The notes under the pieces are model-generated. The model worked only from the letters and a program-made list of their open reading frames with translations, was not told the DNA's origin and did no database searches. This document shows, one piece after another, positions 1 through 39,646 of a DNA stretch of 39,646 bases. Made by a program: the position numbers and the translations under genes. Source of the DNA: Methylotenera sp. (lineage in GTDB: Bacteria > Pseudomonadota > Gammaproteobacteria > Burkholderiales > Methylophilaceae); contig NZ_JAUXOY010000024.1 of the NCBI RefSeq assembly GCF_030684185.1, positions 1 to 39,646 of the forward strand, given 5' to 3'. Each line of letters opens with the position of its first letter. Position 1 is the stretch's first letter.

Positions 1-72
1 ATTCATCATGCCACCATCATTCAGTGTGAAGGAGGCAGCTACCGAAGAAAATCATCTATGCAAAAACAGTAG
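1..72 (+). CDS. istB: IS21-family helper ATPase IstB, C-terminal fragment
   Basis: The reading frame is open from the window edge to a TAG stop at 70-72 and gives 23 residues, with HHATIIQCEGGSYRRK as the informative part. The last residues of IstB proteins characteristically read like (L)HHAxxxxxxGxSYRxK, so I take this as the tail of the IS21 AAA+ helper ATPase that assists the IstA transposase. The position fits: two terminal-type repeats and an element end follow within 70 bp. The body of the gene, and istA, would lie left of the window. The call rests on a short stretch and on the repeats next to it. Confidence 0.7.
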   Translation: MHHATIIQCEGGSYRRKSSMQKQ

Positions 73-140
73 TAAAAATCTCAGCGTCAACTAGACAAGA
101 TAATTGTCGCTGAACTGGACAAGATAGTTGACGCGCTACA
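1..140 (+). mobile_element. Right end of an IS21-family insertion sequence
   Basis: Two 20-bp direct repeats lie at 91-110 (CTAGACAAGATAATTGTCGC) and 115-134 (CTGGACAAGATAGTTGACGC), 17 of 20 identical and 24 bp apart. IS21-family elements carry such multiple subterminal repeats and end in CA. The sequence here reaches GCGCTACA at 133-140, exactly where homology of the neighbouring trbM gene stops. Together with the IstB tail at 1-72 this defines the right end of the element at about 140. The left end and target duplication are outside the window. Confidence 0.75.
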
Positions 141-596
141 AGTATATTCGTGATTGGTGTAAGCACTACAATAACTAGGTAATTGATTACTAATGCAGAA
201 GTAACCGGCATTCATGCTACCTGAGCCTGTATAAACCCATTCTCTTAATATGGTATTGAGAGATGTGGCATCACAGCGACCTGCTCCATTTGCAATTGCG
301 TTTATTAAAGACTTCATTTGAGGCGTTTCACTGGATACAGGGCATATATTCAAAAAATTAATACGCTCCCGGATGGTGTCGCCGAAATCATCAAAATTAA
401 TACTATAGTAGCGACTTAATGCTGGATTGCATTCACTTGGTGGGGATCCCGTAGAAAGACACAAAACGGCCTCGCAAGACAACTTTAAATCGCCAGTAAA
501 TTCATCTGCAATTGAAACTTTGCTTATCATCAATAATGACGAGATAATTAATGCTGTTTTTATTATTGAAATATTAATGTCATTGGTGATTTTCAT
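87..596 (-). CDS. trbM: TrbM-like conjugal transfer protein, 3' end replaced by IS21
   Basis: The protein starts with an N-terminal signal sequence (hydrophobic residues about 11-30, cleavage likely after SIA), so it is probably periplasmic. It then shows the TrbM-family pattern LSCEAVLCLSTGSPPSECNP, followed by a YYSI segment, FLNICPV and several further cysteines that could pair as disulfides. TrbM proteins are accessory factors of conjugative type IV secretion. Its ATG overlaps the virB4 stop codon (ATGA, 593-596), which implies translational coupling. From about position 140 downwards the reading frame runs into the IS21 end and the last ~17 residues (from CSAST on) are IS-derived, so the native C-terminus is lost. 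Whether the product still folds cannot be seen here. Confidence 0.75.
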   Translation of the reverse strand: MKITNDINISIIKTALIISSLLMISKVSIADEFTGDLKLSCEAVLCLSTGSPPSECNPALSRYYSINFDDFGDTIRERINFLNICPVSSETPQMKSLINAIANGAGRCDATSLNTILREWVYTGSGSMNAGYFCISNQLPSYCSAYTNHEYTCSASTILSSSATIILSS

Positions 597-3058
597 GTGA
601 GTACTCGATTCTGTTTAGTCATGATTTTACGTTGAGCCAGGCGTTCCAAATAAATTGGTAGCCAAACTTGCGGGTTATCGCCCGTTTCAAGACGGATCTC
701 ATCTAGAATCTCTACGTTATCTAATGAAGTGCTGAGTACATCTAACATTTCATTGAGGCCGCCAAGGTCTAGCGTGACAACCGTGGATTTGTGGCCTTGT
801 TTGACAAGGAATTGGCGGCTAGCCTCGCCGAGCGTGCGTATGGTTTGAAATTCCATCTCAGTAACCTTGAAACCGTCGACGTAATCATCATGATCCGCTT
901 TAGGATTTGGCAAGAATATCTGTGTCGCACTTTGCTCTACCATCGCGGCGACATGAGGTGTCTTAAGGATTTGTGCAGGGCTTTGCGTATCGAATATACC
1001 AAAACCATTTTGCTTACGAATGGTGTATTGTTTATTCACCGCAAAATCAGCAAATACCGGCAACTCTAATCGCTTCCAGAATTCAGCCATGACATAGATA
1101 AAACGACGACCATCAATTAGGCTTTCTGTGAGGTGCAGCAAATACATTGTCACTGGCGCCAAAATATCTTTGTTCTCCAGAAAATCTGTATCATCAAAAC
1201 CAAATAGGCGGCCTGTATTGAGATCTATCTTGTCATCAGGATTATCTAGTACCCAGCCATAACTGCCGCCCCGGCACCATTTTTGCAGATAATCATGCAC
1301 ACTATTCTTTTCGGTATTATCCAATTGCTGGCACACTGCATACAAACCTCTATTAGGACGTGTAAAAGTCATCATGACGCGCACCGCACGCTCCAAGTCG
1401 TGCTCTTCTGAAGCATCTAATGCGCGAGGAACTAAACTCTTGATCAGTTGCACTAGAAATCGAATATTATGTTCAGTGTTCTCTAATTGACATGGATTAA
1501 AACCAGTAGGAACCCCTTTCTTCAGTACGCGATAATTTCCACCAAGTGCTCGCAGAGCAACTTCAGCCCCACGGTCTTTATCAAAAAATACAATGGTTGG
1601 CAAATACTTCAAGGCCATGAGTAATAGGAATAATTCAAGTACAGTTTTTCCAGAGCCAGTCATGCCTATGATAGTAGTATTGCCAGGTGCTTTTTTGTCA
1701 GTGGAATCATCATCTTCAGGTGTACCGTGAAAGTTAAAGTAAAAAGGCGCACCATTGGGCGTTTTAAGAATAGTGACGGCTTCGCCCCACGGATTGTTAT
1801 TGCGTTTGCCTGTACCAAAACCGTGCATTGCTGCCAGACCTGCGAAGTTACGCGAAGTGAGATTAGCTTCTCTAGGACGAAAACGCCAGTTAGCCGGATG
1901 CTGCGCAAACCATGCAGCATCAGCTACTAAATCAATCAATGCTGTTTGATAGCCATCATTGCTCAACGCTGATCGCGCTTGCGCCATATTGCGGGTAGCG
2001 TCATCGACAGTGTCACCAAATATCGCTAACGAGTAATGATATTCACCCAGTACAAAATCGCCATTAATAAGCTGATCCAGCGCAACATTTAACGCATTGA
2101 TCTGAGAACCTGCAGCATCTTCAGTAGAAATCAACTGGTTGCGTTGACGTTCTAGTTTTTCTTTTGCGGTAGGTTTGTCCAGGACAGAAAAACTTTGTGT
2201 CTCTATGTACTCGTAAGGCGTATATAACAAGCTGTTCAGGCATCCAGCATCCGTGTTTTCAGGGTAATCTTTGATATCCAGCAGTGCAACAAATCGCGTT
2301 CTGTTTGGTGCGCGAATCTCCAACTTCTCACCAATAAAAAACAAACGTGAGGTTTGCAGTACATCACGAATGCGATGATTGCTGACGGGTACTTTCTCCC
2401 AGACACCATTGAGTAAATAGCCGTAAAACGCTAACTGCTGAGAGTAGGTAATGTTGTTTTCCTGAAATTCCGTGAGCACTTCTAAATCGTACTTTTTAAG
2501 GGTAGCCTGAATCTGTGAGCCCAACTCTGAGATCTTGCGTAGCGCTTGTTTTTCGGCTTCCTTTATCGAACGAAGCGATTTCTCAGTAATATCAACAACG
2601 CGGCCCAGTAAGCTTTTCTTAACCATGCCATAAGGACGATAAACCAGTGTGAGATAAGTTTCATTGCCCATCATGTTGTAGCCTGAGAATGTTTCGTAAT
2701 AACGTTTTGCCAATTCGTCAGCAAATGCTTCAGGGTATTTATTGTTGAATTTATCGGTGAATTGACGACGAATGCGATGTGACCATAAGGCGATTTCACC
2801 TAAACCACGAATAAGTTGATTGACCGCTTCATGTGCGGCATTCAAATCAATCGCATCCGTTGTTTCAAAAGCGATACCATCCACACGCCAGGTAATGAGA
2901 TAAGATCCATCAACGGTACGTACTACGCAGTCACTAATCTGGCTGCTATACGGTAAATCTTGCGCAGCTACGATTTCATTATTGGCTATTTTTTGGTATC
3001 TAGAGGAATTTGCTTTTCTCAATTCTTGTTTTTTAAATTCACCACTCTGTTGCATCAT
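593..3058 (-). CDS. virB4: VirB4-family ATPase of the conjugative type IV secretion system
   Basis: An 821-residue protein of the VirB4/TrbE/CagE family, the energising ATPase at the inner-membrane base of the mating channel. The N-terminal ~300 residues match the family in length and in segments such as YLTLVYRP. The Walker A loop GMTGSGKT lies at residues 465-472, followed by TIVFFDKDRG. In the Walker B segment the usual DEFW reads AEFW: the aspartate codon position is GCT (1085-1087 on the plus strand), so ATP hydrolysis may be impaired. I chose the ATG at 3058 over the GTG at 3064 because GAGG lies 5 nt upstream of it. The gene is separated from virB3 by the replication gene and the iteron origin, and overlaps trbM by 4 nt. 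Confidence 0.92.
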   Translation of the reverse strand: MMQQSGEFKKQELRKANSSRYQKIANNEIVAAQDLPYSSQISDCVVRTVDGSYLITWRVDGIAFETTDAIDLNAAHEAVNQLIRGLGEIALWSHRIRRQFTDKFNNKYPEAFADELAKRYYETFSGYNMMGNETYLTLVYRPYGMVKKSLLGRVVDITEKSLRSIKEAEKQALRKISELGSQIQATLKKYDLEVLTEFQENNITYSQQLAFYGYLLNGVWEKVPVSNHRIRDVLQTSRLFFIGEKLEIRAPNRTRFVALLDIKDYPENTDAGCLNSLLYTPYEYIETQSFSVLDKPTAKEKLERQRNQLISTEDAAGSQINALNVALDQLINGDFVLGEYHYSLAIFGDTVDDATRNMAQARSALSNDGYQTALIDLVADAAWFAQHPANWRFRPREANLTSRNFAGLAAMHGFGTGKRNNNPWGEAVTILKTPNGAPFYFNFHGTPEDDDSTDKKAPGNTTIIGMTGSGKTVLELFLLLMALKYLPTIVFFDKDRGAEVALRALGGNYRVLKKGVPTGFNPCQLENTEHNIRFLVQLIKSLVPRALDASEEHDLERAVRVMMTFTRPNRGLYAVCQQLDNTEKNSVHDYLQKWCRGGSYGWVLDNPDDKIDLNTGRLFGFDDTDFLENKDILAPVTMYLLHLTESLIDGRRFIYVMAEFWKRLELPVFADFAVNKQYTIRKQNGFGIFDTQSPAQILKTPHVAAMVEQSATQIFLPNPKADHDDYVDGFKVTEMEFQTIRTLGEASRQFLVKQGHKSTVVTLDLGGLNEMLDVLSTSLDNVEILDEIRLETGDNPQVWLPIYLERLAQRKIMTKQNRVLT
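1085..1087 (-). other. Walker B Asp-to-Ala codon in virB4
   Basis: The codon for residue 658 (numbered from the ATG at 3058) is GCT, giving IYVMAEFWKRL where family members normally have an acidic residue before EFW. GAT to GCT is a single A-to-C change. The sequence itself is clear; the expectation of Asp comes from family knowledge (TrwK/VirB4 DEFW). Confidence 0.7.
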
Positions 3059-3165
3059 AAACACCTCGAAAACACGATTAATAAAAGATTAAATAAAAGA
3101 CTAAAAGACTAGTGGCAAAAAAATCATCTTTATAATCAATAAAATCAATATGTTACAAAACAGAC

Positions 3166-3453
3166 CCGCGACCTATTCCTACCTATTTTTACAATTCATT
3201 TACATACCGCGACCTATTCCTACCTATTTTTGCTATTAGCCGCGACCTATTCCTACCTATCAAAATCTGACTTATCCACAATTTTGAGTATTTTTTAAGC
3301 AGTTTTTTTAATGCCGCGACCTATTCCTCCCTAACAATGGCTTTAAAAAACATCATCTTTTGCCTAAAATTTCATGGTGCGACCTATTCCTCCCTAATGC
3401 CGCGACCTATTCCTACCTATTTTTGCCAATTGCCGCGACCTATTCCTCCCTAT
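3166..3453. repeat. Seven iterons of the plasmid replication origin
   Basis: Seven copies of a 21-bp motif with core GCGACCTATTCC(T)(A/C)CCTA, all in one orientation, start at 3166, 3207, 3240, 3314, 3377, 3400 and 3433. Four end in TACCTAT; the copies at 3314, 3377 and 3433 have TCCCTA, and the copy at 3377 also differs at its first bases. Start-to-start distances are 41, 33, 74, 63, 23 and 33 bp, close to whole helical turns, as expected for initiator binding on one face of the DNA. The last iteron overlaps the rep stop codon at 3450-3452. Confidence 0.9.
3272..3280 (+). promoter_or_regulatory. DnaA box (perfect consensus)
   Basis: TTATCCACA, an exact match to the strong DnaA-binding consensus, lies between the third and fourth iterons. 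Confidence 0.8.
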
Positions 3454-4544
3454 TTTCTGCTCTCTAAAAGGCCTGTGGATAACTCGTTTTCTGCGTAACT
3501 CTTTCTCTTATTTGCTACTTTTACTTCACTAATAAAATTAGCTGTAGGCGATAAAATAAATACAACATCAGCGATTTTTCCATGATCACTAAACATATTT
3601 TTTACGCCAAAAGAGTAAATGACACCTGCTGATTTAATTTCGTCAAAAGAGCAATGTATCGCTTCAATAGCGTCGCGTTCTCGACCGTAGTTATTCAGCA
3701 TCTGACTGTCTCGTTTAATCGTGCTGTACCGTATCTCGAACGGTTTTAACTTGCTGGCAAAGACGTATTTGTCAATCAGCAGTCTGTGTATCCATCGTGC
3801 CAATTGAGTTTTATAGTCCATGAGAATTTTCAGGTCATATTGGCGATAATTCTCCAGCTTGATGGCCTCTGCAACCATAGGGTGAAACCTTGCCGACCAA
3901 TTGGCCGGAGCTTCGGTTTCATCCTGTATATAGTCCAACCCAACTAGATCATTTAGATAGCTGCTGACGATATAAACCTTGCCTCGGCCATTCACTGCTT
4001 TTTTGGAAACAATAATTTTGCTGCGAGACATAACTTCAAGGCTTTGAATAACCTCAATTTTTGATCGAGTATGACCAAATCTTTTAAGCATTTCACAAAG
4101 TTCATAAATAGTGAAACGCACAATAAGACTGGTATCTTCGGAGCCGTATTTTTCGATAAATATCTTGCGTAATGCTTCCTCGACCAGTTCTTCGTTTGCA
4201 CTCGGGTAATAATCTATTACCTCAATTCCCTTTGTAGTTTTATTGGGTTTCTGGCGGTTTTTGGTAGAGGCAGGTTGTATCTCAATTGAGTACGTTTCGT
4301 TGCGATATTGGAAGTCCATGTAATATGGCCTTAATACGCTTCGTTCATCACGTAACTTGTTCATCATTAATCTTGATATGGAATAACGAGGCATTACATC
4401 CCAAAGCCCTATCAGATTGGAATAGTTTTGCTGGTCTGCAGCATTACTAACATAAAATTGCTTGAATAAATCCAGCTGCTGTTGCCGCAATTTCGGTTTA
4501 TCCTGTTTTTTTATATTATTAGGAGAAGTCGTTTGATTAGGCAT
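3450..4544 (-). CDS. Plasmid replication initiator protein
   Basis: A 364-residue, basic protein that I take as the iteron-binding initiator. Its C-terminal half is rich in helical segments typical of winged-helix Rep proteins (for example LKILMDYKTQLARWIHRLLI and KPFEIRYSTIKRDSQMLNNYG). The strongest evidence is position: seven iterons and two DnaA boxes start within its stop codon. It resembles Rep proteins of broad-host-range conjugative plasmids more than chromosomal proteins, but I cannot assign an incompatibility group. It lies 5 bp downstream of virB3 and upstream of virB4, in the same direction, so the replication module is embedded in the transfer operon. Initiation in the host would normally also need DnaA and the DnaB helicase. 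Confidence 0.75.
   Translation of the reverse strand: MPNQTTSPNNIKKQDKPKLRQQQLDLFKQFYVSNAADQQNYSNLIGLWDVMPRYSISRLMMNKLRDERSVLRPYYMDFQYRNETYSIEIQPASTKNRQKPNKTTKGIEVIDYYPSANEELVEEALRKIFIEKYGSEDTSLIVRFTIYELCEMLKRFGHTRSKIEVIQSLEVMSRSKIIVSKKAVNGRGKVYIVSSYLNDLVGLDYIQDETEAPANWSARFHPMVAEAIKLENYRQYDLKILMDYKTQLARWIHRLLIDKYVFASKLKPFEIRYSTIKRDSQMLNNYGRERDAIEAIHCSFDEIKSAGVIYSFGVKNMFSDHGKIADVVFILSPTANFISEVKVANKRKSYAENELSTGLLESRK
3474..3482 (-). promoter_or_regulatory. DnaA box inside the rep 3' end
   Basis: TGTGGATAA on the plus strand is TTATCCACA on the minus strand. It encodes the Leu-Ser-Thr residues of ELSTG near the Rep C-terminus, so coding sequence and origin element overlap. Confidence 0.7.
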
Positions 4545-4549
4545 TTTGC

Positions 4550-4864
4550 TTATTGCTTCCTTTTCTTATAAGCAATCGGCGCATAACTCTTAGCACCCCA
4601 GAAGTGCGTATTACGATGTCTAATACTCATACGCAACCTTAATAGATGCTGTGTCAGGCGTTGATCATCCGTTTTTGAGATGAGTTTCATGGTAAAAAAT
4701 ATAGGCAGGATCATGGCAAATGAAATAATGCCTGCAGGTGTATATAGCCATAAGCCCCAGAAGCCTCCGATAACTAACGGAAAGCTGGCCACCATCAACG
4801 GCATGAGAGGCACACCCCACATCATGGTGGGGCGTGTACAGCCCTTAAATATCAGATCGCTCAT
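4550..4864 (-). CDS. virB3: VirB3-family T4SS inner-membrane protein
   Basis: A small protein of about 104 residues with the VirB3/TrbD layout: a short N-terminus (LIFKGCTRPTMMWGVP), two adjacent hydrophobic segments at about residues 20-40 and 42-62, and a basic cytoplasmic tail containing RHRNTHFWGAKSYAP. VirB3 is an inner-membrane partner of VirB4 in conjugative secretion. It begins just after virB2, and a GTG at 4870 two codons upstream is an alternative start. In most systems virB4 follows directly, sometimes fused; here rep and the origin intervene. Confidence 0.88.
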   Translation of the reverse strand: MSDLIFKGCTRPTMMWGVPLMPLMVASFPLVIGGFWGLWLYTPAGIISFAMILPIFFTMKLISKTDDQRLTQHLLRLRMSIRHRNTHFWGAKSYAPIAYKKRKQ

Positions 4865-4885
4865 ATGCACCCATTCGCAGCCTGA

Positions 4886-5197
4886 TTAGGCCATTATCAA
4901 ACCGGCAATAATGGCCGCAGAACCGATTAGAATGCCGCCTATCACGATGTTAGCAACATCCTGAAGGCGTGCTTGCTGAAATAAAAATTTGTAACCTGCG
5001 ATCATCAAGGCAATCGTGCAAACGATTACACCAATACCTTTGAGCCACATAGCCACGGTAGCAAGCATCGTGGCACCTGGGGTTAAGCCACCTGCATAGA
5101 CATTAGCCATAAATAGAAAGCTACTTACAGTGAAGCTAATCGTAATTACGTTATTAAGTAACGTGCGCTGATCTTGTTTAGATTTGATACTTGTCAT
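4886..5197 (-). CDS. virB2: VirB2-family pilin subunit
   Basis: A 103-residue protein with an N-terminal signal-like segment ending near VYA (residues about 18-35), then two hydrophobic helices (VAMWLKGIGVIVCTIALMIAGYKF and ANIVIGGILIGSAAIIAGLI regions) separated by a short polar loop, which is the typical layout of VirB2/TrbC prepilins. The mature pilin would polymerise into the conjugative pilus. AAAGGA about 8 nt before the ATG is a good ribosome binding site. It heads the virB2-virB3-rep-virB4-trbM run and is preceded by a gene-free interval with a poly-C tract, so a promoter for the pilus genes is expected there. Confidence 0.9.
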   Translation of the reverse strand: MTSIKSKQDQRTLLNNVITISFTVSSFLFMANVYAGGLTPGATMLATVAMWLKGIGVIVCTIALMIAGYKFLFQQARLQDVANIVIGGILIGSAAIIAGLIMA

Positions 5198-5485
5198 TGT
5201 TTATTTCCTTTGTCTTTAATTAAAAGAGGTTGCGTGAGGAATGCTTTCTCCCCCCCCCCCCACGCATCCGTCCATCAGCTACATCAACTTCATGTAGAAT
5301 TACAACTAGCGACATAACTTGGCTATCCTATGGCTCACGTTCGTTATGCCGTTAGGTAGCACAAAAGGCTTTGTCTCCCTTTGTGCTACCGCCCTCATCA
5401 GCAAGTCCTATCGTTCACGCTCTTGATGATGTTTGCCACGTACTGCGTAAAATAAAGGCTGTGGCCACACCTTTAAGTCATACCT
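5198..5485. promoter_or_regulatory. Intergenic region upstream of virB2 with poly-C tract, hairpin and repeats
   Basis: No gene is visible. It holds an uninterrupted run of 12 C at 5250-5261, an inverted repeat with 11-bp arms GGTAGCACAAA (5355-5365) and TTTGTGCTACC (5380-5390), and an imperfect direct repeat on both sides of that hairpin (5326-5348 and 5406-5428, both starting TCCTAT and containing TCACG). A smaller CTACAT/ATGTAG inverted repeat lies near 5278-5297. The hairpin has no following T-run on the coding strand, so a simple terminator is less likely than a regulatory or processing site. Confidence 0.5.
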
Positions 5486-5890
5486 TCATCGCATTACTAC
5501 TTCTGCAAATTGTTCATTAATAGCCGCGTTGATGATGTCTTTTTTCAATTGATGCTCATCCAGATAAGGCACTGGATATTGGTAGACACTATTAGCCCCT
5601 GCAGTACGTTTTTCCAGCCATGCACGGTAAGGCCTGTCTAGAAATATCTCAAAGGTTTTAACCGCTTTTGTATCGCTGTCCAGCGACGAAAAGTCTTTGA
5701 CACCTAGTAGGTTTTTAACCTTATTCTCAAAATCAGTTTGATCAACCGGGAATACCCAGAATGCGCCCTGGCACCATTGATAAAATAACGGTTCATTCAT
5801 CAAGTTATGGATAATCTGACTTGGCATCGTTGAAGCACTTAGTTGAGCGCCGGCATCTGCCATTGATTGTGTGTTTTTAAGTTGTGCCAT
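5486..5890 (-). CDS. Unknown element-encoded protein, 134 aa
   Basis: I do not recognise this protein. It has no signal peptide or membrane helix, is mildly acidic, and contains an aromatic stretch (FYQWCQGAFWVFPV, residues about 36-49) and the segment IFLDRPYRAWLEKRTAG. Its start codon overlaps the stop of the topoisomerase gene by one base (5890), so the two are almost certainly translated together. Being placed between topoisomerase and pilin genes of a conjugative element suggests a role in transfer or maintenance, but nothing in the sequence identifies one. Confidence 0.75.
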   Translation of the reverse strand: MAQLKNTQSMADAGAQLSASTMPSQIIHNLMNEPLFYQWCQGAFWVFPVDQTDFENKVKNLLGVKDFSSLDSDTKAVKTFEIFLDRPYRAWLEKRTAGANSVYQYPVPYLDEHQLKKDIINAAINEQFAEVVMR

Positions 5891-7878
5891 TATTTGAGTA
5901 ACTCCTGGTTAAATTGAGGTTTACCGTGATCGTCGCTATAGCTTTGATCGCATTTTGGATAGCCAGAACAACCCCATAATTTATAGGGCTTACCAGCTTT
6001 GGTGGTGCCTTGGCGAAATATCAAAGGTTTCTTGCACCTACCGCATAAATATTTACTTGGCTCTGCTGCAGGAGGTTTTTCTGCGGGTTTGCCATCTTTA
6101 TCGATCATAATTTTTTCGCAGCCTGGATAAGCTGAACAACTCCAAAAGAAGCCATACTTGCCTGTACGTCTTATCAGACCAGCTCCACATTTAGGGCAGT
6201 GATGTTCATAGCTTTGTGCAGCATTGAGATTGCCTATATCTCGAAGGAGCTTACTGTAAGTGTTGCTTAACACCTCTTTGTATGTTTTTTTGCCCGTAGC
6301 GATAAGGTCAAGGTCTTTTTCTAATAAGTTAGTGAAATCCAGATTCACAAATTCGAAATGACCAACTAAGGCATCAATCAGTAAATTACCAATATCCGTC
6401 GGCAATAGATATTTACCACTTAACGCTACATAGCCGCGCCTATCAACAATAGTTTCAATGATGCTGGCATAGGTTGATGGTCGGCCAATACCTTCAGACT
6501 CCATTTTTTTAACGAGCGAGGCTTTGGTATAGCGTGAAGGTGCTTGTGTTTTCTTGTTCTGTAATTCAGAGGAGCTGACACTTAACTGAGTCCCCTCTGA
6601 CAGCAATGGCAAAGGATTATCAGCTTCAGTGACTTCATCCTCACTCGTTTGATCACCAGCAGTTAACCGTAACCAGCCTTGATTGATCAGCGTTCTGCCT
6701 TTAGCTCCAAAGCGTAGTGGCTTACCATTGATTTTTATATCGGCAGTAAGTATGGCTGTTTTAACCGCATAAACAGCGTCATTAAGCTGACTGGCAATTG
6801 CACGCAGACGAATGAGTTTGTAAAGTGCAATCTCGTTCTGATTATCGCCAGCCTCTTCTATTTCCCAATGTGTTGGGCAAATAGCAGGATGGCCGGCTTG
6901 TGCACCTTCTGGTGCTGGGAAAGTGCGTGGTGTTGCGACTACCTCATAATTCAGATCAGTAGCTACTTTACAAATGTCAGGGAATGCATCACTGGATATA
7001 TTGGGATTGTCAGTGCGGTGATAACTTATGTGTCCGGCTGCAAATAGCTTTTGTGCCAAATCCATTGCAATTTTAGGGTCATAGCCCAAAGTCACGCTGG
7101 CCGCTTGTTGTAAGGTACTGGTGGTAAATGGTGCCGGTGGACTACGTTTAGATTGCGTTTCTGCGTAAGCGTTTACTGTGACGGTTTTCACCTCGCACAC
7201 AGCATCTGCAATGGTTTTGTCCATTAAATATGGAGCATCATCATTGGTAAAGTCTGGCTTAGTGAGCCATTGAGCAAACCAATTACCTTTATTGCCAATG
7301 AAGTTAAGTTTTACACCATAATGCAGCGTTTGGCGGAATGCAGCAATTTGCCTTTCGCGCTCGACTACTATACGCACAGCCGGACTTTGTACACGACCAG
7401 CAGAGAGTTTCTGACCTGTTGCTTGACTCAGTTTTGGGCTAACCATATAACCTGTTAACCTATCTAAGCCACGTCGCGCCTCTTGCGCTTCAACAAGCTG
7501 CATGTCAATTCGTCTTGGTGCACGCATGGCAGCTTTAACGGCTTTATCTGTTATTTCGTTAAAGGTGATCCGAGTAGGATTTTTAAGCTTCAGGCACTCT
7601 TGCAAATGCCAGCTAATACTCTCCCCTTCTCTGTCTGGATCGGTTGCCAGAAAAACTTCATCTGCTTGTTGAGCTAGCACTTTAAGTTTAATGACTGTAT
7701 CTTTAGAGCCTTGAGAAATAATGTATTTCAAATCAAATTCAGGGGCAGCGATACCAATATCATCTTCAGGCAAATCACGCACATGCCCAAAACTTGCGGC
7801 AATAACATAATCATTACCTAGGATCGCTTTCAGCTTTTTGATCTTGTTAGGAGATTCTATGATAATAAGTTTACTCAT
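5890..7878 (-). CDS. Type IA DNA topoisomerase (TopA-like), element-encoded
   Basis: A 662-residue type IA topoisomerase. The Toprim domain starts with LIIIESPNK (catalytic Glu 8) and has the DPDREGE metal-binding motif at 80-86. The active-site tyrosine is in GHISYHRTDN (Tyr 286). SAGRVQSPAVRIV and EGIGRPSTYA are further family signatures. Two C4 zinc-ribbon modules close the protein (CPKCGAGL...CSAYPGC and CGRCKKP...CSGYPKC). At 662 residues it is shorter than the usual chromosomal TopA, as is common for plasmid and ICE copies. It would relax supercoils during plasmid replication or transfer. It overlaps the preceding small gene by 8 nt and the following gene by 1 nt. Confidence 0.95.
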   Translation of the reverse strand: MSKLIIIESPNKIKKLKAILGNDYVIAASFGHVRDLPEDDIGIAAPEFDLKYIISQGSKDTVIKLKVLAQQADEVFLATDPDREGESISWHLQECLKLKNPTRITFNEITDKAVKAAMRAPRRIDMQLVEAQEARRGLDRLTGYMVSPKLSQATGQKLSAGRVQSPAVRIVVERERQIAAFRQTLHYGVKLNFIGNKGNWFAQWLTKPDFTNDDAPYLMDKTIADAVCEVKTVTVNAYAETQSKRSPPAPFTTSTLQQAASVTLGYDPKIAMDLAQKLFAAGHISYHRTDNPNISSDAFPDICKVATDLNYEVVATPRTFPAPEGAQAGHPAICPTHWEIEEAGDNQNEIALYKLIRLRAIASQLNDAVYAVKTAILTADIKINGKPLRFGAKGRTLINQGWLRLTAGDQTSEDEVTEADNPLPLLSEGTQLSVSSSELQNKKTQAPSRYTKASLVKKMESEGIGRPSTYASIIETIVDRRGYVALSGKYLLPTDIGNLLIDALVGHFEFVNLDFTNLLEKDLDLIATGKKTYKEVLSNTYSKLLRDIGNLNAAQSYEHHCPKCGAGLIRRTGKYGFFWSCSAYPGCEKIMIDKDGKPAEKPPAAEPSKYLCGRCKKPLIFRQGTTKAGKPYKLWGCSGYPKCDQSYSDDHGKPQFNQELLK

Positions 7879-8065
7879 AAAAAATTACCTCGGCTTCTTT
7901 CCAGGCAGACCCGTGACTAATAAATGCAAAGCAATCACTTTGCGCATATCTGGCTTCAAACACTCCTGATGATTTTAGTTTTGTGACCACATACTGAATA
8001 CCATCACGCTCTAATATTTGTTTGTTTTTAATTGGATTCAGTAATATTTGTTGATTACTCATCAT
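7871..8065 (-). CDS. Small unknown protein, 64 aa
   Basis: The frame is open from 8107, but I choose the ATG at 8065 because a strong ribosome binding site (GGAGGAAGG) lies just upstream; the ATG at 8062 is equally possible. The product begins MMSNQQILLNPIKNKQILERDG. It shows no recognisable domain, is short and mixed in charge, and ends AWKEAEVIFYE. It overlaps the antirepressor gene at its start and the topoisomerase gene at its end, which supports it as a real member of the operon. Function unknown. Confidence 0.6.
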   Translation of the reverse strand: MMSNQQILLNPIKNKQILERDGIQYVVTKLKSSGVFEARYAQSDCFAFISHGSAWKEAEVIFYE

Positions 8066-9266
8066 TACCTTCCTCCAGTGCTTTGCGGCGTTTGATAAAA
8101 TACTCATGCGCCTCTTCCCAAGCCAATTGATCTATTTGTTCTTTAGTGAGCTTTGGCTTGGATCCGTTTAGGTAGTAATCCATCCCTTCTCTAGGAGGTT
8201 TACTGGATGGAGGGTAGAAAGAAAAGAATGGGGCCTCATCACATTCAAGTATCGCTGCCAGTGCCCAGCGTCCTAATTTGGACATAAATCCAAGTGCATG
8301 ACCAGAATCGCTATATTTGCAAAGCTCTAGTCCTGAAAAGCGGATGGCATCAAAGGCTTCTTTCGGGCTGTGTTTTGCCAGTGTGACAATTTCGTCAAAC
8401 CAGATTTCACCCATGCCGTAATGTTCTTCATATTGCCCGACGCGGTTAGGTATAAACCAGTTAATGAGATTGCCTTTTTTGTTACGTTTAGTGAATGAGA
8501 GATCGTCTCTTGAGCGAATCTTGCGCGGGGCCGAAAGCATTAGCTGCTTGTTTAAGCCGAATTTAGCTGTAAGTTCAGCGTCGAATTTTTTGAGGGATGC
8601 TATCCGATCACGCTCTCTTTGTTCGCCCGCGATGATTGCTTTAAGCTGGGTGTTTGAGTTTGCTTTCTGGATGAGACTGCGTTCCAGCTCGATAAAGTAG
8701 CGACGTGCAGCTTTGCCTTGCTCGTTGTTTTCTACCATCGCCAGTTCTTTGGCCATGTCTAGGGTGAGGTGATATTCGGTGCGAGGCTTACCAGGAGTGC
8801 CACCAGACCTATTCCCCAAAATTGGGGAATAGTCTTCTCTCTCAATAAAACCGTATTGATGGATGCGGTCTTTGATCCAAGTTGAGAAGTCTTTGCGAAT
8901 TTGCAAAAAGGTATGCAAGTCGCGCGCGTTACAAAGTTGTACAGAATCGTTTTGAAGAATGCCGGTGAATACCGGAATGAGTGGGTTACCCGTCATGATG
9001 TACTCGCTTTCGTTCAGTTGGTTTAACCGAACACCCGAGTCCAATCGGGTGGACGGTACTGGACGGGTTGGACTACCGGGAAAGCGCACCGGCGAGCCTT
9101 GCGGCTCCCCGCCCAGCCCGCCCATAAAGGGCAACACTAGACGTAAAAAAGCCACATTGCTTGGTGCGTTGCGGCTAATCGCCGCTTTACTCAGGAGTCC
9201 AATCCCGATCACGTCTGATGACGCGATGAGTGGACTATACGCTTGAGTGGTTTGGGTTGTCAACAT
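8055..9266 (-). CDS. AntA/AntB-type phage antirepressor with Ash-like N-terminal region
   Basis: Residues about 95-190 match the AntA/AntB antirepressor domain: LHTFLQIRKDFSTWIKDRI, FIEREDYSP and TEYHLTLDMAKELAMVENN, then ARRYFIELE. The C-terminal ~200 residues are not recognised but contain a lysine-rich helix and an acidic tail. Residues 1-90 (8997-9266) differ: they are Pro/Gly/Arg-rich, GC-rich, and carry FMGGLGGEPQGSPVRF, which recalls the phage Ash (ASH) family. The ATG at 9266 directly abuts the virB1 stop (TAAATG). An internal ATG at 8996 (MTGNPLIPVF) would give the antirepressor alone and is a serious alternative. Antirepressors counteract a phage-type repressor; the HTH protein at 12214 is an obvious candidate partner, but that is inference. 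Confidence 0.75.
   Translation of the reverse strand: MLTTQTTQAYSPLIASSDVIGIGLLSKAAISRNAPSNVAFLRLVLPFMGGLGGEPQGSPVRFPGSPTRPVPSTRLDSGVRLNQLNESEYIMTGNPLIPVFTGILQNDSVQLCNARDLHTFLQIRKDFSTWIKDRIHQYGFIEREDYSPILGNRSGGTPGKPRTEYHLTLDMAKELAMVENNEQGKAARRYFIELERSLIQKANSNTQLKAIIAGEQRERDRIASLKKFDAELTAKFGLNKQLMLSAPRKIRSRDDLSFTKRNKKGNLINWFIPNRVGQYEEHYGMGEIWFDEIVTLAKHSPKEAFDAIRFSGLELCKYSDSGHALGFMSKLGRWALAAILECDEAPFFSFYPPSSKPPREGMDYYLNGSKPKLTKEQIDQLAWEEAHEYFIKRRKALEEGNDE
8997..9266 (-). other. GC-rich, hairpin-dense Ash-like leader segment
   Basis: This 270-bp stretch is visibly richer in G+C than its surroundings and contains several inverted repeats: CACCCGA/TCGGGTG (9032-9051), GAGCC/GGCTC around 9094-9106 and GCGGC/GCCGC (9171-9185). 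In frame with the antirepressor it encodes the Ash-like sequence. Such segments are typical of satellite phages, where coding and structured-RNA roles overlap near immunity genes. Here the structure is seen and an RNA role is only suspected. Confidence 0.45.
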
Positions 9267-9845
9267 TTAAAATACCACCGCACTATTTTTAGTTGATGCT
9301 GCTTTAGCTTCCATCGCTAATGAAAAACCATTCGAACTTGCCTTGGTATTACTTACCTGTAAAGAGTCGCTTACAGCGCGATGCTGTGCTTGGTTTAGAT
9401 AGACGATCAGCTTGGCAATCACTTTGTTGGCATACTCAGTGCCAGCTTTTGAATTGAGTTGACCAGTGTAATAACATGACAATGCTTTATTAGTGGCGTT
9501 TTGCTGATAACCGCGCGCGATAGCACGATCCAGACATTCTCTTAATATTTGGCCACCTGCATTCAGGTTGGTACAAGGATCGAATACGTTATTCAAATCA
9601 AGATTAAATCGATTAAAGTTAATTCGATTAACTTGTGCTGCACCTACTGAATAGTTATAACCAGTTCTTTCGAGGAATTGAGCTGTCACTTGAGCTTCAT
9701 ATAAGCTTTTAGGCTGACGCTGAAGACGTCCATTCACCACACCAATCGCGTAAGGATTGTGACTTGATTCCACGCTAACAACACTCATCATTAAATGGTG
9801 ATTTACCATCGGTGCACATTGTTGAATAGTGACTGCATCTAGCAT
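9267..9845 (-). CDS. virB1: VirB1-like lytic transglycosylase
   Basis: A 192-residue protein with the SLT/VirB1 signature: the catalytic Glu in SVVSVESSHNPYAIGVV (Glu 27), then YNYSVGAAQVNRINF and the region NLNAGGQILRECLDRA, all classical lysozyme-like transglycosylase motifs. It opens peptidoglycan locally for assembly of the mating channel. No clear N-terminal signal peptide is present, as in several plasmid VirB1 homologues. It follows parB by 9 bp and directly abuts the antirepressor gene. In this element virB1 is separated from virB2 by four unrelated genes. Confidence 0.9.
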   Translation of the reverse strand: MLDAVTIQQCAPMVNHHLMMSVVSVESSHNPYAIGVVNGRLQRQPKSLYEAQVTAQFLERTGYNYSVGAAQVNRINFNRFNLDLNNVFDPCTNLNAGGQILRECLDRAIARGYQQNATNKALSCYYTGQLNSKAGTEYANKVIAKLIVYLNQAQHRAVSDSLQVSNTKASSNGFSLAMEAKAASTKNSAVVF

Positions 9846-9854
9846 AGTCGTGCC

Positions 9855-10976
9855 CTATTCCCTACCCTGTGCTTCGGTAAGCAAATTGAGTTTTATCGTG
9901 TCAGCTAGGACTTCAATTTTTTCGCCAGTGTCTTCTAATTTAATCCAGATAAAACCTGTTTCTGTAGGGCGTTCATGTAGCATCACGACACACGCTTGAT
10001 TGCTCTGGTAGTGCGCTAGAAGTAGCGGGTTTTTTATCTTGTTTGGATCCGATAGTTTTGCGCTTGGCGGTTCCTCATTGTCAGGATTATGAAATGGAAT
10101 ACGTTTAACGGTCACAGGTGTGTCAGGCTTAACACCTTCATCTTGACTGCTATCATTAGAATCAGCATCATTAAATTCATTAATGTTGTCAGTATTGTGT
10201 TGGGTGTTTTCAGTACTTTCTGGAGGTTCTGATATTGTCAGATCTGCAGTAATTTCAGGTAAATTATCTTTGCTGTCCACTAAAGATTTACGAGCTTGAA
10301 TAATGAGTGAATTGGTAATTTCATCATTGCTGTTAATTATAGATTCAGCAACAGCAGGATTTTCAGCATAAAGCTTATTAAGCTGATAAATTAGTCGTGC
10401 ACCATTAACCTTACCGCTGTTATAAGCATTTTCTACAACTGACGGCATTTCAGTTAAAGCTAAGTGAACGGTGATGTAGCTACTATTTTCTGACAGTTGC
10501 TCGGCGATATAGCTTTTGCTATCACCTGCAGCAATACGTTTTTGGATAAATAAAGCGATATCCATTGGAGGTATCTCTTCGTTTGTTATGTTGTCCAAAA
10601 CTTGAGCGTAATCGTCAAAGCGGACTTCATCCTCCTGAATGATGCAAGGAATTGTGCTTAGCCCAGCTTTTAATGAGCCACGATAACGTCTGGCACCATT
10701 AATTATTTTATATATGCCATTGACTTCCGGGCGAACATGAATAGGATTTCTAACCTGATTTTTCTTAATATCAGCTACAAAGTTGTCCCAGTTGATATCA
10801 TTAAAATCTTTGCGAGGCTGATTCTCATCTTCAATTATTTTATTAAGAGAAATAGCCAGTACAACATTGAGTTGATTTTCAGGCGTTAAAGCAGGATTTA
10901 AATTAAACGCATCCACATTATCAAATGCGCCCAGATCAAAAGTTTTTTTCTTGGTGTTTGCTGTATTCAATGTCAT
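9855..10976 (-). CDS. parB: KorB-like ParB partition/regulatory protein
   Basis: A 373-residue ParB-family DNA-binding protein. The N-terminal ParB nuclease-like domain has ENQPRKDF and INGARRYRGSLKAG (usual GERRYRA, here GARRYRG). The central HTH has SKSYIAEQLSENSSYITVHLAL. A Ser/Asn/Asp-rich linker at about 230-285 leads to a C-terminal segment (LLAHYQSNQACVVMLHERP, GFIWIKLEDTGEKIEVL) that resembles the SH3-like dimerisation domain of KorB from IncP plasmids. It would bind centromere-like sites for partition and may act as a global repressor of the element. It lies 23 bp after parA in the same direction. No parS or KorB operator was recognised. Confidence 0.9.
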   Translation of the reverse strand: MTLNTANTKKKTFDLGAFDNVDAFNLNPALTPENQLNVVLAISLNKIIEDENQPRKDFNDINWDNFVADIKKNQVRNPIHVRPEVNGIYKIINGARRYRGSLKAGLSTIPCIIQEDEVRFDDYAQVLDNITNEEIPPMDIALFIQKRIAAGDSKSYIAEQLSENSSYITVHLALTEMPSVVENAYNSGKVNGARLIYQLNKLYAENPAVAESIINSNDEITNSLIIQARKSLVDSKDNLPEITADLTISEPPESTENTQHNTDNINEFNDADSNDSSQDEGVKPDTPVTVKRIPFHNPDNEEPPSAKLSDPNKIKNPLLLAHYQSNQACVVMLHERPTETGFIWIKLEDTGEKIEVLADTIKLNLLTEAQGRE

Positions 10977-10999
10977 ATCCCCTTTGAGTTGAATCCGGC

Positions 11000-11896
11000 T
11001 TAGTTATCCGTACCTGTTTTTATAGGGTCAGGTTGGTTATTTAAGCTTTGCTCTTCAAGGCTTTGCTCTTCTAAGCCCATGCGCTCAAATATAAGATCAA
11101 ATATCTTACGTAAACCTGCCCAGGTAGTGCGGGCCATGGTGTTTGATTTAGTAATGTCACCGATAGATACGCCTTGTTTTTGGCATTCTGAGATTGCAGA
11201 TCTGAGAGGAATTAAGGCAACAACACCCTCGTTATTGGTGAAGAAATGCTGACCAATGCGCTCATTCAGCTCTGTGAATGCGTTACGTTGTTGAGCTGTG
11301 CTTTGCACCATATTAGGAACAAAACCTAGAAACTGTAGGTCTTGATTAAACAGAGATTTAATATTTAACACCCCACGCTGGCCGTAGAGTGTATTACTCA
11401 TACCTTCTATAGATTCCTGCGCCAATTCAATCGGGCTTAGTACCGCATCTGCTAACGTTAGTGCTATAGTGACTCTGATATCTAGTGATGGAGGGCCATC
11501 TATAATGCAGAGATCAAAATGCTCATCCATGGTAGCTAAAAAGCTAGCAAAGTTTTGATGAGCGATCGATGATTTTTCTGTTTGAATGTTATCTACTTCA
11601 ACCTTTACTCTTGCCTGTTCTACAAGTACGTTGTTTAGATGACCATCTGCAGCCAGGATGTTGAAGCCACTGCCATCTGGAACAATGGCAACATTTTGCA
11701 TTAAGACTTCGGTAACAGTTTTAGAAAGTGGCGTGACTTTACCGCTACGGTTTAAACAGTTGGTTGCATTGGCTTGATCATCCAAGTCAACGACAAGGAC
11801 TTTGTAGCCTTGTGATCTTGCATATAAAGCCAATTGACAGGTGATGGTGGATTTACCTACACCACCTTTATTAACGCCTATATAAAGGGTTTTCAT
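11000..11896 (-). CDS. parA: ParA-family partition ATPase
   Basis: A 298-residue Walker-type ParA ATPase. The deviant Walker A is NKGGVGKSTITCQLA (Lys 10 and Lys 15), KVLVVDLDDQANAT is the A' motif, and FDLCIIDGPPSLD is Walker B. Its length without a long N-terminal HTH places it close to IncC/ParA types of conjugative plasmids. It works with the ParB encoded just downstream to keep the element in dividing cells, which makes sense only if the element can exist as an extrachromosomal replicon. It starts 5 bp after the stop of the small HTH gene, so all three genes probably share the operator-controlled promoter at 12149-12178. Confidence 0.95.
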   Translation of the reverse strand: MKTLYIGVNKGGVGKSTITCQLALYARSQGYKVLVVDLDDQANATNCLNRSGKVTPLSKTVTEVLMQNVAIVPDGSGFNILAADGHLNNVLVEQARVKVEVDNIQTEKSSIAHQNFASFLATMDEHFDLCIIDGPPSLDIRVTIALTLADAVLSPIELAQESIEGMSNTLYGQRGVLNIKSLFNQDLQFLGFVPNMVQSTAQQRNAFTELNERIGQHFFTNNEGVVALIPLRSAISECQKQGVSIGDITKSNTMARTTWAGLRKIFDLIFERMGLEEQSLEEQSLNNQPDPIKTGTDN

Positions 11897-11901
11897 ATGA
11901 T

Positions 11902-12141
11902 TTACTCCGTTGGGGTATTTGTGGAATCTGTAAGAACATCTGATATTGGATCGTTAGAATCCATGCAATCAGTAAACAGATCAGGGCGAAGTGTTTCAAA
12001 ATGTCTAATCCATGCTTTTGGCATGCCTTTAGTCTTCCAATCAGATACAGAAGATGGAGCTAAACCACAATGAATAGCCGTATTTTTAGTACCGCCGAAT
12101 TCCTTGATGATAATTTTTGCTATGAATTTTCGATCTCTCAT
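11902..12141 (-). CDS. Small Cro/YdaS-like HTH protein
   Basis: A 79-residue protein whose first ~50 residues fit a short helix-turn-helix of the Cro/YdaS kind: IIKEFGGTKNTAIHCGLAPSSVSDWKTKGMPKAWIRHFETLRPDL. The pattern GLAPSSVSDWK is the turn and recognition helix, and the SDWKxKGMPxxWIRHFE part is typical of YdaS-type regulators. The tail is acidic and disordered. It is divergent from the repressor gene at 12214 with 72 bp between, the layout of a phage cI/cro switch. It heads the parA-parB operon. Its own start lies where transcription from the upstream promoter would begin, so the message could be leaderless. Confidence 0.75.
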   Translation of the reverse strand: MRDRKFIAKIIIKEFGGTKNTAIHCGLAPSSVSDWKTKGMPKAWIRHFETLRPDLFTDCMDSNDPISDVLTDSTNTPTE

Positions 12142-12213
12142 AAGTAATATAATACGGCATTCCGTATTTACATGTCAACGGCAAACCGTATTTATATTTA
12201 GTATCATTTTGTT
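12142..12213. promoter_or_regulatory. Divergent promoter region with two operators
   Basis: On the minus strand TTGACA (12173-12178) and TATTAT (12149-12154) are separated by 18 bp, a strong sigma-70 promoter for the cro-like/parA/parB genes. Operator 1, AATACGG-CATT-CCGTATT (12151-12168, perfect 7-bp arms), fills the spacer. Operator 2, ACGG-CAAA-CCGT (12178-12189), touches the -35 box. A third related site lies at 12816-12833. The predicted start of transcription is within 1-2 nt of the ATG at 12141. Confidence 0.75.
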
Positions 12214-12573
12214 ATGGGCTTAAATATAAGATTGCGTGAAGCATTAGATCGCAGAAATTTAAAATCAGTTGACCTCGCAAGAGCAACTGGTATTGGTACG
12301 GGCACAATTGGCGACTGGATATCAGGCAAATCAAAAACCATGGTTGTTGAGAATGCCGTTAAAGTTTGCGAGGTTTTAGATGTAACTCAAGATTGGTTAT
12401 TTTTTGGCAAAGGTTCTATGGACGATGTAAAAAATGACACATATAAAAGAAAATTAGCTAACCAGCTTTTGGCTGACCTGCCTGAATTCGCAATAGATGA
12501 AGCAATTAAGAGAATTACTGATGTTAAGGAATTCGTCGAAACCGTTAAGAAAAACACGTCCTCAAGTCAATAA
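12214..12573 (+). CDS. XRE-family CI-like repressor
   Basis: A 119-residue protein with an N-terminal XRE helix-turn-helix: IRLREALDRRNLKSVDLARATGIGTGTIGDWISGKSKTMV, where SVDLARATGIGTGTIGDWISG covers helices 2-3. The segment DVTQDWLFFGKG after the HTH is typical of phage-type repressors. The C-terminal half (residues 70-119) is helical and lacks the Ser-Lys peptidase of LexA-like repressors, so induction by RecA-driven self-cleavage is not expected; an antirepressor such as the one at 8055-9266 would be a plausible inducer. It is transcribed away from the cro-like gene and is the likely ligand of the CGG-N4-CCG-type operators. Confidence 0.88.
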   Translation: MGLNIRLREALDRRNLKSVDLARATGIGTGTIGDWISGKSKTMVVENAVKVCEVLDVTQDWLFFGKGSMDDVKNDTYKRKLANQLLADLPEFAIDEAIKRITDVKEFVETVKKNTSSSQ

Positions 12574-12960
12574 CGTAGTTAAACTTTGCATTCAACTTAA
12601 GTTAGACTTTTAAGCAACAGAATAAAATACCCATACAGATTAAGCAATGTAGAGTGTAATAACGACCAAACATAACTCCCTGCTACAGGTAACGAGACAT
12701 TGCTAACTATACGTTAGTCCACAGGCTCCCAACTAATTCCCCAATGCCATAAGCGGCAAATAATTGAACTCTTAGAGATTAAATAGATTATTTTACGAAA
12801 AACCGTTGACTATCAAATACGGTTTAACGTATATTACTGCTTATATTAATTGGTATTAGAACATCGAAGTTGTAACTCTACTAGATAGTAACCAATTGAT
12901 TTGCCTATTATTTGCCATGTAACTTCACGGCACTTTGATAATGCTACAAAAGGTTAAATA
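12574..12960. promoter_or_regulatory. Intergenic region with operator-covered promoter for the excisionase gene
   Basis: No gene is visible in this 387-bp interval. A promoter reads TTGACT (12806-12811), 18 bp, TATATT (12830-12835). The palindrome AATACG-GTTTAA-CGTATA (12816-12833) overlaps spacer and -10 box, and its half-sites match operator 1 upstream of the cro-like gene, so the same repressor should control it. An AATTGGT/ACCAATT inverted repeat (about 12847-12898) follows in the long leader. AAGG 8 nt before the ATG at 12961 is the ribosome binding site. Confidence 0.65.
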
Positions 12961-13167
12961 ATGAAAACACTAGAATTTTTACTAGATAAATATGGCTTGG
13001 TGCTGACGGCTAAAGAGGCCTGTGAAGTGCTTAAAATGCCGTATCAGACCTTTAAGAATAAGCGCTCAGCCAGCACACTAGGCTTCCACTCATGGCGTGA
13101 TGGTATGCATGTCTATGTATCTGCAGAAGATTTAGCAGCGCATATTGAATTAAAGAGAGCAGCTTAA
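12961..13167 (+). CDS. Small winged-HTH protein, probable excisionase/AlpA-like
   Basis: A 68-residue protein containing a MerR/AlpA-type winged helix: [24 protein letters not shown], where [19 protein letters not shown] is the HTH, followed by a two-stranded wing ([19 protein letters not shown]). Proteins of this size next to an integrase are commonly recombination directionality factors. It is convergent with the integrase and their stop codons overlap by 4 bp (13164-13167). The promoter is covered by a copy of the repressor operator, so release of repression should raise this protein and favour excision. Assignment as excisionase is by context. Confidence 0.75.
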
Positions 13168-14351
13168 ATGCCCGTATCAGCCAGTGATTTTATCCAGCAG
13201 GATTTAACGAACCGGCTCCACCCCTCCATCACCTGTTTTCTCTCCGCAGCATACTCATTGCGATCATAAATAGTCTGTACGTTTGATTGTTTATGCGAGA
13301 TGCATAGTTCAATAATCTCTTTCGCGTAAAGTCTGGTAACACCATCCTCTTGCTTCTGACCATTCGCCCAGGTACTAAACATTGAGCGAAAACCATGTGC
13401 GACTAATTCACCCTTAAAGCCATTTTCCCGCAGCCACTTGGTAATTGTTTCAGAGTTAGCATGTCGTGTAGGATCACCACGGAATGGAAAAATAAATGCG
13501 GACTTCTTAGGTTGGCGTTCTAATATCTCTTTCGCAGCTGGTGATAGAAATACATCATGATCCTCTTTCTTAAAGCGCTTACCCTTCATAAATTCAGCTT
13601 CAATGGTAATCACATCGCCATCGATGCCAGTCCACTTGGCAGCAACGACTTCAGCACAGCGCAAACCAGAGAGTATTTGAAACACCATCAAATCACGCGT
13701 TTGTTTAGTCATCGTACCAGTATGCATCGCAGCAAACAGACGTGGCAACTCACTGGCGGGTAATGCTGCAAATGATTTCACCTGGTGTTGCGGGAATACG
13801 GCTTTCAGGCCAATGGCGGGGTTATATTCAATCAAACCCATGATACGGACGTGCTCCATCACCTGCTTTATATTATCCGTGACCTTGGTGATGGTTTCAA
13901 ACTGGCCTTTGGTCACAAGCTTATCCATTGCACTGACGATATGCAGCGGCTTAATCATGCTGACGGCCATAAACATGATATCTGTTGCATGCAGATTCAA
14001 TCGACGCACAGCATCGTCTTTTGTTTTTTCTTCTACCTTGGAGCTATAAGCAGGCAGCCATAGTTGAATAGCGTCTGCAAAAGTCACGCTACCAGTTTCA
14101 TTAAGTGCGATTTTTGCGGGTATGCCTTTGGACACAGTCTCACGAACTTTCTCGCCAGCGATACGGGCTTCAGATAATGACATGGCGGGATATTTGCCAA
14201 TAGTAATACCGGTACGCTTACCAGCAACAGAATAACGCTGGGTCCAAGTTTTAGAGGCACTGGTGACAAGGAGGTGTAAACCCGCTCCATCGCGGTATTC
14301 TCCAACGGATGCAGCAGCCACTTGTTTGGCGGTGAGCATGTTACGCTTCAT
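13164..14351 (-). CDS. int: P4-type tyrosine recombinase (integrase)
   Basis: A 395-residue integrase. The N-terminal arm-binding domain is of the DUF4102 type ([36 protein letters not shown]). The catalytic set is Arg 231 (LSGLRCAEV), His 319-x-x-Arg 322 (HGFRS), His 353 (CISHK) and nucleophile Tyr 362 (TIYDR), so it appears intact. It lies 165 bp from the 3' end of tRNA-Ser and is transcribed away from it, the usual position for an element that uses the tRNA 3' end as its attachment site. It would catalyse integration and, with the small HTH protein, excision of the whole element. Confidence 0.95.
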
Positions 14352-14530
14352 AAATGTACATAGCCTATTTCAAATGTACATGGGTTATGTACGTTTGCTA
14401 TTGTACTAAATGATTTTGAATAATACTAACTGATACCATCTAGCCGCTTCAAGCCTTATATTACTTGGCTTTCGGTACGATTTGGGAGTTTTTGGTATTG
14501 ACCGAAACAGGTCATTGGCGGAAGAGGTGA
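14352..14530. other. Probable attachment-site region at the tRNA-Ser 3' end
   Basis: The junction between element and chromosome must lie between the integrase start and the tRNA body, since P4-type integrases recombine within tRNA 3' ends. The core is probably part of the T-arm/acceptor sequence near 14516-14545. The direct repeat expected at the other end of the element was not found in this window, which fits an end lying to the left. Confidence 0.5.
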
Positions 14531-14605
14531 GATTCGAACTCACGGTGGGCTCGCACCCACGACAGTTTTCAAGACTGTAGCATTAAACCGCTCTGCCACT
14601 CTTCC
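14516..14605 (-). tRNA. tRNA-Ser (anticodon UGA)
   Basis: The minus strand folds as a class II tRNA of 90 nt with the CCA encoded: acceptor GGAAGAG pairs with CTCTTCC, the anticodon loop CTTGAAA gives UGA, a long variable arm (GTGGGTGCGAGCCCAC region) marks it as serine, and the T-arm contains GTTCGAATC. The 3' end faces the integrase gene, so it is the integration target. The gene remains complete, as usual for elements that restore the tRNA end. Confidence 0.97.
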
Positions 14606-14653
14606 CTACATTTTTCGCATCAATTTCAACGAAAGCAGGATTATAGCAAAGAA

Positions 14654-15202
14654 TTAGTCATCTTGAACATCCTGATTTGGGGAAAATATATCGGTATAAC
14701 CAAAATCTTTTAAATTGACGATACGCATTGGGTACAAAACACCATCTAAATGGTCACATTCATGCTGCACTACACGCGCATGAAAGCCGCTCACCAGCCT
14801 ATCAATAGGATTTCCGTACTGATCAAATCCAGCGTAATGTAAGCGCATATAGCGCGGCACGATGCCACGCATTCCGGGAACTGACAGACACCCTTCCCAG
14901 CCATCTTCCATTTCCTGATTAACTAGCGTAATCACAGGATTGATAAGCACGGTATAAGGCACTGCGTCGGCATCTGGATAGCGAGGATTCTTACTTTCAT
15001 CATCTGATTTTTGACCGAATATAACGACTCGCAAACTCTCACCTATTTGTGGAGCTGCGATACCTGCGCCATTCATGGAAAGCATCGTATCTTCTAAATC
15101 TTGAATCAAGGCGTGTAATTCGGGCGTGTCAAACTGCTCTACTGGCACAGCTTTCACTAACAAGCATGGCTCGCCCATGCGTAAAACGGATTTAATTCCC
15201 AT
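14654..15202 (-). CDS. def: Peptide deformylase
   Basis: A 182-residue deformylase that removes the N-formyl group from nascent proteins. All three metal-site motifs are present: [10 protein letters not shown] (usual GxGxAAPQ), EGCLSVPG with the cysteine ligand, and QHECDHLDG with the two histidine ligands and catalytic Glu. It is not next to fmt, so the genome may hold another copy. It follows the phosphorylase gene by 31 bp in the same direction, with AAGG about 9 nt before the ATG. Confidence 0.96.
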
Positions 15203-15233
15203 TTCAATTAACCTTAATGTTAGTTAACAATAT

Positions 15234-15986
15234 TTACTGCTTAAAACCATTTTGTCTAACCAATTCAGCAATAATATTGCGTACACGCGTCATGGTTAAA
15301 TTCAAATTTTCCACAAGCTCTTCATACTGAATTCCATGCAGACTATCCCCGCGCCCTGCTGCATGATTTGCCACTGGACAAATTGCGGCATAACTCATCC
15401 CTAATTCACGTGCAAGTGCGGCTTCTGGCATGCCTGTCATGCCCACCATCGTTGCTCCATCACGTTCAAGACGATTGATTTCTGCGGCTGTTTCTAAGCG
15501 TGGCCCTTGCATTGCGGCATAGATACCATGGTTGATTAACGGCTCTCCAATGCTTTTGGCTGCTTGATCCCATTTAGCACGTAAATCTGGACAATATGGC
15601 TCGGTAAAATCAATATGTTTTACAGGTAGATCGACACCATCAAAATAGGTGTTTTTACGACCATGAGTATAATCAATAATTTGATGCGGCATCGCAATGA
15701 CACCTGGGGCTAAATCAGCATGAATACCACCCACTGTAGCAACCGCTGCGATTTCAGTAACACCCTGTAAATGTAAAGCCGATATATTCGCACGGTAGTT
15801 CACCGCATGCGGAGGAATGGTATGCCCATTACCATGACGGGCTAAAAATATCACTTCACGCCCAGCCATTTTGCCAAATATAAGCGGCTGCGATGGCTCA
15901 CCATAAGGTGTGCGTACAATCAATCGTCTTGTAATTTCCAAGTTATCTAATTGAGTTAGACCTGTACCACCGATAATTGCCAACAT
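15234..15986 (-). CDS. S-methyl-5'-thioinosine (or thioadenosine) phosphorylase
   Basis: A 250-residue purine nucleoside phosphorylase of the MTAP/MTIP branch: MLAIIGGTGLTQL, HGNGHTIPPHAVNYRANI, TQGP-type segment AAMQGPRLET and GMTGMPEAALARELG. The enzyme cleaves methylthio-nucleosides from polyamine and quorum-signal synthesis to base and methylthioribose-1-phosphate. In the substrate-recognition segment it reads like the Pseudomonas methylthioinosine enzyme (MTGMPEAALARE), so I favour MTIP over MTAP, but this needs assay. It is divergent from hpnC, with 134 bp between, and probably co-transcribed with def. Confidence 0.88.
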   Translation of the reverse strand: MLAIIGGTGLTQLDNLEITRRLIVRTPYGEPSQPLIFGKMAGREVIFLARHGNGHTIPPHAVNYRANISALHLQGVTEIAAVATVGGIHADLAPGVIAMPHQIIDYTHGRKNTYFDGVDLPVKHIDFTEPYCPDLRAKWDQAAKSIGEPLINHGIYAAMQGPRLETAAEINRLERDGATMVGMTGMPEAALARELGMSYAAICPVANHAAGRGDSLHGIQYEELVENLNLTMTRVRNIIAELVRQNGFKQ

Positions 15987-16103
15987 AAATTGCTTTCAAA
16001 TTTTGGTAAAAAACATGAGTACATTTTAACAAAGCTTACTAAAATTATTTAATTAATTATTGGCTTTACTTACTGAATATCTTCGCCAAAAAAAATATCA
16101 ATT

Positions 16104-16120
16104 TATGGCATACTCTCGCC
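16104..16120 (+). promoter_or_regulatory. Extended -10 promoter of the hpn operon
   Basis: TATGGCATACT holds an extended -10 (TG-n-CATACT, 16106-16114) and the ATG of hpnC follows 6 nt later. No -35 box stands out and no ribosome binding site lies between, so transcription may start at or next to the start codon (leaderless message). Confidence 0.4.
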
Positions 16121-17008
16121 ATGACTAACTCGCACCATCTCGAAACAATTCAAAGTAGTAGCTTGAAACTGGCAAATAGCCATTATGAGAACTTTCCTGT
16201 AGCCTCTGTCTTTTTGCCGCAACATTTACGCACCCCCATAGCCTTGATTTATAGCTTTGCAAGACAAGCGGATGACTTTGCCGATGAAGGTGAATTAACT
16301 ATTGAGCGTCGATTAGAGTTATTAAACGACTTTCGCGATGAATTAGATTTACTGCACGCATACATCAAGCCCCAAACAGCTTTCTTTAACACTTTAGGCT
16401 CTATGATTAAGGCTAACAAACTGCCTTATGAGCCATTTTATGACTTACTTAATGCCTTTAGCCAAGATGTTACCAAAACTCGCTATGCCAATTATGATGA
16501 AGTGCTGGATTATTGCTCGCGTTCCGCCAATCCTATCGGCAGGTTATTGTTACATCTCTATGGTCAATCCAATACTAGCAATACTCAGCTTTCTGATAAT
16601 ATTTGTTCCGCTTTACAGATTATCAATTTCTTGCAGGACATTGCGATTGATTTTAAAAAAAATGACGGTAAACAACGTATTTATTTGTGCCAGGATGAAA
16701 TGGAGGCCTTTGGCATCACTGAATCACAAATTCAGGAATTTGTTGATGAGAAGCAGGCAACCGATGATAATTGGCAACAGTTTATGCTGTTTAACCTGCA
16801 TCGTGTGAGTGCTTTATTGTACGCTGGCAAGCCGCTCGGACGCATTTTAACTGGGCGTATCGGTTTTGAAATGCGCATGATTATTGCTGGTGGTGAGCGC
16901 ATCATCAGTAAGATGAGTAAGGTTAATGGTGATATATTCAGATTCAGGCCTACCCTGAATCATTGGGATTGGCTCGTGATATTTGTAAAAGCACTGATGA
17001 AAGTATAA
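16121..17008 (+). CDS. hpnC: Hydroxysqualene synthase HpnC
   Basis: A 295-residue squalene/phytoene synthase-family protein. In the three-enzyme bacterial route HpnD makes presqualene diphosphate from two farnesyl diphosphates, HpnC converts it to hydroxysqualene, and HpnE reduces this to squalene. The first aspartate-rich motif is ARQADDFADEGE and the second is NFLQDIAIDFKKNDGKQRIYL. SxxYENFPVASVFLPQHLR near the N-terminus is characteristic of HpnC. It is the first gene of the hpnC-hpnD-hpnE set; hpnD follows after 8 bp. Downstream hopanoid genes such as a squalene cyclase are not present in the window, so the end product (hopanoids or C30 carotenoids) is open. Confidence 0.93.
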   Translation: MTNSHHLETIQSSSLKLANSHYENFPVASVFLPQHLRTPIALIYSFARQADDFADEGELTIERRLELLNDFRDELDLLHAYIKPQTAFFNTLGSMIKANKLPYEPFYDLLNAFSQDVTKTRYANYDEVLDYCSRSANPIGRLLLHLYGQSNTSNTQLSDNICSALQIINFLQDIAIDFKKNDGKQRIYLCQDEMEAFGITESQIQEFVDEKQATDDNWQQFMLFNLHRVSALLYAGKPLGRILTGRIGFEMRMIIAGGERIISKMSKVNGDIFRFRPTLNHWDWLVIFVKALMKV

Positions 17009-17016
17009 GAAAGATA

Positions 17017-17856
17017 ATGACACCACAGCAATATTGTGAAGAAAAAACCGCAAAAAGCGGCTCAAGCTTCTATTACAGCTTTATGTTTTTACCCAAGCAA
17101 AAGCGTGAGGCGATTACTGCCCTTTACGCATTCTGCCGTGAGGTGGATGACATTGCAGATGAGTGTACTGACTTTAACATCGCACAAACCAAGCTTAACT
17201 GGTGGCGCTCTGAAATTGAGAGGTTGTATCAAAGCAAGCCACAACACCCTGTTAGCAAAGCGCTTTTAGACCCGATTAAAACTTACCATCTTGATGCTGA
17301 GCACTTTATAGAGATTATTGATGGCATGGAGATGGATTTAAAATTTAACCGTTATGAAGATTTTAAACAATTGCAGTTATATTGCTATCGTGTCGCCAGT
17401 GTAGTGGGTTTACTTTCAGCGCAGATATTTGGCTTTAGCAATCGAAAAACGCTTAAATTTGCACATGACTTAGGTATCGCTTTTCAACTCACGAATATTA
17501 TCCGCGATGTAGGTGAAGACGCACGTCGTAACCGCATCTATCTGCCTTTAGACGAACTAGCGCAATTCAAAGTTACTGAAGACGACATTTTGCAGAGTCG
17601 TGAGTCTGATGCCGTTAAGAAGTTATTAGATTATCAAATTGAGCGCGCAGAGAGCTACTATGACCGTGCGCTTCGTGAACTCCCAGATGAAGACCATAAA
17701 AGCCAGAGGGTTGGCTTAATGATGGCAGCAATCTATCGTACCTTGTTGCGCGAAATTAATGCCGACGGTGCCCATAAAGTATTAAATTCACGCACATCAC
17801 TTGGCGCATTACGTAAGTTTTGGCTAGCTTTCAATGTATGGATTAAGAACTTTTAA
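17017..17856 (+). CDS. hpnD: Presqualene diphosphate synthase HpnD
   Basis: A 279-residue squalene/phytoene synthase-family protein: GSSFYYSFMFLP near the start, first motif CREVDDIADECTD, second motif NIIRDVGEDARRNRIYLP. The family normally begins M(S/T)PxxYC, so I use the ATG at 17017 (MTPQQYC) with AAGAAAG upstream, instead of an in-frame ATG at 16963 inside hpnC. It condenses two farnesyl diphosphates to presqualene diphosphate. It sits 8 bp after hpnC and 6 bp before hpnE, clearly one transcript. Confidence 0.94.
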   Translation: MTPQQYCEEKTAKSGSSFYYSFMFLPKQKREAITALYAFCREVDDIADECTDFNIAQTKLNWWRSEIERLYQSKPQHPVSKALLDPIKTYHLDAEHFIEIIDGMEMDLKFNRYEDFKQLQLYCYRVASVVGLLSAQIFGFSNRKTLKFAHDLGIAFQLTNIIRDVGEDARRNRIYLPLDELAQFKVTEDDILQSRESDAVKKLLDYQIERAESYYDRALRELPDEDHKSQRVGLMMAAIYRTLLREINADGAHKVLNSRTSLGALRKFWLAFNVWIKNF

Positions 17857-17862
17857 TACTCC

Positions 17863-19212
17863 GTGAATATATCAAATACACATGTGGCAGTAATAGGCGG
17901 TGGTTGCGCGGGTTTAAGTACGGCGGTAGCCTTGGTCGAAAAAGGCTTTAAAGTGACGGTATTTGAATCCAGCTCGCAACTGGGCGGACGTGCGCGGACT
18001 GTATTAGTAGAAAATAATAGCTTAATGCAGTTGCTGGATAACGGCCAACATATTTTATTGGGGGCGTATCGTGAAACTTTAGCGTTATTGCATAAAATTG
18101 GCGTAGATGAGGAAAAAGTATTTTTACGTGTGCCATTGCAAATAACAATGCAATCAAACTCAGCAAAAACGGTATTCTCGCTAAAATCTGTGCAATATTT
18201 ACCCGCCCCGCTTAATGTGCTCGCTGGGCTAATCGCCTGTAAAAGCTTGAGCATTTCTGAACTCATTGCCGCCATCAAGTTTATGCTTCACATTAAAAAA
18301 AATCGCTTCCAAATTACTGGAGATAAAGCACTAGAACAGTTTCTAATCGAGCATAAACAATCCTCTAAACTCATACAAATGTTATGGGAACCACTGTGTC
18401 TAGCGGCCCTCAATACGCCAATTGCAATTGCCAGTACGCGTATTTTTCTGAACGTACTTAAAGACAGCTTCTCTAGCAGCTCTTTTATAGGCAGCAAAAA
18501 AAATAGCGACTTTTTATTGCCACGTCTGGATTTATCAAAAATTATTGCTAACCCGATGGCGCATTTCATACAAAAAAATGGTGGCGACATAAAACTCAGC
18601 AGGCGCATTCGCAGCCTTGAAATTGAAGGTGATGGCTTTAGTTTAACTACGCGAGACAGCAAATCTTTCTTTAGCCATGTAGTCATTGCTACACCATCGT
18701 CTAGACTCGACAAACTCATAGAATCTCTACCCAAGCTGCACAATGTGTTAAAACAAACACAAAGTTATGGCTACCAACCTATCTACACCATTTATCTACA
18801 ATATCCTCCAGAAATCAAACTGCCGACCGTAATGACAGGCCTCACTGGGACGCTGGGACAATGGGTGTTCGACAGAGGCCAACTCTGTGAGCAAAAAGGT
18901 CTGATGGCTGTGATTATTAGCGGAAGTGGCAAACATCAATTATTAAGTCAAGATGAACTGGCGCTAACGATTGCCAAAGAAATTAATCAGGCCTTTCCAG
19001 ACATCCCTAAACCACTATGGCATAAAGTCATTGCAGAAAAACGTGCCACGTTTTCGTGCGCACCAAACTTGGCAAGACCAACCAATAAAACTTTGCAGCC
19101 AAGGCTATATTTAGCAGGCGATTATACCTATGCGGACTACCCTGCAACGATTGAAGGAGCAATTAGAAGTGGTATTACGTGTGCGAATTTAATCTCGAAT
19201 CATGTAGATTAA
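17863..19212 (+). CDS. hpnE: Hydroxysqualene dehydroxylase HpnE
   Basis: A 449-residue FAD-dependent amine-oxidase/desaturase-like protein. The N-terminal dinucleotide fold reads VAVIGGGCAGLSTAVALVEKG with the following ESSSQLGGRAR motif, and the C-terminal FAD motif is LYLAGDYTYADYPATIEGAIRSG. It carries out the last step of the HpnCDE route, reductive removal of the hydroxyl group to give squalene. The start codon is GTG at 17863, 6 bp after hpnD. The gene is convergent with radA. Confidence 0.93.
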   Translation: MNISNTHVAVIGGGCAGLSTAVALVEKGFKVTVFESSSQLGGRARTVLVENNSLMQLLDNGQHILLGAYRETLALLHKIGVDEEKVFLRVPLQITMQSNSAKTVFSLKSVQYLPAPLNVLAGLIACKSLSISELIAAIKFMLHIKKNRFQITGDKALEQFLIEHKQSSKLIQMLWEPLCLAALNTPIAIASTRIFLNVLKDSFSSSSFIGSKKNSDFLLPRLDLSKIIANPMAHFIQKNGGDIKLSRRIRSLEIEGDGFSLTTRDSKSFFSHVVIATPSSRLDKLIESLPKLHNVLKQTQSYGYQPIYTIYLQYPPEIKLPTVMTGLTGTLGQWVFDRGQLCEQKGLMAVIISGSGKHQLLSQDELALTIAKEINQAFPDIPKPLWHKVIAEKRATFSCAPNLARPTNKTLQPRLYLAGDYTYADYPATIEGAIRSGITCANLISNHVD

Positions 19213-19243
19213 GATTACAACACAAAACATGAACAAAGCTTTT

Positions 19244-19261
19244 AATAGCTTATTAGCTATT
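19244..19261. terminator. Weak bidirectional hairpin between hpnE and radA
   Basis: AATAGCT-TATT-AGCTATT forms a 7-bp stem that covers the radA stop codon and lies 31 bp after hpnE. T-rich sequence is short on both sides, so it is at most a weak terminator for the convergent genes. Confidence 0.3.
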
Positions 19262-20623
19262 CCTAAGCTGGTTTAAAGCTTGCTCCAACCTCTCAACCGC
19301 GATTACTTCAATTCCAGAAATTTTGGTTTTAGGCACATTAGCTTTTGGCACAATAGCTTTAGTAAAACCTAATTTTGCAGCTTCTTTCAGGCGCATTTGA
19401 CCACCCTGCACAGGGCGCACTTCACCAGCCAAACCAACTTCACCAAATACTATAAGTTTATTATCTAATGGTTTGTTTTTTAATGAAGAAACGATTGATA
19501 ATATGACCGCTAAATCAACTGCAGGCTCAGCTATTTTTACGCCGCCAACTGCATTGATAAACACATCTTGGTCAAAACATGGTATGCCTGCATGGCGATT
19601 TAACACCGCCAATAACATGGCTAAACGATTCTGTTCAAGGCCTGTCGCCAATCTCTTAGCATTAGGTGCGTGGCTTTCATCCACTAAGGCTTGAATTTCA
19701 ATTAACAGCGGGCGCGTGCCTTCCATGGTCACGGTAATGCAACTACCCGCCACTTGACCTTCATGGTGCGATAAAAATAAGGCGGATGGGTTAGAAACTT
19801 CACGCAAACCATGTTCTGTCATCGCGAATACGCCTAGCTCGTTTACTGCACCAAAACGGTTTTTAAAGGCACGAATCAAACGAAAGCTAGAGTTTTGATC
19901 ACCCTCAAAATACAACACAGTATCGACGATATGCTCTAATACCCTTGGTCCGGCTAATGAACCTTCTTTGGTGACATGACCAACTAAAATTACCGTAATA
20001 CCCAATTGCTTAGCCATGCGCGTAAGTTGCGCAGAACATTCGCGAACTTGTGCAACTGAACCAGGCGCAGATTGCAAAGCTTCAGAATATACTGTCTGTA
20101 TAGAGTCTATCACCGCGATATTGGGTTTATGTGTTTGTAGTGTGGCGAGAATCTTCTCAAGGTTAATTTCCGCCAACAACTCAACCTCGCTGGCATCTAG
20201 CCCCAAGCGTTTTGCACGCATAGCGATTTGCTGGGGTGACTCTTCACCACTCACATAAATAGCTTGGGCAGATTTTCCCAAATGACACAAAACTTGCAAC
20301 AACAAAGTAGATTTACCAATGCCAGGATCACCGCCAATCAGCACCACACCACCTTCCACTAAACCGCCTCCCAACACGCGGTCAAACTCGCTTATTCCTG
20401 TGGGTATTCTCTCAATATCAGCCGCTTTAATGCTGCTGATTTTTTGCAGTGTACTGCTTTGTGCCAAACCCTCAAATTTATTAGCGTAACGGTTGGTTGT
20501 AGTGGTTTCTTCAATACTCTCAACCAGGGTATTCCAAGCCATGCAACTTGGGCATTGCCCTTGCCATTTGGGTTCACTAGCGCCGCATTCAGTGCAACTG
20601 TAAATGGTTTTAGCTTTTGCCAT
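19253..20623 (-). CDS. radA: DNA repair protein RadA
   Basis: A 456-residue RadA/Sms ATPase acting in homologous recombination on branch migration. It has the N-terminal C4 zinc finger (YSCTECGASEPKWQGQCPSC), Walker A GGDPGIGKSTLL, the RadA-specific KNRFG motif (residues about 268-272) and the C-terminal Lon-like domain (KIAEPAVDLAVILSI, GEVGLAGEVRPV). Length is normal. It lies 24 bp after dnaB and is probably co-transcribed with it. Confidence 0.97.
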   Translation of the reverse strand: MAKAKTIYSCTECGASEPKWQGQCPSCMAWNTLVESIEETTTTNRYANKFEGLAQSSTLQKISSIKAADIERIPTGISEFDRVLGGGLVEGGVVLIGGDPGIGKSTLLLQVLCHLGKSAQAIYVSGEESPQQIAMRAKRLGLDASEVELLAEINLEKILATLQTHKPNIAVIDSIQTVYSEALQSAPGSVAQVRECSAQLTRMAKQLGITVILVGHVTKEGSLAGPRVLEHIVDTVLYFEGDQNSSFRLIRAFKNRFGAVNELGVFAMTEHGLREVSNPSALFLSHHEGQVAGSCITVTMEGTRPLLIEIQALVDESHAPNAKRLATGLEQNRLAMLLAVLNRHAGIPCFDQDVFINAVGGVKIAEPAVDLAVILSIVSSLKNKPLDNKLIVFGEVGLAGEVRPVQGGQMRLKEAAKLGFTKAIVPKANVPKTKISGIEVIAVERLEQALNQLRNS

Positions 20624-20647
20624 GTTTTAACTTTTAGATTTTAGTCC

Positions 20648-22030
20648 CTAATAGCTATCAGCCATATGGCCACTACCAGCATAGTTTTCAAAGCGAGTGT
20701 GCTGACCCATAAATGTTAGCCTTACCCGCCCGATTGGACCGTTACGCTGCTTAGCAATAATAATCTCTGCCGTGCCCTTATCTGGACTGTCTGGATTGTA
20801 GACTTCATCACGATAGATAAACAAAATCACATCGGCATCTTGCTCAATCGCGCCAGATTCGCGCAAGTCACTCATCACAGGGCGTTTGTCTGGCCGTTGT
20901 TCCACACTGCGGTTAAGCTGTGAGAGCGCAACCACGGGGCAATCAAGCTCTTTAGCTAACGCTTTAAGTGAGCGTGAGATTTCAGAAATTTCAGTCGCTC
21001 GATTTTCGCCCTGACGACCTGCGGGTGCGGCCATCAACTGCAGGTAATCAACTACGATTAACCCCAATTTACCTGTTTGACGATGCAATCTGCGCGCCCT
21101 TGCACGCACATCAAAACTGCTTAAGCCGGCGCCTTCATCAATAAAAATCGGCGCTTCATTGAGCTTGCCAAGCGCAGTTGTCAGCTTTTCCCAATCTTCA
21201 TCTTCCAGCTTACCCGTTCGCATGCGGTGCTGATCCAAACGCCCTACGGAGCCAATCATCCGCATCGCAAGCTGTGTTGACGCCATTTCCATTGAGAATA
21301 CGGCCACAGGCAGCCCGGTATCCAACGCCACATTTTCGGCCATGTTGAGTGAAAATGCGGTTTTACCCATTGAAGGCCGCCCCGCTACGATAATTAAATC
21401 ACCACCTTGCATGCCTGATGTCATTGAATCAAGATCGGCAAAACCTGTAGGCACCCCAGTAACATCAGAAGGATTGTCGCGAGAAAATAGTTGGTCAATG
21501 CGGTCTGCCACTTGTGGCAGCAATACTTTAATATCTACAAAGCCCTGAGAACTTCGCTTACCGCCTTCGGCAATCTGAAATATTTTAGCTTCGGCTTCAT
21601 CTAATAGCTGTTGTGCATCGCGGCCATTCGGTGCATATGCACTCTCAGCGATGCCAGAACCCACCACCACCAGTTGCCGCATTACGGCACGCTCATGAAC
21701 GATTTCAGCATAGCGTCTGATATTCGCCGCAGTTGGCGTGCTTTGCGCCAATGCCCCTAAATAAGCAATACCGCCAATGCCAGAGAGTTCAGCAGTGCTT
21801 TCAAGTGATTCAGCTACAGTGACGATATCGGCTGGTCTGTTATGTTCAATCAGCTTAGCAATATGCTGAAATATGGCCTTGTGATCATGTCGATAAAAGT
21901 CGTTTGCGGTGAGAATGTCGGCCACTTTATCAAGCGCTTCATTTTCAAGCAGCAAACCACCGATGACTGATTGTTCAGCCTCAACGGAATGTGGGGGGAT
22001 TTTTAATGCATCTAATTGTTCGTCTGCCAT
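20648..22030 (-). CDS. dnaB: Replicative DNA helicase DnaB
   Basis: The hexameric fork helicase, 460 residues from the chosen start. The N-terminal domain begins PPHSVEAEQSVIGGLL; the RecA-like domain has Walker A GRPSMGKT (Lys 223), the glutamate in FSMEM, Walker B GLIVVDYLQLM, and the KQRNGP arginine-finger loop. I use the ATG at 22030 (MADEQLD) instead of 22048, since a TATAAT box lies between the two and E. coli-type N-termini fit the shorter form. It follows a strong terminator after rplI and precedes radA by 24 bp. A decayed second copy of its C-terminal domain lies at 30381-31307. Confidence 0.97.
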   Translation of the reverse strand: MADEQLDALKIPPHSVEAEQSVIGGLLLENEALDKVADILTANDFYRHDHKAIFQHIAKLIEHNRPADIVTVAESLESTAELSGIGGIAYLGALAQSTPTAANIRRYAEIVHERAVMRQLVVVGSGIAESAYAPNGRDAQQLLDEAEAKIFQIAEGGKRSSQGFVDIKVLLPQVADRIDQLFSRDNPSDVTGVPTGFADLDSMTSGMQGGDLIIVAGRPSMGKTAFSLNMAENVALDTGLPVAVFSMEMASTQLAMRMIGSVGRLDQHRMRTGKLEDEDWEKLTTALGKLNEAPIFIDEGAGLSSFDVRARARRLHRQTGKLGLIVVDYLQLMAAPAGRQGENRATEISEISRSLKALAKELDCPVVALSQLNRSVEQRPDKRPVMSDLRESGAIEQDADVILFIYRDEVYNPDSPDKGTAEIIIAKQRNGPIGRVRLTFMGQHTRFENYAGSGHMADSY

Positions 22031-22036
22031 AGCGTG

Positions 22037-22042
22037 ATTATA
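22037..22042 (-). promoter_or_regulatory. -10 box for dnaB, possibly leaderless
   Basis: A perfect TATAAT lies on the minus strand 6 nt before the ATG at 22030; the expected transcription start coincides with that ATG. No ribosome binding site is visible and the -35 region (TTCGGT) is weak and overlaps the rplI terminator hairpin. Confidence 0.45.
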
Positions 22043-22048
22043 ACGCAT

Positions 22049-22077
22049 TAAAAAAGGCTACCGAAGTAGCCTTTTTT
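22049..22077 (-). terminator. Rho-independent terminator after rplI
   Basis: AAAAAAGGCTAC-CGAA-GTAGCCTTTTTT: a perfect stem with a GNRA-like/CGAA-type tetraloop and T/A-runs on both sides. It ends the rpsF-priB-rpsR-rplI transcript, 41 bp after the rplI stop, and is placed just in front of dnaB. Confidence 0.85.
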
Positions 22078-22117
22078 ATTTATTTCAACTGCTTGATTTA
22101 ACTAAGCAATATATAAC

Positions 22118-22567
22118 TTAAGCTTCGCCAACCACTGTCACAGTAATATCTACAACCACATCATGGTGCAATGCAACTGTAACAATATGATCACCGATTG
22201 TTTTCAGTGGGCCATTAGGCAAACGCACTAAAGCTTTAGTCACTTCAAAGCCTTTTGCAGCCAATTCATCAGCAATATCACCGTTAGTCACAGAACCGAA
22301 CAAGCGACCATCAACACCAGCTTTTTGCGTTACTGTCATGGTGAATGCAGCTAATTTTTCGCCACGTGCTTGAGCAGCAGCCAGAATTGCGGCTTGTTGT
22401 TTTTCTAATTCAACACGGCGCGCAGCAATTTCAGCTTTATTTGCTTCTGTAGCACGTTTAGCCTTGCCTTGTGGAATCAGAAAGTTACGGCCGTAACCAT
22501 CTTTAACTTTAACGATGTCACCTAAATTACCTAGGTTACCTACTTTTTCTAATAAAATAATTTGCAT
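22118..22567 (-). CDS. rplI: Ribosomal protein bL9
   Basis: A 149-residue bL9 with the family start [36 protein letters not shown] and the expected two-domain length with a long central helix (residues about 40-75). It binds 23S rRNA domain V. It follows rpsR by 12 bp at the end of the conserved rpsF operon. Confidence 0.98.
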
Positions 22568-22579
22568 GGTAGCCTCCGA

Positions 22580-22810
22580 TTATTGGTGTTTATCTGTGTA
22601 TGGAAGCAAAGCCAAGAAACGTGCAAGTTTAACTGCAGTCGTTAATTGACGTTGATAACGAGCTTTAGTGCCCGTCATACGTGCTGGGATGATTTTTGCG
22701 TTTTCTGAAATGAAATCTTTCAATAAATCCACATCTTTGTAATCAACTTCTTTGATGCCTTCTGCTGAAAAACGGCAGTAACGGCGGCGTTTGTACATTT
22801 CTCTTGCCAT
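22580..22810 (-). CDS. rpsR: Ribosomal protein bS18
   Basis: A 76-residue bS18, with [18 protein letters not shown]-like [14 protein letters not shown] and the basic [22 protein letters not shown] segment. It binds the small subunit together with bS6, encoded by rpsF two genes upstream. Gaps to priB (32 bp) and rplI (12 bp) indicate one operon. Confidence 0.98.
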
Positions 22811-22842
22811 TTGAAACTCCTAAACTTTTTAATTTATATAAG

Positions 22843-23148
22843 CTAATCGCTTATATGTTCTATATGGTTAATGTGCATGACCAGTTGCGTGCTTTTAAGG
22901 CTGCGTTTAGCTAAAAAACCACTCGCTTGAATGTGTGAGCCTACTTTCAGACCTTTCAATGCCGGTGTTCCTAATATCTGGTCACCCAAGATAACTGCAT
23001 TCACTTCACATTCCACTTTACGCTTCATGCCAGCTTCAACTTGCTCTGAAACATGACGCAATACAACACTTAACAACGGTATGCCTGCTGGCGTGTAACG
23101 AAGCGGCTCAATTTGCACGACTTCTGCTTGCAACACCAGTTTATTCAC
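22843..23148 (-). CDS. priB: Primosomal replication protein PriB
   Basis: A 101-residue single OB-fold protein between rpsF and rpsR, the standard site of priB in beta- and gammaproteobacteria. LRYTPAGIPLLSVVLRH, KRKVECEVNAVILGD and GFLAKRSLKSTQLVMHINHIE match the PriB/SSB fold. It helps PriA restart stalled forks. Low conservation is normal for betaproteobacterial PriB; the location supports the call. Confidence 0.93.
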   Translation of the reverse strand: MNKLVLQAEVVQIEPLRYTPAGIPLLSVVLRHVSEQVEAGMKRKVECEVNAVILGDQILGTPALKGLKVGSHIQASGFLAKRSLKSTQLVMHINHIEHISD

Positions 23149-23161
23149 TTGGTTTTATAAA

Positions 23162-23566
23162 TTAAGCTGCTGCAACCTCTGTAGCCACATCTACTGAAGC
23201 TGCTACTGGCGCAGGCGCTGCATCTTTACTCAACACTGATCTAGATTTTTCTTCTTTCATCATTGGTGATGGCGCAGTGACTGCAGCTTTTTTAGAGATC
23301 AACAAATGACGTAAAACAGCATCATTAAATTTGAAACCATGCTCTAACTCAGCTAATACTTCAAGATTGCACTCAATGTTCATTAAAACATAGTGTGCTT
23401 TATGGATTTTTTGAATTTGGTAAGCAAGTTGACGGCGACCCCAGTCTTCCAGGCGGTGAATTGCACCACCACTAGCTGTGATAAGCGTACGGTAACGCTC
23501 AATCATCGCTGGCACTTGTTCGCTTTGGTCCGGATGGACGATAAACACTAGTTCATAATGTCTCAT
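23162..23566 (-). CDS. rpsF: Ribosomal protein bS6
   Basis: A 134-residue bS6: [46 protein letters not shown] and LRHLLISK are all family-typical. Residues beyond about 100 form an Ala/Val/Pro-rich, unstructured extension ending [10 protein letters not shown], longer than the minimal S6 but comparable with the tailed enterobacterial protein. First gene of the rpsF-priB-rpsR-rplI operon, with AAAGGAG 5 nt before the ATG. Confidence 0.98.
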
Positions 23567-23729
23567 TGATACTCCTTTTGGATTAAAGCCACCTGCAAAA
23601 CGTTTAACAGTTTCTTATTAAACATACACAAAGCATTTGGTAAAAATACATCAAATACTTAAAAGTTATGTTGCAGTGTGACAAGGTTAAATTTAAATTT
23701 ACTTAGTAATCTTACCAAGCAAGCGCGCG

Positions 23730-23758
23730 ATTATAGAGAAAAGCAGTGAACTAATCAA
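23730..23758 (-). promoter_or_regulatory. Sigma-70 promoter of the rpsF operon
   Basis: On the minus strand TTGATT (23753-23758) and TATAAT (23730-23735) are 17 bp apart, followed by a G/C-rich GCGCGC discriminator typical of stringently controlled ribosomal promoters. The start of transcription would be near 23723, giving a leader of about 157 nt. Just after it, CTTGGTAA-GAT-TTACTAAG can form a short hairpin. Confidence 0.75.
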
Positions 23759-24065
23759 ATTATATTAACGAAATCAATCGTTTTAAAAGACCTTTTTTAC
23801 AATCAGCACCCTGTCTACGCCTCAACATTAGAATCATTAGCCAATACTCATTGCTGATATCCGATTTGGAAGCTTGTATCAAAACATAAGGCATGCGTGG
23901 TTCAGGAGCGTTGGATCAGCAATGGTTCTGTCTGCTCAGTTTTTCTACCTAAATAACTATATACAATGACCAATCAGCACAAATCTGAATTAGTCAGAAC
24001 CAACTTGATACATTTTGTGGGTTAATGCATAAGCTGCGATTTTATGACTATATATGCCAAAAAAA
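23759..24065. other. Gene-free interval between the rpsF promoter and the accessory block
   Basis: About 300 bp of AT-rich sequence. I see no gene of convincing length, no tRNA and no obvious insertion-sequence end. It marks the left boundary of the accessory genes; no direct repeat with the region near 33260 was recognised by eye. Confidence 0.4.
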
Positions 24066-24584
24066 CTAAGGTTTAACACCAAATCTTAAAACAAGATCTT
24101 CTCTATAATTATCGAGCACCCATTTTGACTTGTTAATTAAAGCATCATAATCAATCATTAATGTATTAAGTGCTTTGACATTGTTTGTTGCTTTACTAAG
24201 CTGTGAACTTACAAGCTCTTTTCTTAGGAACACTTGTGATTCAACTAATAGACGATGGCTTGTCAGATGAGACATTACAGCCGCATGAAAATCATTGAGC
24301 TCATATGTGTCTTTTATATCATTTGTTTTAAAAATGAATGCCAAAGAGCGCTGATCAAACAAGTTTCCATGGTCACTTTTAGGCACAAAGTTAGTGATAA
24401 GGGTTAATTGGTCATATTCTTCAAATAAGTACTTTACTAACTCGCTCATTAACTTGTAGTTCTTATGAGTAGCGTTATTCATAACCTCTGCATTGATGTC
24501 TATCATATGCACATCATGAGCCTTGAATAGCTTTTTCACGTTGATCTGAAAATCATGTGAATATATCAACAGGCTTTTACTCAT
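24066..24584 (-). CDS. Unknown protein, 172 aa, coupled to the nucleotidase
   Basis: I do not recognise a family. The protein is soluble, without signal peptide or membrane helix. The N-terminal part alternates strand-like and helix-like segments (KSLLIYSHDF, VHMIDINAEV, QLTLITNFVPKS), compatible with an alpha/beta fold, and the C-terminal third is helical (VESQVFLRKELVSSQLSKATNNVKALNTLM). Its ATG overlaps the end of the 5'-nucleotidase gene by 8 bp, so it is translated in step with it. It is the last gene of the minus-strand accessory run, followed by a long gene-free interval. Function unknown. Confidence 0.7.
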   Translation of the reverse strand: MSKSLLIYSHDFQINVKKLFKAHDVHMIDINAEVMNNATHKNYKLMSELVKYLFEEYDQLTLITNFVPKSDHGNLFDQRSLAFIFKTNDIKDTYELNDFHAAVMSHLTSHRLLVESQVFLRKELVSSQLSKATNNVKALNTLMIDYDALINKSKWVLDNYREDLVLRFGVKP

Positions 24585-25488
24585 TTGCTACCCCATGTGG
24601 CACATGCCCTGTCGCCACATGCTGACGTGCGGATTCACAATGTTTTTGTTGGTCATCAAAGAATATATCTGCCCCGAACGCCTTCAGGAATACCCCTTTA
24701 TCCTTTCCGCCAAGGAATAACGCTTCATCAATACGAATATTCCATGCACGTAAGGTACGGATGACGCGCTCATGTGCAGGCGCAGCACGTGCGGTAATAA
24801 GCGCAGTGCGTATTGGTGACTTATCTGCAGGATATTCCAATTGAATCTGATGCAGCATTGCGAGGAAGTTCTTGAATGGGCCACCCAGCATTGGTTGCTT
24901 TGCAACCATGACTTCATTGCCATTAAAAGCTTCCAGTCCATTTTGCTTGTATATTCGCTCTGATTCATCAGAAAACAGTACTGCATCTCCATCGAAAGCA
25001 ATACGAAGTTGAGCTGAGTCTTTCGCGTCTGGTGATTGTATTGAAGCAGAAGATAAAATAGTAGCAGCCGCAAATCCAGCTTCCAGCGCCCTGCGTACGT
25101 CATCAGGATCTGCCGAAAGAAATAAATGTGTACCAAATGCTGAAATGTAGGGATGAGTACTTGCGCCTCTTGTGAATGCCGCACGTCCAATTTCTAATTG
25201 GTGATGCTGAATTGAATTAAAGACGCGTAGTCCAGTATCTGCACTGTTTCTTGATAGTAGAATCACTTCCACACGGGGATTGGCAAGATCACGTTCATTG
25301 AGTGCCAGAAGTTTCTTAACAAGACCGAATGCAACCCCAGGGTTAAGTGGCACATCTTCATTCTTAACCTGGTGGTTACAATACGCGTTAACGCCATCAT
25401 TCTCAAATATGGTATGACTTTCATCCAGATCGAATAAGGCACGAGATGAAACGGCAATAATTAATTTTTCGGCGATCAAATTACTCAA
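24577..25488 (-). CDS. Cytosolic-type 5'-nucleotidase (cN-I-like)
   Basis: A 303-residue protein of the 5'-nucleotidase family related to eukaryotic cN-I (PF06189 type). Typical segments are IAVSSRALFDLDESHTIFE with the HAD-like DLD motif, EVILLSRNSADTGLRVFNSI, the second acidic motif IAFDGDAVLFSDESE, TALITARAAPAHERVIRTLR and DIFFDDQQKHCE. It would dephosphorylate nucleoside monophosphates in the cytosol. The start codon appears to be TTG at 25488, directly next to the TAG of the DUF2779 gene. In this setting next to two nuclease genes, nucleotide breakdown could be part of a shared pathway; alternatively it is a housekeeping salvage enzyme caught in the block. Confidence 0.88.
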   Translation of the reverse strand: MSNLIAEKLIIAVSSRALFDLDESHTIFENDGVNAYCNHQVKNEDVPLNPGVAFGLVKKLLALNERDLANPRVEVILLSRNSADTGLRVFNSIQHHQLEIGRAAFTRGASTHPYISAFGTHLFLSADPDDVRRALEAGFAAATILSSASIQSPDAKDSAQLRIAFDGDAVLFSDESERIYKQNGLEAFNGNEVMVAKQPMLGGPFKNFLAMLHQIQLEYPADKSPIRTALITARAAPAHERVIRTLRAWNIRIDEALFLGGKDKGVFLKAFGADIFFDDQQKHCESARQHVATGHVPHGVANE

Positions 25489-26967
25489 CTAAGATCCATT
25501 CTCAAAATAATGTGCAATACGCACCATTGCCAGCGTATCACGTTCGCAATATAACAGTAGAGCATCACTTAATTGCTGGCTACGTTCTGGCAAGGTTTTT
25601 GGGTGCATGATTTCAGAAAAAGCTTCCTGCGCCATACCTCCATTCGCAACTTCCAAATTATCATAAGCTAGGTCTGGTGCAATGGTGGGTAGTACCGCTT
25701 TGATTGACCATGAGCCGCGCATATCAGGGTGGTAGTAGTGTTCTCGCGCAATGGGTAACAAGTCAACGATGCGATCAATCGCGGCTTCTAGTGCAGGTGC
25801 TAGATCAGGATAATACTCAGCGAGCTCTTGCATTCTGCTGCGCTCAAAGGGTGCGTTATACACAAAAACTGGACCGCTCATACCAACAGCATCAATCAAA
25901 CTCATCGCAAATGGTCTGCGAGGATCGCTTTGACCATCAGCTAAAAATGCGCAATGCGTCATCACACCTTTTGCTGTTTCAATATGGCATGACCACTGAA
26001 ATGGCACCTGCATGTAAGGTCGGGTACCAGCCCAAACTGGCACGGCAGGGTTGATGGTTTCGAAGTCAATGTAATAGCGTGGGTAAGGGAGCTCGGCTAG
26101 AATTTCTCCAGCTTTAGGGTTCAGCTCAGTTTGCCCACTTTTGGTTACACGCCAAACGCGCTGATGATTGAAATTATCAAGGCGTTCTTCAGGAACATCG
26201 CGCAAATCAATATACCCTTCTGCGCGTAAAATAGCAGGTAATTTTCCTCCACGAGGTAAAACTTCAGGAGGGTACCCGTCTGCTACATCTATTCGAGGGG
26301 AGCAGTAACTCATAAACGGGCATGTAAACGGCTCAGCGCATTGGCTTCCTGCGTTAATGCAAGGTTCATCACCAGATAAGGTTTCACGCGCAGCATTGAT
26401 CCAATCAGGAACGGCATCTTTCATGTCTGAAATTTGTTCACTAATATCCGCATAGTGGAACAGGCCTTGATAATCGCCACCGCCGGGATAAACAAATGAA
26501 TTGTTGATATGTGCAATTTCCACGCTAGTCAGCGACAAATCTGCTTGCTGAGCCACCCAGCTTTGAATTGCTGCATCGGTTAGATAGTAATCTTTAACGC
26601 TGGTAGATGACTTTACTTCAACCATGCGATATCCATTTTGATCAGGCAACATCAAATCCGCGCGAATCAGTAATCCGTCAGCTTGTAGCGTTGCTTCAAA
26701 AATCGGACGTTTCTCACCAGCAAGAATCGCTTTAGTATCAATCACTGCTTGGGCAAGGTTATCTCCATCAATGAGCACGCCATCAGGATAATGTTGTTGC
26801 GCCAGTTCACCTACATAAGTGCCCGTAGCAAAGCGGGCCTGGTTGCCATCGTCGATTTCTTCTAACTCTGGATGATATACTTTTAGCCATAAGCGTTTTG
26901 GGCATTGGCGATGCAGTAAGATGCGTGATTTGGAAAGCCCGTGGCGTTTTATTTTTGTAGTATTCAT
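25489..26967 (-). CDS. DUF2779 protein: Cas4-like nuclease fused to a DEDD exonuclease domain
   Basis: A 492-residue two-domain protein. The N-terminal half looks like a Cas4/RecB-family nuclease: SKSRILLHRQCPKRLWLK with Cys 22, the PD-(D/E)xK core IRADLMLP (Asp 104) and VEVKSS (Glu 117-x-Lys 119), then a cysteine group Cys 210, 216 and 222 (CAEPFTCPFMSYC) that together with Cys 22 could hold an iron-sulfur cluster. The C-terminal half is DEDD-exonuclease-like: YYIDFETI (Asp 301, Glu 303), VYNAPFE, VDLLP (Asp 402) and YCERDT (Asp 477). No CRISPR array or other cas gene is in the window. It lies 52 bp after the DUF262 gene and is contiguous with the nucleotidase gene. Confidence 0.88.
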   Translation of the reverse strand: MNTTKIKRHGLSKSRILLHRQCPKRLWLKVYHPELEEIDDGNQARFATGTYVGELAQQHYPDGVLIDGDNLAQAVIDTKAILAGEKRPIFEATLQADGLLIRADLMLPDQNGYRMVEVKSSTSVKDYYLTDAAIQSWVAQQADLSLTSVEIAHINNSFVYPGGGDYQGLFHYADISEQISDMKDAVPDWINAARETLSGDEPCINAGSQCAEPFTCPFMSYCSPRIDVADGYPPEVLPRGGKLPAILRAEGYIDLRDVPEERLDNFNHQRVWRVTKSGQTELNPKAGEILAELPYPRYYIDFETINPAVPVWAGTRPYMQVPFQWSCHIETAKGVMTHCAFLADGQSDPRRPFAMSLIDAVGMSGPVFVYNAPFERSRMQELAEYYPDLAPALEAAIDRIVDLLPIAREHYYHPDMRGSWSIKAVLPTIAPDLAYDNLEVANGGMAQEAFSEIMHPKTLPERSQQLSDALLLYCERDTLAMVRIAHYFENGS

Positions 26968-27019
26968 AGTTTAATTTAATGATATTTATATATGATTTAT
27001 CAAAATTAATATTTAGAAT

Positions 27020-28900
27020 CTATGCTTGTAGAGACTCGGTTTCTAGACTCAGCTGATCAATTGCATCATCATCAGCCTCTTCAACGATATCTGGAAGTTG
27101 ACAGATCACTAAGCCAACTTCTGTTTTCCAGCGCTTATTAATCCATGCTTCTAATTCACAACGTCTTTCAATGAATTCTTTTGGCGTCCAGTCTGGATAC
27201 ATTGAAATTTTACGCTCTTGTCTAATGTCAGAATTGCTGTAGCTAGGACCCTGCCCTGGTATTCCTTTTTTGCGAGAAAACTCAAAGTTCAGATAATTTG
27301 AGTTATTTTGTGTCAAGACTAGGTTTGCAATGTCATGCAAGTAAGTATTGATTTCATCTGGACTCCACTTAGATGTCCAATTAGAATTAACTTTTGGTGT
27401 TTGAGGAAGAATATGTTCAATCGTCGAGTCACCGAGTTGTTCCCATATCAAGTTTGGCTCTTTCCCTTTACCTTCGGTAGCTAGAAGATGAAGTTCATAT
27501 TCAAACAAAGTATATTTTAGGCGATTCCTACTACCATACCAGTTGCTTGGTTTTGTATTTGTTTCTTTAAAAGATTCTTCGCTGGCGTAGTAACGAGTCA
27601 ATTCATATATTGAGGCAATAACAACGTCGATTAATTGTGGTTTATTTAAAATCTCGAATGCCCATCTGTGAAAGCTAGATTTCCCGGCATTACTGCGTTT
27701 TCCTTGGAATAAAAAGACCCTGTACGCATAGCATTCTAAAGCCTGTAGGAGCTTAATATAATCCTGTTCAGATATACTTCCACAGCTTCTATGATTACGA
27801 ACTGCAACCATTAACGGTAAAAAATTAGCAATGTTGCCAGTATGATGAATTTTACTTAGCCACAAGAATTCATCCTGAGAAAGAACATTGATTTTAGTTG
27901 GACTAATGATAATGGCATAGTGACTAGATATGACTGCTAACTCATTAGCGAACTGTTCAATGAATTTCCTAGTTACCTCTTGGGAGCGCTTTGTAAATGA
28001 CCTCAGCGGAATATAGTCATCACCCTTAAACCCTTTGTAGCCGACCCAGTTTGCAGGTGAGTGTGTACAATACAATGTCCATGCGATTCTTAGGCACTGA
28101 TCCTCGTCACCAGTGCATGATCCAATATTTGTGTAGGTGTCCTTCCAATTTTTATTTATTATAGCTGTCAGGGAACTGCGATCATTAATATCAGCATTCC
28201 TAGAAATCCAGTGCATAAGGTAGTTCTTCAGCAACTCAAGTATAGAAAGATCTTTGCCACGGGAATTCATCAGTTCAAACGTCATGCCAATCTCGCACTC
28301 CTCTTCAATCGTATAATAGGTAAAATGGAGCTTGGTGGTGATTGCTTTATAAAGTTCCTTAAGATATGCAATACCATCAACACCAGGTCTTGCAAGCTGA
28401 TTGTCAATGTGTGCCTGAAAGCGATTGTATGCATCAATGAGACGTTTTTCATGCGAAGACTTTGCTACGGTATTTGGTCGTCCATTCTTAAGAAGGTCGT
28501 AGAAAATGCCACCAGTATCATTATTTAGTGTTAGTTTGCAAATTGGACCTGAATACAGAAAGTCAGAGATGTCACGTTGGTATTCCAATTCGCCTTTTTT
28601 TATAAGCGCGCGAATAATTACGGAGAGATAAAGACACGAAGTTGTCAATCGCTGTTGACCGTCAACCACATCCACGACCTTCACCTCTATTCTTTCGTAA
28701 TCTAGAGTCTTAGCGTTGCTTCCACGATATACAACTACTGTGCCAGTATAGTGACTAGTTACCTTCTTATCCTCCACCAATGCGTCAATATCTTGAATAA
28801 AATCAATTAATTGATCCTTCTCCCAAGCATACCCGCGTTGGTAATCAGGAATTTGAAAGAGAGACTCTGCAAAAAGGGTTTTTAGTGTTTTTTTATCCAT
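27020..28900 (-). CDS. DUF262/DUF1524 protein (GmrSD-like nuclease)
   Basis: A 626-residue protein joining both halves of GmrSD-type modification-dependent restriction systems. The DUF262 (ParB/Srx-like NTPase) domain has FQIPDYQRGYAWEKDQL (residues 16-31) and the hallmark VVDGQQRLTT (78-87). The C-terminal DUF1524 HNH-type nuclease domain has IEHILPQ (His 496) and DIANLVLTQNNSNY (about 523-536), the HxxP and Asn-bearing parts of that motif. Relatives cleave phage DNA with glucosylated or otherwise modified bases; other members have different or unknown targets. SD signals are not decisive for the start; the ATG at 28900 (MDKKTLKTLF) gives the family-typical distance to the first motif. It precedes the DUF2779 gene by 52 bp in the same direction. 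Confidence 0.92.
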   Translation of the reverse strand: MDKKTLKTLFAESLFQIPDYQRGYAWEKDQLIDFIQDIDALVEDKKVTSHYTGTVVVYRGSNAKTLDYERIEVKVVDVVDGQQRLTTSCLYLSVIIRALIKKGELEYQRDISDFLYSGPICKLTLNNDTGGIFYDLLKNGRPNTVAKSSHEKRLIDAYNRFQAHIDNQLARPGVDGIAYLKELYKAITTKLHFTYYTIEEECEIGMTFELMNSRGKDLSILELLKNYLMHWISRNADINDRSSLTAIINKNWKDTYTNIGSCTGDEDQCLRIAWTLYCTHSPANWVGYKGFKGDDYIPLRSFTKRSQEVTRKFIEQFANELAVISSHYAIIISPTKINVLSQDEFLWLSKIHHTGNIANFLPLMVAVRNHRSCGSISEQDYIKLLQALECYAYRVFLFQGKRSNAGKSSFHRWAFEILNKPQLIDVVIASIYELTRYYASEESFKETNTKPSNWYGSRNRLKYTLFEYELHLLATEGKGKEPNLIWEQLGDSTIEHILPQTPKVNSNWTSKWSPDEINTYLHDIANLVLTQNNSNYLNFEFSRKKGIPGQGPSYSNSDIRQERKISMYPDWTPKEFIERRCELEAWINKRWKTEVGLVICQLPDIVEEADDDAIDQLSLETESLQA

Positions 28901-29003
28901 TATTATTCCAAGTTGGTTCGCTATGAGTTAAATGTTAGTAAGCCTGATGGTGCATTTTAAACTTTATCTATAATGTTTTTGATATTTAACTAAGTTTGTT
29001 CGT

Positions 29004-29732
29004 TCAGTGACCAAAGTGCTTAGATAGCCACCCAGCAAAATAATAATCTGGGCTACCTAGACATTCCATGCCTACCATGCGCTCCTCTAAAATTTGAAGT
29101 AATGTTTGCTTGGTTGGTGGATAATGAATATTTCCTAGTGTGTTCTTTATATCAGGTTTCATCATTACCCAATTTGAGCGCATTTGGTTCGCTTCAGTGA
29201 TGCTAACATCAGCAATCATGCGAGTGATCTCAATGAACTGATAAGACCACATCAACATTCCTCGTGATTCGCGCAGCACAGCATCAATCCAAGGGTCGGT
29301 TGTCGTAGTTAAGGCCAGCAGATTTTTTCCTGTCCTGAGATGCATCAGGTACAGTTTCGGCACCATGAGCCAATCTCCCCAAGATGTCGGATTAAACTGC
29401 GCTACCCATTCATCAAAGTCTGTGGCGCTTTCAGGCGGATGCGCAGTCTCGGAAGCTATTGAATAATCCAGCTCTTCATAAGCAAGCAAAACTAAATTAG
29501 ATACTGAGCCAGCTGTCTTTTCGCAGGCTATCATTGCCCAGACGCTTTCTGGAATATTCTCAGCGCTATCTTTGTCTTGAAAGGCAGTCTTAAACCAAGG
29601 TTGAATCGCCATGCTTAACATTTCAGCTCGAAATTCATGGTAATTATTTAATGTTGCAAAATCACCCTTAACCTTTCTGATCTCTATTAACTGATGATTA
29701 TCTTGCTGTGTTTCAGCTGAACTCAATACCAT
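29004..29732 (-). CDS. Unknown protein, 242 aa, first gene of the accessory minus-strand run
   Basis: I do not recognise a family. It is a soluble, mildly acidic protein without signal peptide, rich in Trp and Met, with long helical stretches (LRESRGMLMWSYQFIEITRMIADV, residues about 152-176, and TLLQILEERMVGM). No catalytic motif is evident. It is transcribed with the nuclease genes, 103 bp upstream of the DUF262 gene, and divergent from the plus-strand pair starting at 29874. The position suggests an accessory or sensor component of that group, but nothing in the sequence proves it. Confidence 0.75.
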   Translation of the reverse strand: MVLSSAETQQDNHQLIEIRKVKGDFATLNNYHEFRAEMLSMAIQPWFKTAFQDKDSAENIPESVWAMIACEKTAGSVSNLVLLAYEELDYSIASETAHPPESATDFDEWVAQFNPTSWGDWLMVPKLYLMHLRTGKNLLALTTTTDPWIDAVLRESRGMLMWSYQFIEITRMIADVSITEANQMRSNWVMMKPDIKNTLGNIHYPPTKQTLLQILEERMVGMECLGSPDYYFAGWLSKHFGH

Positions 29733-29873
29733 TTATCTGTACCCCCATTACTGTGATTCTCTCAAATAGTTCTGAAGCAATTATATTGACCGCATGCGAC
29801 ATGATGTGACGCAGTTGGCGTGTTAAATGCCATTTCTAGATTTAATTAACGCTACATGATCACCGAGATTTTT

Positions 29874-30326
29874 ATGCCAAATACAATAAAACAGGACATA
29901 CAAGAATTAAAGATTCCCCTATTGGCTAATAGCGCAACGCCTGATACTGACTTTATGGCAGCGCTATCTACCACAACGGAAGACTTCAGCTTGGTCTTGC
30001 AGGTGTCGCCGAATGATGTGATTAGATCAACAGGTATGGTAGCCATTCCATCTGGAATTATCACCACCAGTGATGTTGGACGAGTGCTTGAAGCTGCCAT
30101 GTCATTGCTGTGTAAAGATGATGTGATTATGCATGCATCACCTACATGCAGCTTTGTGGTTGATGGCGTTATGCAGACAGCATTTATGCCTATCGGTATG
30201 CCAGCAACAAGGTTGGATGTCACCGTTGCGCTAGTACGTATTAATGAGGGGATGCTGCAACGTTGGCGTGACTGGGCTACGGCATTGGGGCGCAATATAG
30301 TTGCTTGGCGTATTGAAGCGCTTTAA
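29874..30326 (+). CDS. Unknown protein, about 150 aa, partner gene of the DnaB paralogue
   Basis: No family recognised. I favour the ATG at 29874 (MPNTIKQDIQELK); an in-frame ATG at 29856 adds six residues and neither has a strong ribosome binding site. The protein has a beta-rich middle (FSLVLQVSPNDVIRSTGMVAIPSGIITTSD) and a C-terminal Trp-rich helix (MLQRWRDWATALGRNIVAW). The opposite strand is also open over most of this length, but the plus-strand frame ends in good spacing (54 bp) to the DnaB-like gene, which supports it. Function unknown. Confidence 0.65.
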   Translation: MPNTIKQDIQELKIPLLANSATPDTDFMAALSTTTEDFSLVLQVSPNDVIRSTGMVAIPSGIITTSDVGRVLEAAMSLLCKDDVIMHASPTCSFVVDGVMQTAFMPIGMPATRLDVTVALVRINEGMLQRWRDWATALGRNIVAWRIEAL

Positions 30327-30380
30327 TCGCAACTATGCTTACATGTAACAAATAACTGATGAGAATCGAAAGGCAAACGT

Positions 30381-31307
30381 ATGAATGAGCATGAACAAAA
30401 TACCTTGAAATTGGAAGCTGAGCTGATTGATGATGGTTTCATAGATATGTCAAAGCTAGTATCTAATGCATTTGATCGCATCATAAATAAAATAGAAACC
30501 CCTGAAGCTATTACTGGAATTCCTACCTGCTTTCCAAGTTTGGATCGCTACACATCTGGTTTGCAACGTGGCGATTTAATCGTTGTGGCTGGCAGACCAT
30601 CGATGGGCGAACGATTCTTTGTGCGTGATATAGCCATGCACATTGCCTTAGTCCATGATTTACCTGTGGCCATGATGGATGCGGAGAAAAGTGGCGAGTA
30701 TCAGGCAATGCGGATGATTGCTTCAATGGCTAAAATGGATTACGCCTTGCTGCATCATTGCCAAATTAGCAACGATGAGTCTGATCTGCTTAAAAGTTCT
30801 TTTGCTTTTCTGAATGATGCCCCGATCTATTTTTCAGCGTTGATTCCAGCTACGGTACATGAGCTAGGAGAGCAACTGCGTAAGCTGAATCAAAGAACCG
30901 GAAAGTTAGGGCTGATTGTCGTGGATTGCCTGCCAGAGTTGAAATTATCGGGTGAAAAAATGAATGATGACTATGCAATTAAACTTGCACACACATCACG
31001 CCGCCTTAAGGCTTTAGCTCATGAACTGGACGTTCCCATCATTGTGCTATCACCAATCGAGCGCGAGATAGAAGAGCGTTTTAACAAATCGCCCCAGTTA
31101 ACTGATTTACCAGGGATGGCCGCAATTGCTAACGCGGCAGATTTAGTTTTAATGGTCTATCGAGACGAAGTTTGCGACCCTGATACCGAAGAAAAAGGTT
31201 TGGCTAATATTATTGTTTCAAGGAATCGTAATGGATTTATTGGCTCATTTAAACTGAAGTTCGATGGGCGATATGGAAGTTTTGAAGAAGTAAATCATGG
31301 TGTGTGA
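30381..31307 (+). CDS. DnaB C-terminal-domain paralogue lacking the Walker A Lys-Thr
   Basis: A 308-residue protein that aligns throughout with the linker and RecA-like domain of the DnaB encoded at 20648-22030: SGLQRGDLIVVAGRPSMG, RTGKLGLIVVDCL, KALAHELDVPIIVLS, VYRDEVCDPDTEEKGLANIIVS. It lacks the whole N-terminal domain. The P-loop GRPSMGKT has become GRPSMGER (Lys to Glu at 77, Thr to Arg at 78), LSQLNR has become LSPIER, LRESGAIEQDAD has become LPGMAAIANAAD, and KQRNG has become RNRNG. Walker B Asp 182 and Glu 102 remain. It should not hydrolyse ATP, yet the frame is intact and otherwise well kept, so it is likely a functional non-enzymatic protein, perhaps binding DnaB or its loader. 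Confidence 0.9.
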   Translation: MNEHEQNTLKLEAELIDDGFIDMSKLVSNAFDRIINKIETPEAITGIPTCFPSLDRYTSGLQRGDLIVVAGRPSMGERFFVRDIAMHIALVHDLPVAMMDAEKSGEYQAMRMIASMAKMDYALLHHCQISNDESDLLKSSFAFLNDAPIYFSALIPATVHELGEQLRKLNQRTGKLGLIVVDCLPELKLSGEKMNDDYAIKLAHTSRRLKALAHELDVPIIVLSPIEREIEERFNKSPQLTDLPGMAAIANAADLVLMVYRDEVCDPDTEEKGLANIIVSRNRNGFIGSFKLKFDGRYGSFEEVNHGV

Positions 31308-31405
31308 TAATCCTTGTGAATCGGCGCAGGTGAATAGGTAATATGAATATTTGTAGGCTTTTAGGCTACATAGCTACACAACAGAAACAATCATAGAGGT
31401 TTTAA

Positions 31406-32161
31406 ATGGCATTAGTGAATGATAGATTTTCAAAATGGGCAACAGGTTTTTCTGGTTGTGATGGTGGTGATATTGGCTCACCTCATAGTAAAAGCATTTG
31501 GTATTGCGGCATTGAGTGGGGAGGCGGACATCCTGATGATGAGCATGAACTAATCAACAAGGTCCTTTCTAATGACGTTGAATTTCCCTCGGAAGGTTAT
31601 ACAAGTGATGACAGTCCGCCAGGGTGGCTGTATAACCTTGCGTATAGGTTCAATTGGCAAGCCATGAAATTGCTTGCAGCTGTAAGTGGCGACAGCATTA
31701 CTTCATACAAAGTCTTTGCAGAAAAAGTCAAACCATTCACCAAAGGAGAAAAAGGTTATTTCAAAATGAATTTGTACCCTTTGGCTTTTGTAAATACATC
31801 GCATGATTTATGGAAAAATGGCTTTGCAAAGGCAACGGGTCTTGATACTAAAAAGGATTATCACGATTGGATCAAAGCAAATAGATTTCCAATTATGAAA
31901 ACCTGGATGGATACGTATTCACCTAAGTTGATTATATGTGTCGGAAAAAGTTATCTACCAGAATTTTCACTCGCATTTTTTGGAGAGGAGTTAACATTTG
32001 AGTCTGAAATAATTGATGACCGTGAATTGAGTTGGGCTGTTAATAAAAACGGTACTATTATGGTCGTCCTGCCATTTCTAGGAAATAGAAATGGGTTAAA
32101 CAAGAATGTTTCAATTCAAAAATTCGGGGATAGAATTCGTGAGTTACTGACTACACTTTAA
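31406..32161 (+). CDS. Unknown protein, 251 aa, weak UDG-superfamily-like pattern
   Basis: Not confidently recognised. The order of segments recalls uracil-DNA-glycosylase-like folds: an early glycine-rich loop after a strand (SIWYCGIEWGGGHP), a middle segment FKMNLYPLAFVNTSHD, a strand followed by Gly-Lys (YSPKLIICVGKSYLPEF) and a late loop after a strand (MVVLPFLGNRNGLNKN) at about residue 225. These are only loose correspondences. A good ribosome binding site (AGAGG) precedes the ATG. It follows the DnaB-like gene by 98 bp on the same strand and is convergent with the WYL regulator. It may belong to the same accessory group or have arrived separately. Confidence 0.7.
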   Translation: MALVNDRFSKWATGFSGCDGGDIGSPHSKSIWYCGIEWGGGHPDDEHELINKVLSNDVEFPSEGYTSDDSPPGWLYNLAYRFNWQAMKLLAAVSGDSITSYKVFAEKVKPFTKGEKGYFKMNLYPLAFVNTSHDLWKNGFAKATGLDTKKDYHDWIKANRFPIMKTWMDTYSPKLIICVGKSYLPEFSLAFFGEELTFESEIIDDRELSWAVNKNGTIMVVLPFLGNRNGLNKNVSIQKFGDRIRELLTTL

Positions 32162-32176
32162 TCTAAATTAGGTTTT

Positions 32177-33196
32177 CTAACTTGGTGCTTCAGTGTGGTA
32201 AATTACATGTAGTGATTGCGCCATATTAAAAAACTCATCTCTCAGCAAAGTCGGCTCTAGCACTTCTACTTCCTGCCCAAAGCCTTTTAACCACCAGCGT
32301 AATTGTGCTGTGTCTGGCACGGTGGCTTGCAGGCGCACCCAACCAGATTGATCCGGTGTTATCTGTTGATCTAAGGATAGTGGCGTTTCCCATAAATGCT
32401 CGGCAGCAGGTACTGTAATGCGAACTACCAGTTTTATTAGACCGTTTTCTTCAAAGCCTAAAGCGCCTTGGCTAATGTAATGCTTAAGATCAAAACCTTC
32501 TGGTGTAGTGGAAGGTTGATCCAATACTTTAGCCGCCTGAATGCGGTGCACGGCAAACAATAGAATGTCGGTGTAGTTGTATAGCGTAGCAACCAAATAG
32601 GTCACCGCGCCACGTTGCACAATGCCTAGTGGATGAGCTGGATAGGTTTTAGTTTCACTATGCTCGCGTGGGGTATAACTTATTTCAAGTTGTTGGCCAG
32701 TTAATAAAGCAGAATGGACGGCTTCAATAATTTCTTCAGGATAATTGGGAGGAATTAAAGGCTGGCCAGCGGATACAATTGCTACTTTCTTCCGCCAACT
32801 TGCCAACCTCTTTACACCATCGCCACTATTTAAGACACCTTCAGCACATTTAAAGTATGGAGCAAGCGAATCTAACAAACTAGCAGGTAACAAAGCTGCC
32901 AAATGATCATGCGCAAGTTCTAGCGTCAGTGCTTGCAATGGCGACATGGTAGGCAATGCAAATGCCTCAGCATCCTTACTCCAGCTCCATCCATAAGGCC
33001 GTGAGCGATCATTAGAAATAAGCGGGAAGATTCCAGAAAGTGACAGTAAGTCACGCTCAATAGTGCGTTTACCGACTTCAAATCCTTCGGACGCTAAGCG
33101 CTCAGTAATCTCACGTGCGGTTATCTGACGCGGATATTGAGGAATACATTTAAGCATCGCCCATTGGCGTAGTTGTGTGTCATTATGATTTTGCAT
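32177..33196 (-). CDS. WYL-domain transcriptional regulator
   Basis: About 339 residues: an N-terminal winged HTH (RQITAREITERLASEGFEVGKRTIERDLLSLS, the DeoR-like form common in this family), then a WYL domain (LEISYTPREH, YPAHPLGIVQRGAVTYLVATLYNYTDILLFAVHRIQAA) and a C-terminal WCX extension with LRWWLKGFGQEVEVLEP. WYL regulators sense ligands such as nucleic acids or nucleotides and often control phage-defence genes. I use the ATG at 33196, with GAGGA 4 nt upstream, since longer frames (to 33259) would run through a strong hairpin. It closes the accessory block next to uvrB. Confidence 0.9.
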   Translation of the reverse strand: MQNHNDTQLRQWAMLKCIPQYPRQITAREITERLASEGFEVGKRTIERDLLSLSGIFPLISNDRSRPYGWSWSKDAEAFALPTMSPLQALTLELAHDHLAALLPASLLDSLAPYFKCAEGVLNSGDGVKRLASWRKKVAIVSAGQPLIPPNYPEEIIEAVHSALLTGQQLEISYTPREHSETKTYPAHPLGIVQRGAVTYLVATLYNYTDILLFAVHRIQAAKVLDQPSTTPEGFDLKHYISQGALGFEENGLIKLVVRITVPAAEHLWETPLSLDQQITPDQSGWVRLQATVPDTAQLRWWLKGFGQEVEVLEPTLLRDEFFNMAQSLHVIYHTEAPS

Positions 33197-33235
33197 CATG
33201 TCCTCATTGATTGGATGATATGTTTCTAGTTTATT

Positions 33236-33282
33236 CGCAAAGCGAAAATCTCGGGGCAAGCCCCCGGAATTATCGCTTTGCG
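33236..33282. repeat. Nested inverted repeat upstream of the WYL gene
   Basis: Perfect 10-bp outer arms CGCAAAGCGA (33236-33245) and TCGCTTTGCG (33273-33282) enclose an inner GGGG-CAAG-CCCC hairpin. It could end uvrB transcription coming from the right, regulate the WYL gene, or be a dispersed chromosomal repeat. It lies 40 bp before the WYL start. Confidence 0.6.
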
Positions 33283-33369
33283 GTTAAAAAACTTTACGCG
33301 CTTTGACTGAAATGACGAAGTTAGGTATTTTTTGAGGGTGTCTGGATTTTGTATAAAACAACACTACAT

Positions 33370-33429
33370 TTGTTTATTGATTATTTGTTTATTGATTACT
33401 TGTTTATTGATTATTTGTTTATTGATTTT
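33370..33429. repeat. Four tandem copies of a 15-bp AT-rich unit
   Basis: TTGTTTATTGATTAT is repeated four times at 33370, 33385, 33400 and 33415, with one change in unit 2 (last base C) and two in unit 4. It lies 18 bp past the uvrB stop codon. Such a tandem repeat is likely to vary in copy number between strains. Confidence 0.9.
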
Positions 33430-33447
33430 TTTCTACAAAGTTCTAAA

Positions 33448-35493
33448 TTAAACAAGGTCAGGCATTTCTGCCCCAAAAAACTTTGTTCTAAGGGTTTTAA
33501 GCTGGTCTCTATAGTCTGCAGCTTTTTCGAACTCCAAGTTTTTCGCGCTATCGTGCATGGCTTTTTCTAGGCGCTTCATTTCTTTGGCTATCTGCTTTTC
33601 ACTCAAAGATTCATAGTTAGCCTGCTCTTGCAGAACTTTACGCTCGCGCAGCGCCTCATCTTTATCATAAACGCCATCAATAATATCTTTAATACGTTTA
33701 CTTATGCCTTTAGGCACGATGCCATTGGCCGCATTGAAAGCGAGCTGCACGCCTCGTCTACGTTCGGTTTCATCCATCGCAGCTTTCATACTGCGTGTAA
33801 TGCGATTGGCATAAAAGATGACTTGTCCGTTTAAGTTACGTGCTGCGCGGCCTGATGTTTGAATTAAGCTGCGTTCTGAACGTAAAAAACCTTCTTTATC
33901 TGCATCCAACACCGCCACTAGCGAGACTTCAGGTATATCTAAACCTTCACGCAGCAAGTTAATGCCTACTAACACATCAAACTCGCCAAGGCGCAAATCG
34001 CGAATAATTTCCACACGTTCTACCGTATCAATATCACTGTGCAAATAACGCACTTTTACGCCGTGTTCACTTAAATAATCGGTTAGGTCTTCCGCCATGC
34101 GCTTAGTCAGTGTGGTAGCCAATACGCGCTCACCCACAGCTACACGTAATTTAATTTCGCCTAACAAGTCATCCACTTGCGTATCTGCTGGTTTTACTAC
34201 AATGACTGGATCTACCAAGCCTGTTGGACGCGCAATCATCTCTACCACTTGCTGTTGATGGCTGGCTTCATATTCTGAAGGCGTGGCAGAAACAAACACA
34301 CATTGACGCATGATATGTTCAAACTCTTCAAACTTGAGCGGACGATTATCAAGTGCGGAAGGCAGGCGCCAACCGTAATCGACCAGATTTTCTTTACGTG
34401 AACGGTCGCCTTTATACATCGCGCCTACCTGCGGCACGGTCACATGACTCTCATCAATAATCATCAGTGCGTTATCAGGTAGGTAGTCAATCAGCGTTGG
34501 AGGCGGATCACCTGGATTGCGGCCAGACAAATGCCGCGAGTAGTTTTCAATGCCTTTGCAAAAACCGATTTCGTTGAGCATTTCAAGGTCAAAGCGAGTA
34601 CGCTGCTCAATGCGTTGCGCCTCCACTAATTTACCAGTTTTAATATAAAAATCCACACGGTCTTTAAGTTCGTGCTTGATTTTTTCCATGGCGCGAATTG
34701 TTGTCTCGCGTGGTGTTACATAATGGCTAGATGGATATACAGTGTAACGCGGGATTTTATTAAAAACCTGTCCTGTCAGCGGGTCAAATAAAGTGATGGA
34801 TTCAACTTCATCGTCAAACATCGAAATGCGCACCGCCGTTTCATTATTTTCAGCGGGAAACACGTCAATCACATCGCCACGCACTCTAAAAGTCCCGCGT
34901 GAAAAATCAAATTCATTACGGTCATATTGCATGCCAACCAAACGCGCAATCATGTCGCGCTGTGCAATCTTCTCGCCCTGCTGCACGTGTAGCACCATGC
35001 CATGATAATCGCTTGGGTCACCAATGCCGTAAATCGCCGAAACGGTGGCCACAATAATACTATCTTCACGCTCTAATAACGCCTTAGTGGCTGAAAGCCG
35101 CATCTGCTCGATATGTTCGTTAATACTGGAATCTTTTTCAATAAATAAATCACGAGAAGGCACATACGCTTCAGGTTGATAATAATCGTAGTAACTGACG
35201 AAATACTCTACTGAATTATTCGGGAAAAATTCGCGAAATTCACTATACAACTGTGCCGCAAGCGTTTTATTCGGTGCCATCACTATCGCCGGGCGCCCAG
35301 TTCGCGCAATCACATTAGCCATCGTGTAAGTTTTACCAGAGCCAGTCACGCCCAGCAAAGTTTGAAACTTCATTCCATCGTTAATACCCTGCGTTAATTT
35401 ATCTATGGCCTGCGGCTGATCTCCAGCTGGAGGAAACGGCTGAAATAACTGATATTTACTATTTGGAAATGTAACAAACACATTGTTCTTCAT
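33448..35493 (-). CDS. uvrB: Excinuclease ABC subunit B
   Basis: A 681-residue UvrB, the damage-verifying helicase of nucleotide excision repair. It shows [14 protein letters not shown], Walker [17 protein letters not shown], the beta-hairpin region [12 protein letters not shown], helicase motif II IDESHVT, motif [11 protein letters not shown] and the C-terminal UVR motif [27 protein letters not shown] that binds UvrC. Length is standard. Divergent from the protease gene with 229 bp between. Confidence 0.98.
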
Positions 35494-35722
35494 TAAATTT
35501 AACGCACAATTTTAACAGTAAACCTGATGATAATCGCGAACAATATCGCTTAACTTAAGCACTGATTACTTTGGTTATATTGTTAAGAACTTTGCAAGTT
35601 TATTAGAGTCATTAACCTGAAGCTCATAAATAATAAATCATGCGTTTTATGGGCTAGTAAAAATTTGATTGACGCTCAATTTAACCAAAACTTCTTAAAC
35701 TACTTTTTCCTCGGGAATCAAT

Positions 35723-36733
35723 ATGCCTAGATTCATTCTATTTGCTGCGTTACTCAGTATTGCCCAAAATGCCTTAGCTTTAGATCAACAAAAAATATTA
35801 AGTGCTTTGCAAACCGTTGTAATGATTCGAGGCTATAACGACACAGGCGGCTTATCATATGGCTCTGGCGTAGTAGTGAGCGAGAACAAGGTAATGACCA
35901 ACTGTCATATATTTCGCAACACCAAGCAACCATGGGTAGCGCGTGGTGAAGATACCTATAATATTGCGTCTGTTCAAGCGGATAGGTGGCATGATTTGTG
36001 TCTATTAACGATGCTAGACCTTCCGTTTAAAGCGGCTGTCATTGGTAATGCTACCAACTTAAAGCGCGGCCAAGAAATATTGTCAATAGGTCATTCGAAT
36101 GGGGTTCCAGCGCCATTAACTTCTGCAGGGGCTGTTAAATCTACCTACCAATATGAAGGTGGGCACATCATTCGAAGTAATGCCCCGTTTCGCATGGGCG
36201 CAAGTGGCAGCGGTATATTCGATACCGAAGGCAGGTTATTAGGTATCAATACATTCAAAACTCCCGGAAAAGTTGCTTATTTTTACTCGCTCCCTATTGA
36301 ATGGCTGGCAAGTTTAGAAAAAATGCCTGTTGAAACAGCCTTCCCCATCGTTGGAAAAGCATTTTGGGAGGAAGATGACAACAATAAACCATTCTTTATG
36401 CAAATTGCACTCCCGGAAATCAACCAGGATTGGCTTAAACTAGCTGAAATTGCACAAAAGTGGATAGATGCAGACCCAAAGAATTCAGACGCCTGGTATG
36501 AATTGGGCACTGCTCACGAAAATCTGAATAAAATCGAAGATGCAAAACGTGCCTATAAACAATCTATCGCGCTAGATGCAACAAATACTGACTCGTTATT
36601 TAGGCTAGGCGTCATAGCTCAATTGACTGGTGATAAAACGGGCATGCGTGATATGAATATAGCGATAGCTAATATAAATAAAGACTTAGCACTTGAATAC
36701 AGCCAGTTATTGGGTTGCGACTTACAATGCTAG
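35723..36733 (+). CDS. Exported trypsin-like serine protease with C-terminal TPR repeats
   Basis: A 336-residue protein. Residues 1-19 are a signal peptide ending ALA. The chymotrypsin-like domain keeps the triad: His 62 (MTNCHIF), Asp 91 (RWHDLCLL) and Ser 161 (RMGASGSGIFD, matching GxSGG). The C-terminal ~100 residues form two to three TPR-like repeats (WIDADPKNSDAWYELGTAHE, IEDAKRAYKQSIALDATNTDSLFRLG). It would be a periplasmic protease whose TPR part binds partners or substrates, in the manner of DegP's PDZ domains. ATG preceded by a weak site (TCGGGAATC). A long perfect palindrome begins at its stop codon. Confidence 0.85.
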   Translation: MPRFILFAALLSIAQNALALDQQKILSALQTVVMIRGYNDTGGLSYGSGVVVSENKVMTNCHIFRNTKQPWVARGEDTYNIASVQADRWHDLCLLTMLDLPFKAAVIGNATNLKRGQEILSIGHSNGVPAPLTSAGAVKSTYQYEGGHIIRSNAPFRMGASGSGIFDTEGRLLGINTFKTPGKVAYFYSLPIEWLASLEKMPVETAFPIVGKAFWEEDDNNKPFFMQIALPEINQDWLKLAEIAQKWIDADPKNSDAWYELGTAHENLNKIEDAKRAYKQSIALDATNTDSLFRLGVIAQLTGDKTGMRDMNIAIANINKDLALEYSQLLGCDLQC

Positions 36734-36772
36734 ACCATTACTTAGAACGGGTTTTCGTTCTAAGTAATGGTC
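36733..36772. repeat. Perfect palindrome with 17-bp arms after the protease gene
   Basis: GACCATTACTTAGAACG and its exact reverse complement CGTTCTAAGTAATGGTC flank a 6-nt loop GGTTTT. The left arm starts at the last base of the protease stop codon. No T-run follows, so it is not a standard intrinsic terminator, though a stem of this strength could still stop polymerase or protect the transcript end. Confidence 0.85.
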
Positions 36773-36925
36773 ACCAATATTGCCATCACCCAAGCCAGTA
36801 AGTAACCGAATGCAAGAAAACTTGGGTAGTATTTGCAATCTATAAATCATTCCTAAACAACATATTTGTGAGTAAAATAGCTACTATTCAATCATTCACA
36901 AAAAATTGTTTTAAGGAAGCATATT

Positions 36926-38146
36926 TTGTCACAATCATCAGCCCATCAGGCATCAGTTTTATCTAAGCGCGTTCAATCAATAAAAGAGTCTCCTACTCTT
37001 GCCATTACTGCAAAAGCCGGTAAATACAAAGCCGAAGGCCGTGACATCATTGGCCTAGCTGCTGGTGAACCTGATTTTGATACTCCGCAACACATTAAAG
37101 ACGCAGCGAAAACAGCAATCGATAACGGATTTACTAAATACACGCCAGTTGCAGGCATTCCAGGCCTTAAAAAAGCCATCGTCAATAAATTTAAAAATGA
37201 AAACGGTTTTGACTACGCACTTAATGAAGTGATTGTTGGTGTAGGCGGCAAACAAACCATATTCAATTTATGCTTAGCCGTGCTGAATAAAGATGATGAA
37301 GTTATTATTCCTGCGCCATACTGGGTATCTTATGCTGATATTGCCTTAGTAGCAGAAGCAACGCCTGTGATTATTGAATGCGGCATTGAGCAAGGCTTTA
37401 AATTGTTACCAGCGCAATTAGAAGCAGCAATTACGCCAAAAACCAAAATATTTATGATTAACTCGCCGTCAAACCCGACGGGGGCGGTGTATAGCTTGAG
37501 TGAATTAAAAGCCTTGGGCGAAGTACTACTCAAACATCCACATGTACTGGTTGCTACAGACGATATGTATGAACATGTGAATTTAACGGGTGACAAGTTC
37601 TACAACATACTTAATGCCACACCAGCACTTAAAGACCGCTGCATCGTACTTAACGGCGTATCAAAAGCTTACTCAATGACTGGCTGGCGCATCGGCTATG
37701 CTGCAGGCCCAGCTTACATCATCAAAGCTATGGAGATTTTACAATCGCAATCCACCAGTAACGCAACCTCTATTTCTCAAGTAGCTGCGCAAGCCGCGCT
37801 GGAAGGATCACAAGATTGCATTACACCGATGGTAACCGCATTTAAAGAGCGCCACATTTATGTGGTCAACCGCTTCAACAAAATGCCAGGTTTGAGTTGC
37901 TTAATGGCTGGCGGCGCGTTTTATGCATTCCCAGATGCACGGGGCGCAATTGCAAATTTATACAATGCAGGCAAAATCAAAGCAGCAACAGATATGGCAT
38001 TAGCAGAGTACTTATTAGAAGAGTTTGATGTTGCCGTAGTGCCAGGCTCAGCTTTTGGTGCTGAAGGTTACTTTAGAATTTCCTTCGCCACGTCGATGAC
38101 AAACCTACAAAATGCCTTAAATCGCATAGAAAAAGCGTTAAGTTAA
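36926..38146 (+). CDS. Pyridoxal-phosphate aspartate aminotransferase (class I)
   Basis: A 406-residue fold-type I aminotransferase of the AspC/AatA Igamma kind: LAAGEPDFDTPQHIKDAA, FTKYTPVAGIPGLK, INSPSNPTGAVY, ATDDMYEHV (PLP-pyridine Asp/Tyr) and SKAYSMTGWRIGY with the Schiff-base lysine. It interconverts aspartate and oxaloacetate with 2-oxoglutarate/glutamate; related enzymes also accept prephenate. The start is TTG at 36926, with AAGGAAG 6 nt upstream; the next in-frame ATG lies far inside the conserved part. Confidence 0.94.
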   Translation: MSQSSAHQASVLSKRVQSIKESPTLAITAKAGKYKAEGRDIIGLAAGEPDFDTPQHIKDAAKTAIDNGFTKYTPVAGIPGLKKAIVNKFKNENGFDYALNEVIVGVGGKQTIFNLCLAVLNKDDEVIIPAPYWVSYADIALVAEATPVIIECGIEQGFKLLPAQLEAAITPKTKIFMINSPSNPTGAVYSLSELKALGEVLLKHPHVLVATDDMYEHVNLTGDKFYNILNATPALKDRCIVLNGVSKAYSMTGWRIGYAAGPAYIIKAMEILQSQSTSNATSISQVAAQAALEGSQDCITPMVTAFKERHIYVVNRFNKMPGLSCLMAGGAFYAFPDARGAIANLYNAGKIKAATDMALAEYLLEEFDVAVVPGSAFGAEGYFRISFATSMTNLQNALNRIEKALS

Positions 38147-38230
38147 AAATATTTCAAAAATTATTAACTTTAAGCGCACTTAGTTATTGACCAAAAGGCG
38201 CTTACTCTTTAATATCACGCCTTCACCGAT

Positions 38231-38306
38231 TCCTCGATAGCTCAGTCGGTAGAGCAACGGACTGTTAATCCGTGTGTCCCTGGTTCGAGCCCAGGTCGAG
38301 GAGCCA
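38231..38306 (+). tRNA. tRNA-Asn (anticodon GUU)
   Basis: A 76-nt tRNA with encoded CCA: acceptor TCCTCGA/TCGAGGA, D-arm GCTCAGTCGGTAGAGC, anticodon arm with ACTGTTAATC giving GUU, and T-arm TTCGAGC. The sequence to its right is accessory in character, so the tRNA could be an old integration site. Confidence 0.97.
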
Positions 38307-38312
38307 GATGCT

Positions 38313-38342
38313 AAAAGCCCTGCAGCGATGTGGGGCTTTTTC
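38313..38342 (+). terminator. Rho-independent terminator after tRNA-Asn
   Basis: AAAAGCCC (38313-38320) and GGGCTTTT (38333-38340) form an 8-bp stem followed by more T, 7 bp after the tRNA end. Confidence 0.75.
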
Positions 38343-38494
38343 TATTTCAGCAAGCGACGAGAAGTTCAAGAGCGACTCGGGGCGCAAGATAAGATCACTT
38401 AGAAGCTGTTTTGGCAGTCTAAGATGCCCAGCGAGGGATACCTTCAGCGAGACGTGATCTCAGTGGGTTTCAACTAATATAAGGAGCAATACCA

Positions 38495-39031
38495 GTGACT
38501 AATGCACAACGCAGAGCGCTCATCCGCATGGCTGAAATGAATTCAGCAAGTAACGACAGCAAGCCTGAACCAACGCACAGCAGCGCGTTCTGCCCGCATG
38601 AGGCAGGCGCGTATTATCTGGTAACGGTGGGAAATGTCGGCAAGATCATCAATCTATTAGCCATGGAAATCGAGCCGCCTGTTCACACCTACACCATCAC
38701 CACCATTCATTTTGAACAGGATGCCGATACTGGCAAATGGATCTGGTTTGATGGTAAGGAAAAGCTATCCCCACGCAAAAACCAGGATAGTTGGCGTCTT
38801 GGCAGCAAGAAGTTATATGACACACGCGAAGGCGCAGAGGCTGAGCTTCAGCGTGTGATGGTCAAAAACGGTGACCGGGTGACCAAGGTACATGACCTGC
38901 CAGACGATATGACTAAACTGAAAAAGATCCGTAGTGCCCACCATCCAGACCGCAATAATCCCGATTCCGACCATGATCTCTATCAGTCAGTTATCGAGAA
39001 AATTGACAGGATGCGTGCGGTAAGTGTGTAA
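38495..39031 (+). CDS. Unknown protein with C-terminal J-domain-like HPD segment
   Basis: A 178-residue protein starting at GTG with AAGGAG 10 nt upstream. Residues 1-125 are not recognised; they contain a beta-rich part (THTYTITTIHFEQD, KWIWFDGKEKLSP). The C-terminal ~35 residues read MTKLKKIRSAHHPDRNNPD followed by LYQSVIEKIDRM, matching the second half of a J domain: end of helix II, the invariant His-Pro-Asp, and helix III. J domains stimulate DnaK-type Hsp70 chaperones through HPD. Helix I is not evident, so the domain is either reduced or diverged. The gene lies after tRNA-Asn in an accessory patch and may be of mobile-element origin. Confidence 0.75.
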   Translation: MTNAQRRALIRMAEMNSASNDSKPEPTHSSAFCPHEAGAYYLVTVGNVGKIINLLAMEIEPPVHTYTITTIHFEQDADTGKWIWFDGKEKLSPRKNQDSWRLGSKKLYDTREGAEAELQRVMVKNGDRVTKVHDLPDDMTKLKKIRSAHHPDRNNPDSDHDLYQSVIEKIDRMRAVSV

Positions 39032-39441
39032 GCAACACCGTAACTTGACAGAATAACCCACCTTTGCCCAGTGAGGTTATTATGGGTATTATCACGAACT
39101 TTGATAAGAATAGCCCTTACTGATGCCAAATAACGATACTTATCCTGAGTTATTTCAAGCTGTGTAACAAGTGGATTAACTTTAAAACAATAGTCCAACA
39201 AAAGATCTTCAACAATAAGCAGTTCTTGTGGATTTATAATTGAATATGCACAAAATGCAATCTGTCTATCAAGTTGCGGTACTCCTAGACCAAGTTCTGA
39301 TTTGAACCAAAGCCTATCAGCATCCATCAGTCCAATGACCGCTGCGGGCATATTTAGGGCATTTGCCGCTAATCGCGTTAGAGTATCAAAATCAATTACT
39401 GGTTGTGAATCAAGAATATCATAAGCGCGGAGACCGTTCAT
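38983..39441 (-). pseudogene. GAF-domain gene remnant, truncated at both ends
   Basis: The first ~100 residues follow a GAF domain typical of sensor kinases and diguanylate cyclases: GLRAYDILDSQPVIDFDTLTR, AAVIGLMDADRLWFKSELGL, IAFCAYSI and FKVNPLVT. In intact members the motif begins after a few more residues (ER-type lead-in) and continues with (I)RFYAGAPL. Here the frame starts abruptly beside the IS256 end and loses similarity after NPLVT (about 39140), and its tail overlaps the convergent 178-aa gene. I read it as a fragment cut by the insertion and by a second rearrangement, not as a working protein. Confidence 0.75.
39052..39081. terminator. Possible hairpin terminator after the J-domain gene
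   Basis: AATAACC-CAC and GTG-A-GGTTATT pair with one bulged base around a short loop, 20 bp past the stop of the 178-aa gene. No clear T-run follows, so the assignment is tentative. Confidence 0.35.
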
Positions 39442-39646
39442 AATTCTGTGTAACTGCCATTAAAGAGCCACCCTGTCGCTGCCGAACATCACAGCCAACT
39501 GCCCTAGAGCTAGGCCCCAATCACGCACAGGCATTGTCCATTTACTGGTGATGCGGTGTGCGTTCAAGTATATCACTTTCATCATAGCCTCATCGTCCAT
39601 GAAGGATTTTTTAGGTTTCAGCACTTTTTGTAAGCTGGCATTGAGT
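39442..39646 (-). mobile_element. Partial IS256-family insertion sequence
   Basis: Covers the transposase tail and the presumed terminal inverted repeat next to the truncated GAF gene. The other end and any target duplication are outside the window, so the boundary at 39442 is approximate. Confidence 0.75.
39460..39646 (-). CDS. IS256-family transposase, C-terminal fragment
   Basis: The minus strand is open from the window edge to a TAA at 39460-39462 and gives 61 residues. KVLKPKKSFMDDEAMMKVIY, ITSKWTMPVRDWGLALGQLAV and MFGSDR correspond to the end of IS256/Mutator-type DDE transposases (family pattern KKWTMPxRNWGLALNQ). The coding part upstream lies right of the window. The sequence after the stop, GGCAGTTACACAGAATT (minus strand), has the look of an IS256-type inverted repeat end and brings the element boundary to about 39442. 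Confidence 0.88.
   Translation of the reverse strand, partial: LNASLQKVLKPKKSFMDDEAMMKVIYLNAHRITSKWTMPVRDWGLALGQLAVMFGSDRVAL

Follow-up and report, generated by a model that had tools for sequence, protein, structure and literature searches.

The question raised by this locus is why a bacterium keeps a DnaB-like gene open over its whole length after several of the motifs of a helicase have been replaced. The gene lies at 30381..31307 on the forward strand of the window, that is, of the whole stretch of 39,646 nucleotides from a Methylotenera sp. contig that was analyzed. It is open from its ATG for 308 codons, and a GAAAGG stretch upstream of the ATG reads like a ribosome-binding site. No expression signal emerged: the eight promoter-like sites are fewer than in shuffled sequence (mean 12.4), and no terminator turned up.

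By Pfam, BLASTP and alignment, the product is a paralogue of the DnaB motor domain, apparently inactive, that comprises the linker helix and the RecA domain. Compared by BLASTP with the chromosomal DnaB of the same window (20648..22048, reverse strand), which is encoded outside the island described below and serves here as reference, it has 114 identities in 286 positions (40%, query residues 19-302, E 8e-73). The Pfam profile DnaB_C (PF03796) is matched with 201 bits against a cut-off of 27 from position 1 to 254 of 255, which corresponds to the full-length RecA-like C-terminal domain of DnaB. The N-terminal, primase-binding domain is missing, the alignment beginning at residue 169 of the chromosomal protein. 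The scores against the NCBIfam models for the DnaB equivalog (TIGR00665, 251.4 bits) and the phage DnaB-type helicase (TIGR03600, 185.2 bits) are below the respective cut-offs of 385.25 and 498.65. A search of its own genome gave two matches, the protein itself and the chromosomal dnaB. An earlier, sequence-only reading of the locus had proposed a DnaB-domain paralogue in an intact frame, in agreement with these searches.

The window protein differs from the chromosomal DnaB by the replacements of GKT by GER, DYLQ by DCLP, SQL by SPI, and LRESGAIEQDAD by LPGMAAIANAAD, two glutamines having become prolines. The altered P-loop, the proline in place of the sensor glutamine, the exchanged loop and the absent N-terminal domain had all been described from the sequence, and all are present in the alignment. 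The Walker A motif (30591..30614, forward strand) reads GRPSMGER instead of GRPSMGKT. In the segment DCLPELKLSGEKMNDD (30924..30971, forward strand) the Walker B aspartate is kept, the sensor glutamine is a proline, and the loop after it is rewritten and conserved between family members; residues 185-204, which form the loop after Walker B, keep 1 of 12 DnaB invariants in the window protein. Further along, LPGMAAIANAAD (31107..31142, forward strand; BLASTP and alignment) replaces the DnaB loop LRESGAIEQDAD, which we take to be the loop that contacts single-stranded DNA. Helicase action by the 308-residue protein is very unlikely, because the Mg-coordinating residue of the P-loop, a sensor and the DNA loop have been lost, if the roles of these elements are as we assume them to be from DnaB structures.

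The fold appears to have been retained. An AF2 model of the single chain, of moderate quality (pLDDT 71.8, pTM 0.76, three sequences, five models 48-72), matches DnaB chains of the PDB, such as 4esv, 9dls and 6kza, when searched with Foldseek. The best E-value is 5e-22 and the TM-score by query is 0.72; the rmsd values of the listed matches are large (3.6 to 21). The model supports an intact DnaB fold and says nothing on partners.

Two further intact copies were found, both in the family Gallionellaceae. The first, on a contig of a metagenome-assembled genome (L038), has 208 identities in 306 positions (68%) to the window protein. It was reached by scanning a collection of genome contigs with six exact peptide patterns, a procedure that finds close relatives only and gave 20 stretches, one of them with a relative. 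The second (L057, genome G541) is 56% identical and scores 444.7 bits in a profile search of 158 genomes of the family, that of L038 included. These two are the intact copies among the matches listed for the 158 genomes, where L057 is followed by scores near 280 bits from frames about 460 residues long. Among the 61 genomes around the window, its own included, the inactive DnaB is present only in the window's own genome. A profile search of 399 genomes of the order gave no further member among the matches listed, the second-best scoring 294 bits in a 461-residue frame. As both searches, of 158 and of 399 genomes, show best matches only, diverged members could be hidden. A fourth locus (L098, genome G544) holds a 70-residue C-terminal remnant of the inactive DnaB.

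A 306-residue DnaB-like protein with the motif GKS (L058) was rejected as a member of the family. Phage and plasmid helicases were likewise set aside: the 20 listed of 727 phage matches are 34-38% identical to the window protein and the 20 listed of 1186 plasmid matches 36-40%, and all of the matched records, phage and plasmid, lie below 60% identity. The named features among the listed rows are helicase, Ban or primase/helicase. Viral contigs contained no relative of the protein by the queries P0001, A2 and A4, and no relative of the FtsA fragment, the FtsZ mimics or the 251-residue protein that are described below.

The rarity of the gene, confined to one of the 61 genomes and to two intact copies among the matches listed for the 158, and the remnant in L098 speak for a decaying dnaB duplicate carried along by a defence island. 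A dying duplicate was also the outcome that the sequence-only reading had set against its own proposal. The intact copies argue otherwise. All three share the Walker A change from threonine to arginine, DC[L/F]PELKL, SP and DLPGM. Of the P-loop lesion described earlier, this arginine recurs but the exact GER does not, as the change from lysine to glutamate is private to the window protein and both L038 and L057 read GKR. All 42 chromosomal DnaB rows (41 distinct) have the Walker A threonine. Their initial selection relied on a motif that ends in GK; when the choice was repeated without it, GKT was found in 41 of 41 loci. Among the residues that are fixed in 42 of 42 chromosomal proteins and have undergone the same replacement in all three members are T78R, Y183C, Q185P, L186E, Q225P, R244P, E245G, S246M, E250A, Q251N and D252A. 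The arginine, glutamate and serine of the single-stranded DNA loop and the sensor glutamine are lost in all three, while LRESG is found in 41 of 41 chromosomal loci.

The inactive DnaB is under purifying selection. By the NG86 method, dN/dS is 0.18 for the window and L038 (dN 0.220, dS 1.215) and 0.17 for L038 and L057 (dN 0.245, dS 1.416); these are the two estimable pairs, the window-L057 pair being saturated at synonymous sites. The three copies form one clade, supported at 100/100, that branches inside the tree of chromosomal DnaB proteins on a long stem (4.15 changes per column); the place of the clade and its nearest chromosomal neighbour are weakly supported in this tree, which came with warnings of long branches and an unsettled bootstrap. 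For the intact copies the decaying duplicate is therefore rejected on their shared derived residues and dN/dS. Three open frames, the recurrence of the lesions in two further intact genes and the conservation of the rewritten loops likewise count against it, and it is largely refuted and highly improbable for these copies, although L098 keeps no more than its 70-residue remnant.

The copies also show signs of horizontal spread. The pS of the window-L038 pair is 0.60, lower than the 0.81-0.89 between the chromosomal dnaB of the window and 13 rows of the Gallionellaceae family, and the WYL protein of the window island is 79% identical over 336 residues to that of L098. Horizontal transfer is read from these two values.

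There are 196 positions at which 90% or more of the 42 chromosomal rows agree; the window protein keeps the residue at 94 of them, so that the earlier description of the remaining DnaB segments as nearly verbatim was overstated. All three members keep 74 of these invariants and all three have lost 76. The losses are concentrated in functional loops; around Walker A the window protein keeps 9 of 13. The rewritten loops are conserved among the members (DC[LF]PELKL and DLPGM.AIANAADLVL) and therefore look rebuilt rather than eroded, which may point to a specific, newly acquired function and away from passive mimicry.

On one such view the protein is an NTPase that has been repurposed for another substrate: its rewritten loops would form a new active or binding site, and it would work together with the 251-residue neighbour or the FtsA fragment. 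The catalytic glutamate and the Walker B aspartate are retained in all three members and the Walker A lysine in two of them (L038 and L057), so that nucleotide binding or residual hydrolysis is possible; in addition, DCLPELKLSGEKMNDDYA is identical between the window protein and L038. However, the last Walker A residue is arginine in all three, the window protein has also lost the lysine, and L057 has no arginine at what we take to be the position of the arginine finger in DnaB-like proteins. A repurposed NTPase is accordingly regarded as quite improbable.

The binding partners first suggested for a dead DnaB fragment included primase and the helicase loader. Primase binds the N-terminal domain of DnaB, and a primase decoy is unlikely because this domain is absent. 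Phages act on the helicase-loader step, according to PMC4887207, and loaders, lambda P among them, bind the LH-DH module of DnaB, which carries a conserved tryptophan in its determinant helix (DH), according to PMC9912922. With the module defined from that source and the limits of its segments set by our own reading of the alignment, the window protein keeps 5 of 9 LH invariants and 3 of 11 DH invariants. L038 and L057 each keep 4 of the 11 in the DH, none of the 11 is kept in all three members, and the tryptophan at position 134 is lost in all three (replaced by S, S and T). A plain loader decoy is weakened, since the DH is poorly kept and its tryptophan lost; a mimic that serves as bait would thus have to be something other than a straightforward copy of that site.

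The surroundings of the gene provide further evidence. It belongs to an acquired island of 9.9 kb inserted between rpsF and uvrB (23567..33447). Same-genus stretches from 8 of 36 genomes were compared, and both flanking genes were present in seven: their spacing is 0.2-0.7 kb in five (G036, G012, G010, G013 and G027), 1.0 kb in G032 and 2.5 kb in G009. The island encodes a 172-residue protein and, on the reverse strand, a 5'-nucleotidase-family protein (24577..25488, PADLOC PDC-S08), a nuclease-like DUF2779 protein with a weak Cas4 match (25489..26967), a GmrSD-type protein resembling type IV restriction enzymes (27020..28900) and a 242-residue protein (29004..29732). The last diverges from the gene of a 156-residue FtsA SHS2-domain fragment (29856..30326, forward strand), which matches PF02491 (E 7.9e-10, 39.4 bits, cut-off 25.4), has no matched ATPase domain and may truly start at the ATG at 29874. 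The inactive DnaB and a 251-residue protein without a Pfam match (31406..32161, forward strand) follow the FtsA fragment on the same strand, separated by 54 and 98 bp, and an HTH-WYL-WCX regulator (32177..33259, reverse strand) completes the set. The nuclease cluster noted from the sequence is supported, the neighbourhood being nuclease-bearing and defence-like. The adjacent gene that had been called an unknown partner does exist, 54 bp upstream, and is identified as the FtsA fragment.

Judged by eye, the 251-residue protein resembles uracil-DNA glycosylase folds. A search of 274 genomes of the class with its alignment found two, the window's own genome and one marginal match. PADLOC 2.0.0 matched the GmrSD-type and WYL neighbours and gave 0 families for the inactive DnaB and for the FtsA fragment; no BREX model was matched among the nine island proteins, as judged for the GmrSD protein from 25 of 30 families listed. 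At the uvrB-side edge of the island there is a short tandem repeat (33349-33420) that translates as repeated LFIDY. Elsewhere in the window, two adjacent and slightly overlapping frames (16121-17008 and 16963-17856) are homologous to each other (E 7e-24).

Pieces of cell-cycle proteins lie near the inactive DnaB in 4 of 4 carriers (the window, L038, L057 and L098); the first three were reached through DnaB alone, L098 was fetched for an FtsK-gamma match, and L038, L057 and L098 are short contigs. The suggestion that the neighbours of the homologues be inspected was borne out, as related neighbours surround the copies that carry most of the same lesions. L038 has an FtsZ-type frame that is truncated where the contig stops, an FtsK-gamma-DnaA AAA+ fusion followed by the inactive DnaB, and a WYL-type HTH protein; the fusion does not match the DNA-binding domain of DnaA. 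In L057, a DnaA AAA+ module is fused to the inactive DnaB (571 residues) and the next gene joins a DnaB_C domain with an intact GKT to FtsK-gamma (345 residues), so that some hub copies are strung together on one polypeptide. Three FtsZ paralogues stand in tandem in this locus, which also has a GmrSD-like gene and genes of the SIR2, HDAC and HAD types. L098 carries WYL, an HTH protein, FtsK-gamma and an FtsA paralogue, truncated by the end of the contig, beside the 70-residue remnant. As a control, none of 8 neighbourhoods of chromosomal dnaB from the same genus (145 kb) holds an FtsZ, FtsA, DnaA or FtsK-gamma piece.

These arrangements could be read as a mobile element's own replication and segregation machinery, in which FtsK-gamma, the DnaA AAA+ module and DnaB would form an initiator-loader complex and FtsZ-like proteins would serve in segregation. 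The order of the pieces in L038, the fusion in L057 with FtsK-gamma on the next gene, and the second DnaB_C of L057 with its GKT are all in its favour. However, no DnaA, FtsK-gamma or FtsZ piece was found in the window island, the DNA-binding loop is replaced, and neither the FtsA fragment nor the degraded loops of the FtsZ paralogues would be explained; we therefore consider such machinery improbable.

The other imitated proteins have been altered as well. All seven FtsZ mimics (three in L057, and one each in L038, L096, L101 and L106) depart from GGGTGTG (T4) or NxDxxD (T7), six of them at T7, while both motifs are present in 13 of 13 chromosomal FtsZ proteins, also when these are chosen without the motifs. 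Among five DnaA pieces, compared with chromosomal rows that were picked by a P-loop motif, two lack the second Walker B acid and three the sensor-2 arginine, L103 being mostly unaligned there; the pieces of L038 and L104 keep both. Further loci contain related sets: L099 has WYL, an HTH protein and separate FtsK-gamma and DnaA pieces. L098, L099, L096, L101 and L106 do not test the association, because they were fetched for FtsZ or FtsK-gamma/DnaA matches. L035 (G073), reached through the FtsA fragment, carries DUF2779, WYL, a homologue of the 251-residue protein (41%) and an FtsA SHS2-type fragment that is a distant homologue of the window's (22.4 bits, below the Pfam cut-off of 25.4); no DnaB piece was found in it. 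No WYL match was obtained in the fetched stretches of the FtsZ loci L096, L100, L101 and L106.

A strict system of DUF2779, WYL and a mimic was considered and then given up. Nine plasmid loci were examined, seven (of 31 matched records) reached through DUF2779 and two (of 6) through the 251-residue protein; cell-cycle pieces are absent from eight, and the ninth (L112) has an FtsZ-like gene. Three of the plasmid loci (L110, L112 and L113) have an annotated WYL gene next to DUF2779, L111 being unannotated.

Several other observations were made at these loci. Distant FtsZ-like proteins in L102, L107, L108 and L109 (48-105 bits) were excluded from the mimic family; the first protein of L102 and those of L108 and L109 have GGGTGGG or GGGTGSG. 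Their genes (L102:6987-7667, L107:9106-9903, L108:5145-5795 and L109:8431-9966) lie less than 10 kb from a WYL gene, and in three of the four cases from DUF2779 too. FtsZ-like proteins at L101:9624-10451 (-), L107:9106-9903 (+) and L112:5562-6752 (-) have an apparent N-terminal twin-arginine signal, which we take to be a Tat motif. One such gene is found near DUF2779-WYL on a plasmid of Rhodoferax. Export would be odd for an FtsZ-like protein. In L096:543-1757 (-), FtsK-gamma is fused to an FtsZ paralogue in one frame of 404 residues. L098:3194-4252 (-) and L103:2234-3583 (+) have a further stretch in common before the DnaA part, which in L098 comes after FtsK-gamma. The HTH protein (L038:4266-4832 (-), L057:631-1152 (+), L098:2209-2763 (+) and L099:7940-8461 (+)) has an N-terminal HTH that matches that of the WYL regulator (68% over 76 residues, L057 against the window) and a different C-terminal part; it adjoins the WYL gene in L098 and lies at most 1 kb from it in L099. 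In L104:6700-11991 (G595), a full-length dnaB, a 276-residue DnaA AAA+ piece and a DUF2779-WYL pair are found side by side.

Acquired islands with WYL-type and nuclease genes thus imitate several hubs, many of them in copies whose catalytic motifs are broken, and interference based on binding is the simplest reading. The inactive DnaB would be a non-enzymatic mimic, consisting of the DnaB motor domain and linker helix but no N-terminal domain, with replacements at the last position of the P-loop, at the sensor glutamine and in the loop that grips DNA, and would belong to a horizontally moving, defence-type family of islands that gathers altered host cell-cycle pieces (DnaB, DnaA, FtsZ, FtsA and FtsK-gamma). 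Presumably expressed under the WYL-type regulator, it would bind a protein that normally meets DnaB and keep that protein occupied. The favoured targets are proteins of invaders aimed at the replication and division hubs, for which the mimic would be a decoy. We prefer this reading tentatively, at somewhat less than an even chance. Against mimicry, some pieces keep their catalytic motifs (the second DnaB_C of L057, with GKT, and the DnaA of L038 and L104), ordinary defence genes in the island could account for its spread, and most of the plasmid loci reached through DUF2779 or the 251-residue protein (8 of 9) are free of cell-cycle pieces.

A self-directed brake on the cell cycle would use the same proteins in another way. 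Once the WYL regulator is released on phage infection or DNA damage, the inactive DnaB would join or titrate the replisome as a dominant negative while the FtsA and FtsZ pieces stop division, leading to dormancy or abortive infection. All of the imitated proteins are indeed cell-cycle hubs, many without catalytic residues but with the fold kept. Hda-like inhibitors consist of a DnaA-type AAA+ module without a DNA-binding domain, and the DnaA module of the islands, which also has no DNA-binding domain, resembles them. Co-assembly with the host DnaB is doubtful, however, because the identity is only 40% and the stem is long, and one inhibitor would probably suffice, whereas the islands gather several mimics. 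WYL regulators are tied to the control of DNA-damage responses and phage defence in PMC9122601, which also speaks for a brake. We consider the brake rather unlikely on balance; even so, it and the decoy appear to be close rivals.

The decoy reading can be extended to the islands as a whole, which would then form a decoy immune system, that is, mobile sets of inactive, fast-diverging copies of cell-cycle hubs that serve, under a WYL-type sensor, as bait for the proteins with which phages and mobile elements take over or halt replication and division. This broader proposal is doubtful, but the content of the islands suggests that they work by imitating the replication and division machinery of the host. 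If the clusters act as decoys or brakes, bacteria can protect themselves with disabled copies of their own proteins of replication and division. The clusters would then point to the host proteins worth protecting and could lead to the phage factors directed against these proteins. As decoys, they would have a counterpart in plants, whose immunity uses integrated decoys.

What appears to be new is the cluster of cell-cycle mimics; the fold of the protein itself is an ordinary DnaB fold. No system with such clusters was noticed among the open-licence papers listed for decoys with FtsZ/DnaB, inactive or paralogous DnaB, FtsZ paralogues in defence islands, FtsK gamma with DnaA, GmrSD/WYL/DUF2779, and phage action on DnaB. 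In PADLOC, a weak match to mad8 is the only one for the DnaA/DnaB fusions of L057, and the one FtsZ mimic that was run gave none. The mimic resembles the replicative helicase DnaB (TIGR00665, PF03796) in the RecA-like motor and linker helix over its whole length and in a predicted fold that matches DnaB structures. It differs in lacking the N-terminal domain, in the Walker A threonine-to-arginine and sensor glutamine-to-proline changes, in the altered single-stranded DNA loop and determinant helix, and in its score of 251 against the required 385 bits. Hda-like DnaA paralogues and other regulatory pseudo-enzymes are replication-protein paralogues lacking a domain, and like them the inactive DnaB may act by binding; the likeness is one of description, and the present family imitates several hubs together in a mobile island. 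With the WYL/BrxR-regulated phage-defence islands that contain GmrSD (PMC9122601), the window island shares an HTH-WYL-WCX regulator and a GmrSD-type gene in one acquired island, but it matches no BREX model and adds host cell-cycle mimics, which the available part of that paper does not mention. The phage hijackers of the helicase loader, 77ORF104 and a phage loader homologue, as presented in PMC4887207, are engaged in a conflict at the same point, the helicase-loader step, but here the altered piece of helicase is carried by the bacterium and not by the phage.
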